DNA of 38,271 nt from a virus, in IMG/VR virus record IMGVR_UViG_3300048587_000194, positions 1-38,271 of that record. One strand, written 5' to 3'. Every line of letters starts with the position of its first letter. Within the stretch, counting starts at the first letter, position 1. The notes beneath the pieces are model-generated. The model saw only the letters and a program-made list of their open reading frames with translations. It was not told the DNA's origin and searched no databases. Shown in pieces: positions 1 to 38,271 of this stretch. The position numbers and the translations under genes were made by a program.

Positions 1-127
1 TCAGCCTGGGCCGCCCGTCGCCCTGCACCACAAGCCGCTGCTGAATCAGGCCGATACCGAAGTTCACCGAGCCCTGCCCCTTCTCGGCCGCACGCGCGTT
101 GATGTCCTTCCGACGCATGGACTCGAT
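1..127. repeat. 127-bp end repeat, left copy
   Basis: Bases 1-127 are identical to bases 38145-38271. The terminase large subunit reading frame is continuous when the two copies are merged, so the contig is circular and the non-redundant genome is 38,144 bp. A length of exactly 127 is a common maximum k-mer size in short-read assemblers, so this is most likely an assembly overlap rather than a physical terminal repeat. The phage DNA could be circularly permuted or cut elsewhere. Confidence 0.95.
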
Positions 128-1105
128 CAGGTCCGGGGCCGCGGAATCAACGAACACCTCGGAGTGGCCGGCCGCCGCCCGGGTCATCTCGATCTTCTCA
201 TCCTGTGTCAGTTTGGTCTGGTAGACCTCGGACGCCACATGAGCCCGCCCGTCCGCGTCAAGGTGAACCACCAGCAGGGCGAACGGGTCCGTGTACCCCT
301 CATCTACACCGACCACGATCCGCTTGGCGCAGGCCGGGTCCGTTTCCCGAACATGGATGTTGCGGTCCCACTTGTCGTAGACGAGGCCGTCCGAGCCGAC
401 CCACTTGCCGAGCCAGTACCGCTCGCGGGCCACGCCCTCCAAGCCCCGCAGTTCGTCCAGGTACTCCGGCGGGTTGTGCCAATTGTTCCATGCCGGGGCC
501 ATGATGCGGCGGTGCCCATCCTTGGGCGTGCCGCCCGGCGACAGCCCAAACCGCTTCGCCAACCAGTGCATGGGCGGCCCGGGGTTGCACGCCCCGTACC
601 GCTGCAACGGAAGCCCATCGACCCGGAGCCGAACCGACATGGCGACCTGCACGACCGCCGCCTCTGGCATCTCTACCCATTCGTCAAACGCCGCCCCGCT
701 GAGGTTCATGGACGATCCGCGGCCGGTCGAGCCCATCTGTCGGCCGACATCGCCCTGGTCCATGCCGTTGTAGACGATCTCGCCGCCGCCGTGGATGCGG
801 ATGGTCTTCAACTGTTGATTGTGCGTGTACGACCCGGGCATCAGGATCGGGGGGGCCGGGCCATCACCCTCCAACAGTGACCGGAGCGTGGTGGTCCGAA
901 GGTCGATGAGCCGCTGACGAAATAGCCCCTCTCGCGCCCCTGCATGGCCCGCACGCTGAGCGATCTTGGCCGCAAGCCCCCGCGTCTTGCCCGAGCCGCG
1001 TCCCCCGTCTGTGAGCAACCACGGGTCCGTCGCGTGGACGAACTCGAACTGGTGGGGCAACAGGCGGATGTCCGGCGGGGCCGCACGCTCGGCGGTGGCG
1101 ACCAT
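1..1105 (-). CDS. terL: Terminase large subunit, N-terminal part (continues at 38144)
   Basis: Packaging motor ATPase and nuclease that cuts concatemers and pumps DNA through the portal. My translation of the minus strand gives a Walker A motif GGRGSGKT at about residues 34-41 and a Walker B motif GAAFDE at about 137-142. The RNase H-like nuclease follows, with VVGVDEGYTDP and VFVDSAAPDLIES. The ATG at 1105 shares its A with the TGA of terS (TGATG). The frame stays open to base 1 and resumes in the second end repeat. Merged, the gene has 445 codons including the stop, giving a 444-aa protein of normal size for a compact TerL. The gene is split only by where the circle was opened. Confidence 0.95.
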   Translation of the reverse strand, partial: MVATAERAAPPDIRLLPHQFEFVHATDPWLLTDGGRGSGKTRGLAAKIAQRAGHAGAREGLFRQRLIDLRTTTLRSLLEGDGPAPPILMPGSYTHNQQLKTIRIHGGGEIVYNGMDQGDVGRQMGSTGRGSSMNLSGAAFDEWVEMPEAAVVQVAMSVRLRVDGLPLQRYGACNPGPPMHWLAKRFGLSPGGTPKDGHRRIMAPAWNNWHNPPEYLDELRGLEGVARERYWLGKWVGSDGLVYDKWDRNIHVRETDPACAKRIVVGVDEGYTDPFALLVVHLDADGRAHVASEVYQTKLTQDEKIEMTRAAAGHSEVFVDSAAPDLIESMRRKDINARAAEKGQGSVNFGIGLIQQRLVVQGDGRPRL

Positions 1106-1539
1106 CAGGCACCACCCTTCCAGCCCTCGGGCGGCTCGTCGAGAACGAGCTTCTGAGTGACGACCTTCATCTCGCCGGAGTGTTCGGTCTGCACCTTGTC
1201 GCCGTAGACCTTGGGGTTACGGATGGCCGCGACCTTGAACAGGATCTGGGCCGCCTCTTTCAGGCCCTGAACCTCGGTCATGCTCTCGGCCCGCTCCAGG
1301 CGGTCGCAGTAGCCGAGTGCCCGCTCCTCGTATGCGTCCGAAGACAGCATCTTCGCGCGTGCGAAATGGCCACGAAACCCCGGGTGCGTGTCGTCTCGGA
1401 GCCACCTGCGGATCGTTTCGCGGGATGGCATATGGTCGTCTTCGCAAATCTGGCGTACCGATTCCCCCTCCGCTACGCGTTCGCAGAGTTCTAGGGCGAT
1501 CGCCTCGGTGTACTCGGTTGGCCTTCCCACCTTCGCCAT
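1105..1539 (-). CDS. terS: Terminase small subunit
   Basis: A 144-aa protein that should recognise the packaging site and hand DNA to TerL. The N-terminus, GRPTEYTEAIALELCERVAEG, followed by a helix-turn-helix (SVRQICEDDHMPSRETIRRW), is the classic start of a phage TerS DNA-binding domain. The middle is helical and would form the oligomerisation region, and the tail (VVTQKLVLDEPPEGWKGGA) resembles TerS C-termini that contact TerL. The ATG at 1539 shares its A with the fibre gene stop. A GTG one codon upstream is possible but less likely. It lies directly upstream of terL, as expected. Confidence 0.9.
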   Translation of the reverse strand: MAKVGRPTEYTEAIALELCERVAEGESVRQICEDDHMPSRETIRRWLRDDTHPGFRGHFARAKMLSSDAYEERALGYCDRLERAESMTEVQGLKEAAQILFKVAAIRNPKVYGDKVQTEHSGEMKVVTQKLVLDEPPEGWKGGA

Positions 1540-4500
1540 CACCGCGCCCTCGACCGATCCCGGCTCCGCATACCGGAGGCCGCGACGTTCGCGGTCAGGA
1601 AGATGCCGTACGGCTCGTCCAGCTCGTCCACGGGGATCAGCAGCAGGCCCTGAGCGATGCCCTCCTCCGAGATGTCAAGCTCGAGCGTGACGGACTCGGA
1701 GCCGTTCGGGTCGATGGTGTTCCCGCTGGGGTCGGTGCCGATGATGGTCAGGTTGCCCTTGGCCTCCAGCGTGCCGAGCGTGGCGGCGATGCCGTTCTCC
1801 TCCATGATCGTGATCGTGCGGACGATCGGGGTGGTGGACGGCTGGACCGTGCCGAGGCTGTAGGCTTGGCCCGAGAGGATTTCGGACCCGTTGATGTGGA
1901 AGGTGAGAACGGGCAGCGTGGGGCTGGGCTCGGCCACGTCGATCAGGAACTCGACGGTTTCGGACACCCCGCCGTTGGCGGTCAGGGTGATGTCGCCGGG
2001 CTGGTCATCGCCCACGGTCGCGGCCGAGAGGGACAGCACGGCGTCGTAGGTCGCGCCGCCGGCGAGGGTCAGGGCGATGGCGTCCGAGGTGTTGGAGACC
2101 ACGCCGGTGGTGATGAGGTTGATGCCGGACAGGCCGGAGGGACCGGCGGTGACGCGGACCGTGCGGGCGAGGTTGGCCCCTTGGGTGGTTGACCCCGTTT
2201 CCGGGTCGGGCCAGGGGTTCCCGTCGGTTTGCGTCAGGGTCACAGCGGGCTTGACGGACACCGAGTAGTTGGCCGTGACCGTGCCGGCCGCGCCGCCGTT
2301 GAACTCGACCGAGGCGGTTTGGCTGTCGCCTTCAGTCAGGCGGTCGAGGGTGACCGTGACCGTGATGTAGTCGTCGGCGGGGATGGTGTACTCGGACAGG
2401 TCGCTGATCGCGGTCCCGCCGGATTGGGAGTAGGAGACGGCCGTTGCGATGCCCGAGAGGGTGACCGCAATGTCCGCCCCGTCTGTGTCGGCGTCGTTGG
2501 AGTAGAGCCGGAAGGACCGGGTCAAGGCAGGTGTGGTGAGGCGCGAGGTGTTGAAGGTGACCGGATCGGCCAGGGCGCTGCCCGAGGTGTCGGTCAGGGC
2601 GAGGGTGGCGGTCGGGTCCGAGGCGAGGGCCACGGCACCGGGGGGGTAGGTGCTCCCGCCGTCCGCGAGTGTCAGGTTCGTCGGGCGGTACGCCGTCCGC
2701 ATGTACGACAGGATCTCGGCAGCCGTGAACCCGGTCAGGTTCCCGGTATCGAAGGCCGCGACCGCTGCGGCCTGGAATGCGTCCCGGTCGTCCGAGCCGC
2801 CCGAAAGCGTGCTGTAATACTCCGCGATGTCCGCGTCGCCGTTGCTGAAGGTGACCTGGAGGAACTGGTCTCCGGTCGATCCGGTGGTTGTCTGCCACTC
2901 GCTGAAGTTCTCAGTCGCGTTGTTGAAGCGATCCTCGCCCGAGCCGCCCGGGTGGTAGTAGATGTTGTGCGAGTGCGTAGCTGTTGACAGGTTGGCCCCG
3001 GTCAGGATCGTTTCCGTGATGGCATCAGGGTCGGTCGTCGGCTGCTGGACAATGTTTCGGCGGATCTCGTCCGTTGCGGTCAACGCCGCCGCGCCCGAAC
3101 CCTTGCCCAGCAGCAACCTTGCGCCACGGGCGATCGTGTTGTTGATGACCTCCACCTTTTCGTTGCCCGTCCCCTTGCCGATCTGGAGGGCAAAGGTGGT
3201 GTTGGCAACCGTGTCCGCGTAGTCCGAGAGTTCGTCCTGGTAGCCAAGGTTGCAGATGTTCTCGCGGAGAACGCCGTAGTACTGGGTCTGGCTGTCCGAG
3301 TTGATGTAGTAGCCCCACGCACGCGGGCCGCCGATGTTGTCGATCGTGCGGTGCCCGCCTTCGCAGTAGTTGCCCGCGATATAGGCGAGGGCTTGCCCCG
3401 AGACGTAGCCGCCGATGGCCGCGTCGATCATGACGTTGTTGATGAGGTACCCGCCGCCACGCATCTGCGTACCGTGGTCCGCCGCCCGAATGTGGACATT
3501 CTCGGTGACCAGCGTTGCGGCCCGGACGGTTCCGGCCTCGGACGCAGACGAGATGTAGAAGCCGTGGTTGCGGCTGTTCGCACCGGCCGGCGTGCCGCCG
3601 TGGGCCAGACAGTCAGACACCGAGCCCGCGTCGGCCAGTGAGAACGGGTTGCCCTCCACCACGAACTCGTCGTCGGAGGTGCGGGACTTGATGACCACGA
3701 CATACTCGGTGGAGTCCGAGGTTCGCTTCAACGTCACCAACTGCGGCCCGGTCGGGCTGTGTTCGTACTCTGCGGCGATGTCGGTCAGCGTGATCGTCGT
3801 GTCGTCGTTCGCGGACGAGTAGGTGGCGACGGCCTCGTTCGTAAAGACCTTGGCACCCGACCCCCAATCGCCGATCGAAGCGACCTCCGGGTACCACCCC
3901 GAGTAGTTCGTCAGGTTGCGAGAGACGCACAGGACCGACGAGTGCGACATGAACAGGCTGGAAGGCCGGTCTCCCGAGACATCGACCGAGGACCGTCCGT
4001 ACCAGATGTGGTCGAACAGATTGGCCGAGAGGACCGTCCACCGCTCATCGACATTGCCGCCCACATTGTCGGAGATGCCCTTGCCGCCGATGTAGCGGAA
4101 AGCGCAGTCGTGGACGATGTGCAGGGCCGGGTCGCCCGCGAGGTCGTAGTACAGGCGGGACACATCGAGGTCCACCTGAAGGTTGAGTTTGCACCCGCCA
4201 GAGGTTTCGGCCTTGACCGTGGCGAACCCGGCATAGTTGGCGTTGAGAACATCCCGACGCTCGGCGTAAACCTCAAGGCCGAAGAACAGGACATGGGCGT
4301 TGCCGTTGTCGTTGCCGAAGTCGCCGGTGGCGGCTGATCGGCGGGCGATGCGGAACCGCCCGTCCGACCGCGTGCCGTAGCCGCCGATGACGATGGGGTA
4401 CTGCGATGAGTAGGAGTAGGTGGTGTTGTAGACGCATCGCGTGTCGATGACATGCGATTCGATCTCGGTTCCGAACTTGTAGAACACCCGGTCGCCCGCG

Positions 4501-5762
4501 CCGTAGGTGATGTAGTCGTTGTTGCTGTAGGACGGCGGCGTCAGCCGCGGGGCCGCAGCCGAAAGCCCGCTGTTCGAATCGCTCCCGCTCACCGGGTCGA
4601 TGTAGTACGACAGGTTTGTGGTGTTGGCGTCGTCGTCGAATGTCGCACCGATCTGCCGTACCTGCTGCGGAGTCAGTTCGGACGGAACCACCAGCAGCGC
4701 GTGCAGGTAAACGGCCGCGCCGGTGGCCGTGAAGGTAATGGCCGCCGTGTGGTCCTGCGTTGACGTGACGGTCGCCACAGACAGGTAGACGCCGCCGTAT
4801 CCATAGACGCGATTGCGGGTGTTGGCGTGCGAGTAGGAGAAGGCACAGACGGCCATTCGCTTCGGGACATCAGTGCCCGCAAGCCACCGACCGCCTGCGT
4901 TTGCGATGGATGCAGAGTCGTTGATATTGCGGAAGTTGCGGGCCAAGCCGCCGGGGAAGGTCCATGTCTGCTTGGTCGGAGCACCAGAGGTAACGGGCGT
5001 CGATGAAGTGCTGGCCGCAGCGTAGATGGCGATGACCGTAAAATCGTTCTTGCTGTCCGCCATCGTCACGGTCGATGACAGCACACCGCCCGATGCGATC
5101 TCGATCACCGGGCATCCGGTCGATCCGTTGAGGCTGAACTGAGACACGCCATCCGCCCAGTAGCGGGCCGTGCCGGCGACAGTGATCGTCCCGCCTGTCG
5201 TGGCGGTGAAGGACGAGACCGTGTTGCCATCGCCGACTCCCGACGTGTCCGACGCTTTGATATACAGATTGGGGCTGACGGTCGAGGGGTCGAGCTTGGT
5301 CCGGTCGCCGCAGCCCACCCGCTGGGGGATCGTCGTCTGCGAGATCACGCCGTCCGAGTCGCAGAAGGTGCGGACCTGGACGGCCTGCGAGGTGACCGCC
5401 GGACTATCGCTGGTATCGTCGGCCACATACGCCGCGTCGAGGTCGATCGTCACCGTCTCGTCATGTGCGATGATGCGGTCAAGTTTGACCCACGACATGA
5501 TGCCATCGGTCACGTCGGAGTCGAACGAGGTGTAGGCCGGTGGCAGAAAAGCCGAGGCCGATCCGATCGTGCCCACTACGGCCAGCAGTTGGTCCGCCGA
5601 CGACAGGGTGGTGCCGACCGCCCCGCCGCTGGCCGTGATGCTGAGCTTGGTGGAGTCCACCGTGGGGATGCCCGACCGTGCGGCCCCGGCGTCGAACATG
5701 ATGCCGAGCCATTGGCGGTCCACGATGCGGGCACGGCGGAAAGTGAAGTCGCCTGTCGCCAT
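1539..5762 (-). CDS. Large tail fibre / tailspike with beta-helix and Ig-like domains
   Basis: A 1407-aa modular protein, the largest in the genome. Residues 1-130 are a probable virion-anchoring region. Residues about 155-375 look like a LamG/concanavalin-type beta-sandwich. A pectate-lyase-like right-handed beta-helix starts at about 386 with YYIDPVSGSDSNSGLSAAAP, a signature of bacterial parallel beta-helix proteins, and runs to about residue 1000 with many short G/N/D-rich rungs. Three beta-sandwich repeats of about 110 aa follow to the C-terminus, of the choice-of-anchor/Ig-like kind. It probably binds or degrades host surface glycan. Its position before terS and away from the tail genes is unusual. 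It starts by TGATG overlap with the upstream gene. Confidence 0.72.
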   Translation of the reverse strand: MATGDFTFRRARIVDRQWLGIMFDAGAARSGIPTVDSTKLSITASGGAVGTTLSSADQLLAVVGTIGSASAFLPPAYTSFDSDVTDGIMSWVKLDRIIAHDETVTIDLDAAYVADDTSDSPAVTSQAVQVRTFCDSDGVISQTTIPQRVGCGDRTKLDPSTVSPNLYIKASDTSGVGDGNTVSSFTATTGGTITVAGTARYWADGVSQFSLNGSTGCPVIEIASGGVLSSTVTMADSKNDFTVIAIYAAASTSSTPVTSGAPTKQTWTFPGGLARNFRNINDSASIANAGGRWLAGTDVPKRMAVCAFSYSHANTRNRVYGYGGVYLSVATVTSTQDHTAAITFTATGAAVYLHALLVVPSELTPQQVRQIGATFDDDANTTNLSYYIDPVSGSDSNSGLSAAAPRLTPPSYSNNDYITYGAGDRVFYKFGTEIESHVIDTRCVYNTTYSYSSQYPIVIGGYGTRSDGRFRIARRSAATGDFGNDNGNAHVLFFGLEVYAERRDVLNANYAGFATVKAETSGGCKLNLQVDLDVSRLYYDLAGDPALHIVHDCAFRYIGGKGISDNVGGNVDERWTVLSANLFDHIWYGRSSVDVSGDRPSSLFMSHSSVLCVSRNLTNYSGWYPEVASIGDWGSGAKVFTNEAVATYSSANDDTTITLTDIAAEYEHSPTGPQLVTLKRTSDSTEYVVVIKSRTSDDEFVVEGNPFSLADAGSVSDCLAHGGTPAGANSRNHGFYISSASEAGTVRAATLVTENVHIRAADHGTQMRGGGYLINNVMIDAAIGGYVSGQALAYIAGNYCEGGHRTIDNIGGPRAWGYYINSDSQTQYYGVLRENICNLGYQDELSDYADTVANTTFALQIGKGTGNEKVEVINNTIARGARLLLGKGSGAAALTATDEIRRNIVQQPTTDPDAITETILTGANLSTATHSHNIYYHPGGSGEDRFNNATENFSEWQTTTGSTGDQFLQVTFSNGDADIAEYYSTLSGGSDDRDAFQAAAVAAFDTGNLTGFTAAEILSYMRTAYRPTNLTLADGGSTYPPGAVALASDPTATLALTDTSGSALADPVTFNTSRLTTPALTRSFRLYSNDADTDGADIAVTLSGIATAVSYSQSGGTAISDLSEYTIPADDYITVTVTLDRLTEGDSQTASVEFNGGAAGTVTANYSVSVKPAVTLTQTDGNPWPDPETGSTTQGANLARTVRVTAGPSGLSGINLITTGVVSNTSDAIALTLAGGATYDAVLSLSAATVGDDQPGDITLTANGGVSETVEFLIDVAEPSPTLPVLTFHINGSEILSGQAYSLGTVQPSTTPIVRTITIMEENGIAATLGTLEAKGNLTIIGTDPSGNTIDPNGSESVTLELDISEEGIAQGLLLIPVDELDEPYGIFLTANVAASGMRSRDRSRAR

Positions 5763-6598
5763 CAGTTCACCCCCACAAACCGACGCAACGCCGGGAGCAT
5801 GTCCGTCAGTGCTTGCAGATACACCCGCGTCATGCCATCAGAGTGCGGGTTGATCCACAGCCCGAGCCGCTCGCACCCCGCGTTGGCGAGCGCACCGCAG
5901 TAGGTGTCGCCGTACTTCGCCGCGTCCATGCCCCATCGCGGCCAGAGGAACGGCACTGTTGGTTGGCCCTTCCACATCGCACAGGCCGTCGCGTAGTTCG
6001 TCGCGGCCCGGCGTTCGTGGTTGCTGGTGTCTTCCATGTAGTCCGGGGGCACGACGCCGGCGGGCGGGTACAGGCTCATGTAGAGCCAGCCGAATCCCTT
6101 GACCAACTGCCTGCACGCAACCCACCGGTGCGTATCGAGTTCGTGGTCATACGGGCGAGGGTGCGAACCGATCGCCAGCGGGAATCCGTAGACGGCCAGG
6201 CTCATTCCGTAGCCGTAGGGCTCCTGCCACTCTTCCAGTTCCTGCCGGGCGTGCTGAATGATCCGGCAGTCCTCGGCGTCGATCGGGCGATTCCACGCGG
6301 TCCACCGCCACGAACGCTTGTTGCCGTTGGGCAGTGTGTAGCTCGGCTCGTGGTCGTAGTAGGCGTGCGTGGGCAGTCGCGGGTGCCAGTCCCGATTCAT
6401 GCACCGGTGAGCCGCGTCCGCCGCGTTGATGCGGTCGTTCGTCAGTTTGTGCGGGAACCCGTTTTCCCCGCTCAGGAACGAGTTGATTTGGAGGGCGAAG
6501 TCGCAGTGTTCGGCCAGCCCGGTGAGGGTCAGCCAGTTCCACACGCCTTGCTGGCAGTGTGCGTCACCCGGCCACGCGATGAGCAGGCGTCGGGTCAA
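5762..6598 (-). CDS. Unrecognised 278-aa Trp-rich protein, possibly TIM-barrel
   Basis: I do not recognise a family with confidence. The protein starts at TTG, which overlaps the upstream stop as TTGA. It begins with a strand-like RRLLIAWPGD and contains many Trp, Tyr and His residues. Later segments such as FGWLYMSLYPPAG, TVPFLWPRWGMD and LGLWINPHSDGM have the strand-loop rhythm of (beta/alpha)8 glycosidase-like proteins. There is no signal peptide. It sits between the membrane-protein cluster and the fibre gene, so a glycan-active tail accessory or an unconventional lysin is possible, but the function is open. Confidence 0.7.
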   Translation of the reverse strand: MTRRLLIAWPGDAHCQQGVWNWLTLTGLAEHCDFALQINSFLSGENGFPHKLTNDRINAADAAHRCMNRDWHPRLPTHAYYDHEPSYTLPNGNKRSWRWTAWNRPIDAEDCRIIQHARQELEEWQEPYGYGMSLAVYGFPLAIGSHPRPYDHELDTHRWVACRQLVKGFGWLYMSLYPPAGVVPPDYMEDTSNHERRAATNYATACAMWKGQPTVPFLWPRWGMDAAKYGDTYCGALANAGCERLGLWINPHSDGMTRVYLQALTDMLPALRRFVGVN

Positions 6599-7020
6599 GG
6601 GGTGATTCCCGCCGGCTGGAGTTCCAGCATCCGCAGACGCTTTTCCTGTTCCTTCACGGCACCCCCGACAGAATGCGTTTCCCGCTCCACGATGCCCAGC
6701 CGCTGGGCCATGTCCGCCATCGCCGCGCGGGTCACGTCGTCCATCCGCCGCCGCTCGGCCTGATCCTCGCGGTACTGCAAGGCGAACTCAGCGAACCTGG
6801 CGTCCAGTCTTTCGAGGGCGGACGCGGCCGAGGCGTTGTCCTTCAGCAGGGCTTCCTGATGCGGCGGCAGTTCGGCCTTGATCGGGCCGTCGATCTTGAC
6901 GGTCAGGGTGCTTTGGCTTGCGGCGGTGGTCGTCACAACGCCCGCCCCACCCCCGAGAACGAGAACAGCAAGGGCCATTGCGACCATCTTCCACGGCGCG
7001 TTGTCCGGTTCGTGTGTCAA
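6595..7020 (-). CDS. Membrane-anchored coiled-coil protein, holin- or spanin-like
   Basis: 141 aa. A short N-terminus is followed by one hydrophobic segment at about residues 12-33 (MVAMALAVLVLGGGAGVV). Next comes a periplasm-sized, charged helical region at about 55-130 with coiled-coil character (LERLDARFAEFALQYREDQ). The TTG start at 7020 is preceded by a good AAGGGGG ribosome site 8 nt upstream. The architecture of one TM plus coil is that of inner-membrane spanins and of XhlA-type lysis accessory proteins. With the neighbouring lipoprotein and mini-membrane protein it may form the lysis cassette. This is inference, with no family match. Confidence 0.65.
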   Translation of the reverse strand: MTHEPDNAPWKMVAMALAVLVLGGGAGVVTTTAASQSTLTVKIDGPIKAELPPHQEALLKDNASAASALERLDARFAEFALQYREDQAERRRMDDVTRAAMADMAQRLGIVERETHSVGGAVKEQEKRLRMLELQPAGITP

Positions 7021-7032
7021 ACCACCACCCCC

Positions 7033-7374
7033 TTACTGCGCGTCACAACTGGCGATGGCCGCGTTGTAGTTCGACTGCGCGGTCTGCATGCACGCCCATC
7101 GGTCGGCGTCACTGCTGATGCCCTGACACAGGGCGAGAGCCCGCAGGAAGTCCAACAGGGCGGAGATGTAGCAGGTGATCCGGGAAGGCGGGTCGGCCAC
7201 ATCGGGCTCGTTCAGGGAGACGGCAGACGAGATCGTGGGCCGGATGGCGTCCCACTGGTCCTCGACCTGCGCCTTGAAGGTCGCATGGAAGATCAAGCCG
7301 TCGGCCGTCGAACTGGTGTCGGTCATGCGGAGCGCGACAGCCCCGGTTACTGAGGCGATGGGTACGGTTGTCAT
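7033..7374 (-). CDS. Small hypothetical protein of the late leader cluster
   Basis: 113 aa, not recognised. The ATG at 7374 is preceded by a GGAGGATGGAAG ribosome site and forms an ATGA overlap with the 41-aa gene upstream. The N-terminal half looks beta-rich. The C-terminal half is helical and carries four Cys residues (CYIS, CQGIS, ACMQT, SCDAQ), with the last in the final three residues. There is no signal peptide or clear membrane segment. It is translated together with its membrane-protein neighbours, so a virion or lysis accessory role is possible. Confidence 0.6.
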   Translation of the reverse strand: MTTVPIASVTGAVALRMTDTSSTADGLIFHATFKAQVEDQWDAIRPTISSAVSLNEPDVADPPSRITCYISALLDFLRALALCQGISSDADRWACMQTAQSNYNAAIASCDAQ

Positions 7375-7496
7375 GTGGGCTTCCATCCTCCGGCCGCGAC
7401 AATGCCGGTCAGGGTGAGGGTGATGGCAAGGCCCAGCCATCCGGCGAGGCCCACAAAAAACGCCGCCACCCTGTGGGGGAAGCGGCGAGCGTTCAT
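7371..7496 (-). CDS. 41-aa single-pass membrane protein
   Basis: A very short gene supported by its junctions. Its ATG overlaps the lipoprotein stop as ATGA (7496-7493), and its own TGA overlaps the next ATG as ATGA (7374-7371). The translation starts MNARRFPHRV, has one hydrophobic helix of about 22 residues (AAFFVGLAGWLGLAITLTLTG), and ends AAGGWKPT. The basic N-terminus predicts N-in topology. It could be a pinholin-like or regulatory membrane peptide. The sequence supports only that it is a translated membrane miniprotein. Confidence 0.6.
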   Translation of the reverse strand: MNARRFPHRVAAFFVGLAGWLGLAITLTLTGIVAAGGWKPT

Positions 7497-8113
7497 ACCT
7501 TGGCCTTCAGCACGGCCTTCTCGACCACGCTGCCCTGTTCTTTCAGGGCCGCCCGCATCGCCGTACCTGCGGGTCCGTCGAAGAACTTGGCCGCCGCGTC
7601 AGGGTCGGCCTCCCGGCCCCAGTTGATGGACTTGGCCGTGCGGCTGGCACCGATGCCGATCAGGATTCTGGAGAGGAACGTGCCCGCCACGCCGGTCCCG
7701 CCGACGATGCCAGCGATCCAGGTCGCGGTGTTCACCCACTGGTTCGCTTCCTCATCGGCGGCGAGGCGTTGGGCGGTGGCGAGGTCGCGGAACTCGTTGG
7801 CGGCCGCGCGGAGGTGGCCGGCGGAATCGCGGAGGATCGGGCGGAGGTCGTGCCCGGAGAGGATGGCCTGTTCGATGCGGGCCTGCCAAGTCGCGGGCAG
7901 CATCGCGATGACATTCTGGTTCACCGGGTCAGTGACCCACGCGAGGGCGGCGTCCGTGGTGTCCCAGCCTTGATCGAGAGCGGCGGCCCCCTTGTCGGCC
8001 AGTTCCGCGCCCTTGTCGAAGGCGTCGGCTTGCTTGCGGAGGTCGTCGGCCTTGCAGCCAACCTGCAACGCGGCCAACAGGGTCAGGGCCAGAACGATCA
8101 GGAATCGGTGCAT
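7493..8113 (-). CDS. Predicted lipoprotein with C-terminal membrane segment, first gene of late operon
   Basis: 206 aa from the ATG at 8113, which has an AGGAG ribosome site 8 nt upstream. A longer frame begins at 8146 but lacks that site. The N-terminus is a lipoprotein signal peptide, MHRFLIVLALTLLAALQVGC, with Cys20 as the lipidation site. A helical, charged region follows (residues 20-125), then a hydrophobic stretch (WIAGIVGGTGVAGTFLSRI) at about 131-150. It is the promoter-proximal gene of the minus-strand operon, about 200 nt downstream of the predicted promoter. Outer-membrane spanin-like, lysis or envelope-modifying functions fit. The family is not recognised. Confidence 0.7.
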   Translation of the reverse strand: MHRFLIVLALTLLAALQVGCKADDLRKQADAFDKGAELADKGAAALDQGWDTTDAALAWVTDPVNQNVIAMLPATWQARIEQAILSGHDLRPILRDSAGHLRAAANEFRDLATAQRLAADEEANQWVNTATWIAGIVGGTGVAGTFLSRILIGIGASRTAKSINWGREADPDAAAKFFDGPAGTAMRAALKEQGSVVEKAVLKAKV

Positions 8114-8217
8114 CGGTGATCTCCTGCGAACGCGACATCGCCACACCGGGCGGCGCGTGCAGGGGATCGGGGTCCGTCATGCCGGGGAGGGGGACAGCAG
8201 GGCGGACCGGGTTGGAA

Positions 8218-8249
8218 AGTGGATGCGGCGAGGGAAGGCCGCACCCACT
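8218..8249 (-). promoter_or_regulatory. Late leader hairpin A
   Basis: Stem AGTGG-A-TGCGGC (8218-8229) pairs with GCCGCA-C-CCACT (8238-8249): 11 base pairs with one A/C mismatch and an 8-nt loop. It lies in the presumed 5' leader of the minus-strand operon, between the predicted promoter (8318-8326) and the first gene (8113), and is followed four bases away by a second hairpin. Confidence 0.5.
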
Positions 8250-8253
8250 GAAA

Positions 8254-8285
8254 GGGAGCCCGTGAGTCCCCACCACGGGACTCCC
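8254..8285 (-). promoter_or_regulatory. Late leader hairpin B
   Basis: Stem GGGAGCCCGTG (8254-8264) pairs with CACGGG-A-CTCCC (8274-8285): 11 base pairs with a single bulged A and a 9-nt loop. There is no T tract on either strand, so it is not an obvious terminator. Together with hairpin A it resembles paired leader stem-loops that act in antitermination or mRNA protection. The function is inferred only. Confidence 0.5.
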
Positions 8286-8317
8286 GAAACCCCTGCACCG
8301 TATCCGGTGACGCCATC

Positions 8318-8326
8318 AGTATACCA
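8318..8326 (-). promoter_or_regulatory. Extended -10 promoter of the late operon
   Basis: On the minus strand the sequence reads TGGTATACT: an extended -10 TGn motif followed by TATACT (8323-8318). A weak TTGCGT lies 15 nt further upstream. The start point would be near 8311, giving a leader of about 200 nt with two hairpins before the lipoprotein gene at 8113. The same -10 hexamer TATACT is used in the predicted capsid promoter at 34271. Confidence 0.5.
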
Positions 8327-8352
8327 CACAAACGCCCGACGCAAGCCGTACA

Positions 8353-8368
8353 TGTTCCATGTGGAACA
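8353..8368. promoter_or_regulatory. parS-like 16-bp palindrome
   Basis: Bases 8353-8368 read TGTTCCATGTGGAACA, a perfect 7+2+7 palindrome. It differs from the well-known chromosomal ParB site form TGTTCCACGTGGAACA by one central base. It lies in the 408-bp intergenic region between the divergent late operon and integrase. No ParA or ParB gene exists here, so it would be either a target for host ParB or an operator of an unrelated regulator. Confidence 0.55.
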
Positions 8369-8521
8369 CTTTTCGAGGGCAATTGGCCGCACCCCGAACC
8401 CCCCGATTGGGCAGGATTATGAAATTTGGTTCATCCCGGGCTCAGGTGAGTTCCGTATGAGCGTACTAATCGGACCCGGGGCTCCCACACACCCCCAGGC
8501 CGCACGCTCAGGGGTTCCCTC

Positions 8522-9949
8522 ATGACGCAGCAGCACCCGTTGCAGGCGGTGTCATTGCGCGTTCTCGGCCCCACGGCCGCAGAAATCCGCTTGCCGGGTG
8601 GGCTGATGATGATTTTTTCATATGCCCCTGAGACGCAAGGGGTTACGATCGGCCAAGCGTGGACAACCGGCGGGGAGGCCGGTGACATGATTGATCTATT
8701 CGAGCGGTGGGCGGCCGACGCCCGGCGTCGGGGGTTGGCCCCGCGCTACATCGCACAGCAGCGGAACCGCATCGAGCACCTTAGCCGGTTCCTTGCGGGC
8801 CGCCAGATCACCACGCGCCTGACCCGGGAATGGCTGGATGAGCTGGCCGAGAACGGCATCACCCGGCCGCAGGGCGGGGCGAGGCCCGCAGGCGCGAAGA
8901 CGCTGAACAACCACCTGTGGGGCATCCGGGCGGTGTTCGCCCACGCTGTGGCCGAGGGTCTGCTGGATATGAACCCCACGGACGGCATCGCCAATGCCAG
9001 GGTCCGGCGGAAGAAACAGCGGACGCTGACCCCGGGCGAGGCGTGGGCGATCTTCGAGGCGGCCGAGGCAGACGAACGATCGGCCAAGCCGAAGTGCAAG
9101 GCTGTTCGGTCTCCGTTCTACCGGGTGTTGATGGCGACGGGGATGCGGGCGGGGGCCGCCGCGTCCCTGCGGGTGGACAGTTTCCGGATCGACGCCGATC
9201 CGCCCCGCATCCTGGTCGCGCCCGAGGCGGACAAGCAACGCGAGGAGCGGGAAGCGGTGATCTCCGAGGGCGATGCCGAATACTTCCGGCGGACGTTCGC
9301 AGGCAGGCACCCGGCGGAGATGGCGGTCGAGCGGCCTCGGTGGCATGTGATCCAAGCCGATGTACGGTCGGCAGGGCTGGCGGTGGAGGATTCGCTAGGC
9401 CGCCGGTTCGGCCTGCACTCGTTCCGGCGGATGGTCGGGAGCGAACTGGACCGGGCCGGGTACAGCCGGGAGGTGATCCGAATGCGGCTGGGGCACCGGG
9501 ATATCAGATCGGCCGATCCGTACATCGTGCGGCAAGTCGAGGAGCAGCAGGAAGTTGCGGAACGGCTGGCCCGGCGGATGAAAAAATCTTCCGACAAAGC
9601 CCCGAAAAGTGTTGACACAGGCAGCGACATGACCGATGATGGTGATGTCAAGGCCGCGTCTCCCACAAGCAACGCGGATGAAATCGGGGAGCGGCCTGCA
9701 CCAGGCGGCCTTGACAATCGTAGGGTGCAGGCCCCCCGATCTCTTTCGCAGGAACCCGCCGGGCGGAACGCCTCGGGACGACCAGATCCACCAGACGAAT
9801 ACAGGTTCGAGCCCTGTATCGCCCATTCGGTGAACCAGCCGTTAGACGCAGGTGAAATCACTCGCCTGATTCAACGGCAACTGGAAGTCCTGAGCCTGTT
9901 CGCGCCCGGCAGAAATGCCGAGGGACGCGATGGGACAAGGAAGGACTAG
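8522..9949 (+). CDS. int: Tyrosine recombinase (phage integrase)
   Basis: 475 aa. It catalyses site-specific integration and excision. A SAM-like N-terminal core-binding domain (about residues 52-155) precedes the catalytic domain. I can place the full active set: Arg209 (ATGMRAGAAASLRV), Lys238, His299 and Arg302 (LHSFRRM), His325 (LGHRDI) and nucleophile Tyr334 (SADPYI). About 130 residues extend beyond the catalytic core. Codons 427-435 of this tail are formed by a tRNA T-arm and acceptor strand, so the attachment site lies inside the gene. The AGGGG ribosome site is 8 nt before the ATG. It is divergent from the late operon and heads the plus-strand genes. Confidence 0.94.
   Translation: MTQQHPLQAVSLRVLGPTAAEIRLPGGLMMIFSYAPETQGVTIGQAWTTGGEAGDMIDLFERWAADARRRGLAPRYIAQQRNRIEHLSRFLAGRQITTRLTREWLDELAENGITRPQGGARPAGAKTLNNHLWGIRAVFAHAVAEGLLDMNPTDGIANARVRRKKQRTLTPGEAWAIFEAAEADERSAKPKCKAVRSPFYRVLMATGMRAGAAASLRVDSFRIDADPPRILVAPEADKQREEREAVISEGDAEYFRRTFAGRHPAEMAVERPRWHVIQADVRSAGLAVEDSLGRRFGLHSFRRMVGSELDRAGYSREVIRMRLGHRDIRSADPYIVRQVEEQQEVAERLARRMKKSSDKAPKSVDTGSDMTDDGDVKAASPTSNADEIGERPAPGGLDNRRVQAPRSLSQEPAGRNASGRPDPPDEYRFEPCIAHSVNQPLDAGEITRLIQRQLEVLSLFAPGRNAEGRDGTRKD
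9790..9825 (+). other. attP: attP core candidate: 3' end of a tRNA gene inside int
   Basis: Bases 9801-9817 form a perfect T-arm, with stem ACAGG, loop TTCGAGC and stem CCTGT. The 7-nt acceptor strand ATCGCCC (9818-9824) and discriminator A (9825) follow directly. No D arm or matching 5' acceptor strand (GGGCGAT) is present, so this is the 3' part of a tRNA only, as expected for an attP core copied from a bacterial tRNA gene. The 5' limit of identity (about 9790) is a guess. The host tRNA should begin with GGGCGAT. Confidence 0.7.
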
Positions 9950-10259
9950 GAACCGCATCGTTTGGGATGTTCATCCCAAGGATGCCAAGACGATCTCCGA
10001 GATCGTGAAGCGGGCAGAGAGGGCGTCCGACGCCTACGGCTGGCCCCGCATCCGCGATCTGGCGATGGACATCACGGCGTGCCACGCCAACGGCTGCCCG
10101 CTCGATCTTGAGCGGATGCTGGCCGCGGATGATTTCAACTTCGCTCACGACATCACGGGCATTCACGCGAACCTCGACCGCTCTACTGGGCGGCTTGGAA
10201 ATCAGTTCGTGCCCCGATATGCGGCTCGGCCCACCCGTCGCAGTGGGGGTGCCGCGTGA
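9930..10259 (+). CDS. Conserved-looking small early protein
   Basis: 109 aa from the ATG at 9930, preceded by GAGGGA. An in-frame ATG at 9915 gives 114 aa but has no ribosome site. It overlaps the end of int by 20 nt. The body (IVWDVHPKDAKTISEIVKRA, then WPRIRDLAMDITACHANG and LDLERMLAADDFNFAHDI) is well-behaved and helical, and ends with a basic RYAARPTRRSGGAA tail. It resembles small conserved early proteins of temperate phages. I cannot assign a function. Confidence 0.65.
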   Translation: MGQGRTRNRIVWDVHPKDAKTISEIVKRAERASDAYGWPRIRDLAMDITACHANGCPLDLERMLAADDFNFAHDITGIHANLDRSTGRLGNQFVPRYAARPTRRSGGAA

Positions 10260-10546
10260 AACAGGACACCGTACAGAATCAGACCGGGGCGGGTAGCGCC
10301 GCCCACACGACCGACGCCGCACTGGCCCAGTTCTGCCTGGAACTGCCGAACAAGGAAAACGCCGCCCACGCCTTCGCCTGCGTCAACGCCTGCGCCGGCA
10401 TCAACCCCGAGGCGGTGCCGGAGTTGGTGGAGATCCTCCGCGACATCGTGGCGGCATACGCCCACTGTGAAGGCACACGCTACGAACCTGCGTGGTACGA
10501 GTCCGCCAAGGACGCTCTCGCCAAGGCGCAGGGCGGTGCCTCGTGA
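10256..10546 (+). CDS. Small helical phage protein
   Basis: 96 aa, GTG start overlapping the upstream stop (GTGA). The sequence HAFACVNACAGINPEAVPEL followed by helical heptads and an Ala/Lys-rich end resembles a family of short phage early proteins with the motif (R/A)xVACVNACxGI. No biochemical role is known to me. It is the second gene in a tight run of four overlapping small genes. Confidence 0.65.
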   Translation: MKQDTVQNQTGAGSAAHTTDAALAQFCLELPNKENAAHAFACVNACAGINPEAVPELVEILRDIVAAYAHCEGTRYEPAWYESAKDALAKAQGGAS

Positions 10547-10869
10547 CCGACCCCACCCCCAAGGAACGGCACATCGCCGCCGACCTGCACGGCGTTCTCG
10601 CGGCGCTCGGGCACGCCGATGTCAGCCCTGCCCGGGTCGGCAAGGTGCTGGCCCGCCTGCTGAAGCACCGCAACCACCACGACACGCACATCGTCATGCG
10701 GCGTGCCACCGACCCGCTCACCGAGGTTGTGGCTGAGGTCGAGGCGGCGGCGTGCGAGGTTGAGGCGGCCGACGCGGAGGTTGGGCGGCAGATCGCCAAT
10801 GGCACGCACGAACTGTCTCCGCTCGCCCTGCTCGGCAACGGCGAGTACCGGAAGGCGGTGATGCCGTGA
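10543..10869 (+). CDS. Hypothetical early protein, His-rich helical
   Basis: 108 aa, GTG start at 10543 overlapping the previous stop as GTGA. It contains the helical segments HIAADLHGVLAALGHADVS and VGKVLARLLKHRNHHDTH, then an Ala/Glu-rich helix (VEAAACEVEAADAEVGRQI). No recognised domain. Codon use and junctions show that it is a real gene. A longer frame from 10492 is rejected because it would overlap the preceding gene. Confidence 0.6.
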   Translation: MTDPTPKERHIAADLHGVLAALGHADVSPARVGKVLARLLKHRNHHDTHIVMRRATDPLTEVVAEVEAAACEVEAADAEVGRQIANGTHELSPLALLGNGEYRKAVMP

Positions 10870-10973
10870 CGCTCGCCCTCTGGATCTTCATCGCTGTTGT
10901 GGTCGCCTGTGTCGTCCTGCTGCTGAAGTGGATGACGGACGACTGGCACGACGAAGGGGGGAACCTCAAGTGA
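10866..10973 (+). CDS. 35-aa single-pass membrane peptide
   Basis: GTG start at 10866 overlaps the upstream TGA, and its own TGA overlaps the downstream GTG at 10970. The translation begins MTLALWIFIAVVVACVVLLL, a single strong transmembrane helix, followed by an acidic tail (KWMTDDWHDEGGNLK). Overlaps on both sides argue that it is translated. It may be a small membrane regulator expressed early. The function is unknown. Confidence 0.6.
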   Translation: MTLALWIFIAVVVACVVLLLKWMTDDWHDEGGNLK

Positions 10974-11347
10974 CCCTCACCACCGAAACCCGAAGCACGC
11001 TGGTTGCGCGGTTGCGGCAACGCATCGCGGAGTGTGAGGCCAGCATCCGCCGCCTTGACGGCAACGGCGAGGAATGGGCGGTCCTGACGCGGCGGGACAC
11101 GCTCGGCGAACTCGCCATGCTCCGCGTGGTCGAGTTGTGGCCTGCCGCCTTGATCGACTTCGACGCATGGCTTCACGGCGAATGGCTGGGCGTGAAGCAC
11201 ACGCTCCGGGGCGCGGGGCTGGCCTTCGCGGTCCGAGCCTGGGCGGACGAACGCGACCCCGCCGAAGCCTTCCGCGAGTACCACGACCTGTTCGTTTGCC
11301 ATGAGGATCGGTACGGCGATGAGCCGGACACCGAGGACACCGAGTAA
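10970..11347 (+). CDS. Hypothetical early protein
   Basis: 125 aa, GTG start overlapping the membrane peptide stop. A helical N-terminus (STLVARLRQRIAECEASIRR) precedes a Trp-containing core (VELWPAALIDFDAWLHGEWLG) and an acidic tail (EDRYGDEPDTEDTE). No recognised family. It ends with TAA just before a perfect 7-bp stem-loop and a 150-nt gap, so it closes the first early gene cluster. Confidence 0.6.
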   Translation: MTLTTETRSTLVARLRQRIAECEASIRRLDGNGEEWAVLTRRDTLGELAMLRVVELWPAALIDFDAWLHGEWLGVKHTLRGAGLAFAVRAWADERDPAEAFREYHDLFVCHEDRYGDEPDTEDTE

Positions 11348-11350
11348 CCC

Positions 11351-11373
11351 ACGCACCGCCTCGCCTGGTGCGT
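11351..11373 (+). terminator. Stem-loop after the first early gene cluster
   Basis: ACGCACC (11351-11357) pairs perfectly with GGTGCGT (11367-11373) around a 9-nt loop, three bases after a stop codon. It is followed by GC-rich sequence and only a TTTT at 11388-11391, so it is at best a weak terminator and may be an RNA processing or stability element. Confidence 0.3.
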
Positions 11374-11500
11374 AGCCGGGCGGGTGGTTTTCAGTCTCTC
11401 TCTCCAGAACCCGTCGCCCTTCACCGGGGCGGCGGGGATTCACAGGCGGCATCCGCGCGGCCGCAACAACACGCGGAACACTCAGACGAAAGGTAGAGAC

Positions 11501-11984
11501 ATGGCAACCAAGGCAGAGCAGGTCATCACGATCGCGGCACCCCGGTTCAAGACACTCACCGTCCGAATCCAAGGCTCCAGTCCACTCATGCATCCGCGAC
11601 AACGCACCGTTGCACAACGCTTTCGAGTGGGACGACGGCAAGGCTGGACATATGTACCGGCTGCAACAGGCCCGGCAACTGATACGGGCGGTCGTCACGG
11701 TCGAGGCCGAAGGCGTGCCTGAACACCGTTCCTATGTGCTGGTGCAGGCCAATCCCGCCAGCAACCAGACCGCCTACATGCCGACGGCGGAGGTTGTGAC
11801 GCGGACCGATCTGTTCGGGGATGCGGTCCAGCGATTGCAGGCTGAGTTGAAATCCGCCCGCGACAGCGTGAATCAGGTGGTGTCTCTGGCAAATGCCCTC
11901 AATGCGGCAGAGGAACGCCGTGCGAGGTTGCAGGCTGTCGGGGAGCGGTTGGATGACGCGGTGTTGGCCGCCGAGAGCGTCTGA
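11501..11984 (+). pseudogene. Frameshifted early gene (+1 shift near 11590)
   Basis: An ATG at 11501 with an AAAGG ribosome site opens a frame with typical high third-position GC and the sequence VITIAAPRFKTLTVRIQGSS. It resembles the first strands of a phage protein family often found near RecT-type genes. At about 11590 the coding signature jumps to the +1 frame: the original frame becomes Arg-rich with A/T-rich third positions, while the +1 frame reads naturally (DNAPLHNAFEWDDGKAG) to the stop at 11984. Skipping one base joins both parts into a 160-aa protein. It is either a mutation, a sequencing error or programmed frameshifting. I see no classic +1 slippery site. Confidence 0.55.
11652..11984 (+). 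CDS. 3' part of the frameshifted gene as an independent reading frame
   Basis: 110 aa if started at the ATG at 11652, which has AAGG 8 nt upstream. A TTG at 11610 would give 124 aa. The product is helical: MYRLQQARQLIRAVVTVEAE, then VQRLQAELKSARDSVNQVVS and a second coil ending LDDAVLAAESV. It may be translated on its own if the upstream frameshift is a real mutation. No recognised family. Confidence 0.5.
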   Translation: MYRLQQARQLIRAVVTVEAEGVPEHRSYVLVQANPASNQTAYMPTAEVVTRTDLFGDAVQRLQAELKSARDSVNQVVSLANALNAAEERRARLQAVGERLDDAVLAAESV

Positions 11985-11989
11985 CCACC

Positions 11990-12345
11990 GCAAGGCGTGG
12001 CAGGCGGGGCTTGACCCGACGGAGCCCGGCCCGGCGGCGCTTGGACCGGATTGGCACGGCAGGCTTGGTTGGGCTTGGCCTGATGTCGCAGGGCAAGGCT
12101 CGGCAGGCGCGAACAGGCTAGGCCAGGCATCGCGTGGCCGGGCGAGGCAGGCTTGGCCGGGCATGGTGTGGATGGGATCGGCGTGGAAAGGCAGGCAAGG
12201 AGTGGCATCGTGCGGCTAGGCGTGGCGTGACCCGGTCCGCAGGTAAGGCGGGGCAGGGCGTGGTAAGGCGGGGCAAGCCGGGCCAGGGCAGAACGCGGCA
12301 GGTGAGGCAACGCAGGGCAGGCCGATGCGAGTCAGGGCTGGCTTG
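11990..12345. repeat. Degenerate GGC-rich pentanucleotide repeat tract
   Basis: About 350 bases built from variants of GGCNN in a rough 5-bp rhythm (aggca, tggcc, gggca, tggtg). The plus strand is very rich in GG doublets, and stop codons or Arg/Gly-rich nonsense appear in the reading frames. The 14-mer GGTAAGGCGGGGCA occurs at 12242-12255 and 12262-12275, exactly 20 bp (four units) apart. I see no gene in it. It lies immediately upstream of the replication initiator gene and its iterons. Confidence 0.6.
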
Positions 12346-12396
12346 ACACTGCAGGGCAAGGCGAGCCTTCGCATGGCGGGGCGAGCCCACGCAACA

Positions 12397-12426
12397 GCCT
12401 GAACCCGTGGAAACACGGGTGAAGGC
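12397..12426 (+). promoter_or_regulatory. GAAA-tetraloop hairpin in the leader of the initiator gene
   Basis: ACCCGTG (12403-12409) pairs perfectly with CACGGGT (12414-12420) around the GNRA loop GAAA. Outside it, GA (12401-12402) faces GA (12421-12422), a symmetric tandem G-A mismatch, and GCCT (12397-12400) pairs with AGGC (12423-12426). The result is a nearly continuous 13-layer helix ending about 33 nt before the GTG start of the initiator gene. It is probably an RNA element controlling initiator expression, or part of a primer or leader RNA. Confidence 0.5.
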
Positions 12427-12459
12427 ATTCACGGACGACTTCCTCCCAGGGGGTGATGT

Positions 12460-13356
12460 GTGCCCAATGTTCCAGCGTTTCAGTTCTACCCCGGCGATTG
12501 GATGAAGGACCCGGCTCTCCGGCTTTGCTCCCCGGCCGCACGCGGCGCGTGGATCGACCTGCTCTGTCTGATGTACGAGTCTGGGGAGCCCGGGGTGCTT
12601 ATCACGAACGGGCGTCCGTGGTCGGTTGCGCAGGCAGCGCGGGTGATTGGGGCAGATCCCGACATTGTGCAGGAACTCATCGACTTTGGGGTTGCCCGCA
12701 TCCGGGACGATGGGGCTATCTACTCCGCACGCATGGTCCGCGACGAAGAGAAGCGGCAGGCGAACGCCCAGCGACAGTCACGCCACCGTAACGCGGCTGT
12801 CACGCCTCCCGTAACGCACGTGTCACGCGAATGTCACGCTCCGAGTAACGCGCCTGTCACGCACGATGTAACGCCCCTGTCGCGCCCCTCTTCATCTTCA
12901 TCTTCTTCTTCGTCTTCATCTTCTGAAGATGCCAACCAACGCGCGAGCGAGCCCGAAAGCGGGGGGGAACTCCCGCAGGGTGCCTATCCGCTCGACCCGA
13001 TCACCGACGCTGTGGTCGCGTGGGGGGCTGGAACCGTCCCACGATCCGCTGCGTGCCGCCTGGCGCTCACGCTGGACACGCTGGCCCGGGAGATCCCCCT
13101 CGTCGTCGAAGGCCGGGAGAGGCCGCCTGACGAGGTTGTGCTGGCCCTCATCGCGGCGATGCGTTCCCGGGAGGACTCGCCGCCGCCCACGAACCAGACC
13201 CGGGTGAGGCAGTACGCCGACGCCGCCCTCCGCGACTGCGCGGCTCATGGGCTGATGCCCGGAGACCGGCGAGCCCGCGACCGCCCCCTCACCGAGTTCG
13301 AGCGTTCCCGCCGCGACCTTCACGACTTCGCCAAGACCCTCGGAGAAACCGGATGA
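12460..13356 (+). CDS. Replication initiator / replisome organiser with internal origin
   Basis: 298 aa. The N-terminal domain (residues 1-100; FQFYPGDWMKDPALRLCSPA, GAWIDLLCLMYES) is of the DUF1376-like winged-helix type found in phage replication initiators. Residues 106-142 are a low-complexity linker whose DNA contains ten iterons. A run of Ser (about 144-156) follows, encoded by a TCT/TCA pyrimidine tract. The C-terminal helical domain (about 180-298) would contact the helicase or loader. GTG start with AGGGGG 8 nt upstream. Lambda gene O has the same plan: DNA-binding N-terminus, iterons and an AT-rich region inside the gene, and a partner-binding C-terminus. The next gene overlaps as ATGA. 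Confidence 0.75.
   Translation: MPNVPAFQFYPGDWMKDPALRLCSPAARGAWIDLLCLMYESGEPGVLITNGRPWSVAQAARVIGADPDIVQELIDFGVARIRDDGAIYSARMVRDEEKRQANAQRQSRHRNAAVTPPVTHVSRECHAPSNAPVTHDVTPLSRPSSSSSSSSSSSSEDANQRASEPESGGELPQGAYPLDPITDAVVAWGAGTVPRSAACRLALTLDTLAREIPLVVEGRERPPDEVVLALIAAMRSREDSPPPTNQTRVRQYADAALRDCAAHGLMPGDRRARDRPLTEFERSRRDLHDFAKTLGETG
12777..12885. repeat. ori: Ten helically phased iterons (replication origin)
   Basis: The heptamer GTMACGC (GTCACGC or GTAACGC) starts at 12777, 12788, 12799, 12811, 12822, 12833, 12845, 12856 and 12868. A tenth, variant box, GTCGCGC, is at 12879. Spacings are 11, 11, 12, 11, 11, 12, 11, 12 and 11 bp, close to one helical turn. Spacings of 11 are not multiples of three, so the repeats fall in different codon frames and must be conserved as DNA, not as protein. 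They lie within the initiator gene and directly precede an AT-rich tract. Confidence 0.8.
12888..12930. other. AT-rich pyrimidine tract, probable DNA unwinding element
   Basis: A run of TCT, TCA and CTT triplets. Bases 12891-12930 contain only 14 G or C in 40, against a strongly GC-rich surrounding. One strand is almost pure pyrimidine. It starts immediately after the tenth iteron, where a melting region is expected in iteron origins, and also encodes the poly-Ser linker of the initiator. Confidence 0.65.
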
Positions 13357-13760
13357 ACCTTGCCGAGCGATTCCTCGCCGCGTTCCCGCACGCGGCCCAG
13401 ACCAACGGGTGGACCAAGGACAACCTGACGCGGATGGTCCGAGACGCGACCACGCTGGGGATATCGGGGGACGAGTTCCAGGCGATCGTGGACCGGCTGT
13501 TGCGGACGCCCCGCCGAACGAGCGTGCCGCCGTACTCCGAGGTCTACGGGGCGATGCTGGCGCGGAAGAACGAGCGGGCGGCCCAGATGCCCGACTCGAC
13601 CGTGCAACGCCTGCGGGAGTCCCGTGCGGAGTACCGGCCTTGGACGGACACGGAACGCGCGTGGCGGCGTGAGGTGGTGGTAGCGATGCGAGAGGGCCGG
13701 ACGGCTCCGACCCTGGCCGAGTTCAGGAACATGCGTGAAGCGATGGGAGGTGTGGCGTGA
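13353..13760 (+). CDS. Possible helicase loader / replication accessory protein
   Basis: 135 aa, start overlapping the initiator stop as ATGA. It begins MNLAERFLAAFPHAAQTNGW and has a helical N-terminal domain of about 75 residues ending RTPRRTSVPPYSEVYGAML. The pattern of short helices followed by a proline-containing step resembles the N-terminal fold of G39P-type helicase loader/inhibitor proteins. The rest is basic and helical. Placement right after the initiator gene, as for lambda P or SPP1 gene 39, supports a role in loading the host helicase. The family assignment is tentative. Confidence 0.5.
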   Translation: MNLAERFLAAFPHAAQTNGWTKDNLTRMVRDATTLGISGDEFQAIVDRLLRTPRRTSVPPYSEVYGAMLARKNERAAQMPDSTVQRLRESRAEYRPWTDTERAWRREVVVAMREGRTAPTLAEFRNMREAMGGVA

Positions 13761-14158
13761 GCGAAGCGAAGTTCAAGTTTGGATCGAAGGCGTACCACTC
13801 GACGCACGGCGAGGTCGTCGTCCTGCACCAATCCAAGAGTGATCCCGACTGGCTCTCGTATGCGTCGGAGGGCGGAACGATCGGATGGGCGGCGAGGGTC
13901 GAACTGCTGCCCCCTCCCCCTCCCCCTCCCCCCAACACCGTGCCGGTTCGGATCGCGGTGGCGGTGAACGAAAGAGGCGACTGGGCCGCCGATGGGCGGT
14001 CGATGATGCCGAGTGGAACGACAGCCGCGTTCAAGGCTCGGGAGACTGTCGAGCGAGAGAATGGGGGCAAGGTTCGCGTCTCGTTCATCACCGCCCACGT
14101 CCCCCTGCCCGAGAAGCCCGTCGAGGTTGAGGGGACGGTTGAAGGGGGTGGGGCGTGA
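13757..14158 (+). CDS. Two-domain accessory protein with poly-Pro linker
   Basis: 133 aa, GTG start overlapping as GTGA. Residues 1-50 form a small beta domain (FKFGSKAYHSTHGEVVVLHQ). Eight consecutive prolines, encoded by a pure C/T tract at about 13910-13934, separate it from a second domain starting VPVRIAVAVNERGDWAADG. The VRIAVAV module recurs in the gene at 22234, so the two share a domain. Function unknown. Confidence 0.6.
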   Translation: MSEAKFKFGSKAYHSTHGEVVVLHQSKSDPDWLSYASEGGTIGWAARVELLPPPPPPPPNTVPVRIAVAVNERGDWAADGRSMMPSGTTAAFKARETVERENGGKVRVSFITAHVPLPEKPVEVEGTVEGGGA

Positions 14159-14454
14159 AGCGCACACGAATCACCGGCAGGCCGACGATGGAAGCCCGGC
14201 GGTACGCGACCGAGGACGCGGTGGTGCTGTTCCTCGCATCGCACCCGGGCTACTGGTCGGTAGTCGAAATCATGCGGGGGATCGAGATCGGCGAAGAACT
14301 CCGCATCGCCACCGAGAAGGCCATGCACAGGCTTTGCAACGGGCTGGTTGCCCGGGGCGTGCTAATCGGTCAGCCCAGCCGCCGCAAGGGGCGGGCGACC
14401 ACGGTGTTCGGGGCGAAGCCGTCGGCGCGGGATTTGGCGAAGGGAGCGGCGTGA
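14155..14454 (+). CDS. Winged-helix-like DNA-binding protein
   Basis: 99 aa, GTG start overlapping as GTGA. The core (EDAVVLFLASHPGYWSVVEI, then ATEKAMHRLCNGLVARGVLI) has the helix-turn-helix-wing pattern of MarR/ArsR-like winged helices. A basic segment, QPSRRKGRATTVFGAKP, forms the presumed wing. It could act as a transcription regulator of the early operon or as a replication accessory factor. No repressor was otherwise found in the window. Confidence 0.55.
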   Translation: MKRTRITGRPTMEARRYATEDAVVLFLASHPGYWSVVEIMRGIEIGEELRIATEKAMHRLCNGLVARGVLIGQPSRRKGRATTVFGAKPSARDLAKGAA

Positions 14455-14708
14455 TGGACTTCATCCGCATCGAGCCCGACGGAACCCGCACCGAGCGATG
14501 GGACGGGCGTGTGATCCGCAACGCCTACCGGGGCCGCTACCGCAACGGCGTTCCAATGTGGCCCAAGCCCCATAAGTTCAGGCCGCGCATCCGCGTCATC
14601 AGCGAAGATGAGGACCGCCGACTCAACGGCGGGCTGTGGAAAACCCGTCGGGAACGCGAGAAGTCTCGCGCGTGTGCGTGCAGCGAATGCCGCGTTCTGG
14701 TAAACTAA
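14454..14708 (+). CDS. Small basic protein
   Basis: 84 aa, ATG sharing its A with the previous stop (TGATG). The first half is beta-like (MDFIRIEPDGTRTERWDGRV). The end is strongly basic, with two CxC/C clusters (SRACACSECRVL) that could bind zinc. A TAA stop at 14706 is followed by 21 nt with a GGAG ribosome site before the exonuclease gene. Function unknown; probably nucleic-acid associated. Confidence 0.55.
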   Translation: MDFIRIEPDGTRTERWDGRVIRNAYRGRYRNGVPMWPKPHKFRPRIRVISEDEDRRLNGGLWKTRREREKSRACACSECRVLVN

Positions 14709-14729
14709 CAACGCAGGGTCGGAGCTGTC

Positions 14730-15626
14730 ATGTTCACAAGCTATTCGCCGGATCTGGACCTGTCCCAGGCGGGGCCGCTGGTGGTTCGCGGGATGCCCGC
14801 CAGCATCTACCACGGGCTGGACCGGCTCAACGCCAGCACCGTTCACCCGTTCAGCCAAGGCATGATGCAAGGGATCGTCGCGGCGACCACCGAGACGGAT
14901 CAGACGATGCCGATGGCCTTGGGCACGGCGATCCATTCCCGCGTGCTGGAGCCCAAGGACTTCGAGTCCCGCGTGCTGGAACGCGAGGACATCGGGCCGG
15001 GTGCGAAGGTTGGCTACCGCAAAGCCTGCGAGGACAACCCCGACGCGATCGTGCTGGCGAAGGGCTGGCGGGCCGACATTGACGGGGTGCGGGAGGGCAT
15101 CCGCCGGTCCCCGTTCTCCGAGCGGCTGATGTTCGGCTACTCGACCGCCGAGAAGGAACTGACGATCCTGTGGACCGAGACTGTGGGTGGCCAGTCCATC
15201 CCCTGCAAGGCCCGCCTGGACTTCTTCGAGCCGACGCTGCGGGTCGTGGCCGACCTGAAGACCGCGAACAGCGTGGTTCCCGGGGTGTTTGAGAAGACCA
15301 TCGGGGAGCGTGGGTACCACATCAAGGGCGCGTGGTACTGCCGGGCCGTCAGCGTGGCCGAGCTGTGCGTCAACCCCCGCATGGTCTGGGTCGCGTGCGA
15401 GACGAGCCCGCCGTACACCTGCCAGCCCTTTGAGGGCAGCGGGCGGCTGATGGAACAGGGCTGGGCCGAGGCGTGCGTGGGCGTGCATCGCTACGCCGCG
15501 TGGCAGGCGTGCGGGCGTGAGGAGTCCGCCGCCGATCCGGTCCCGCCCCCAACGCTGCTGACCGTGGACATCCCGGGGTACATGCAACTGGACCCCGAGA
15601 TCCTGAGCGAGTTCCTGATTTCCTAA
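14730..15626 (+). CDS. RecE-like 5'-3' exonuclease (PD-(D/E)XK)
   Basis: 298 aa. Processes double-stranded ends so that the annealase RecT can pair single strands. The family motifs are visible: PMALGTAIHSRVLEP with His69, CKARLDFF with Asp164, and RVVADLKTA giving Asp175-x-Lys177 of the PD-(D/E)XK site. A Tyr-containing helix, YHIKGAWYCRAV, comes where family members carry the (Q/K)xxxY motif. This fits the C-terminal nuclease domain of RecE/ExoVIII (DUF3799-type) and has the normal length of stand-alone phage versions. It lies 23 nt upstream of recT, as a usual exonuclease-annealase pair. Confidence 0.85.
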   Translation: MFTSYSPDLDLSQAGPLVVRGMPASIYHGLDRLNASTVHPFSQGMMQGIVAATTETDQTMPMALGTAIHSRVLEPKDFESRVLEREDIGPGAKVGYRKACEDNPDAIVLAKGWRADIDGVREGIRRSPFSERLMFGYSTAEKELTILWTETVGGQSIPCKARLDFFEPTLRVVADLKTANSVVPGVFEKTIGERGYHIKGAWYCRAVSVAELCVNPRMVWVACETSPPYTCQPFEGSGRLMEQGWAEACVGVHRYAAWQACGREESAADPVPPPTLLTVDIPGYMQLDPEILSEFLIS

Positions 15627-15649
15627 CCCCAAACCGAAGCGAGGGAGCC

Positions 15650-16504
15650 ATGACAGACACCAAAGCAATCGTGAAAAGCCCGGGCCAGAAATGGCTTGAC
15701 GAGAAGGTGATGAGCGACGATCGACGGGACCGGATGCGGGCGGCCTGCGAGGGCAGCGGGATCACGGTCGAGAAGTTGGAAGCGATCCTCGCCCGCGCCG
15801 TGATCGACAACCGCGACCTGATGAAGTGCGATCCGAACAGCCTGTTCACGGCGATGATGACCGCCGCCGAGTTGGGCCTGTCCCCGTCCGGCCACCACAA
15901 CGGCGCGTACTTCGCCACCTACGCGGGTCAGTGCAAACTTGGGCTGGGGTACGGCGCGATGATCCAACTGGCGACCCGGGACGGTCGGATTCGCTCGTTC
16001 AAGACCGACGCGGTGTACACGGGCGACAAGTTCACGGTCCACGCCGGGACGGACAACCGCATCGAACACACCCCCGACTACGCGGCCCGGAAGGGCGAGC
16101 CGCACCTGTTCTACGCCGTGGCGTTCTTTGCGGACGGGGGCTGTGAGTTCGAGGTGATGACCCGGGCCGAGGTTGACAAGGTGCGTCAGGGCAGCCGCAA
16201 CAAAGAGGCACCGCCGTGGAAGTACCAGTTCAACGAGATGGCGAAGAAGACCGTCCTGCGCCGCCTGATGAAGCGGCTCCCCCTGCAACCCGTGCTTGGC
16301 GAGGCGCTGGAGGACGCGGATCTGGTGGACGGGTTCGACAAGTCCCCGGGCCGCCGCCGCGTGCAGAACGAGTCCGACCTTGCCTCCGAAGTGCTGGGCG
16401 AGCCCCCGGGCCGTGACGCCGGTTACGACGGGCCGACTGATGAGGACTTGGCCGGGCAACCGCCGTTCGACCCGGAGGAACTGAACATGGAAACCCCTTA
16501 CTGA
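15650..16504 (+). CDS. recT: RecT single-strand annealing protein
   Basis: 284 aa. Anneals complementary single strands in phage recombination. Diagnostic RecT blocks are LFTAMMTAAELGLSPSGHHN, LGLGYGAMIQLATRDGRI, LFYAVAFFADGGCEF and PPWKYQFNEMAKKTVLRRLM. The last 60 residues are acidic and disordered (GYDGPTDEDLAGQPPFDPEE), as in many homologs that bind host SSB or the exonuclease. The ribosome site GAGGGAG sits 4-5 nt before the ATG. It is followed by a 130-nt non-coding gap containing GC hairpins. Confidence 0.93.
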   Translation: MTDTKAIVKSPGQKWLDEKVMSDDRRDRMRAACEGSGITVEKLEAILARAVIDNRDLMKCDPNSLFTAMMTAAELGLSPSGHHNGAYFATYAGQCKLGLGYGAMIQLATRDGRIRSFKTDAVYTGDKFTVHAGTDNRIEHTPDYAARKGEPHLFYAVAFFADGGCEFEVMTRAEVDKVRQGSRNKEAPPWKYQFNEMAKKTVLRRLMKRLPLQPVLGEALEDADLVDGFDKSPGRRRVQNESDLASEVLGEPPGRDAGYDGPTDEDLAGQPPFDPEELNMETPY

Positions 16505-16573
16505 ATCCCTCGCGCCGTGCCCCCTCGGGGGTGCTGACGCCGGCGGCTCGGCTCAGGAACGGCAACGCCGCAC

Positions 16574-16605
16574 CCCCCTCCCCGGAGACGAGGCGGCGGG
16601 GGTTT
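16574..16605 (+). terminator. GC hairpin after recT
   Basis: CCCCC (16574-16578) can pair with GGGGG (16598-16602), followed by TTT. It lies in the gap between recT and the next gene. A very similar hairpin with TTT follows the next gene. With only three T residues it is more likely an attenuator or mRNA-end stabiliser than a full terminator. Confidence 0.3.
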
Positions 16606-16635
16606 CCCCAAACGCCCAATGGGCAAGGAGTCACC

Positions 16636-16869
16636 ATGGAAGAAACCATCGCCATCCCCGAAGTTGGAACCCGCATTCAGTTCGCATACAAGGACCCGGA
16701 CACCTCCGAGATCATCAGGCATCACAACAAGACGGCCGAGGTACTCGGGCCGTCTACCTGTGGCGAGCCGACGCGAATCGCGGTTCGGCATGACGACGGC
16801 AGCGTTGACTTGGTACGGCATGCCTCTCGCGCATCGTTCGGTGCCATCGGTTGGCAGCTCGCGGAATGA
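16636..16869 (+). CDS. Small beta-rich hypothetical protein
   Basis: 77 aa from the ATG at 16636, which has AAGGAG upstream. The sequence (MEETIAIPEVGTRIQFAYKD, then IAVRHDDGSVDLVRHASRAS) suggests a small beta-barrel. There is no similarity I recognise. It is flanked on both sides by non-coding GC hairpins, so it sits in its own short transcript segment within the early operon. Confidence 0.6.
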   Translation: MEETIAIPEVGTRIQFAYKDPDTSEIIRHHNKTAEVLGPSTCGEPTRIAVRHDDGSVDLVRHASRASFGAIGWQLAE

Positions 16870-16876
16870 CACCCAC

Positions 16877-16909
16877 CCCCTCCCCTCGCCAACGCGGGGG
16901 GCGGGGTTT
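16877..16909 (+). terminator. GC hairpin with short T run before 16923
   Basis: CCCC-T-CCCC (16877-16885) can pair with GGGG (16898-16901) and GGGG (16903-16906), followed by TTT at 16907-16909. It nearly repeats the arrangement found after recT. The downstream ribosome site GAAAGGAGCG starts right after it, so transcription must pass through to reach the following genes. Confidence 0.3.
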
Positions 16910-16922
16910 GAAAGGAGCGAAC

Positions 16923-17216
16923 ATGAGCGACACGAAAGTTGACATGCCCAAGGTTTGCCAAATGCTCGACGCGGGCTGGTCCCTCCGCGTGTTCAAGAAC
17001 CAGATGGGTTCGTACACCGCCGAGGGCACGCACGCCAACGAGCTGCACATGCGGACATGCCGCGACCGCATCAAGGCGACCATCGCCAAAGAGAACCCCG
17101 AACTGACCGACAACACCGACCTGATGGACATGCTGGCCGATCTCGACACGGACGACTTCACGCCCGAGCAGGCGATGACGCGGCTGGCGTACAAGGTGTT
17201 TGGGGAGGTGCTGTGA
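16923..17216 (+). CDS. Hypothetical early protein
   Basis: 97 aa with a strong AAAGGAG ribosome site. The first part (MPKVCQMLDAGWSLRVFKNQ MGSYTAEG) reads as a small alpha/beta unit that displays amino-acid-like patterns of single-domain accessory proteins. The second half is acidic and helical (TDLMDMLADLDTDDFTPEQA). No family recognised. It overlaps the following gene as TGATG. Confidence 0.6.
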   Translation: MSDTKVDMPKVCQMLDAGWSLRVFKNQMGSYTAEGTHANELHMRTCRDRIKATIAKENPELTDNTDLMDMLADLDTDDFTPEQAMTRLAYKVFGEVL

Positions 17217-17593
17217 TGACAACTCCCACCCTGTCCGAGTTCGCCGCCGCGTTCGAGAAGGTCCGCGAGAGGTACCCGGGGGCACCCACCGCACTGTCCA
17301 AGGGCTACGCATTCCGACGCCTACCCCCGTCGCTGTGCATCGACCTGTCCGACGATGTGCAGATCGTCTACAACATCGCCCGCAGCGACCGGGAAAGCCA
17401 GTGGGTGAACATCGGCAACGCCGCCGCCCTCGCCCTCTGCGTCACCACGGCACTGGAAAACCCGCACGGCTCGGTTCATCGGCATGTGGACGGCAAGTGG
17501 GGCGTGTACATCGGCGAGAAACTGGTGTCCGAACACCCCTCCCTCCCCTCCGCCTGCCTCGCGGCGTTGCGGGGGATTGGGGGTGGGGAGTGA
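17216..17593 (+). CDS. Hypothetical early protein
   Basis: 125 aa, ATG sharing its A with the preceding stop. A helical start (TLSEFAAAFEKVRERYP) leads into beta-like segments (LCIDLSDDVQIVYNIA, KWGVYIGEKLVSEHPSLPSA). The end, SLPSACLAALRGIGGG, is a pattern common in small phage accessory proteins. No function assigned. It overlaps the next gene by GTGA. Confidence 0.55.
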   Translation: MTTPTLSEFAAAFEKVRERYPGAPTALSKGYAFRRLPPSLCIDLSDDVQIVYNIARSDRESQWVNIGNAAALALCVTTALENPHGSVHRHVDGKWGVYIGEKLVSEHPSLPSACLAALRGIGGGE

Positions 17594-17787
17594 AGGGCTG
17601 GACGCGAACCGACGAGAGTTTGCCACCCGAAGGCCGCATCGTTGAAACGAAGATCCACGACCGCGACGGACTTCGCAACGAGGGCAAACTGAAACGATAC
17701 GGCGGATTGTGGTTCGTTCCAGACGGCAGCATGTATGTCTACTACACCCCGACTCACTGGCGCGATGTGCCGGAGCCCCGCCCATGA
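17590..17787 (+). CDS. DUF551-like small protein
   Basis: 65 aa, GTG start at 17590 overlapping as GTGA. The order WTRTDESLPPEGRIVETKIHD, a variable strand, KRYGGLWFVPDG and a final THWRDVPEP matches the plan of DUF551 proteins (W...LP..G..V ... W....V..WMP.P) common in temperate phage early regions. Biochemical role unknown. It lies directly before rusA. Confidence 0.6.
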   Translation: MKGWTRTDESLPPEGRIVETKIHDRDGLRNEGKLKRYGGLWFVPDGSMYVYYTPTHWRDVPEPRP

Positions 17788-18179
17788 CCACCCCGGACGC
17801 GATCACGCTCACCCTCCCCTGGCCCCCAAGCGTCAACGGCTACTGGCGGTCCATCGTTCGCGGCAAGGGGCCGAAGGCACGCCCGACGCAGATCCTCAGC
17901 GAGCGTGGCCGGGAGTACCGGGCCAAGGCCGCGGTGGCCTTGCTGGAACAGGGCATCACCGCGAAGTTCACGGGGCCGGTGCGTGTCACCGAGCGGTACT
18001 ACCCGCCGGACCTGCGGAAGCGGGATCTGGACAATCTGCGCAAGAGCCCCCGCGATGCGCTCTCACACTACGGCGTGTGGTCGGACGACTCGCAGGTGGT
18101 GGAGGACCACGGGTACATGATGGCGAAGGACGCGGCCAACCCCCGCGTGGAAATCGTGATTACAAGGAGCGAGGCATGA
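17784..18179 (+). CDS. rusA: RusA-family Holliday junction resolvase
   Basis: 131 aa, ATG overlapping as ATGA. Cuts Holliday junctions to resolve recombination or replication intermediates. The N-terminal LPWPPSVNGYWRS and the acidic cluster KRDLDNLRKSPRDALSHYGV with WSDDSQVVE are typical. Asp81, Asp83, Asp91 and Asp101/102 provide the metal-binding residues. Lys86 corresponds to the catalytic lysine in the DN(L)xK segment. It fits with RecE/RecT in a recombination module. Length is normal for the family. Confidence 0.9.
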   Translation: MTTPDAITLTLPWPPSVNGYWRSIVRGKGPKARPTQILSERGREYRAKAAVALLEQGITAKFTGPVRVTERYYPPDLRKRDLDNLRKSPRDALSHYGVWSDDSQVVEDHGYMMAKDAANPRVEIVITRSEA

Positions 18180-18610
18180 GCGAAATCGTCACCACCGTCA
18201 AGATCACTGAGCACAGCGAAACCAGTGGGTTCTCCCGGCACTACGAGATGAGCGGGCCGGAAGACAGGCTCTCCGGGCCTGTTGATCTCATCGCGGGCGT
18301 GCTGGATGCGTACTCAGTCGGCGCAGACCCCGCGATGGGCACGCTGCTGCTTCAAATCGCCAAACACAGCCAATCGGACGCGACCTACGGATTCCTGCGC
18401 GGGCTCGCCCACGCCTACGACATGTGGAACGGGGCAGGAACCGACTTCGAGGACTGCATCAAGATCACCGTGGATGCGGCCAAGTTGCTCGGGCACGATC
18501 CGGTCGAAAGCGGTGACCACCGCCATGTCCACATGATGCGGATCTACGGCATCGAGGTTGTCAACATGCCCGGTGACTTGGCGGACATGCCGAAGGACAT
18601 CCACGCATGA
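18176..18610 (+). CDS. Hypothetical protein downstream of rusA
   Basis: 144 aa, AAGGAG ribosome site and ATGA overlap with rusA. Soluble and mixed alpha/beta: VTTVKITEHSETSGFSRHYE at the start, a helical core (MGTLLLQIAKHSQSDATYGF), and a His-rich stretch (ESGDHRHVHMMRIYG) near the end. No recognised family. No membrane segment. Confidence 0.6.
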   Translation: MSEIVTTVKITEHSETSGFSRHYEMSGPEDRLSGPVDLIAGVLDAYSVGADPAMGTLLLQIAKHSQSDATYGFLRGLAHAYDMWNGAGTDFEDCIKITVDAAKLLGHDPVESGDHRHVHMMRIYGIEVVNMPGDLADMPKDIHA

Positions 18611-18849
18611 TTCCCCGAACCGATGAATCGCAGATCCCGCCCGGACGCGCCCGCCGCACCGCCATCGTCTTTGGCGTGGCGTGCAACCGCTGCCAGTGGT
18701 CCGAGACGATCACCGCCGAGGGTGCCGGGGCTGTCCGCAAGCCCCTGTACGCTCGGGGCTGGCGGCTTCGGTACGGCAAGTGGCATTGTCCTGAGTGCTG
18801 CGGGACTCGGCACGCATCGCCGCTCAAACTCACGGAGCCCACCCCATGA
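18607..18849 (+). CDS. Small zinc-ribbon protein
   Basis: 80 aa, ATGA overlap on the 5' side. Two Cys pairs, ACNRCQW and HCPECC, about 37 residues apart form a probable zinc ribbon around a short beta sheet. N-terminal Arg-rich segment GRARRTAIVFGV. Zinc ribbons of this size in phage early operons usually bind nucleic acid or proteins. The specific role is unknown. Confidence 0.6.
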   Translation: MIPRTDESQIPPGRARRTAIVFGVACNRCQWSETITAEGAGAVRKPLYARGWRLRYGKWHCPECCGTRHASPLKLTEPTP

Positions 18850-19175
18850 AAGACCTCGACCTCACCCCCGAGCAGGCCGCAGCCTTCGCACGCGAGGGGG
18901 GCGTGGAGCGGTGGGTGCGGATGGAGCCGCAGCCGGAGCATCGACACGGACGGGTGTACCAGCACAAAGGGACCATCGGGAACATGCTGATGATCGCCAC
19001 TAAGCACGCCCCCCACCCACCCGGCACGCGGGCGATGGTCCAGACCGGCACACCCACCCAAGTTGGCGGCGTCACCGTGCGGATCGGGGCGATCATCAGG
19101 GCCACCCTCACCACCGTCAAGCCCGAGCAGCGCGACGGCGTGTGGGGATGGGTGGAGCGGTGGGAGAAGGCGTGA
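18846..19175 (+). CDS. Accessory protein, paralog of the 20106 gene
   Basis: 109 aa, ATGA overlap. Contains RWVRMEPQPEHRHGRVYQHK near residue 22 and a C-terminal KPEQRDGVWGWVERWEKA. Both blocks recur in the protein at 20106 (FVRMEPQPAHRFGRVYD and PPEQRDGVWGWVVEVE), with 22 identical bases at the DNA level. The two are clearly duplicates that have diverged in between. Probably a compact beta-barrel domain. Function unknown. Confidence 0.6.
   Translation: MKDLDLTPEQAAAFAREGGVERWVRMEPQPEHRHGRVYQHKGTIGNMLMIATKHAPHPPGTRAMVQTGTPTQVGGVTVRIGAIIRATLTTVKPEQRDGVWGWVERWEKA
18915..18936 (+). repeat. 22-bp direct repeat, copy 1 of 2
   Basis: These 22 bases (beginning gtgcggatggag) are identical to 20337-20358. 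Both copies lie in paralogous genes and encode VRMEPQP. The perfect identity suggests recent duplication or recombination. Confidence 0.8.
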
Positions 19176-19372
19176 AGAAGCACCCCCCACCCCGCTACCA
19201 CTGCACCACCGGCGAGAGTTGGCTGACCGCGCAGCCTGCGAGCGGGGGGCGGGTGGACATCACGGTGTTCGAGCGCAACAACACCATCCTGACCCGCGAG
19301 CAGGCGGCGGACCTGGGGCGGTGGTTGCTGAAGATCACGGAATCGGGGACACTGTTTGAAGGGAGCAAGTGA
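19172..19372 (+). CDS. Small hypothetical protein
   Basis: 66 aa, GTG start overlapping as GTGA. Sequence features: a basic start (MKKHPPPRYHCTTGESW), a short strand (RVDITVFERNNTILTREQA) and a helix (DLGRWLLKITESGTLFEGSK). It has the look of small conserved phage proteins with a DLGRWLL helix. No assigned function. Confidence 0.55.
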   Translation: MKKHPPPRYHCTTGESWLTAQPASGGRVDITVFERNNTILTREQAADLGRWLLKITESGTLFEGSK

Positions 19373-19719
19373 ATGGCGTGTATCAAACCCGGCGAAATGC
19401 ATGATGCCAACGGGGTTCCGATCTACCCCGGAGACCTGCTGCGCAGTCCGCACTTCCGCGACCGACGCCGAAAGATGCACTTTCTGTACCACACGGTGGT
19501 CTGGAACGAGGAACACCAAACGATGGATATGGTGCCGACCTGCCACCTCGAGCCGTCGAAGATCCGTGGTGGCGGCAGGTGTCGGCTTTCATGTGCCCAC
19601 CCGTTGGCTGAAGTGATAAGCGGTCACGGACCCGGCGACATCCTCTCGTATACGGATCGGCCAAAGAACAAGGAGCCCAGGACTGGATCAACGCGAGGTT
19701 GGCGGAGGCGGGAAAATAA
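19373..19719 (+). CDS. YopX-like protein with probable -1 frameshift near its 3' end
   Basis: The ATG at 19373 opens CIKPGEMHDANGVPIYPGDLLR and HTVVWNEEHQTMDMVPTCHL, matching the K(D)xxGxxIYxGD and V.W.......... pattern of YopX-family phage proteins. The frame stays open to 19867, but after about 19671 it turns into an Arg/Pro-rich tail that runs through a promoter and a perfect inverted repeat. In the -1 frame the same stretch reads naturally, GSAKEQGAQDWINARLAEAGK, and stops at TAA 19717-19719. I therefore take the true end as 19719, with one base too many or a programmed shift near 19665-19675. Without the shift the product is 164 aa. Confidence 0.55.
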
Positions 19720-19723
19720 ATGC

Positions 19724-19752
19724 TTGACACCCCCGCCGCAACTCGGTACGCT
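19724..19752 (+). promoter_or_regulatory. Sigma-70-type promoter upstream of the inverted repeat
   Basis: A perfect -35 TTGACA (19724-19729), a 17-bp spacer and -10 TACGCT (19747-19752), which keeps the key T, A and final T. It is one of the few consensus -35 elements in the window. The predicted start, about 19759, falls at the first bases of an 18-bp inverted repeat. Confidence 0.55.
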
Positions 19753-19756
19753 GTTG

Positions 19757-19841
19757 GTGAAGCCCGGATCGTGCCCCAGCACAATCCAAGACAAGCCGCC
19801 GCCCCCAGAGCCGATATCGCCACGCGCGATCCGGGCTTCAC
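19757..19841 (+). ncRNA. Candidate small RNA closed by an 18-bp stem
   Basis: Bases 19757-19774 pair with 19824-19841 over 18 positions with only one G-U wobble, starting gtgaagcccggatcg. They enclose a 49-nt region of lower GC content that includes acaatccaagacaag. A promoter places transcription start at the 5' end of the stem, so the predicted transcript would be about 85 nt with both ends paired. No ribosome site or reading frame with coding character lies inside. An alternative reading is a protein-binding inverted repeat or an attenuator ahead of the 39-aa gene at 19884. Confidence 0.45.
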
Positions 19842-19883
19842 TCTGGCGGGCGGCGGCGTGCGCGTGATGCGCGGAGATGGACG

Positions 19884-20003
19884 ATGCAAGAGTTGAACGA
19901 ACTGCTCAATGACATCATCTATCGGATGCGAGAGGCACCTGGACTTGCGATGTTGCTCTTCGTGCTGGTGGCGTTTCTGGTGATCGTGGTGATTGCAGGA
20001 TGA
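19884..20003 (+). CDS. 39-aa single-pass membrane peptide
   Basis: ATG at 19884 with GGAG 8 nt upstream. The charged N-terminal part, MQELNELLNDIIYRMREAPG, is followed by a hydrophobic helix (LAMLLFVLVAFLVIVVIAG) that ends the protein. Its TGA overlaps the next ATG as ATGA. It is the first gene after the promoter and candidate small RNA, so it may be expressed separately from the upstream genes. Function unknown. Confidence 0.6.
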   Translation: MQELNELLNDIIYRMREAPGLAMLLFVLVAFLVIVVIAG

Positions 20004-20116
20004 TCCTCCCCCCACCCGCCGACCTCGAAGCGTTCGGGCGTGGCGAGCCGGTGAAGGTCCGCGTGCGGATGGTGGAGGTTGACGAGAGCGGGAAGGAGAC
20101 GGGCGATGGAAGATGA
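20000..20116 (+). CDS. 38-aa fragment-like gene ending in a repeated motif
   Basis: ATG overlaps the membrane peptide stop (ATGA). The 38 residues end RVRMVEVDESGKETGDGR. The same block ends the full-length protein at 21431 (RVRLVEVDESGKETA), with 28 identical bases. It therefore looks like the 3' remnant of a paralog, joined to a new start by recombination. It overlaps the next gene by 11 nt and may be non-functional or serve only translational coupling. Confidence 0.45.
   Translation: MILPPPADLEAFGRGEPVKVRVRMVEVDESGKETGDGR
20075..20102 (+). repeat. 28-bp direct repeat, copy 1 of 2
   Basis: Identical to 21608-21635 (starting gaggttgacgag). Both copies encode VEVDESGKET at the C-terminus of short genes. 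It marks duplication and recombination between accessory genes. Confidence 0.8.
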
Positions 20117-20636
20117 CGGCAGGTGCCCCAACTGCGACGAGGATGAACTGGAAGCCGGTCCGGGCAGTCGGTGCTACTACTGCGGCTGGCCGGACGACAT
20201 GGGTGACGGTGACGCTGAGCAAGAAGGAGACGGCATGAGCGACCTGAGCAAGATGAGCGTGGAGGCGAAGTTGAGCGTCACCCCCTCCCCCGACGAGCGT
20301 GAGCAGTTGGAGCGTGAGGGCAAGGCGAGGCTGTTTGTGCGGATGGAGCCGCAGCCGGCACATCGCTTTGGTCGTGTGTACGACTATTCCTGCGAACGCG
20401 GCATGATCCGCGGCAACATGCGGGCGATCAACAAACTGAACCCCCTCGCCCCGGTCGGCTCGCGGCATTGGTCGCGGTACGAGTTTGGTACGGCCCGGGT
20501 GTGTGGCAAGTGCAACAACGTCGGGGCAGTTGGCATCGGGCGAGACTGGCGGTGCGTCACCGTCACCGCCCTCCACCCGCCGGAGCAGCGCGATGGGGTT
20601 TGGGGGTGGGTGGTGGAAGTTGAAAGGAGCAAGTGA
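20106..20636 (+). CDS. Zinc-binding accessory protein, paralog of the 18846 gene
   Basis: 176 aa from the ATG at 20106 (GGAG upstream). The N-terminus is a zinc ribbon, CPNCDEDELE...CYYCGW. A linker, MSDLSKMSVEAKLSVTPSPD, recurs almost exactly in the gene at 22234. The C-terminal domain, from FVRMEPQPAHRFGRVYD to PPEQRDGVWGWV, is shared with the gene at 18846 but has an insertion carrying CGKC. It is therefore a mosaic of three modules found elsewhere in the same operon. Function unknown. Confidence 0.6.
   Translation: MEDDGRCPNCDEDELEAGPGSRCYYCGWPDDMGDGDAEQEGDGMSDLSKMSVEAKLSVTPSPDEREQLEREGKARLFVRMEPQPAHRFGRVYDYSCERGMIRGNMRAINKLNPLAPVGSRHWSRYEFGTARVCGKCNNVGAVGIGRDWRCVTVTALHPPEQRDGVWGWVVEVERSK
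20243..20297 (+). repeat. 55-bp direct repeat, copy 1 of 2
   Basis: Matches 22266-22320 at 51 of 55 positions (beginning cctgagcaag). Both copies encode the linker LSKxSVEAKLSxTPSPDE between different domains, as if domains were exchanged through it. Confidence 0.8.
20337..20358 (+). repeat. 22-bp direct repeat, copy 2 of 2
   Basis: Identical to 18915-18936. It lies in the shared domain of the two paralogous genes. Confidence 0.8.
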
Positions 20637-20896
20637 TGGCACATTGTTTCATGCGAGGCGCAACGGCGGATCATCCGGTCAGTCACGACGATGTAGAGCG
20701 GATCGCGGGCTATCGCATCGACCGCCGCCGCAACTACGCCATCATCAACGGAGAAGTCTGTTCGCTTGTGCGATTCACGGAAAAGTGCAGCGGATGCGTC
20801 TACCCCGATGGAACCTGCGGCGGATGCGAAGAGTGTGGGTTCACAGGCAAGCGGATCAACGAGATGTATCTGCCGCATGATCCCGAGGTGAAGTGA
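20636..20896 (+). CDS. Cys-cluster small protein
   Basis: 86 aa from the ATG at 20636 (TGATG, GAAAGGAG upstream). A helical N-terminal half (VSHDDVERIAGYRIDRRRNY) precedes a dense cysteine region, KCSGCVYPDGTCGGCEECGF, with six Cys in about 18 residues, likely a zinc- or iron-binding knuckle. Function unknown. Confidence 0.6.
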   Translation: MAHCFMRGATADHPVSHDDVERIAGYRIDRRRNYAIINGEVCSLVRFTEKCSGCVYPDGTCGGCEECGFTGKRINEMYLPHDPEVK

Positions 20897-21102
20897 TGCC
20901 ACGCACCCACCGCATCTACCCCACCAGCGGCGTGCCGATCTCCGAGGTGCCGCCGAGCGAGATCGTTGACCACCTGCGCGCTCGCATGGCCGGGCGGTGG
21001 GAGCCGGAGATGCTGCGGGCGGTGGCGTGGATCGAATGGGCGGCGGGTCGGTTGGGTGATGATGTGGCGAAGGCGAACTTGCTTGAAAGGAGCGTTGAAT
21101 GA
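20896..21102 (+). CDS. 68-aa hypothetical protein
   Basis: ATG shares its A with the upstream stop (TGATG). The sequence PTSGVPISEVPPSEIVDHLR is followed by a helical, Trp-containing segment (MLRAVAWIEWAAGRLGDDVA). Small, soluble and possibly helical-bundle. No recognised family. Confidence 0.55.
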   Translation: MPRTHRIYPTSGVPISEVPPSEIVDHLRARMAGRWEPEMLRAVAWIEWAAGRLGDDVAKANLLERSVE

Positions 21103-21401
21103 CCGAAACATTGAGTGACGACGGGGTTTACTACACCGTGCGATCGTGCACCGTCAGGCACGGTGTTGTGATCGAAGCGTGGTTCGGCAAGGATCAGCGG
21201 ACGGATCGGATCATGCGAGAAATCGTAGCGCAAATCGGACCCGAAGCGACAGCCCGGGTGGACACGGTTCTCTCCAAGCATGAGCCTGCCACAGAACTGT
21301 TCATCCCCGGCGACATCAAGGACGCGGTGGCCCGCTTGATCCTTGAAACCAGATGCGAGATCGGCCGTGAGGATGATCCGATGCTCGGCAAGTCTCTTTG
21401 A
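21099..21401 (+). CDS. Hypothetical accessory protein
   Basis: 100 aa, AAAGGAG ribosome site and ATGA overlap. It starts with a beta hairpin (DDGVYYTVRSCTVRHGVVIE) and continues with helices (DRIMREIVAQIGPEATARVD). No family recognised. It is followed by a 29-nt gap holding a small CGCCC-GGAA-GGGCG hairpin (21405-21418). Confidence 0.55.
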   Translation: MTETLSDDGVYYTVRSCTVRHGVVIEAWFGKDQRTDRIMREIVAQIGPEATARVDTVLSKHEPATELFIPGDIKDAVARLILETRCEIGREDDPMLGKSL

Positions 21402-21430
21402 ACACGCCCGGAAGGGCGGGGAGGTTGGAA

Positions 21431-21640
21431 GTGAAGATCGGTGAAGTGACTTTGGCCGTTGTGGGCGAGGATGGCGAGGTGTCGGGCAACGGTGAGGAGG
21501 CAACGATCGGCTACGGCGATTCCGAGCAGGCACACCGGGACCGAAAGAAGTGTGATCGCTGGTGGCCCGAGAGCGCCCCCCACCGCGTAGCCCGCGTGCG
21601 GCTGGTTGAGGTTGACGAGAGCGGGAAGGAGACGGCATGA
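21431..21640 (+). CDS. MKIGEV-family accessory protein, copy 1
   Basis: 69 aa from the GTG at 21431, which has GGGGAGG 6 nt upstream. An upstream in-frame start at 21398 is rejected because the next gene begins with the same MKIGEV motif. The sequence MKIGEVTLAVVGEDGEVSGN ends PHRVARVRLVEVDESGKETA. It is a tandem paralog of the next gene. Small beta protein of unknown role. Confidence 0.6.
   Translation: MKIGEVTLAVVGEDGEVSGNGEEATIGYGDSEQAHRDRKKCDRWWPESAPHRVARVRLVEVDESGKETA
21608..21635 (+). repeat. 28-bp direct repeat, copy 2 of 2
   Basis: Identical to 20075-20102. This copy is in an intact gene, so it is the likelier source of the fragment at 20000-20116. Confidence 0.8.
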
Positions 21641-21831
21641 AGATTGGGGAAGTGTGCTGGGCGGTGGTGGACATTCAAGACGAGATCGCCTGTGGCGACA
21701 TCGGGTATGCGAGCAAAGGTGATGCAATGGGTGCCGCGTGGAAGGCCGACCAGAGATGGCCCGACTATCGACCCCACCGCGTCGTCCGCGTGCGTCTCGT
21801 CGAAGCCCCCGAGCAGGAGGCCAGCAAATGA
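21637..21831 (+). CDS. MKIGEV-family accessory protein, copy 2
   Basis: 64 aa, ATGA overlap with copy 1. MKIGEVCWAVVDIQDEIACG and RPHRVVRVRLVEAPEQEASK align over the whole length with the preceding protein, showing tandem duplication. Unknown function. Confidence 0.6.
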   Translation: MKIGEVCWAVVDIQDEIACGDIGYASKGDAMGAAWKADQRWPDYRPHRVVRVRLVEAPEQEASK

Positions 21832-22241
21832 CCGAGCAGCACGACTACAAGGGGTTGGCGGCGTGGGCCGAGGGATACGCGGAGACTGAACGCCGGATGT
21901 TCGGACCCGACGAGCCTTCCGTCCGGTACTACAACAAAACCGCCGCCGCCCTCCGCTACGCCGAGGAGGTCATCGGGAAGTTGCCGGTGACGTCGGATGG
22001 GGTGACGATCGTTCCTGGGATGCGAGTGTTTCCCGAGATGTTGGCGGACTGGGAAGCGCCAGACGGAACGATCGTGAAGGACGAGGGTGGAATCGTGGAG
22101 AGGTACTTGGGCGTAGCCGTCCGCGACACACAAGGCGAGAAGGGACCGAACATCATCGAGTTGGGCGAGGACGAAATGGCAGGGCTCTACAGCACCCGCG
22201 AAGCCGCCCTCGCCGCCCGCAAGGAGACCAACCGTGAGTGA
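21828..22241 (+). CDS. Hypothetical accessory protein
   Basis: 137 aa, ATGA overlap. A helical N-terminal part (YKGLAAWAEGYAETERRMFG) precedes a beta-rich part with VTSDGVTIVPGMRVFPEM and a C-terminal STREAALAARKETNRE. That final motif (Y.t.eaAlaA...) is typical of small phage proteins which carry a KTREEA-type helix. No assigned function. Confidence 0.55.
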   Translation: MTEQHDYKGLAAWAEGYAETERRMFGPDEPSVRYYNKTAAALRYAEEVIGKLPVTSDGVTIVPGMRVFPEMLADWEAPDGTIVKDEGGIVERYLGVAVRDTQGEKGPNIIELGEDEMAGLYSTREAALAARKETNRE

Positions 22242-22475
22242 GAACCGAACGCCGGAGCCGTCCGGCCTGAGCAAGCTGAGCGTGGAGGCGAAGTTGAGCC
22301 CCACCCCCTCCCCCGATGAGGTAGAGGTGCGGATCGCGGTGGCGGTGGAGGGTTGTGGCGTATCGCCCAGCGGGATTGCATTCCCGTCGGCGGTGAAGTC
22401 TGGAACAAGCCGGGCGCGCTTGGCGACATCGCCCGCGACACCCTCGCCGCGATCGACAAGGATGTGGTCAAGTGA
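22234..22475 (+). CDS. VRIAVAV-module protein with probable -1 frameshift
   Basis: GTG start at 22234 behind AAGGAGACC. The first 40 residues contain GLSKLSVEAKLSPTPSPDE and VEVRIAVAV, shared with the proteins at 20106 and 13757. After about 22352 the annotated frame becomes Ser/Arg-rich and would run to 22704, overlapping the next gene by 230 nt. In the -1 frame the text reads EVWNKPGALGDIARDTLAAID and ends at TGA 22473-22475, giving the GTGA overlap seen at nearly every other junction. The gene therefore carries a one-base insertion, or uses a -1 shift, near 22340-22360. Confidence 0.55.
22266..22320 (+). repeat. 55-bp direct repeat, copy 2 of 2
   Basis: Matches 20243-20297 at 51 of 55 positions. 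Here the linker is joined to the VRIAVAV module instead of the zinc-ribbon protein domain. Confidence 0.8.
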
Positions 22476-22774
22476 ACGAACCTGTAAACTTGAGAATGAA
22501 TCTGTTTTTCACCAACGTGGGCGGGCACCCGCAGGAGGTGATGAAGCGGCTGGGCATCACCTACGAGATAGCCACCCCGCAGTCTCTGGTGGATCGGTGG
22601 TGGTTCTGGGGGTGCCGCAATGTGCCCGACGAACTGCCCGACTGGCTGACGGTCCTGCCGCTCAGTCCCCGCGAGGCCGTTGGACACGGATTGTCTATGG
22701 CTGACGCCCTGCGGCTAGAAGCAATGATGCCGTCCGCTTCGCATGATCAGGAGGAGCCGACCGATGGAAACTGA
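22472..22774 (+). CDS. Hypothetical accessory protein
   Basis: 100 aa, GTG start at 22472. Contains NLFFTNVGGHPQEVMKRLGI and a Trp-rich segment (SLVDRWWFWGCRNVPDELPD), then an Ala/Met-rich helix. No recognised family. The start was chosen from the GTGA overlap with the corrected end of the upstream gene. Confidence 0.55.
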   Translation: MNEPVNLRMNLFFTNVGGHPQEVMKRLGITYEIATPQSLVDRWWFWGCRNVPDELPDWLTVLPLSPREAVGHGLSMADALRLEAMMPSASHDQEEPTDGN

Positions 22775-23117
22775 CCTCAAGCCCTACATCACCGCAGCCC
22801 AGCAGATGAGCGAGGTGGTGGGGCGGAATCTCTTGGAGGGGATTGACGAGTTTGACGGTCATCTCATCATGGTGGCAAAGGACATCTTTCGGAAACCGCA
22901 GTTTCACGATGTGTATATCCCCGACCCCCTCGCCCTCCGCATCCTCCGCGACTGCCTGCGCGACTCCCTCACCCGCTGCCCCGCCGTGTTCTTCCAGCAG
23001 CACGGGACGCTCATCCACATCGTTGACCAGGCCGACCGCAACCAGACCGTCTACATCGGGGCGTCACTCGCCGACGCCGCCGACGCGGTGATTGCGAGGG
23101 TGGAGGGCAGGGGGTAG
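22764..23117 (+). CDS. Last gene of the early operon, hypothetical
   Basis: 117 aa from the ATG at 22764 behind AGGAGGAG. Helical start (PYITAAQQMSEVVGRNLLEG), a strand-like HDVYIPDPLALRILRDCLRD, and QADRNQTVYIGASLADAADA near the end. Soluble, unknown function. It is followed by a 250-nt structured non-coding region that separates the convergent early and late operons. Confidence 0.6.
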   Translation: METDLKPYITAAQQMSEVVGRNLLEGIDEFDGHLIMVAKDIFRKPQFHDVYIPDPLALRILRDCLRDSLTRCPAVFFQQHGTLIHIVDQADRNQTVYIGASLADAADAVIARVEGRG

Positions 23118-23243
23118 AATTGGGGGCCGGTGCCAAAACCGGCATGGAAGACCCCACGCCGGATGCGTCAAGGGCCGGCATTGCCGACCCGCCATGTGCG
23201 GGCGAGGTATTCGGGGCCGTCGGGAGACCGGCGGTCCCAGATT
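23118..23243 (+). other. Non-coding region with four consecutive hairpins
   Basis: No gene is visible. Hairpins: GCCGGT/ACCGGC (23126-23143, perfect 6 bp); GGG-C-CGGC/GCCG-A-CCC (23172-23190); CCCGC/GCGGG (23188-23202, alternative to the previous one); and GGGGCCGTCGG/CCGGCGGTCCC (23213-23238, 11 bp with GNRA loop GAGA). None has a T tract on the plus strand. They could act as a bidirectional transcription barrier between the convergent operons or form part of a larger RNA with the tRNA-like element that follows. Confidence 0.45.
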
Positions 23244-23365
23244 GCTGGTGAAGCGGTCCGGTGTACCGCAGCGAAGAGTAAGTAGCGGGGAGTAAGCGGC
23301 TTCACACCCGCCTCGGCGGCCCTTGGGTTCCCGATGCCCCACCCGGTTCGACTCCGGGCACCAGC
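23244..23365 (+). ncRNA. tRNA-like element with acceptor, D and T arms but no clear anticodon arm
   Basis: GCTGGTG (23244-23250) pairs perfectly with CACCAGC (23359-23365). GCGG-TCCGGTGTA-CCGC (23253-23269) has the shape of a D arm, two bases after the acceptor strand. CCCGG-TTCGACT-CCGGG (23342-23358) is an ideal T arm contiguous with the 3' acceptor strand. The 72 bases between do not give a normal 5-bp/7-nt anticodon arm, and no CCA is encoded. At 122 nt it is too long for a standard tRNA. It may be an aberrant or decayed tRNA, a tRNA carrying an insertion, or a tRNA-mimicking 3' end of the early transcript. Confidence 0.4.
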
Positions 23366-23367
23366 GT

Positions 23368-25125
23368 TCAGCCGTAGAACCCGGCCTGCGGAGAGCACCC
23401 ACAGTCCCCCCCGTTGAGCAACTTCCGCCGCTCCTCCTCCGGGTCGAAGCCCATCGCCGCAAGCATCCGGTCGCCCTCGGTCATGCCCGGGGACTCGGCC
23501 ACCGGGCGCGTCACCGGCCGCCCGCCCTCGCCCTGCTGCGGGCATGACTGGCACACCCGGCTGTCGTTCGACCCGCAGGGCGAGCCCGCGACGATCACCG
23601 CCCGGGGTGTCGCCGGGCCGGGATCTTCCGTCTCGGTCAGGCGGTAGTGGACCACGGTCGTGCAAATCGCCGACGCTGGGCACAGGGCGTTGGGCGTGAA
23701 ATCGGTCAGGATCACGCTGCTGTTCGACGGCGGAATGTTGGGGTTGATCTCCACCACCACCGTCTTGGGGTAGCCCGCCGCCACCCCCGTGTCGCGACAA
23801 CGGGTGGCGACCCGGAACTGGCCCGACGGCGGGGGAGGCAGGCACGCCGGGTCGTCACACCCGTCGAAGGTGCCGACCGGAACCTCGGGATCGCCCGGCC
23901 CGATCAGGCTCGTCAGGCGGTAGCACCGCAGGCCGTCCGGACGCGGCAACAGCACTCCGAACGGGAGCGGGTCTAGCCCGGCCGTCGCCACCGTCGCCCG
24001 GTCCGCCGGATCGTCACAGGCGATCGCCAAGGCCGCCTCGGGGCATTCCTCCAGCAACGCATCGACATCGGGGTTGGCGGTGTCCACAAAGAACCACCGG
24101 GCCGTGTATTCGCTGGTCAGCGTCCCGGTGTCGCCCGTCGGCCCCGTCCGGCTCCGCGTCTCCGTGGCCGAGGTGACCACCACCGATTCGCCGAACAGGT
24201 GGTCCCAGGTCAGGGTGCCGTTCGCCGTGTTCGCGCTCCCGCTGGCGCAGGCGGCTCCGTACACGGCGGTGTTGGTCAGGTTCTCCGCCGTCTGCTCATC
24301 CGGGTCCGTCACGTCGCCGGACACCGGCACGATCGGCCCGTGCGTGAACGTCGGCTGGTGGAACGTGCCCGCCGGTGAGCCGTTGCCGTCGTAGTTGAAC
24401 CACAGGGGGGCACCGAACAGCCCCGTGTCCGCCTCGGTCAGCGTCCGGAGGTAGTTGATGCTGACCGTCCGCAGGGCGCAGGTGGGCGAGCCGGGAATCT
24501 GAACCTCGGCCGTGCCGACGATGCTGACCGTGACCCGCGAGGAAACCACGGTGCCGGTGACCAGATCCAGAACCGCCCACCCCTCGGCCGAGCGAGTGCT
24601 GGTCCGCCGGGCCGTCCGGTACGAGCCGGGCGAACAGGAGAACCGGTTGGTCACATCCAGCGTCAGCCGCCAGTTGACCCGGGTGAGCAGGTAGCGCGTG
24701 CAGTAGTACCTCGCGTCAGCGTTGCAGGTGGCGTAGGTGAACTGGACCGTCCCCGGCGGGCAGGGGCAGCCGCCGAACGGCGGGGGCTCGCCACAGGCCG
24801 CGTCCGAGCAGTCGTCGTAGAAGGCGTCGGGGTACTGCGTCAGGACGGTCCCGTCGGGACGGTCGCCCGCGTACGACCCCCCTACGCGGTAGCAGGTGGA
24901 CCCGAACCGGTAGACCGGGTGGAGGATGCCGTCCGCCGCCACCAGGAGCCCGCGGGACGCCCACCGGACCGTCGCGGGTGTCGGGCAGACGCAGGGGATG
25001 AGCTGCACCCAGCAGGACTCGCCGATGGGCGGCTCATCGCACACGCACGGAGCCCCGCCCTCGGAGGTCACCAGCCGACCCCCGACGATGCACAGGCGGC
25101 CGTCCTTGACGATCAGGCGGCTCAC
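23368..25125 (-). CDS. Cysteine-rich tail tip / host-recognition protein
   Basis: 585 aa with 29 cysteines, exceptional for a tail protein. A short module appears twice: CYRV...YDDCSDAACGEPPPFGGC at about 78-119 and CYRL...FDGCDDPACLPPPPSG at about 400-435. Between them lies a long beta-rich domain (about 120-340) of tail-like character (TLTWDHLFGESVVVTSATET). The end is helical and acidic (MLAAMGFDPEEERRKLLNGG) and closes with CGCSPQAGFYG. It is the last gene of the late operon and starts by ATGA overlap. The position fits a tail tip or receptor-binding protein. Disulfide stabilisation outside the cell is inferred. Confidence 0.65.
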   Translation of the reverse strand: MSRLIVKDGRLCIVGGRLVTSEGGAPCVCDEPPIGESCWVQLIPCVCPTPATVRWASRGLLVAADGILHPVYRFGSTCYRVGGSYAGDRPDGTVLTQYPDAFYDDCSDAACGEPPPFGGCPCPPGTVQFTYATCNADARYYCTRYLLTRVNWRLTLDVTNRFSCSPGSYRTARRTSTRSAEGWAVLDLVTGTVVSSRVTVSIVGTAEVQIPGSPTCALRTVSINYLRTLTEADTGLFGAPLWFNYDGNGSPAGTFHQPTFTHGPIVPVSGDVTDPDEQTAENLTNTAVYGAACASGSANTANGTLTWDHLFGESVVVTSATETRSRTGPTGDTGTLTSEYTARWFFVDTANPDVDALLEECPEAALAIACDDPADRATVATAGLDPLPFGVLLPRPDGLRCYRLTSLIGPGDPEVPVGTFDGCDDPACLPPPPSGQFRVATRCRDTGVAAGYPKTVVVEINPNIPPSNSSVILTDFTPNALCPASAICTTVVHYRLTETEDPGPATPRAVIVAGSPCGSNDSRVCQSCPQQGEGGRPVTRPVAESPGMTEGDRMLAAMGFDPEEERRKLLNGGDCGCSPQAGFYG

Positions 25126-25946
25126 AGGGGAATCATGCCGCCTTCAACTTGCTTCGCACCGTAGATCGGGGCTCGGTTGGTGGTCGCCACCGAGGGCGAG
25201 TCCACGAACCGGGTGCCGAACCAGGTCCACGAAGTCGCGCCCGGGGTGAACGCACGCCGGGCCTGGCTGAAATCGTGGATGCCGCCTCGGTTGGTGATCG
25301 TGGGGGTGGCCCCGGCGATGTGGATCAGCCGCCCGCCGTAGGTTTGGATCGCGGTCCCGCTGATCGTGGCCGAATCGTTCGGGTCGTAGTAGACGAGAGC
25401 GTTCCCGGTGACGATCAGGGTGGTCACGGCCCGACGGATGGTCCACACGCCCCCGGAGATGACGAGGGAGGTGATCGCGGTGGCGTTGTATTCGATCGTC
25501 CCCGACCCGCCCGACGCCACCATGTTGGTGACGACCGTGGACTCGTTGACATTCAGCACGCCCCGGGACACGGTGACATTGGTGAAGGTGCCGCCGGTGA
25601 AGTAGTTGGCCCCGTTGGTGATGTAGGCGTTGTTGATGACCCCTTCATCGCCGCCGGCCTTGAGGTAGACCGTGACATTGCCATCGTTGGCAAAGAAGGC
25701 GTCCGACGAGTTGTCGATGTCCACGGTGAACGAGCCGGCCCCATTGCCGCCGATCTGGCCGGCGGTCGCGCCCGCCTTGATCCAGAACGATTCGAGGCCC
25801 TCGGTGAAGCCGGACTGGTCAAGGCCGGTCGCCACGACGTCGAACGGGTACTCGATGATCGCGTCGTCCGTGTCCGCCAGCGCACCGCCGGACCACGCCG
25901 GGGACGCGAAGGTGGTGGAGCCTTCAGCAAGATACTTGGTCGCCAT
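25122..25946 (-). CDS. Beta-helix-like minor tail protein
   Basis: 274 aa. Short regular strand-turn units rich in G, N, T and V (ITNGANYFTGGTFTNVTVSR, GVLNVNESTVVTNMVASGGS) suggest a parallel beta-helix over about residues 85-220, preceded by an N-terminal beta region (KYLAEGSTTFASPAWSGGAL). The ATG has an AAGGGG ribosome site. It sits between tail tip genes and is probably a virion tail component or spike. There is no enzymatic motif. Confidence 0.6.
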   Translation of the reverse strand: MATKYLAEGSTTFASPAWSGGALADTDDAIIEYPFDVVATGLDQSGFTEGLESFWIKAGATAGQIGGNGAGSFTVDIDNSSDAFFANDGNVTVYLKAGGDEGVINNAYITNGANYFTGGTFTNVTVSRGVLNVNESTVVTNMVASGGSGTIEYNATAITSLVISGGVWTIRRAVTTLIVTGNALVYYDPNDSATISGTAIQTYGGRLIHIAGATPTITNRGGIHDFSQARRAFTPGATSWTWFGTRFVDSPSVATTNRAPIYGAKQVEGGMIPL

Positions 25947-25958
25947 TGGTCAATCCCC

Positions 25959-26291
25959 TTATGGGCTGGTGGTCTGAGCGGGCCGCGCCCGTGCGAAGAG
26001 GTGGAGAACGCCGTCGTTGCCGGCCTGAGCCGTGGTCACGACGGGATAGCCGTACGAGATGTGCGAGATATCGAGGTAGCCCACGGTCCCGTCCATCGTC
26101 AGGGCCGTGCCCCCGCTGGGCGGGCTGTCTGCCAGCGTGACGGACTCCCGCAGTGTGACGACGCCGGTGAGGCTGCCGGTCCCGCTGCCCCGCTTGAAGC
26201 GGTAGTGGAGATCGTCGTAGGCCCGGAGGTCGATGGGTCCGTACTGCTTGCCAAGCGTGGCGAGGTCGATTTCGATGCTGGTTTCCATCAT
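25959..26291 (-). CDS. Small minor tail protein
   Basis: 110 aa from the ATG at 26291, which overlaps the upstream stop as ATGA. A TTG two codons earlier is possible. Sequence METSIEIDLATLGKQYGPID followed by beta-rich segments and a Pro-rich end. It occupies the minor tail region downstream of the tape-measure gene. No domain recognised. Confidence 0.55.
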   Translation of the reverse strand: MMETSIEIDLATLGKQYGPIDLRAYDDLHYRFKRGSGTGSLTGVVTLRESVTLADSPPSGGTALTMDGTVGYLDISHISYGYPVVTTAQAGNDGVLHLFARARPAQTTSP

Positions 26292-26584
26292 GTGCAAGCC
26301 CCCGCGTTAGGGAGTTCGGAGGTGGTGATGAACGCACGGAGCGAACCCGGCGTGCCGATCACATGGACTTCAACGGGTGCGCCGACCGCGAACGGGACCA
26401 GGTTGAGCGTCGGGAAGGGGGTGGACCATCGGCGGGTCGGGTCGGGGGCCACACCCTCCATCTTCACGATGCCGCCCGGAGCGTTGATGCCCACGGTGTA
26501 GGTGTGGTCACGCCCCGGCTGCTCCGACGAGCGGGCCAGAATCGTGGCCGAATAGAGCCCTTGTCTGAGCGACCGCCCGAACAT
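26288..26584 (-). CDS. Small minor tail protein
   Basis: 98 aa from the ATG at 26584, which shares its A with the upstream TGA. An earlier in-frame start at 26611 would overlap the preceding gene by 28 nt. Beta-rich: RQGLYSATILARSSEQPGRD, then VGAPVEVHVIGTPGSLRAFI. Probably a virion tail component by position. No recognised family. Confidence 0.55.
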   Translation of the reverse strand: MFGRSLRQGLYSATILARSSEQPGRDHTYTVGINAPGGIVKMEGVAPDPTRRWSTPFPTLNLVPFAVGAPVEVHVIGTPGSLRAFITTSELPNAGACT

Positions 26585-27546
26585 CACGAAATCCCCGGCA
26601 AGGTCTGCCATCCGGTCGGGTCAGAGCGGTAGACCGAGATGAAGTCGATGAGCGGCGGCTGCTCGGCGTCTGCGACATTCGGGTACACCCGGACATTCTG
26701 GTACGGCCGGATCGCGTACTCGTTGTCCTGACAGACCAGAGCGGCCGTGAACAGGGGCAGGCCGTTGATCGTGACCGGGTTGCGGAAGTGGAGCCCGTTG
26801 GCGCTGACGCCGGGCGTCCCCCCGGGTCCGTAGGTGTTCCGAACCCCCGGGTCGAACTCCCATGTGTACTGCACCTCCCACCGGGCGGGCTCGCCGGGCT
26901 GGCCGGTCGGTGCGTTGGGCGGTACGGTCTGCGTCCGCTGTTTGATGAACCGGGGCCGGAACAGGTAGGGCTGCCCGTTGAAGGTGTGCAGGCGGTTCTC
27001 CTGCGCCCGGATCGCGGCGAACTGCGAGAAGAACCCCGGGACCGTCAGGCCCTCGGGGAACTCGCCGGAGAGGACCGCCGTGAAGGTGTGTACGCTGATC
27101 TCGATTTCGTACTGGTTCTCGTCGGCGTCCCACACAAACTGCGTCACGGGGTTGTCCCCGGGCACTTCGATCTGGCGGAGTTGGAACGCCGGGATCTGCA
27201 CCTTCTTGGTGCTGCTGCTGATTTCGAGGCTGACGAAATCGCCGGCCAGAATGTCCACGGGCGGGCGGGCCACGCCGCCGCCCTGGTTCGGCTCGTATGC
27301 CCATGTCGCCACCTGAGTCCGGCCCTCGGACGCGAAGGTGACGCGGGTAGCGAACAGGTTGGGGATCTCGGGGTGGGAAGCGCCGAGGGTGGGGTAGCCA
27401 GCGGCAGAGTATGCCATAGCCTGCGGGCGCGTGACCCCACCCCCGGCGTCGTCGCGGATGCGGTACTGGTCGGTGGCCGAGTTGGAGCCGCCGCGTTCGA
27501 TGTTGGTCTGCGAGCCGAACAGCAGGCGGGTGTGTTGCAGCGCCAT
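26584..27546 (-). CDS. Tail protein downstream of the tape measure (distal-tail-like)
   Basis: 320 aa, TGATG overlap with the tape-measure-like gene. Beta-rich throughout, with DFVSLEISSSTKKVQIPAFQ, YEIEISVHTFTAVLSGEFPE and RWEVQYTWEFDPGVRNTYGP. Position directly after the tape measure is where siphoviruses encode the distal tail protein, so I infer a tail-tip hub role. There is no sequence motif to prove it. Confidence 0.55.
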   Translation of the reverse strand: MALQHTRLLFGSQTNIERGGSNSATDQYRIRDDAGGGVTRPQAMAYSAAGYPTLGASHPEIPNLFATRVTFASEGRTQVATWAYEPNQGGGVARPPVDILAGDFVSLEISSSTKKVQIPAFQLRQIEVPGDNPVTQFVWDADENQYEIEISVHTFTAVLSGEFPEGLTVPGFFSQFAAIRAQENRLHTFNGQPYLFRPRFIKQRTQTVPPNAPTGQPGEPARWEVQYTWEFDPGVRNTYGPGGTPGVSANGLHFRNPVTINGLPLFTAALVCQDNEYAIRPYQNVRVYPNVADAEQPPLIDFISVYRSDPTGWQTLPGIS

Positions 27547-28559
27547 CAGAACCTCCGATTCCGGTCTATGGCGGCAGTCTGACGATCAATGGCTGCGGCA
27601 ACCTGATCGACGCCGGTGAAGTCGAATCCAAAGGAAGACCGCATCCGTTCCTGAATCCGACGGATGGCGTCCTCCATCTCCTTCTCGTAAGCCGCAGCGC
27701 CCTTCTTAGCCTCGTCTTCAAGAAGCTTCACTCGCATCTGGTGGAGGCTGGTGACAGCCGAACGCATCGCCTCGAATCGGAAGTTGTCCGACCCGCCGAA
27801 CGCCCGGTCGTATGCCTTCTCAGCCTCAGCGATCTCGGCAAGATTCGCGGCGTGAGCGGACTGCTCAATCTGGCGGCGAAGCTCAACAGCGTCCGCAATC
27901 CTGCCCTCAGCTTCCAGCCGAGCAGCTTGCATCTCCAAGACCTGATCCATGATCGCGGCGGTCTCGATCGACATCTCCCGGTTGGCCCGCTGTTGAGCCT
28001 TCCGGTTTTCTTCGATCGCATTGCGCCGCAACTCCGCGAACACAGATTGAGCCCTAGCAATGGACTTCTCCGCGTCTTCGGAACCACGAATCAGCGTTTG
28101 AACCAACCCGGAGAACTTGGTCGGATCTGCGCCCTCCTCAAACACCTTCAGTATGTTGTTGGTGGCCTCTCGCTGTTGGTCGTTCAGGTCCGCAAGGGTC
28201 TGAGCAAGGTCCGTCAGACCGCTTCGACGGAGTTGATTCGCCTTACGCTCGGCCTGCGAAAACGCATCGTCCATCGACTTGCGGAGCCGGTCGCCAGCGC
28301 CCGCCATGTCGATGATGGCCTTGGTAGCCCGCAAGACAGCCCCGACGAACAGTGCCGGGATGAACAGCTTGGACAGGACTTCCTGAAGCCGCGTCGCCCT
28401 GTTCGCTGTGTCTTCAAAGGACTTGGAGAACTTCTTGCCCGACTTATCGGCGGCATCGCCGACCTTGTGCGTAGTCTGTTCGGCTTCCTTCACCGTCCTG
28501 TTCAGGTGGGAGGCGTCTCCTTTGATCTCAACTGTTGCACGGCCAATTGGATCTGTCAT
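27546..28559 (-). CDS. Tape-measure-like tail protein (short)
   Basis: 337 aa, GGAGATAGAG ribosome site. Residues 1-60 are polar and helical (VEIKGDASHLNRTVKEAEQT), typical of tape-measure N-termini. A hydrophobic helix, LFIPALFVGAVLRATKAIID, lies at about 65-85, and long coiled coils follow (NRKAQQRANREMSIETAAIM; ARLEAEGRIADAVELRRQIE). If it sets tail length at the usual 1.5 angstrom per residue the tail would be only about 50 nm. The usual overlapping chaperone genes between tail tube and tape measure are missing, and a plus-strand cassette is there instead. Confidence 0.6.
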   Translation of the reverse strand: MTDPIGRATVEIKGDASHLNRTVKEAEQTTHKVGDAADKSGKKFSKSFEDTANRATRLQEVLSKLFIPALFVGAVLRATKAIIDMAGAGDRLRKSMDDAFSQAERKANQLRRSGLTDLAQTLADLNDQQREATNNILKVFEEGADPTKFSGLVQTLIRGSEDAEKSIARAQSVFAELRRNAIEENRKAQQRANREMSIETAAIMDQVLEMQAARLEAEGRIADAVELRRQIEQSAHAANLAEIAEAEKAYDRAFGGSDNFRFEAMRSAVTSLHQMRVKLLEDEAKKGAAAYEKEMEDAIRRIQERMRSSFGFDFTGVDQVAAAIDRQTAAIDRNRRF

Positions 28560-28562
28560 ACT
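28535..28562 (+). promoter_or_regulatory. Promoter of the plus-strand lipoprotein cassette
   Basis: TTGCAC (28535-28540), a 16-bp spacer and CATACT (28557-28562). The same -35 hexamer TTGCAC is found in the predicted capsid promoter on the other strand. The start point would be about 28569, just ahead of the AGGGAG ribosome site of the lipoprotein gene at 28585. It overlaps the start codon of the opposite-strand tape-measure gene. Confidence 0.5.
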
Positions 28563-28584
28563 CTATCTCCAGGGAGATTCCTCA

Positions 28585-28806
28585 ATGAAGATGAAGCTGA
28601 CAATTGTCGCCGCCCTGATCCTGCTGACCGGGTGTGGCAGTGACGACCGCGTAGCCGAACTTGAGAGGCAAGTCGCCGAGCAAGAGGCTGTGATGATGGA
28701 TATGGCGAAGTGGATGCGGGACAGCACGGCGGAAGCGATGAAACTGCGCTCAGAACTTGACCACCTTCGGAGAGAGGTTGAGCTCTACCAGATGAGCGAG
28801 CGGTAG
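28585..28806 (+). CDS. Lpp-like small coiled-coil lipoprotein
   Basis: 73 aa, AGGGAG ribosome site. A lipoprotein signal, MKMKLTIVAALILLTGCGSD with Cys17, is followed by an uninterrupted heptad-repeat helix (DRVAELERQVAEQEAVMMDM; LKLRSEL-type segment to ELYQMSER). Size and design recall Braun's lipoprotein and phage outer-membrane spanins or superinfection-exclusion lipoproteins. It is encoded against the direction of the surrounding tail genes and has its own promoter, so expression in the lysogen is likely. The C-terminus is Arg, not the Lys that Lpp uses for peptidoglycan linkage. Confidence 0.7.
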   Translation: MKMKLTIVAALILLTGCGSDDRVAELERQVAEQEAVMMDMAKWMRDSTAEAMKLRSELDHLRREVELYQMSER

Positions 28807-28811
28807 TCTCG

Positions 28812-29150
28812 GTGGCCCCCACCCCGTACCACCTCTCTGTCCGCGGCTCCGACGGCCTCGAAACCGTCGTGTCGATCCCGGCGGAATCGCTGGATGACGC
28901 CTGCCAGAAAGCCGAGTACGCGGGCTGGGTTGTGCTGGCGCAGGCGGACACACCCGGACCCGGGCGCAGACCGGCAAAAGCCCCGCCCGTACCCACCGCC
29001 AATCCCAAGGCCGTCATGGAGATGACGAGGAACGAACTGACCAGCGCCATCGCAGTCGGCGTCTTCCGAGGCTTCCTGCTCTGGACGGGGTTCAGCGTCC
29101 TGATCGGGTTGGTGGTTGGCATACTCATGTTCATCTACAGCAACGCTTAG
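28812..29150 (+). CDS. Single-pass membrane protein of the lipoprotein cassette
   Basis: 112 aa with a GTG start five bases after the lipoprotein stop. Residues 1-45 form a small soluble domain (YHLSVRGSDGLETVVSIPAE). A Pro-rich linker follows, and the C-terminus is a strong transmembrane helix (GFLLWTGFSVLIGLVVGILMF). The TAG stop (29148-29150) overlaps the TAA of the opposite tail tube gene (29149-29147), so the cassette fits the gap without spare bases. A role in envelope protection or superinfection exclusion is inferred from context only. Confidence 0.65.
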   Translation: MAPTPYHLSVRGSDGLETVVSIPAESLDDACQKAEYAGWVVLAQADTPGPGRRPAKAPPVPTANPKAVMEMTRNELTSAIAVGVFRGFLLWTGFSVLIGLVVGILMFIYSNA

Positions 29151-29962
29151 GCCGGCGTCAGCGCCCCCGACCCCCGCAGCGTGCCGCTCACTTCGATCGG
29201 CTGCCCGATCGCCACATTCACACTGAGCCCTGACACGAAACAGAACCCCGAGTCGATGCGGCTGCCCGTGGACCGGATGTTCACATAGGTCAGTTCCGGC
29301 TCGTCAAGCGTGCCCGCCGGGAGCATGGTGCTTGTGCCCGCGCTCGTCGCCTGACCCTCGAAGATGAAGCCCACATCGCGGAAGACCTGCTGACCGATGC
29401 GAATGTCCTTGCTCACGCTGGTCAGGGCGATGGAGCCCGCCACCGTGTTGTCCGTGTCGTCGTCCGACAGCCGGAAGGTCGCCGACCCACGAGCGCCCAC
29501 CACGGCACCCGTGCCCGTCGAATCGACCCGCATCCGCATCGTGCCCGTGACCGTCCACAGGCCCGGCTGGTACTCCCGCCAAGTCGGGGACGTGGACGCC
29601 ATCCCCGTGTCGTGCATCTCTTCCTGAGCGAAGTTCAGGCTGTAGGACTCCACCTTGTAGATGGACCCGCTGGCGAAGGTCACATCGCCCAAGTGCCCGG
29701 ACACGGGCGAGGTCTTCGGGTAGTAGGCGGTGAACGAGGCCGTCCAGTCGGACAGAAGATCCTGCCGGTTGGAGTGGATCAGCGGGGCCGTGGTGGCGAA
29801 CCCCGTCGTCTGCTGACTCGGCGCGTTGACGGAGAACCCGGTCCCGTACGGCCGCGTCGAGGTGTTGACGAGGTGGTACAGCAAGTGGTCCTGCTGGTTG
29901 TTCTCCGTGGGGTCCTGATCCGGAACCGAAATCAGCCCTTCATGTCCGCGTGCGCTTGCCAT
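29147..29962 (-). CDS. Major tail tube protein (putative)
   Basis: 271 aa, GGAG ribosome site. Beta-rich sequence with the hallmarks of tube proteins: DVTFASGSIYKVESYSLNFA, TVTGTMRMRVDSTGTGAVVG, SIALTSVSKDIRIGQQVFRD, and an end (VNVAIGQPIEVSGTLRGSGA) like the IEVSGTL/ISFSG strands common in tail tube folds. It lies after the tail terminator gene and before the tape measure, as expected in siphoviruses. The family is not certain from sequence alone. Confidence 0.65.
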   Translation of the reverse strand: MASARGHEGLISVPDQDPTENNQQDHLLYHLVNTSTRPYGTGFSVNAPSQQTTGFATTAPLIHSNRQDLLSDWTASFTAYYPKTSPVSGHLGDVTFASGSIYKVESYSLNFAQEEMHDTGMASTSPTWREYQPGLWTVTGTMRMRVDSTGTGAVVGARGSATFRLSDDDTDNTVAGSIALTSVSKDIRIGQQVFRDVGFIFEGQATSAGTSTMLPAGTLDEPELTYVNIRSTGSRIDSGFCFVSGLSVNVAIGQPIEVSGTLRGSGALTPA

Positions 29963-29975
29963 CGGTCAGTCTCCG

Positions 29976-30440
29976 TCAAGCCTCGGCGGGCTTGTAGTCG
30001 AGGTCGATTTCCCAGGTGGACACCCACCCGATCGCGTCGGGGTCTTCTTCAAACGCCGGGTCGAAGTCCTGAAACTCCATCACACCCGCCTCGTTGCCGC
30101 TGGCGAGCGTGGGCCGGAACCGCTGGAGTCCGTAGGTTGGCCCCGTGCTTGGCGGGTCGCCATTCCCGTAGATCCGCTTCCACAGGTTGGAGAGCGGAAC
30201 CATCGTGTTGGCCCGGTGGTCGTAGAAGAAGACCGTCACCGAAACCGTCATGCCATTCGACAGCTGGGTGTCGTTCTTTGTGCCCCGGACGGTCAAGACC
30301 ACATAGGGCAGTTCGTTCTCTTTGGGTGTCACGCCCCGGCCGGCCGAGTTGATATACACGCCGTTGGTGCGGATGTACCCGTCGGCCGAGGTCAGCAAGC
30401 GGGCGCGGATCGATGTTGCCAGTTCGATGGGGTCAAGCAT
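29976..30440 (-). CDS. Tail terminator-like protein
   Basis: 154 aa from the ATG at 30440, which shares its A with the upstream TGA. The start MLDPIELATSIRARLLTSAD and the pattern of strands VYINSAGRGVTPKENELPYV, VSVTVFFYDHRANTMVPLSN suit the small alpha/beta tail terminator (gpU-like) proteins. They lie between the HK97-gp10-type protein and the tail tube. Ends in a helix-strand segment, WEIDLDYKPAEA. Confidence 0.6.
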   Translation of the reverse strand: MLDPIELATSIRARLLTSADGYIRTNGVYINSAGRGVTPKENELPYVVLTVRGTKNDTQLSNGMTVSVTVFFYDHRANTMVPLSNLWKRIYGNGDPPSTGPTYGLQRFRPTLASGNEAGVMEFQDFDPAFEEDPDAIGWVSTWEIDLDYKPAEA

Positions 30441-30997
30441 CAGGCCGCCCCCCGGGCGCGAAGGTTCCGCTTCATCGCCGCGTTGAAGGCCCTCTGCAAC
30501 TTGCCCGACCCGGACATGCGGGCCAATGTCGGGACCAAATAGGGCCGCTTCGGCATCGTGATCGCGTGGGGACGGGTGGAGCCCACCCAATAGCCCTGCT
30601 GTTTCAGCCGGAGGGCCTTCTCGTCAGAGAGGAACGCGGCCCCGCCGCTGGTCATGATGTAGTGCGTCCCGCCGGGGTGCTGGATCGTCCCGCCGAGTTC
30701 GTGGATGCGGGCGTATTCGAGGTTCGTTCCCACCCGGCGCTTCAGGTCGCCCGAGCGGTTCCAGGTGATGGAGTTCCGCAGGTGGCCCGTACGCGAGCCC
30801 GGGGGCGTGCCCGGCATCGACGCCCGGAACCGCAGCCGCTTGCCCCGGCGGCTCTCGGCCGTGGCCGTGGTCTTCGCCAGCGTGCGTATAACCTCGCCCT
30901 CCAGCGCCGACGCCGTGGTATCAAGCGCACCCTCAGCCGCCGCCGTCACCCGGGCAAGGAACTGGTCCCCGTACCACTCCATCGCAACCCGCGTCAT
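30440..30997 (-). CDS. HK97 gp10-like head-tail / neck protein
   Basis: 185 aa, ATGA overlap. The core RTGHLRNSITWNRSGDLKRR, GTNLEYARIHELGGTIQHPG and PKRPYLVPTLARMSGSGKLQ is the HK97 gp10 (tail completion) signature, in which the IHELGG and RPYLxPAL motifs are diagnostic. The region before it is helical and basic. It is in the correct place, two genes before the tail tube, and indicates a siphovirus-like connector set. Confidence 0.85.
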   Translation of the reverse strand: MTRVAMEWYGDQFLARVTAAAEGALDTTASALEGEVIRTLAKTTATAESRRGKRLRFRASMPGTPPGSRTGHLRNSITWNRSGDLKRRVGTNLEYARIHELGGTIQHPGGTHYIMTSGGAAFLSDEKALRLKQQGYWVGSTRPHAITMPKRPYLVPTLARMSGSGKLQRAFNAAMKRNLRARGAA

Positions 30998-31383
30998 GCC
31001 TCAGGCTCCGTGTAGTCGTACTCGGTCACCGGCACCATCTGCACGCCGGACAAGCCCTGACGCACGCCCCCGCCCAAAGCCCGGTAGTAGAGACCGTCCA
31101 CCTTGAACACCGCGTCCGCAGAGGTCGTCAGCGGGGCAGACTGGCCTTCGATCCGGGTGGGCAGATACAGGTCGTACAGCCCGTCCGAGTTCTCGGCCCG
31201 GTACTGCATGGTGTTCGCGCTGCTCATCGGCTGGAGCGAACAGGGCACATTGGAGGTGGTCGTCTGCGAGCCCGGGTAGCCCATGCCGGTCGAATCCACC
31301 GAGGCCGTGCGTTCGATGATGTCGCACAGCTGGCGCATCAGGCCGCCGATGGACGCGCCGGGTTGGAGGGCGGTGAAACTCAA
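30994..31383 (-). CDS. Head closure (stopper)-like connector protein
   Basis: 129 aa, TTG start overlapping the upstream stop as TTGA. The first 60 residues include LMRQLCDIIERTASVDSTGM, and the remainder is a small beta-barrel (LYDLYLPTRIEGQSAPLTTS, LYYRALGGGVRQG). Position between the adaptor and the gp10-like protein, and the size, match head closure proteins. Assigned by context rather than motif. Confidence 0.6.
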   Translation of the reverse strand: MSFTALQPGASIGGLMRQLCDIIERTASVDSTGMGYPGSQTTTSNVPCSLQPMSSANTMQYRAENSDGLYDLYLPTRIEGQSAPLTTSADAVFKVDGLYYRALGGGVRQGLSGVQMVPVTEYDYTEPEA

Positions 31384-32000
31384 AGCACCACCCTCCGGAA
31401 CGGCCCGATCAGCACTTCATACCGGGCCATCAGTTCCGCCACGGTCCGCACGGTCCGGTTCTGGTTGCCCATGCCCTCGGACGCCACCTCAATCGAGATG
31501 CCGCGTTCCTGCAACCGCGTGTCCAGCAGGCAGAACGCGGCCAACTTCAGGTCGCCCGGGATCGTGGAATACCCCGCCGTGTAGGTGACGAGGATGTTCT
31601 CAGACCCCACAGGCCAGCAAGGCCCGTTGCTCAGGGCGGGCGTGTTGTCCGGCCAGTAGGACGACGATCCCGACAGCCGCGTCAGACGCCCGTTGCTGTT
31701 GTCGCCCACGGCAGCCCGGTACTCGGTCGAGGCCAGCGTCGTCGAAGTCCCCGCACCGTCCAGCGTCTTCACCGAGGTCAGCGTCGTCACCGGCCAGTTG
31801 CGGAGGTACAGGCTTTTTGTGCCCGTCCCGTCGTACGCCTGATCCGTGTAGGTCGCCGAATCGAACGAGTCACACCCGCAGTAGCGCTCCATCTCGGCCT
31901 GAACCTGGGGGATCAGAGCCGTAACGGTCGCGTCGTACGCCGTTCCGGCGCTCGGATACCCGCGATAGGTCTTCCATTCTGCGAGCGCGATGACGGCCAC
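31380..32000 (-). CDS. Head-tail adaptor (gp6-like connector)
   Basis: 206 aa, GTG start. The beginning (MAVIALAEWKTYRGYPSAGT, ALIPQVQAEMERYCGCDSFD) is typical of the Phage_connect/gp6-like adaptors that dock below the portal: a helix, then a Cys/Trp-rich loop. The middle beta region carries SLYLRNWPVTTLTSVKTLDG and ILVTYTAGYSTIPGDLKLAA, a motif seen in many such connectors. The C-terminal helix binds the next ring. Its place after the capsid genes agrees. Confidence 0.8.
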   Translation of the reverse strand: MAVIALAEWKTYRGYPSAGTAYDATVTALIPQVQAEMERYCGCDSFDSATYTDQAYDGTGTKSLYLRNWPVTTLTSVKTLDGAGTSTTLASTEYRAAVGDNSNGRLTRLSGSSSYWPDNTPALSNGPCWPVGSENILVTYTAGYSTIPGDLKLAAFCLLDTRLQERGISIEVASEGMGNQNRTVRTVAELMARYEVLIGPFRRVVL

Positions 32001-32003
32001 GGG

Positions 32004-32219
32004 TTAGGCCCCCACAGCCTTGTTCTCGGGCTTCACCTTGCGGGGGCGGCCGGGGCCACGCTTGGCGGGGGCGTCGGCGGGCTCGGGCTTCTCGGCCTCC
32101 ACACGCTTCGCAAACCCGCCGTCCACCAGTTGATTCGCCAGCATTTCCGAAACCTCGCGGACATTGCCCACGGGCCAGGTCATGTACGGGCGGATGATCT
32201 TGATCGTCGTCAGAGCCAT
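32004..32219 (-). CDS. Small head-region protein with AT-hook-like tail
   Basis: 71 aa from the ATG at 32219, with GGGAGG 6 nt upstream. The first 45 residues form a small alpha/beta unit (TTIKIIRPYMTWPVGNVREV, EMLANQLVDGGFAKRVEA). This resembles short proteins often encoded after the capsid gene in siphoviruses. The C-terminus, KRGPGRPRKVKPENK, contains a canonical AT-hook core RGPGRPRK, which can bind the minor groove of AT-rich DNA. That is unusual in a head gene and may contact packaged or host DNA. Confidence 0.6.
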   Translation of the reverse strand: MALTTIKIIRPYMTWPVGNVREVSEMLANQLVDGGFAKRVEAEKPEPADAPAKRGPGRPRKVKPENKAVGA

Positions 32220-32269
32220 TTGGCACCTCCCAAAACCGCACGCCCCGTTTCCGAGGCGGGCGGGTTGAA

Positions 32270-32695
32270 TCACACCAGGGTCTCAGCCGTGAAGCCCCGC
32301 TCGGTCGCGGAGTTCGGGCTGATCGCCGGGTCACCGAGGATGGCATCGACGCCGTAGACGCCGGTGCCCGTGTTGTCCTCGGTCAGCACCACCTTCAGGT
32401 AGCGGGGGATCGAAGCGTCACGCAGGTTCAGCCTGATCGAGTACCGCTTGCCGTCGTCGGCAGCACCCGGCAGGGTGGACAGCGAGGCCCCGGTCACATC
32501 GGCGAACGAGCCGCCGCTGGTGGCCGAGCCCTGCACCTTGAACACCGAGATAGCCCCGGTGGTCGCCCCGACGGAGAGGACGAAGCGGACGGAGTTCCAT
32601 CCCTTCGTGTCCACCTCCAGGCTGGTCCCGCTTGCGTTGTTGAGAGACACCGGCTGGATGACCGGCACGACCTTGACATCATCAGTTCCAATCAC
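32270..32695 (-). CDS. Head-associated / decoration-like protein
   Basis: 141 aa, GTG start with an excellent TAAGGAGG ribosome site, the strongest in the late region, fitting an abundant virion protein. Beta-sandwich-like: WNSVRFVLSVGATTGAISVF, KVQGSATSGGSFADVTGASL, then RYLKVVLTEDNTGTGVYGVD. Proteins of this pattern follow the capsid gene in many phages and are candidates for capsid decoration or head fibres. The identity is not proven. Confidence 0.6.
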   Translation of the reverse strand: MIGTDDVKVVPVIQPVSLNNASGTSLEVDTKGWNSVRFVLSVGATTGAISVFKVQGSATSGGSFADVTGASLSTLPGAADDGKRYSIRLNLRDASIPRYLKVVLTEDNTGTGVYGVDAILGDPAISPNSATERGFTAETLV

Positions 32696-32706
32696 GATGG
32701 GCCTCC

Positions 32707-34146
32707 TTAGTCCTTGAGGGCAACGATGCCCGTGTTGGTGCCGGTGACGTCATGAAGGACGTAATCCCACCGCTGGGTGTAGCGGAGGGCCACTTCATCC
32801 GTGTCGAAGTAGAAGTCGTTGCTGGTCGCCATCTGCTCGGAGCCGCGAACGACGCCGAACTTGGTGGCACGCTTGAACGACCCGATGTACGCCACGATCT
32901 GGTTCTGCACGAACGAGCGCGGCATGACATTGGAGAACACGACCGGCACGCCGTCCCAGCCCTTGACGGTGGTGCCGTTGAGGATCTGATCCCCCTGAGT
33001 ACCACCCGCCGAGTAGGCGTTGACCTTCAGGACGGACTCGTAGAAGGACGGGTTGCAGACGATGGCGAGATCCGGGTCGTCCAAGGCCCAGCCCGGAAGC
33101 TTGCCCTTGGCCGCCTGGAGCTTGGCGATCGTCCACCCCGACCAGTCGGTGTTGGCGGCGTCGTAGGTGGCGTCGGAGTCCGCGCCGGCGGTCTGAACCA
33201 GACCAACAGGGCGGCCCGTGCCGAGGAAGTAAGACTTGTCCTCCCACTCGGCCACGGCCCGAGCGATGGAGACGTTGAGCTGGTTGGCGATGTTGATGGC
33301 AGAGTCGTTCAGCAGTTCGTTGCTGATCCGGCAAAGCGCCGTGGTCTTCTTCGCGTAGAGGCCCGGACGGTCCACAGCACCATCGGTCTCGGTGAGCTGC
33401 GCCCCCTCGGCCGTGTCGGTGATGGTGACGTCAGAGGTCCAGCGATGGAACTGAAGGCTGTCCCGGCTCATCGGGGTCACACCGGCGGCGAGGCGGGCCG
33501 CGCCGAAGGTGTTCAGGTTCTCGATGAGTTCCGGGGCGTATTCCTCCACGACCGTCGAGCCGTAGGCCGCCGGGTCGCCGATGCTGCCCTTGGTGAAGAT
33601 TTCGAGGTCGGCGCGCTTCTGGGTCGCGTACGCCTCCATGATGTCCGGGTTCGTGGACCGTCCGAACGCGGCCAGACGGATGGCAGCGGTCGCCAGTTCG
33701 GCCCGGTCGGCATCCGCGTAGACGCACTTGGCACCCCGGAAGGCTCGGCCTTCGCGGGCGGCCTTGTCGTAGGCCTTCCGCTTAGCGATGTTCTGCCAGT
33801 TCTTGGCCGTCATGCCGGTGGCGGCCTTGACGAGCCCACGACGAACGGCCTTGCCCATTTCGGCTTCGGCCTCGTCCTCGTCCTCCCCCTCCGCCTTGGC
33901 TGATTCCTGGCCGGCCTCGGGCTGGACCCACTCGACCGGCTCGCCGTTGTCGGCGCGGGCGGTCACATAGACGGTCTTGGTGTTCCAGATCTTCTCCAGC
34001 TGCTCGCCGGAGAGGGTCTTCTTGGTGTCGGACGGGTCGGCGAAGGCGTAGCCCTCGACCTCGCGCCACTCGTTGAAATCTTCCAGGGTCTTTCCGTTGA
34101 AGCCCTGCGAACGCGCAGCCTCCAGCAGTTGCTTGCGATTCTTCAT
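32707..34146 (-). CDS. Major capsid protein, HK97 fold
   Basis: 479 aa from the ATG at 34146, chosen because GGAG lies 8 nt upstream; an ATG at 34152 is too close to that site. Residues 1-150 are charged and helical and include an acidic stretch (AEGEDEDEAEAEMGKAVRRG). This is a probable scaffolding (delta) domain that the neighbouring protease removes. The HK97 body follows: FTKGSIGDPAAYGSTVVEEY (the start usual after cleavage), ISNELLNDSAINIANQLNVS, LAIVCNPSFYESVLKVN, WDGVPVVFSNVMPRS, and GVVRGSEQMATSNDFYFDTD. It has its own predicted promoter upstream. Confidence 0.92.
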   Translation of the reverse strand: MKNRKQLLEAARSQGFNGKTLEDFNEWREVEGYAFADPSDTKKTLSGEQLEKIWNTKTVYVTARADNGEPVEWVQPEAGQESAKAEGEDEDEAEAEMGKAVRRGLVKAATGMTAKNWQNIAKRKAYDKAAREGRAFRGAKCVYADADRAELATAAIRLAAFGRSTNPDIMEAYATQKRADLEIFTKGSIGDPAAYGSTVVEEYAPELIENLNTFGAARLAAGVTPMSRDSLQFHRWTSDVTITDTAEGAQLTETDGAVDRPGLYAKKTTALCRISNELLNDSAINIANQLNVSIARAVAEWEDKSYFLGTGRPVGLVQTAGADSDATYDAANTDWSGWTIAKLQAAKGKLPGWALDDPDLAIVCNPSFYESVLKVNAYSAGGTQGDQILNGTTVKGWDGVPVVFSNVMPRSFVQNQIVAYIGSFKRATKFGVVRGSEQMATSNDFYFDTDEVALRYTQRWDYVLHDVTGTNTGIVALKD

Positions 34147-34270
34147 CGCCATGTCTCCGTGTGACGGGTGTGAAATCCCGACGCACAGGCCCTTTGGCGA
34201 TGAGGGGCTGGCCACACCTAAGTGCTTGGCGGACCCCGACATGGCAGTACCTGGTTGTCTACAGGCCAGT

Positions 34271-34299
34271 AGTATAACCCCCGGACGGGTTCCGTGCAA
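34271..34299 (-). promoter_or_regulatory. Promoter of the capsid gene, flanked by two direct repeats
   Basis: Minus-strand TTGCAC (34299-34294), a 17-bp spacer and TATACT (34276-34271), the best two-part promoter in the window. The start point near 34264 gives a 118-nt leader before the capsid ATG at 34146. The octamer CCGGACGG (plus-strand reading) occurs at 34281-34288 in the spacer and 34303-34310 upstream of the -35, exactly 22 bp apart, so both copies lie on the same face of the DNA. Confidence 0.6.
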
Positions 34300-34317
34300 G
34301 GGCCGGACGGGGGCCGA

Positions 34318-34887
34318 TCATGCCGACGCCCTCTTTGAGTAGTCCGGTGCGTCCGGCACCTTGACCACATCGACGCCGCATCCGACGCCGGTCGAGAACA
34401 CCGACGCGGCCTCTACCGCCACCCGCACGGCATGTTCGGGGTCTGATTCACGCAATGCGTACAGCGCACCCAGCGCGACCTCTCCGCCAGAGCCGAAGCC
34501 GCAGACCCCAGCCTCGGGCTCCGCGATGGTCCAGTACGGGCAGAGTGATCCGAGCCGACCTCGCCAACCGACGATGCCGCACCCGGGGTTCTTCATGGAA
34601 TCCGGATCAACGGATATGCCGGACTCCTTGACGGCCTCCATGATGCTGCGGGGCATGGTCACGCGGAACCAGTGGTCATGTCGGGACGGGTCTTCGGGGA
34701 CTTCGGGCGGTTGCCAAGCGTCACGAACCACGGCCTTGACAGCGGCGAGCCCGGTCCATGCGAATACCAGCCCGCCCTTCTCAACGATCTTGGAACCCCA
34801 CGACTGTTTCGTGTAGCCCCAGGTCGTCTCCCGGTCCGCCCCGATCCACACCGACCCGTCACGAATGAGTCCGACGATCGCCGTCAT
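34318..34887 (-). CDS. Proteasome/HslV-like Ntn hydrolase
   Basis: 189 aa from the ATG at 34887, with AAGGAG upstream and an ATGA overlap with the protease gene. The start, MTAIVGLIRDGSVWIGADRE, aligns with bacterial HslV (MTTIVSVRRNGHVVIAGDG). After removal of Met, Thr1 would be the nucleophile, Asp17 is conserved, and Lys32 is near the place of HslV Lys33. The later block GFGSGGEVALGALYALRESD matches the IGSGGPYAQAAARAL region of proteasome beta-type subunits. It lies between the prohead protease and capsid genes, so a role in capsid maturation or in degrading scaffold or host proteins is plausible. No HslU-like ATPase is in the window. Confidence 0.8.
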   Translation of the reverse strand: MTAIVGLIRDGSVWIGADRETTWGYTKQSWGSKIVEKGGLVFAWTGLAAVKAVVRDAWQPPEVPEDPSRHDHWFRVTMPRSIMEAVKESGISVDPDSMKNPGCGIVGWRGRLGSLCPYWTIAEPEAGVCGFGSGGEVALGALYALRESDPEHAVRVAVEAASVFSTGVGCGVDVVKVPDAPDYSKRASA

Positions 34888-35633
34888 GCAGGCTCCTTCC
34901 GAATGACTACCGTGTGATCCGGACCTGGCAGCACAATCCGCCAAGTCTTCCGCTCCAACGCGATGGGCAGGCCCACACGGGCCGCGCCCGCACGGCTGAT
35001 CCGGCCCTTGGTCACAAGCCGCTCAATCGCCCCAAGGTGCTTCTCGTCGTACACCACGCCCTGCGTCTGGCACGCCTTGTTCGCGGGCAGGGCGGTGGCG
35101 GACAACTCGAACCAGTCCCACGCCCTCACGATGGATCGGGGCTGTTTTCCGCCCTTGCTGTACCGCTTGGCCTCGTCGGATGACGGGGGGCCGTAGTCGC
35201 GGGCGAGGAAGCCCACGGACAGGCCGATGCCGCCGGTGTCTTCGATGATGGTCTGGACGGTCTTGCCGGCCTCGGTCCGGGCGATCTTGAACCGCACCTG
35301 CCAAGCCGTCTGGCTCTTCGCGTCCGTCGCGTTCGGGTAGCGGTTGATGTACCGCAGGCTGCCCACCACATCCTCCGCGTTGTAGCGGTGGTCGGCAAAG
35401 AGCTTCATGTTCTTGGAGATGTAGGACAGGTCGGCCCCTCGGGGATCGACCACCTCATCCTCCAAGTCCACATCGTCGGTGTTGGCGAGGGCGACATACT
35501 CGGGCCTGCCCTGATCGTCGGCGGCCTTGTGGAACCGGGCACCGACGGCCGAGCGGATGCCCACCGGCCCCTCCAGCCCCATCCCCTTGCCGTACGCCAA
35601 CAGGCGGTCGATTGCGTTGGGTTCGTGGATCAT
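34884..35633 (-). CDS. HK97-family prohead protease
   Basis: 249 aa from the ATG at 35633, overlapping the portal stop as ATGA. Serine protease of the herpesvirus-like U35 clan that cleaves the capsid delta domain. Visible motifs: VVDPRGADLSYISKNMKLFA, catalytic His82 in FADHRYN, Ser139 in GGIGLSVGFLARDY, and WFELSATALPANKACQ, the ELS..xxPAN block characteristic of the family. The C-terminal 40 residues are basic (RISRAGAARVGLPIALERKT). Order portal-protease-capsid is classical, apart from the inserted Ntn hydrolase. Confidence 0.88.
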   Translation of the reverse strand: MIHEPNAIDRLLAYGKGMGLEGPVGIRSAVGARFHKAADDQGRPEYVALANTDDVDLEDEVVDPRGADLSYISKNMKLFADHRYNAEDVVGSLRYINRYPNATDAKSQTAWQVRFKIARTEAGKTVQTIIEDTGGIGLSVGFLARDYGPPSSDEAKRYSKGGKQPRSIVRAWDWFELSATALPANKACQTQGVVYDEKHLGAIERLVTKGRISRAGAARVGLPIALERKTWRIVLPGPDHTVVIRKEPA

Positions 35634-37918
35634 TCGTCGTCCTCCGGGTAAACGGCGATCATCGTGCAACGGTCATTCGGGTGTGCGGGGCTGTGGTAGA
35701 TGTTCTCCCGCACCGTCACGCCCCCAAGCGTCTCGCCCGCCACCGCGAAGGGCTCGCCGATCGGCTTGGGGCCACGCTGCGAGATGGCCGTGCAGAGCGG
35801 GCAAGCACCGGGCGACAGCACCCATTCCGCCTTGTCCGCCCCAAGCACCTTGAACGATTCGTACCGGCTCGCGTTGGCCGCACGGTTGACCTCGGTACGC
35901 GCGATCCGCTCGGCCCGGTACGCGGGCACGCCCTCGATTTCCTTGCTGATCTGGTCGATCGTCCAGCCGTTCTCCAAGCCCCGGACCACCGCCTCTTTCG
36001 CCATGTCCGCCGTGGTCCCGAAGATGTCGTCGGCCAGCCGGATGGTGTAGTCCCGGGCGAACTGCAAAGCACGCTCAGGCACCACATCGAACGCATCGTC
36101 CAACGCACCCGCCGCCGTCATTTCCTCGCGGATGGCGTACTCGGCCATCTCGGTGAGCTGCTCGGTCAGCAACGCCTCGGCCTGCTGCCGCAGGTCCGCA
36201 AGGTCGGGCAGTTCGGAGATCCAGTAGGCCCGCACCGATTCGCTCTGAGCGTCGGTCAGGATGTCGTACATGGTCTCCTGGAACTGCGGGCCGTAGCGGT
36301 CGAACATGTCCCGCACCAGACCGGGCGGGAGTTTCGGGGCTTCCTTGCAGCACGCCTCTTCGCAGGTGTCCGCCCACCAGTGGTGTTCAAGGGCGAGCAT
36401 CGCGGACTTCAAAGAAACGGGGCTTGCATTCTCGGGCTCGGTTTGAAAGGCGGCTTTCGTAGCGTCCGCGTCCTCTTCCTCGGCCTCGGGCTCCGGGGCG
36501 GGTGCCGGGTCCGGTTCAGGCTCCGGATTGGGCTCGGGCTCTTCCTTGGGCTCCTCCCGGCGCGAGAACAGACCGGCGAACGGGTCCGCCATCTGCGGGG
36601 CCGCGCCAAGCGGCTGGCCGTTGAACAGCAGTGTGTCCGCCATCGGATCGTCCAACTGGTCAAAGCCCAACTCGGCCCGCACCTCGTTGATCGTCAGGGC
36701 ACCGCCCCCGGACAGCGCCAGCAACCGCGTCTGCTCGGCCTGCTCGTCCTTCGGAACCGGGTCGTCGTAGACAAAGCACCAGTCGTTGGGGTCGAGGTCG
36801 AACAGCCCGGCCAACACCATCTGCGTCTTCTGCGCCGCGTCGTCGATCAACTTGGCCCGGATGACCCGCCCGTGCTGGGCGTCCGCCACACCCGCCGATG
36901 CGTAGGTGCTGGCGTTGCTGTCTGCCATGGACTCGGGAATGCCAAACGCGAACCGGATGCGCTTCTCGTAGGTGTCCAACTGCTCGACGGTCCGCAGATC
37001 CTTCGGGTTGAAGGACAGCGGCACCCAATCGAGGTTCCAGCCGATGAAGGGCTTGCCCTCCTTGGACCCGCCCGCGCCCCATTGGTCGAGGTTGTCGTAC
37101 AACTCCCGCATCTGCTCGGCGGTCGGCTTGCTCTCCGTCGTGATCTTGATGATGCTGTCCGGCCGGTTGCCGTTCTGGACGAACGCCAGGTCGTGCATGT
37201 TCGTCCGCAGGATCAGGTCCGCCTCGGGCACCACGCCCGCCAAGTCGCCCTCGCCCATCAGCGGGTTGTGGCGGCTCAGGGCGTTGCGGAAGTGCAGGAC
37301 CGAATCAGGGTCAAGCCCTACCGCGTCGGTGGTGTCGCGCCCGAAGTAGTACCCCTCCACCATCGACGGGTCTTGCTTGCTCCACACCACATGGACGAAC
37401 TGCGGATACCCCGGCCACGCCCGCAGCCCCTTGTCCCGCGTGATGATGGTGTACCAGTTGCCGGTGATGCCCCGGAAGTAGAACGACATCAGTTCCAGCA
37501 CCGAGCCGGGATACGCCGGGTTCGGGTTCTGGACAAACCGCAGGGCCGGGTGATCCATCACTTCGCGGATATCCCCGCCCGCGTCCACGAACGATTGCAC
37601 CTTGGTCCCCATCACGCCCGACGCCAGCCGCTTGCGGAGGGTCTTGGACACCGACCGCTGGGCGAAGGGCGTGGAGCCCGTAGACCCGCCCTGACGCCGG
37701 TACAGGCGAAGCGGCTGAGCGGCGCACGCCCTGGCGTTGATCATCGCGCAGGTGTGGACCGTTGATTGTGCCCGCTTCATCAGGTCGATGGCCTGCGGGT
37801 CGCGGGAATACTGGCGCACCAACGCCTCGGACCGCAGCACCGTGGGCGATGCGATCTGGTCACTGGTGATGATGCCGAACTGGGCCAGTGCCTTGGTGTC
37901 CGCAATCGTGAAGTTCAT
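35630..37918 (-). CDS. Portal protein fused to a MuF-type head morphogenesis domain
   Basis: 762 aa from the ATG at 37918 (ATGA overlap with terL). A TTG two codons earlier is less likely. Residues 1-430 are an HK97-type portal: RDPQAIDLMKRAQSTVHTCA, LELMSFYFRGITGNWYTIIT, and IRFAFGIPESMADSNASTYA, the FGIP motif of the portal crown region. An acidic Pro/Glu-rich linker (about 440-480) follows. The C-terminal part ends with a Mu protein F-like domain: AYRAERIARTEVNRAANASR, CPLC (706-709) and HPNDRC (746-751), typical MuF Cys motifs. Portal-MuF fusions put the minor capsid protein, probably injected or internal, in the portal ring. Confidence 0.9.
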   Translation of the reverse strand: MNFTIADTKALAQFGIITSDQIASPTVLRSEALVRQYSRDPQAIDLMKRAQSTVHTCAMINARACAAQPLRLYRRQGGSTGSTPFAQRSVSKTLRKRLASGVMGTKVQSFVDAGGDIREVMDHPALRFVQNPNPAYPGSVLELMSFYFRGITGNWYTIITRDKGLRAWPGYPQFVHVVWSKQDPSMVEGYYFGRDTTDAVGLDPDSVLHFRNALSRHNPLMGEGDLAGVVPEADLILRTNMHDLAFVQNGNRPDSIIKITTESKPTAEQMRELYDNLDQWGAGGSKEGKPFIGWNLDWVPLSFNPKDLRTVEQLDTYEKRIRFAFGIPESMADSNASTYASAGVADAQHGRVIRAKLIDDAAQKTQMVLAGLFDLDPNDWCFVYDDPVPKDEQAEQTRLLALSGGGALTINEVRAELGFDQLDDPMADTLLFNGQPLGAAPQMADPFAGLFSRREEPKEEPEPNPEPEPDPAPAPEPEAEEEDADATKAAFQTEPENASPVSLKSAMLALEHHWWADTCEEACCKEAPKLPPGLVRDMFDRYGPQFQETMYDILTDAQSESVRAYWISELPDLADLRQQAEALLTEQLTEMAEYAIREEMTAAGALDDAFDVVPERALQFARDYTIRLADDIFGTTADMAKEAVVRGLENGWTIDQISKEIEGVPAYRAERIARTEVNRAANASRYESFKVLGADKAEWVLSPGACPLCTAISQRGPKPIGEPFAVAGETLGGVTVRENIYHSPAHPNDRCTMIAVYPEDDE

Positions 37919-38271
37919 CGCCAACCCCCGGCCGTCGTGGCCCAGATGTCACGCTTGGTCGCGGCTCGCGGTGAGTAGTAGCCCAAGCACGCCTCGCCCT
38001 CGTCCACGCTGCGAACGGCGTAGCGGAGGGCGTCGAGAGCGTGGTTGTCCCGGTCCATCGGCTCGTCCTTCAACCTGTCACCCCCGGGCTTCCACTCATA
38101 ACTCTCGAACTCGCGGATCAGGTTCGTGCAGCACGGGTCCACCGTCAGCCTGGGCCGCCCGTCGCCCTGCACCACAAGCCGCTGCTGAATCAGGCCGATA
38201 CCGAAGTTCACCGAGCCCTGCCCCTTCTCGGCCGCACGCGCGTTGATGTCCTTCCGACGCATGGACTCGAT
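37915..38271 (-). CDS. terL: Terminase large subunit, C-terminal part
   Basis: This is the same gene as the one ending at window base 1. Bases 38145-38271 duplicate bases 1-127, so 37915-38144 is the unique 3' part. It encodes the end of the nuclease domain, including the conserved DNHALDALRYAV segment that supplies the last acidic metal ligand of terminase nucleases. The stop TGA (37917-37915) overlaps the portal ATG (37918-37916) as ATGA, so portal translation is probably coupled to terL. Confidence 0.93.
   Translation of the reverse strand: MESMRRKDINARAAEKGQGSVNFGIGLIQQRLVVQGDGRPRLTVDPCCTNLIREFESYEWKPGGDRLKDEPMDRDNHALDALRYAVRSVDEGEACLGYYSPRAATKRDIWATTAGGWR
38145..38271. repeat. 127-bp end repeat, right copy
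   Basis: Exact copy of bases 1-127. It lies inside the terminase large subunit gene, which would be an unusual place for true direct terminal repeats. This supports reading it as the overlap of a circular assembly. Confidence 0.95.

Follow-up and report, generated by a model that had tools for sequence, protein, structure and literature searches.

We identified, in a window of viral DNA (the whole stretch analysed, 38,271 bases, IMG/VR record IMGVR_UViG_3300048587_000194), a region at 12777-12930 that, judging from its sequence, is very probably a phage replication origin embedded in the initiator gene at 12460-13356. The layout is common to Tuc2009 rep, 80alpha ORF20 and pSK41 rep, genes reported to carry origins. 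An origin within the initiator gene is a known design. New here are a dense single-turn array with a TCTTCA tract kept at the DNA level, across a large family, and evidence which suggests, from sequence comparison, that the protein helix encoded beside the boxes sets their letters. The window carries a temperate-type phage gene set (Table 1).

Table 1. Positions of the features discussed, numbered along the window.
Feature	Position	Strand	Remarks
Integrase	8522-9949		
Initiator gene	12460..13356	+	GTG start, 298 aa
Post-wing long helix codons (residues 90-114)	12727..12801	+	AlphaFold2 model, 125 residues
Putative recognition residues N102-A-Q-R105-Q106-S-R-H109-R110	12763..12789	+	alignment and family X covariation; function inferred
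Box 1, GTCACGC	12777..12783	+	overlaps codons of Q106-R108
Box 2, GTAACGC	12788..12794	+	overlaps codons of R110-A112
Box 3, GTCACGC	12799..12805	+	
Box 4, GTAACGC	12811..12817	+	
Box 5, GTCACGC	12822..12828	+	
Box 6, GTCACGC	12833..12839	+	
Box 7, GTAACGC	12845..12851	+	
Box 8, GTCACGC	12856..12862	+	
Box 9, GTAACGC	12868..12874	+	
Box 10, one-base variant GTCGCGC	12879..12885	+	
TCT/TCA-rich tract	12889..12930	+	poly-Ser codons 12889-12924; G-poor coding strand; 35-37.5% GC
Exonuclease VIII-like	14730-15626		
RecT	15650-16504		
Major head protein	32707-34299		
Portal	35630-37924		

The array contains nine copies of GTMACGC and one variant, at steps of 11, 11, 12, 11, 11, 12, 11, 12 and 11 bp, and all of the boxes and steps listed in the initial annotation were recovered. 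The heptamer occurs 19 times in the whole window against 15.5 expected, which is near chance, but its clustering and phasing in the array are not. The nine GTMACGC copies start in codon frames 2, 1, 0, 0, 2, 1, 1, 0 and 0, and all three frames are used. As a comparison, codons 96-165 were recoded synonymously 100,000 times with the codon usage of the window. Nine GTMACGC boxes were observed against a maximum of seven in any recoding, and the longest run of boxes at 10-12 bp was nine, compared to four at most in the recodings. By this measure the box array is constrained as DNA, as had been proposed from its changing codon frames.

The boxes had also been proposed to be bound on one helical face. 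This did not hold: with a twist of 10.4-10.6 bp per turn, the positions of the ten boxes are scattered around the helical circumference (resultant 0.08-0.33), and they share one face only at about 11.3 bp per turn. A protein that holds its register along the array must therefore either wind round the DNA or cut its twist. At about 11.3 bp per turn the array would lose about 0.7 turn in total, and whether such strain helps the DNA to open is a matter of speculation.

Directly after the boxes lies a tract that encodes 12 serines, 11 of them by TCT or TCA; these two codons account for 13.7% of all Ser codons in the window. The 40-mer starting at 12891 has 35% GC and ranks second-lowest among the separate 40-mers of the window, which bears out the tract described earlier. 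Adjacency of an AT-richer tract to the boxes is a feature of embedded phage-initiator origins, and we propose that the tract may act as an unwinding or helicase-loading element. Only the 40-mer at 22470-22509, near a change of gene direction at about 23 kb, is lower in GC (32.5%), and a (CCCCCT)n repeat at 13910-13939 forms a 30-base G-free run.

The initiator protein is made up of an N-domain (approximately residues 1-89), a post-wing helix (90-114), the linker that bears the array, and a C-terminal part without a family match. It matches phrog_13246, 'replisome organizer' (E 5.5e-9), and the array is thus indeed within an initiator-type gene. No significant Pfam match was found for the protein, either to RepA_N (PF06970, E<=0.1) or to Phage_rep_org_N (PF09681) and DUF1376 (PF07120); it had no O-like match, and a sequence search of the PDB gave no relative. 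Among the 'replication initiation O-like' families, phrog_678 was weakly matched by two of 23 relatives of the window protein. The AlphaFold2 model of the 107-residue N-domain was confident (mean pLDDT 92), with the helix/strand pattern of a winged helix, in agreement with the initial annotation. Foldseek placed 4pta ('MDR initiator') first, with a weak E value of 8e-3, and listed 4pql and 5kbj ('Rep-DNA complex') near it; VIA-align placed 4pql first with a Z score of 5.7, which is weak and in the range of common folds, and other winged-helix proteins scored close behind 4pta and 4pql. The N-domain is therefore modelled as a winged helix, and its nearest solved folds, on these weak matches, include the RepA_N plasmid initiators. 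In a 125-residue model (mean pLDDT 87, with the block 111-120 at only 69), the wing is followed by a long basic helix, and boxes 1 and 2 overlap its codons.

Searches with the N-domain provided 26 loci with sequence, 490 with alignment (80 kept), and one in a bacterial genome assembly. The common layout in these relatives is a winged-helix-like domain with the residues FYPGDW, a linker with short repeats, and then (TCTTCA)n. The letters of the repeats vary and include AAGGGTCA, CAACCA, AGCAAA, GATAACAAA and GTAACG. Compared to synonymous recodings, lags of 11 and 12 had mean z values of 0.53 and 0.68 and were the top two of lags 4-30, the next being 23. The expectation that spacing would be kept despite divergence of the linker is thus borne out for the set, in which linker residues and box letters diverge and the 11-12-bp period persists, but only 12 of 86 relatives had 10-12-bp chains at p<=0.02 singly in a strict synonymous test. 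Four other step ranges in the same test gave 3, 1, 0 and 0 loci of the 86. Relatives that retained the linker residues and had lost the spacing were looked for, and the opposite pattern was seen. Serine runs, present in 55 of the 86 loci, contained TCT or TCA in 412 of 427 codons (148 expected) and no AGC or AGT at all. Neighbouring Ser codons in these runs were unlike in 74% of cases compared to 50% expected, indicating that the relatives preserve a TCTTCA hexamer at the DNA level.

A basic helix motif was present in all seven FYPGDW loci with two or more GT-type boxes, and other repeats were found in all 65 loci with a glycine-rich AGxxGG segment, the expression for the motif having been written after inspection. 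Eight relatives with the glycine-rich segment (L125, L134, L136, L143, L147, L148, L153 and L188) carry AAGGGGGGT ... AAACCCCCCTT, that is, oppositely oriented boxes around the linker, upstream of the TCT/TCA tract.

We monitored the relation between helix and boxes in a second initiator family (AWIESHQ, loci L462-L541; called family X), which was chosen by protein only. Boxes were defined from the window motif and counted only downstream of the helix codons. Two or more GTMACG were present in 19 of 21 loci with N at position 0 and no M at +4, and in only one of 42 loci with any other combination of residues (Fisher 7e-13, uncorrected for kinship). A first mutual-information run used three box types, and since these labels were partly derived from residue classes, it was repeated with a GTMACG yes/no label. 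The six most box-informative of 115 columns then all fell in residues 94-114, the post-wing segment, and no helix-turn-helix column was among them. R99, in the same helix, was as informative as N107 about box type, and the code is therefore not confined to bZIP-like positions. Hexamers enriched at multiples of 11 bp were GGACGT/CGGACG in loci with D..RK and CGTGCA in those with N..RM. Residue +7 may be partly dictated by the box overlapping its codon.

Independent closest pairs unlike in residue class were then taken from a tree of the family X N-domain without the helix. The box type switched as predicted in nine of ten pairs, in a tree where few branches are well supported and only two pairs lie on such branches; in the tenth pair L513 has GTCAC repeats, which the label scores otherwise. 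L523 and L530 have nearly identical winged-helix domains, yet both helix and boxes are unlike. By eye, GACGACC-type repeats were read in four annotated phages with E..RS at the helix positions (nd4, MT836645, Shimadzu and Lagaffe, of which nd4 and MT836645 are near-identical), and GTNACG repeats in seven rep_org_N phages with [NTS]xxR[VMAQK]xx[YHSQ]R. Automatic parsing of the helix register in a pattern-selected set often slipped by one frame, and its output was left out of the counts. A rule equating the basic motif with GTMACGC was rejected as too crude, because the basic motif spans several box types in family X.

These comparisons suggest that one protein helix and its adjoining repeats change together. 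Box specificity seems to reside in the long post-wing helix, a refinement of the earlier assignment of binding to the N-domain. We lean, by a little, towards a post-wing helix that is a major-groove recognition helix setting the box letters, with helix and boxes forming one transferable cassette of about 200 bp. The putative recognition register would be N(0)-R(+3)-[K/Q/M](+4)-[S/H/Y/F](+7)-R(+8), reminiscent of the bZIP basic region, and the candidate code would assign GTMACG to N..R[K/Q], GTCC/GGACGT to D..RK and CGTGCA to N..RM. The basic region of bZIP proteins is a helix of the form NxxAAxx[CS]R accompanied by a leucine zipper. Positions N(0), +3, +4, +7 and R(+8) are common to both, by analogy only; bZIP proteins have two alanines at +3 and +4, where the post-wing helix has R and Q, K or M and is preceded by a winged-helix domain, and the helix therefore does not have the bZIP form. 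Since the helix codons and boxes adjoin or overlap, the specificity of the protein and its DNA targets would form a single cassette of about 200 bp. Recombination could move this cassette between unrelated initiators and thereby create new replication-compatibility groups in one step. No account of the helix-box rule was found in the literature searched, subscription papers being outside its scope, and this is weak evidence of novelty.

Scanning viral contigs by DNA pattern only, for three GTMACGC boxes 11 bp apart, gave 90 stretches, many of which fall in the linkers of phage initiators with diverse N-domains, the boxes reading either along the gene or against it. The array-gene proteins scanned matched phrog_9474 in 27 of 47 cases and phrog_2509 in 23 of 47, both 'replication initiation protein', and single proteins matched DUF1376, Phage_rep_org_N and DnaB_2 in Pfam. 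A control scan at 13-14 bp gave 22 stretches. In a control scan at 9-10 bp, array genes among the matches listed were often also initiator-like, and 11 bp is therefore not unique but one of several single-turn solutions.

The Tuc2009 rep record carries the note 'contains origin of replication'. Like the window, Tuc2009 Rep has boxes mid-gene, four copies of NCAACC with a period of exactly 11 bp, and behind them a strand-asymmetric tract of low complexity; it differs in box number and letters, in its N-domain, and in a purine tract instead of TCT/TCA. In TP901-1 rep we found 15-bp repeats and no 11-bp repeats. For 80alpha, the record places an origin within ORF20, a replisome organizer, as proposed here for the window, but the repeats of ORF20 are at 15-bp steps and have other letters. 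Supplying ORF20 in trans did not rescue ORF20 mutants, and the authors of that study took this as a sign of an embedded origin (PMC5499656). RepA_N plasmid initiators such as pSK41 Rep also combine a winged-helix N-domain with Rep boxes in the gene, four in pSK41 as against ten in the window, and the protein segment encoded by the boxes is dispensable (PMC5703833). In the natural chimera pPR9, the N-domain and origin were swapped together for those of a phage-like protein (PMC5703833), and such a joint exchange is what a linked helix-box cassette predicts.

In Phage_rep_org_N/DnaD-like initiators (phi11, StB20, phiEf11, and Listeria and Streptococcus phages), the helix motif [NTS]xxR[VQKAM]xx[YHSQ]R lies directly before GTNACG repeats, and a low-complexity tract follows, as in the window. 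They differ in having fewer boxes, some in palindromic GTAACGTTAC pairs, and GATATA or GAA tracts. Period-6 (GATATA, GATAAA) or GAA tracts after the boxes were seen in phages of Streptococcus, Oenococcus, Listeria, Enterococcus and Staphylococcus (L565-L569, L573), and a repeating short unit beside the boxes may be a general part of origins. The initial annotation had called the origin lambda-like. The lambda O gene has iterons and then an AT-rich region; there are four iterons, imperfect inverted repeats of 19 bp to which O binds as a dimer (PMC7466680). Iterons and an AT-rich region within the initiator gene are indeed shared with ori-lambda, but in place of four inverted repeats the window has ten boxes of 7 bp, which are non-palindromic and recur at about every turn. 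Lambda is thus a looser relative of the window system than are the Tuc2009-type and RepA_N-type initiators. The assignment of origin function, in contrast to the lambda type and the single helical face, appears right in outline with respect to the initiator gene, the constraint on DNA, and a layout known from origin-bearing genes.

We propose that about one initiator per box would bind the array via its winged-helix domain and post-wing helix, with N102, R105, Q106, H109 and R110 as putative contact residues. The bound initiators would build a nucleoprotein filament, and strain from this filament would open the AT-richer, strand-asymmetric tract next to it. With a host or phage helicase loader, the C-terminal part could then bring in the replicative helicase and lead to theta replication, and the linker would serve mainly to carry DNA sites. 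Family searches of the window genes revealed no helicase loader.

Many DNA-binding phage proteins autoregulate, and the boxes could be operators for self-repression or a transcription roadblock, with replication starting elsewhere. We regard this as improbable, as the array is well inside the gene and not at a promoter, a search of 11.5-14.5 kb showed no sigma-70-like site, and relatives preserve the neighbouring TCT/TCA tract at the DNA level. In repeat number and spacing, the array also resembles centromeres such as parC, an array of 11-bp repeats bound by ParR, and tubC, which is bound by the winged-helix protein TubR. A partition site is nevertheless still less probable, given that an integrase is present in the window, that the protein matches replisome organizers and not ParR or TubR, and that the layout is common to genes reported to contain origins (Tuc2009, 80alpha; PMC5499656). 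The occurrence of one box in many initiator families could be accounted for by a conserved host protein, instead of the phage initiator, binding GTMACGC, but the switching of box letters with phage helix residues in nine of ten independent pairs of one family, and the other boxes carried by close relatives of the window, make this very unlikely. Although the stretch does encode VT/SR and poly-Ser repeats, the idea that it is only a low-complexity protein linker, with the DNA pattern as a by-product, is contradicted by the sequence and is the least credible, as the boxes rotate through three frames and exceed synonymous recodings, and the Ser codons are strongly biased, with TCT and TCA alternating.

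An origin embedded in the initiator gene, our preferred reading, has practical consequences. Many phage initiators have only a generic or unknown-function annotation, with origins unmarked, and the combination of helix motif, single-turn boxes and low-complexity tract should allow origins to be located by sequence in many such phages. The helix-box rule gives direct predictions of the origin bound by a given initiator; if true, it would explain how replication specificity can evolve as a single unit, and could provide orthogonal initiator-origin pairs for plasmids.

At L009, L177 and L192, and at L487 and L495, the initiator linker contains an endonuclease-type domain (T5orf172/MUG113, or HNH), in the place where other relatives hold boxes. 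Such domains may be mobile and insert at the origin, or else those genes may have lost an embedded origin.

The turn in GC skew expected at 12.8-12.9 kb was not seen; cumulative skew over the whole window had no turn at 12.8 kb and reached its maximum at 27.5 kb. The next gene after the initiator gene (13353-13760) had no family match. Directly upstream of the initiator gene, approximately 400 bp (11984-12400) without a clear gene hold many degenerate GGCNNGGC/GGCNGGC repeats, with 27 matches compared to a mean of 0.9 in equal-sized stretches. These G-rich repeats were absent upstream of the FYPGDW relatives of the window, and a similar G-rich reading frame was found upstream of another initiator locus (L045).
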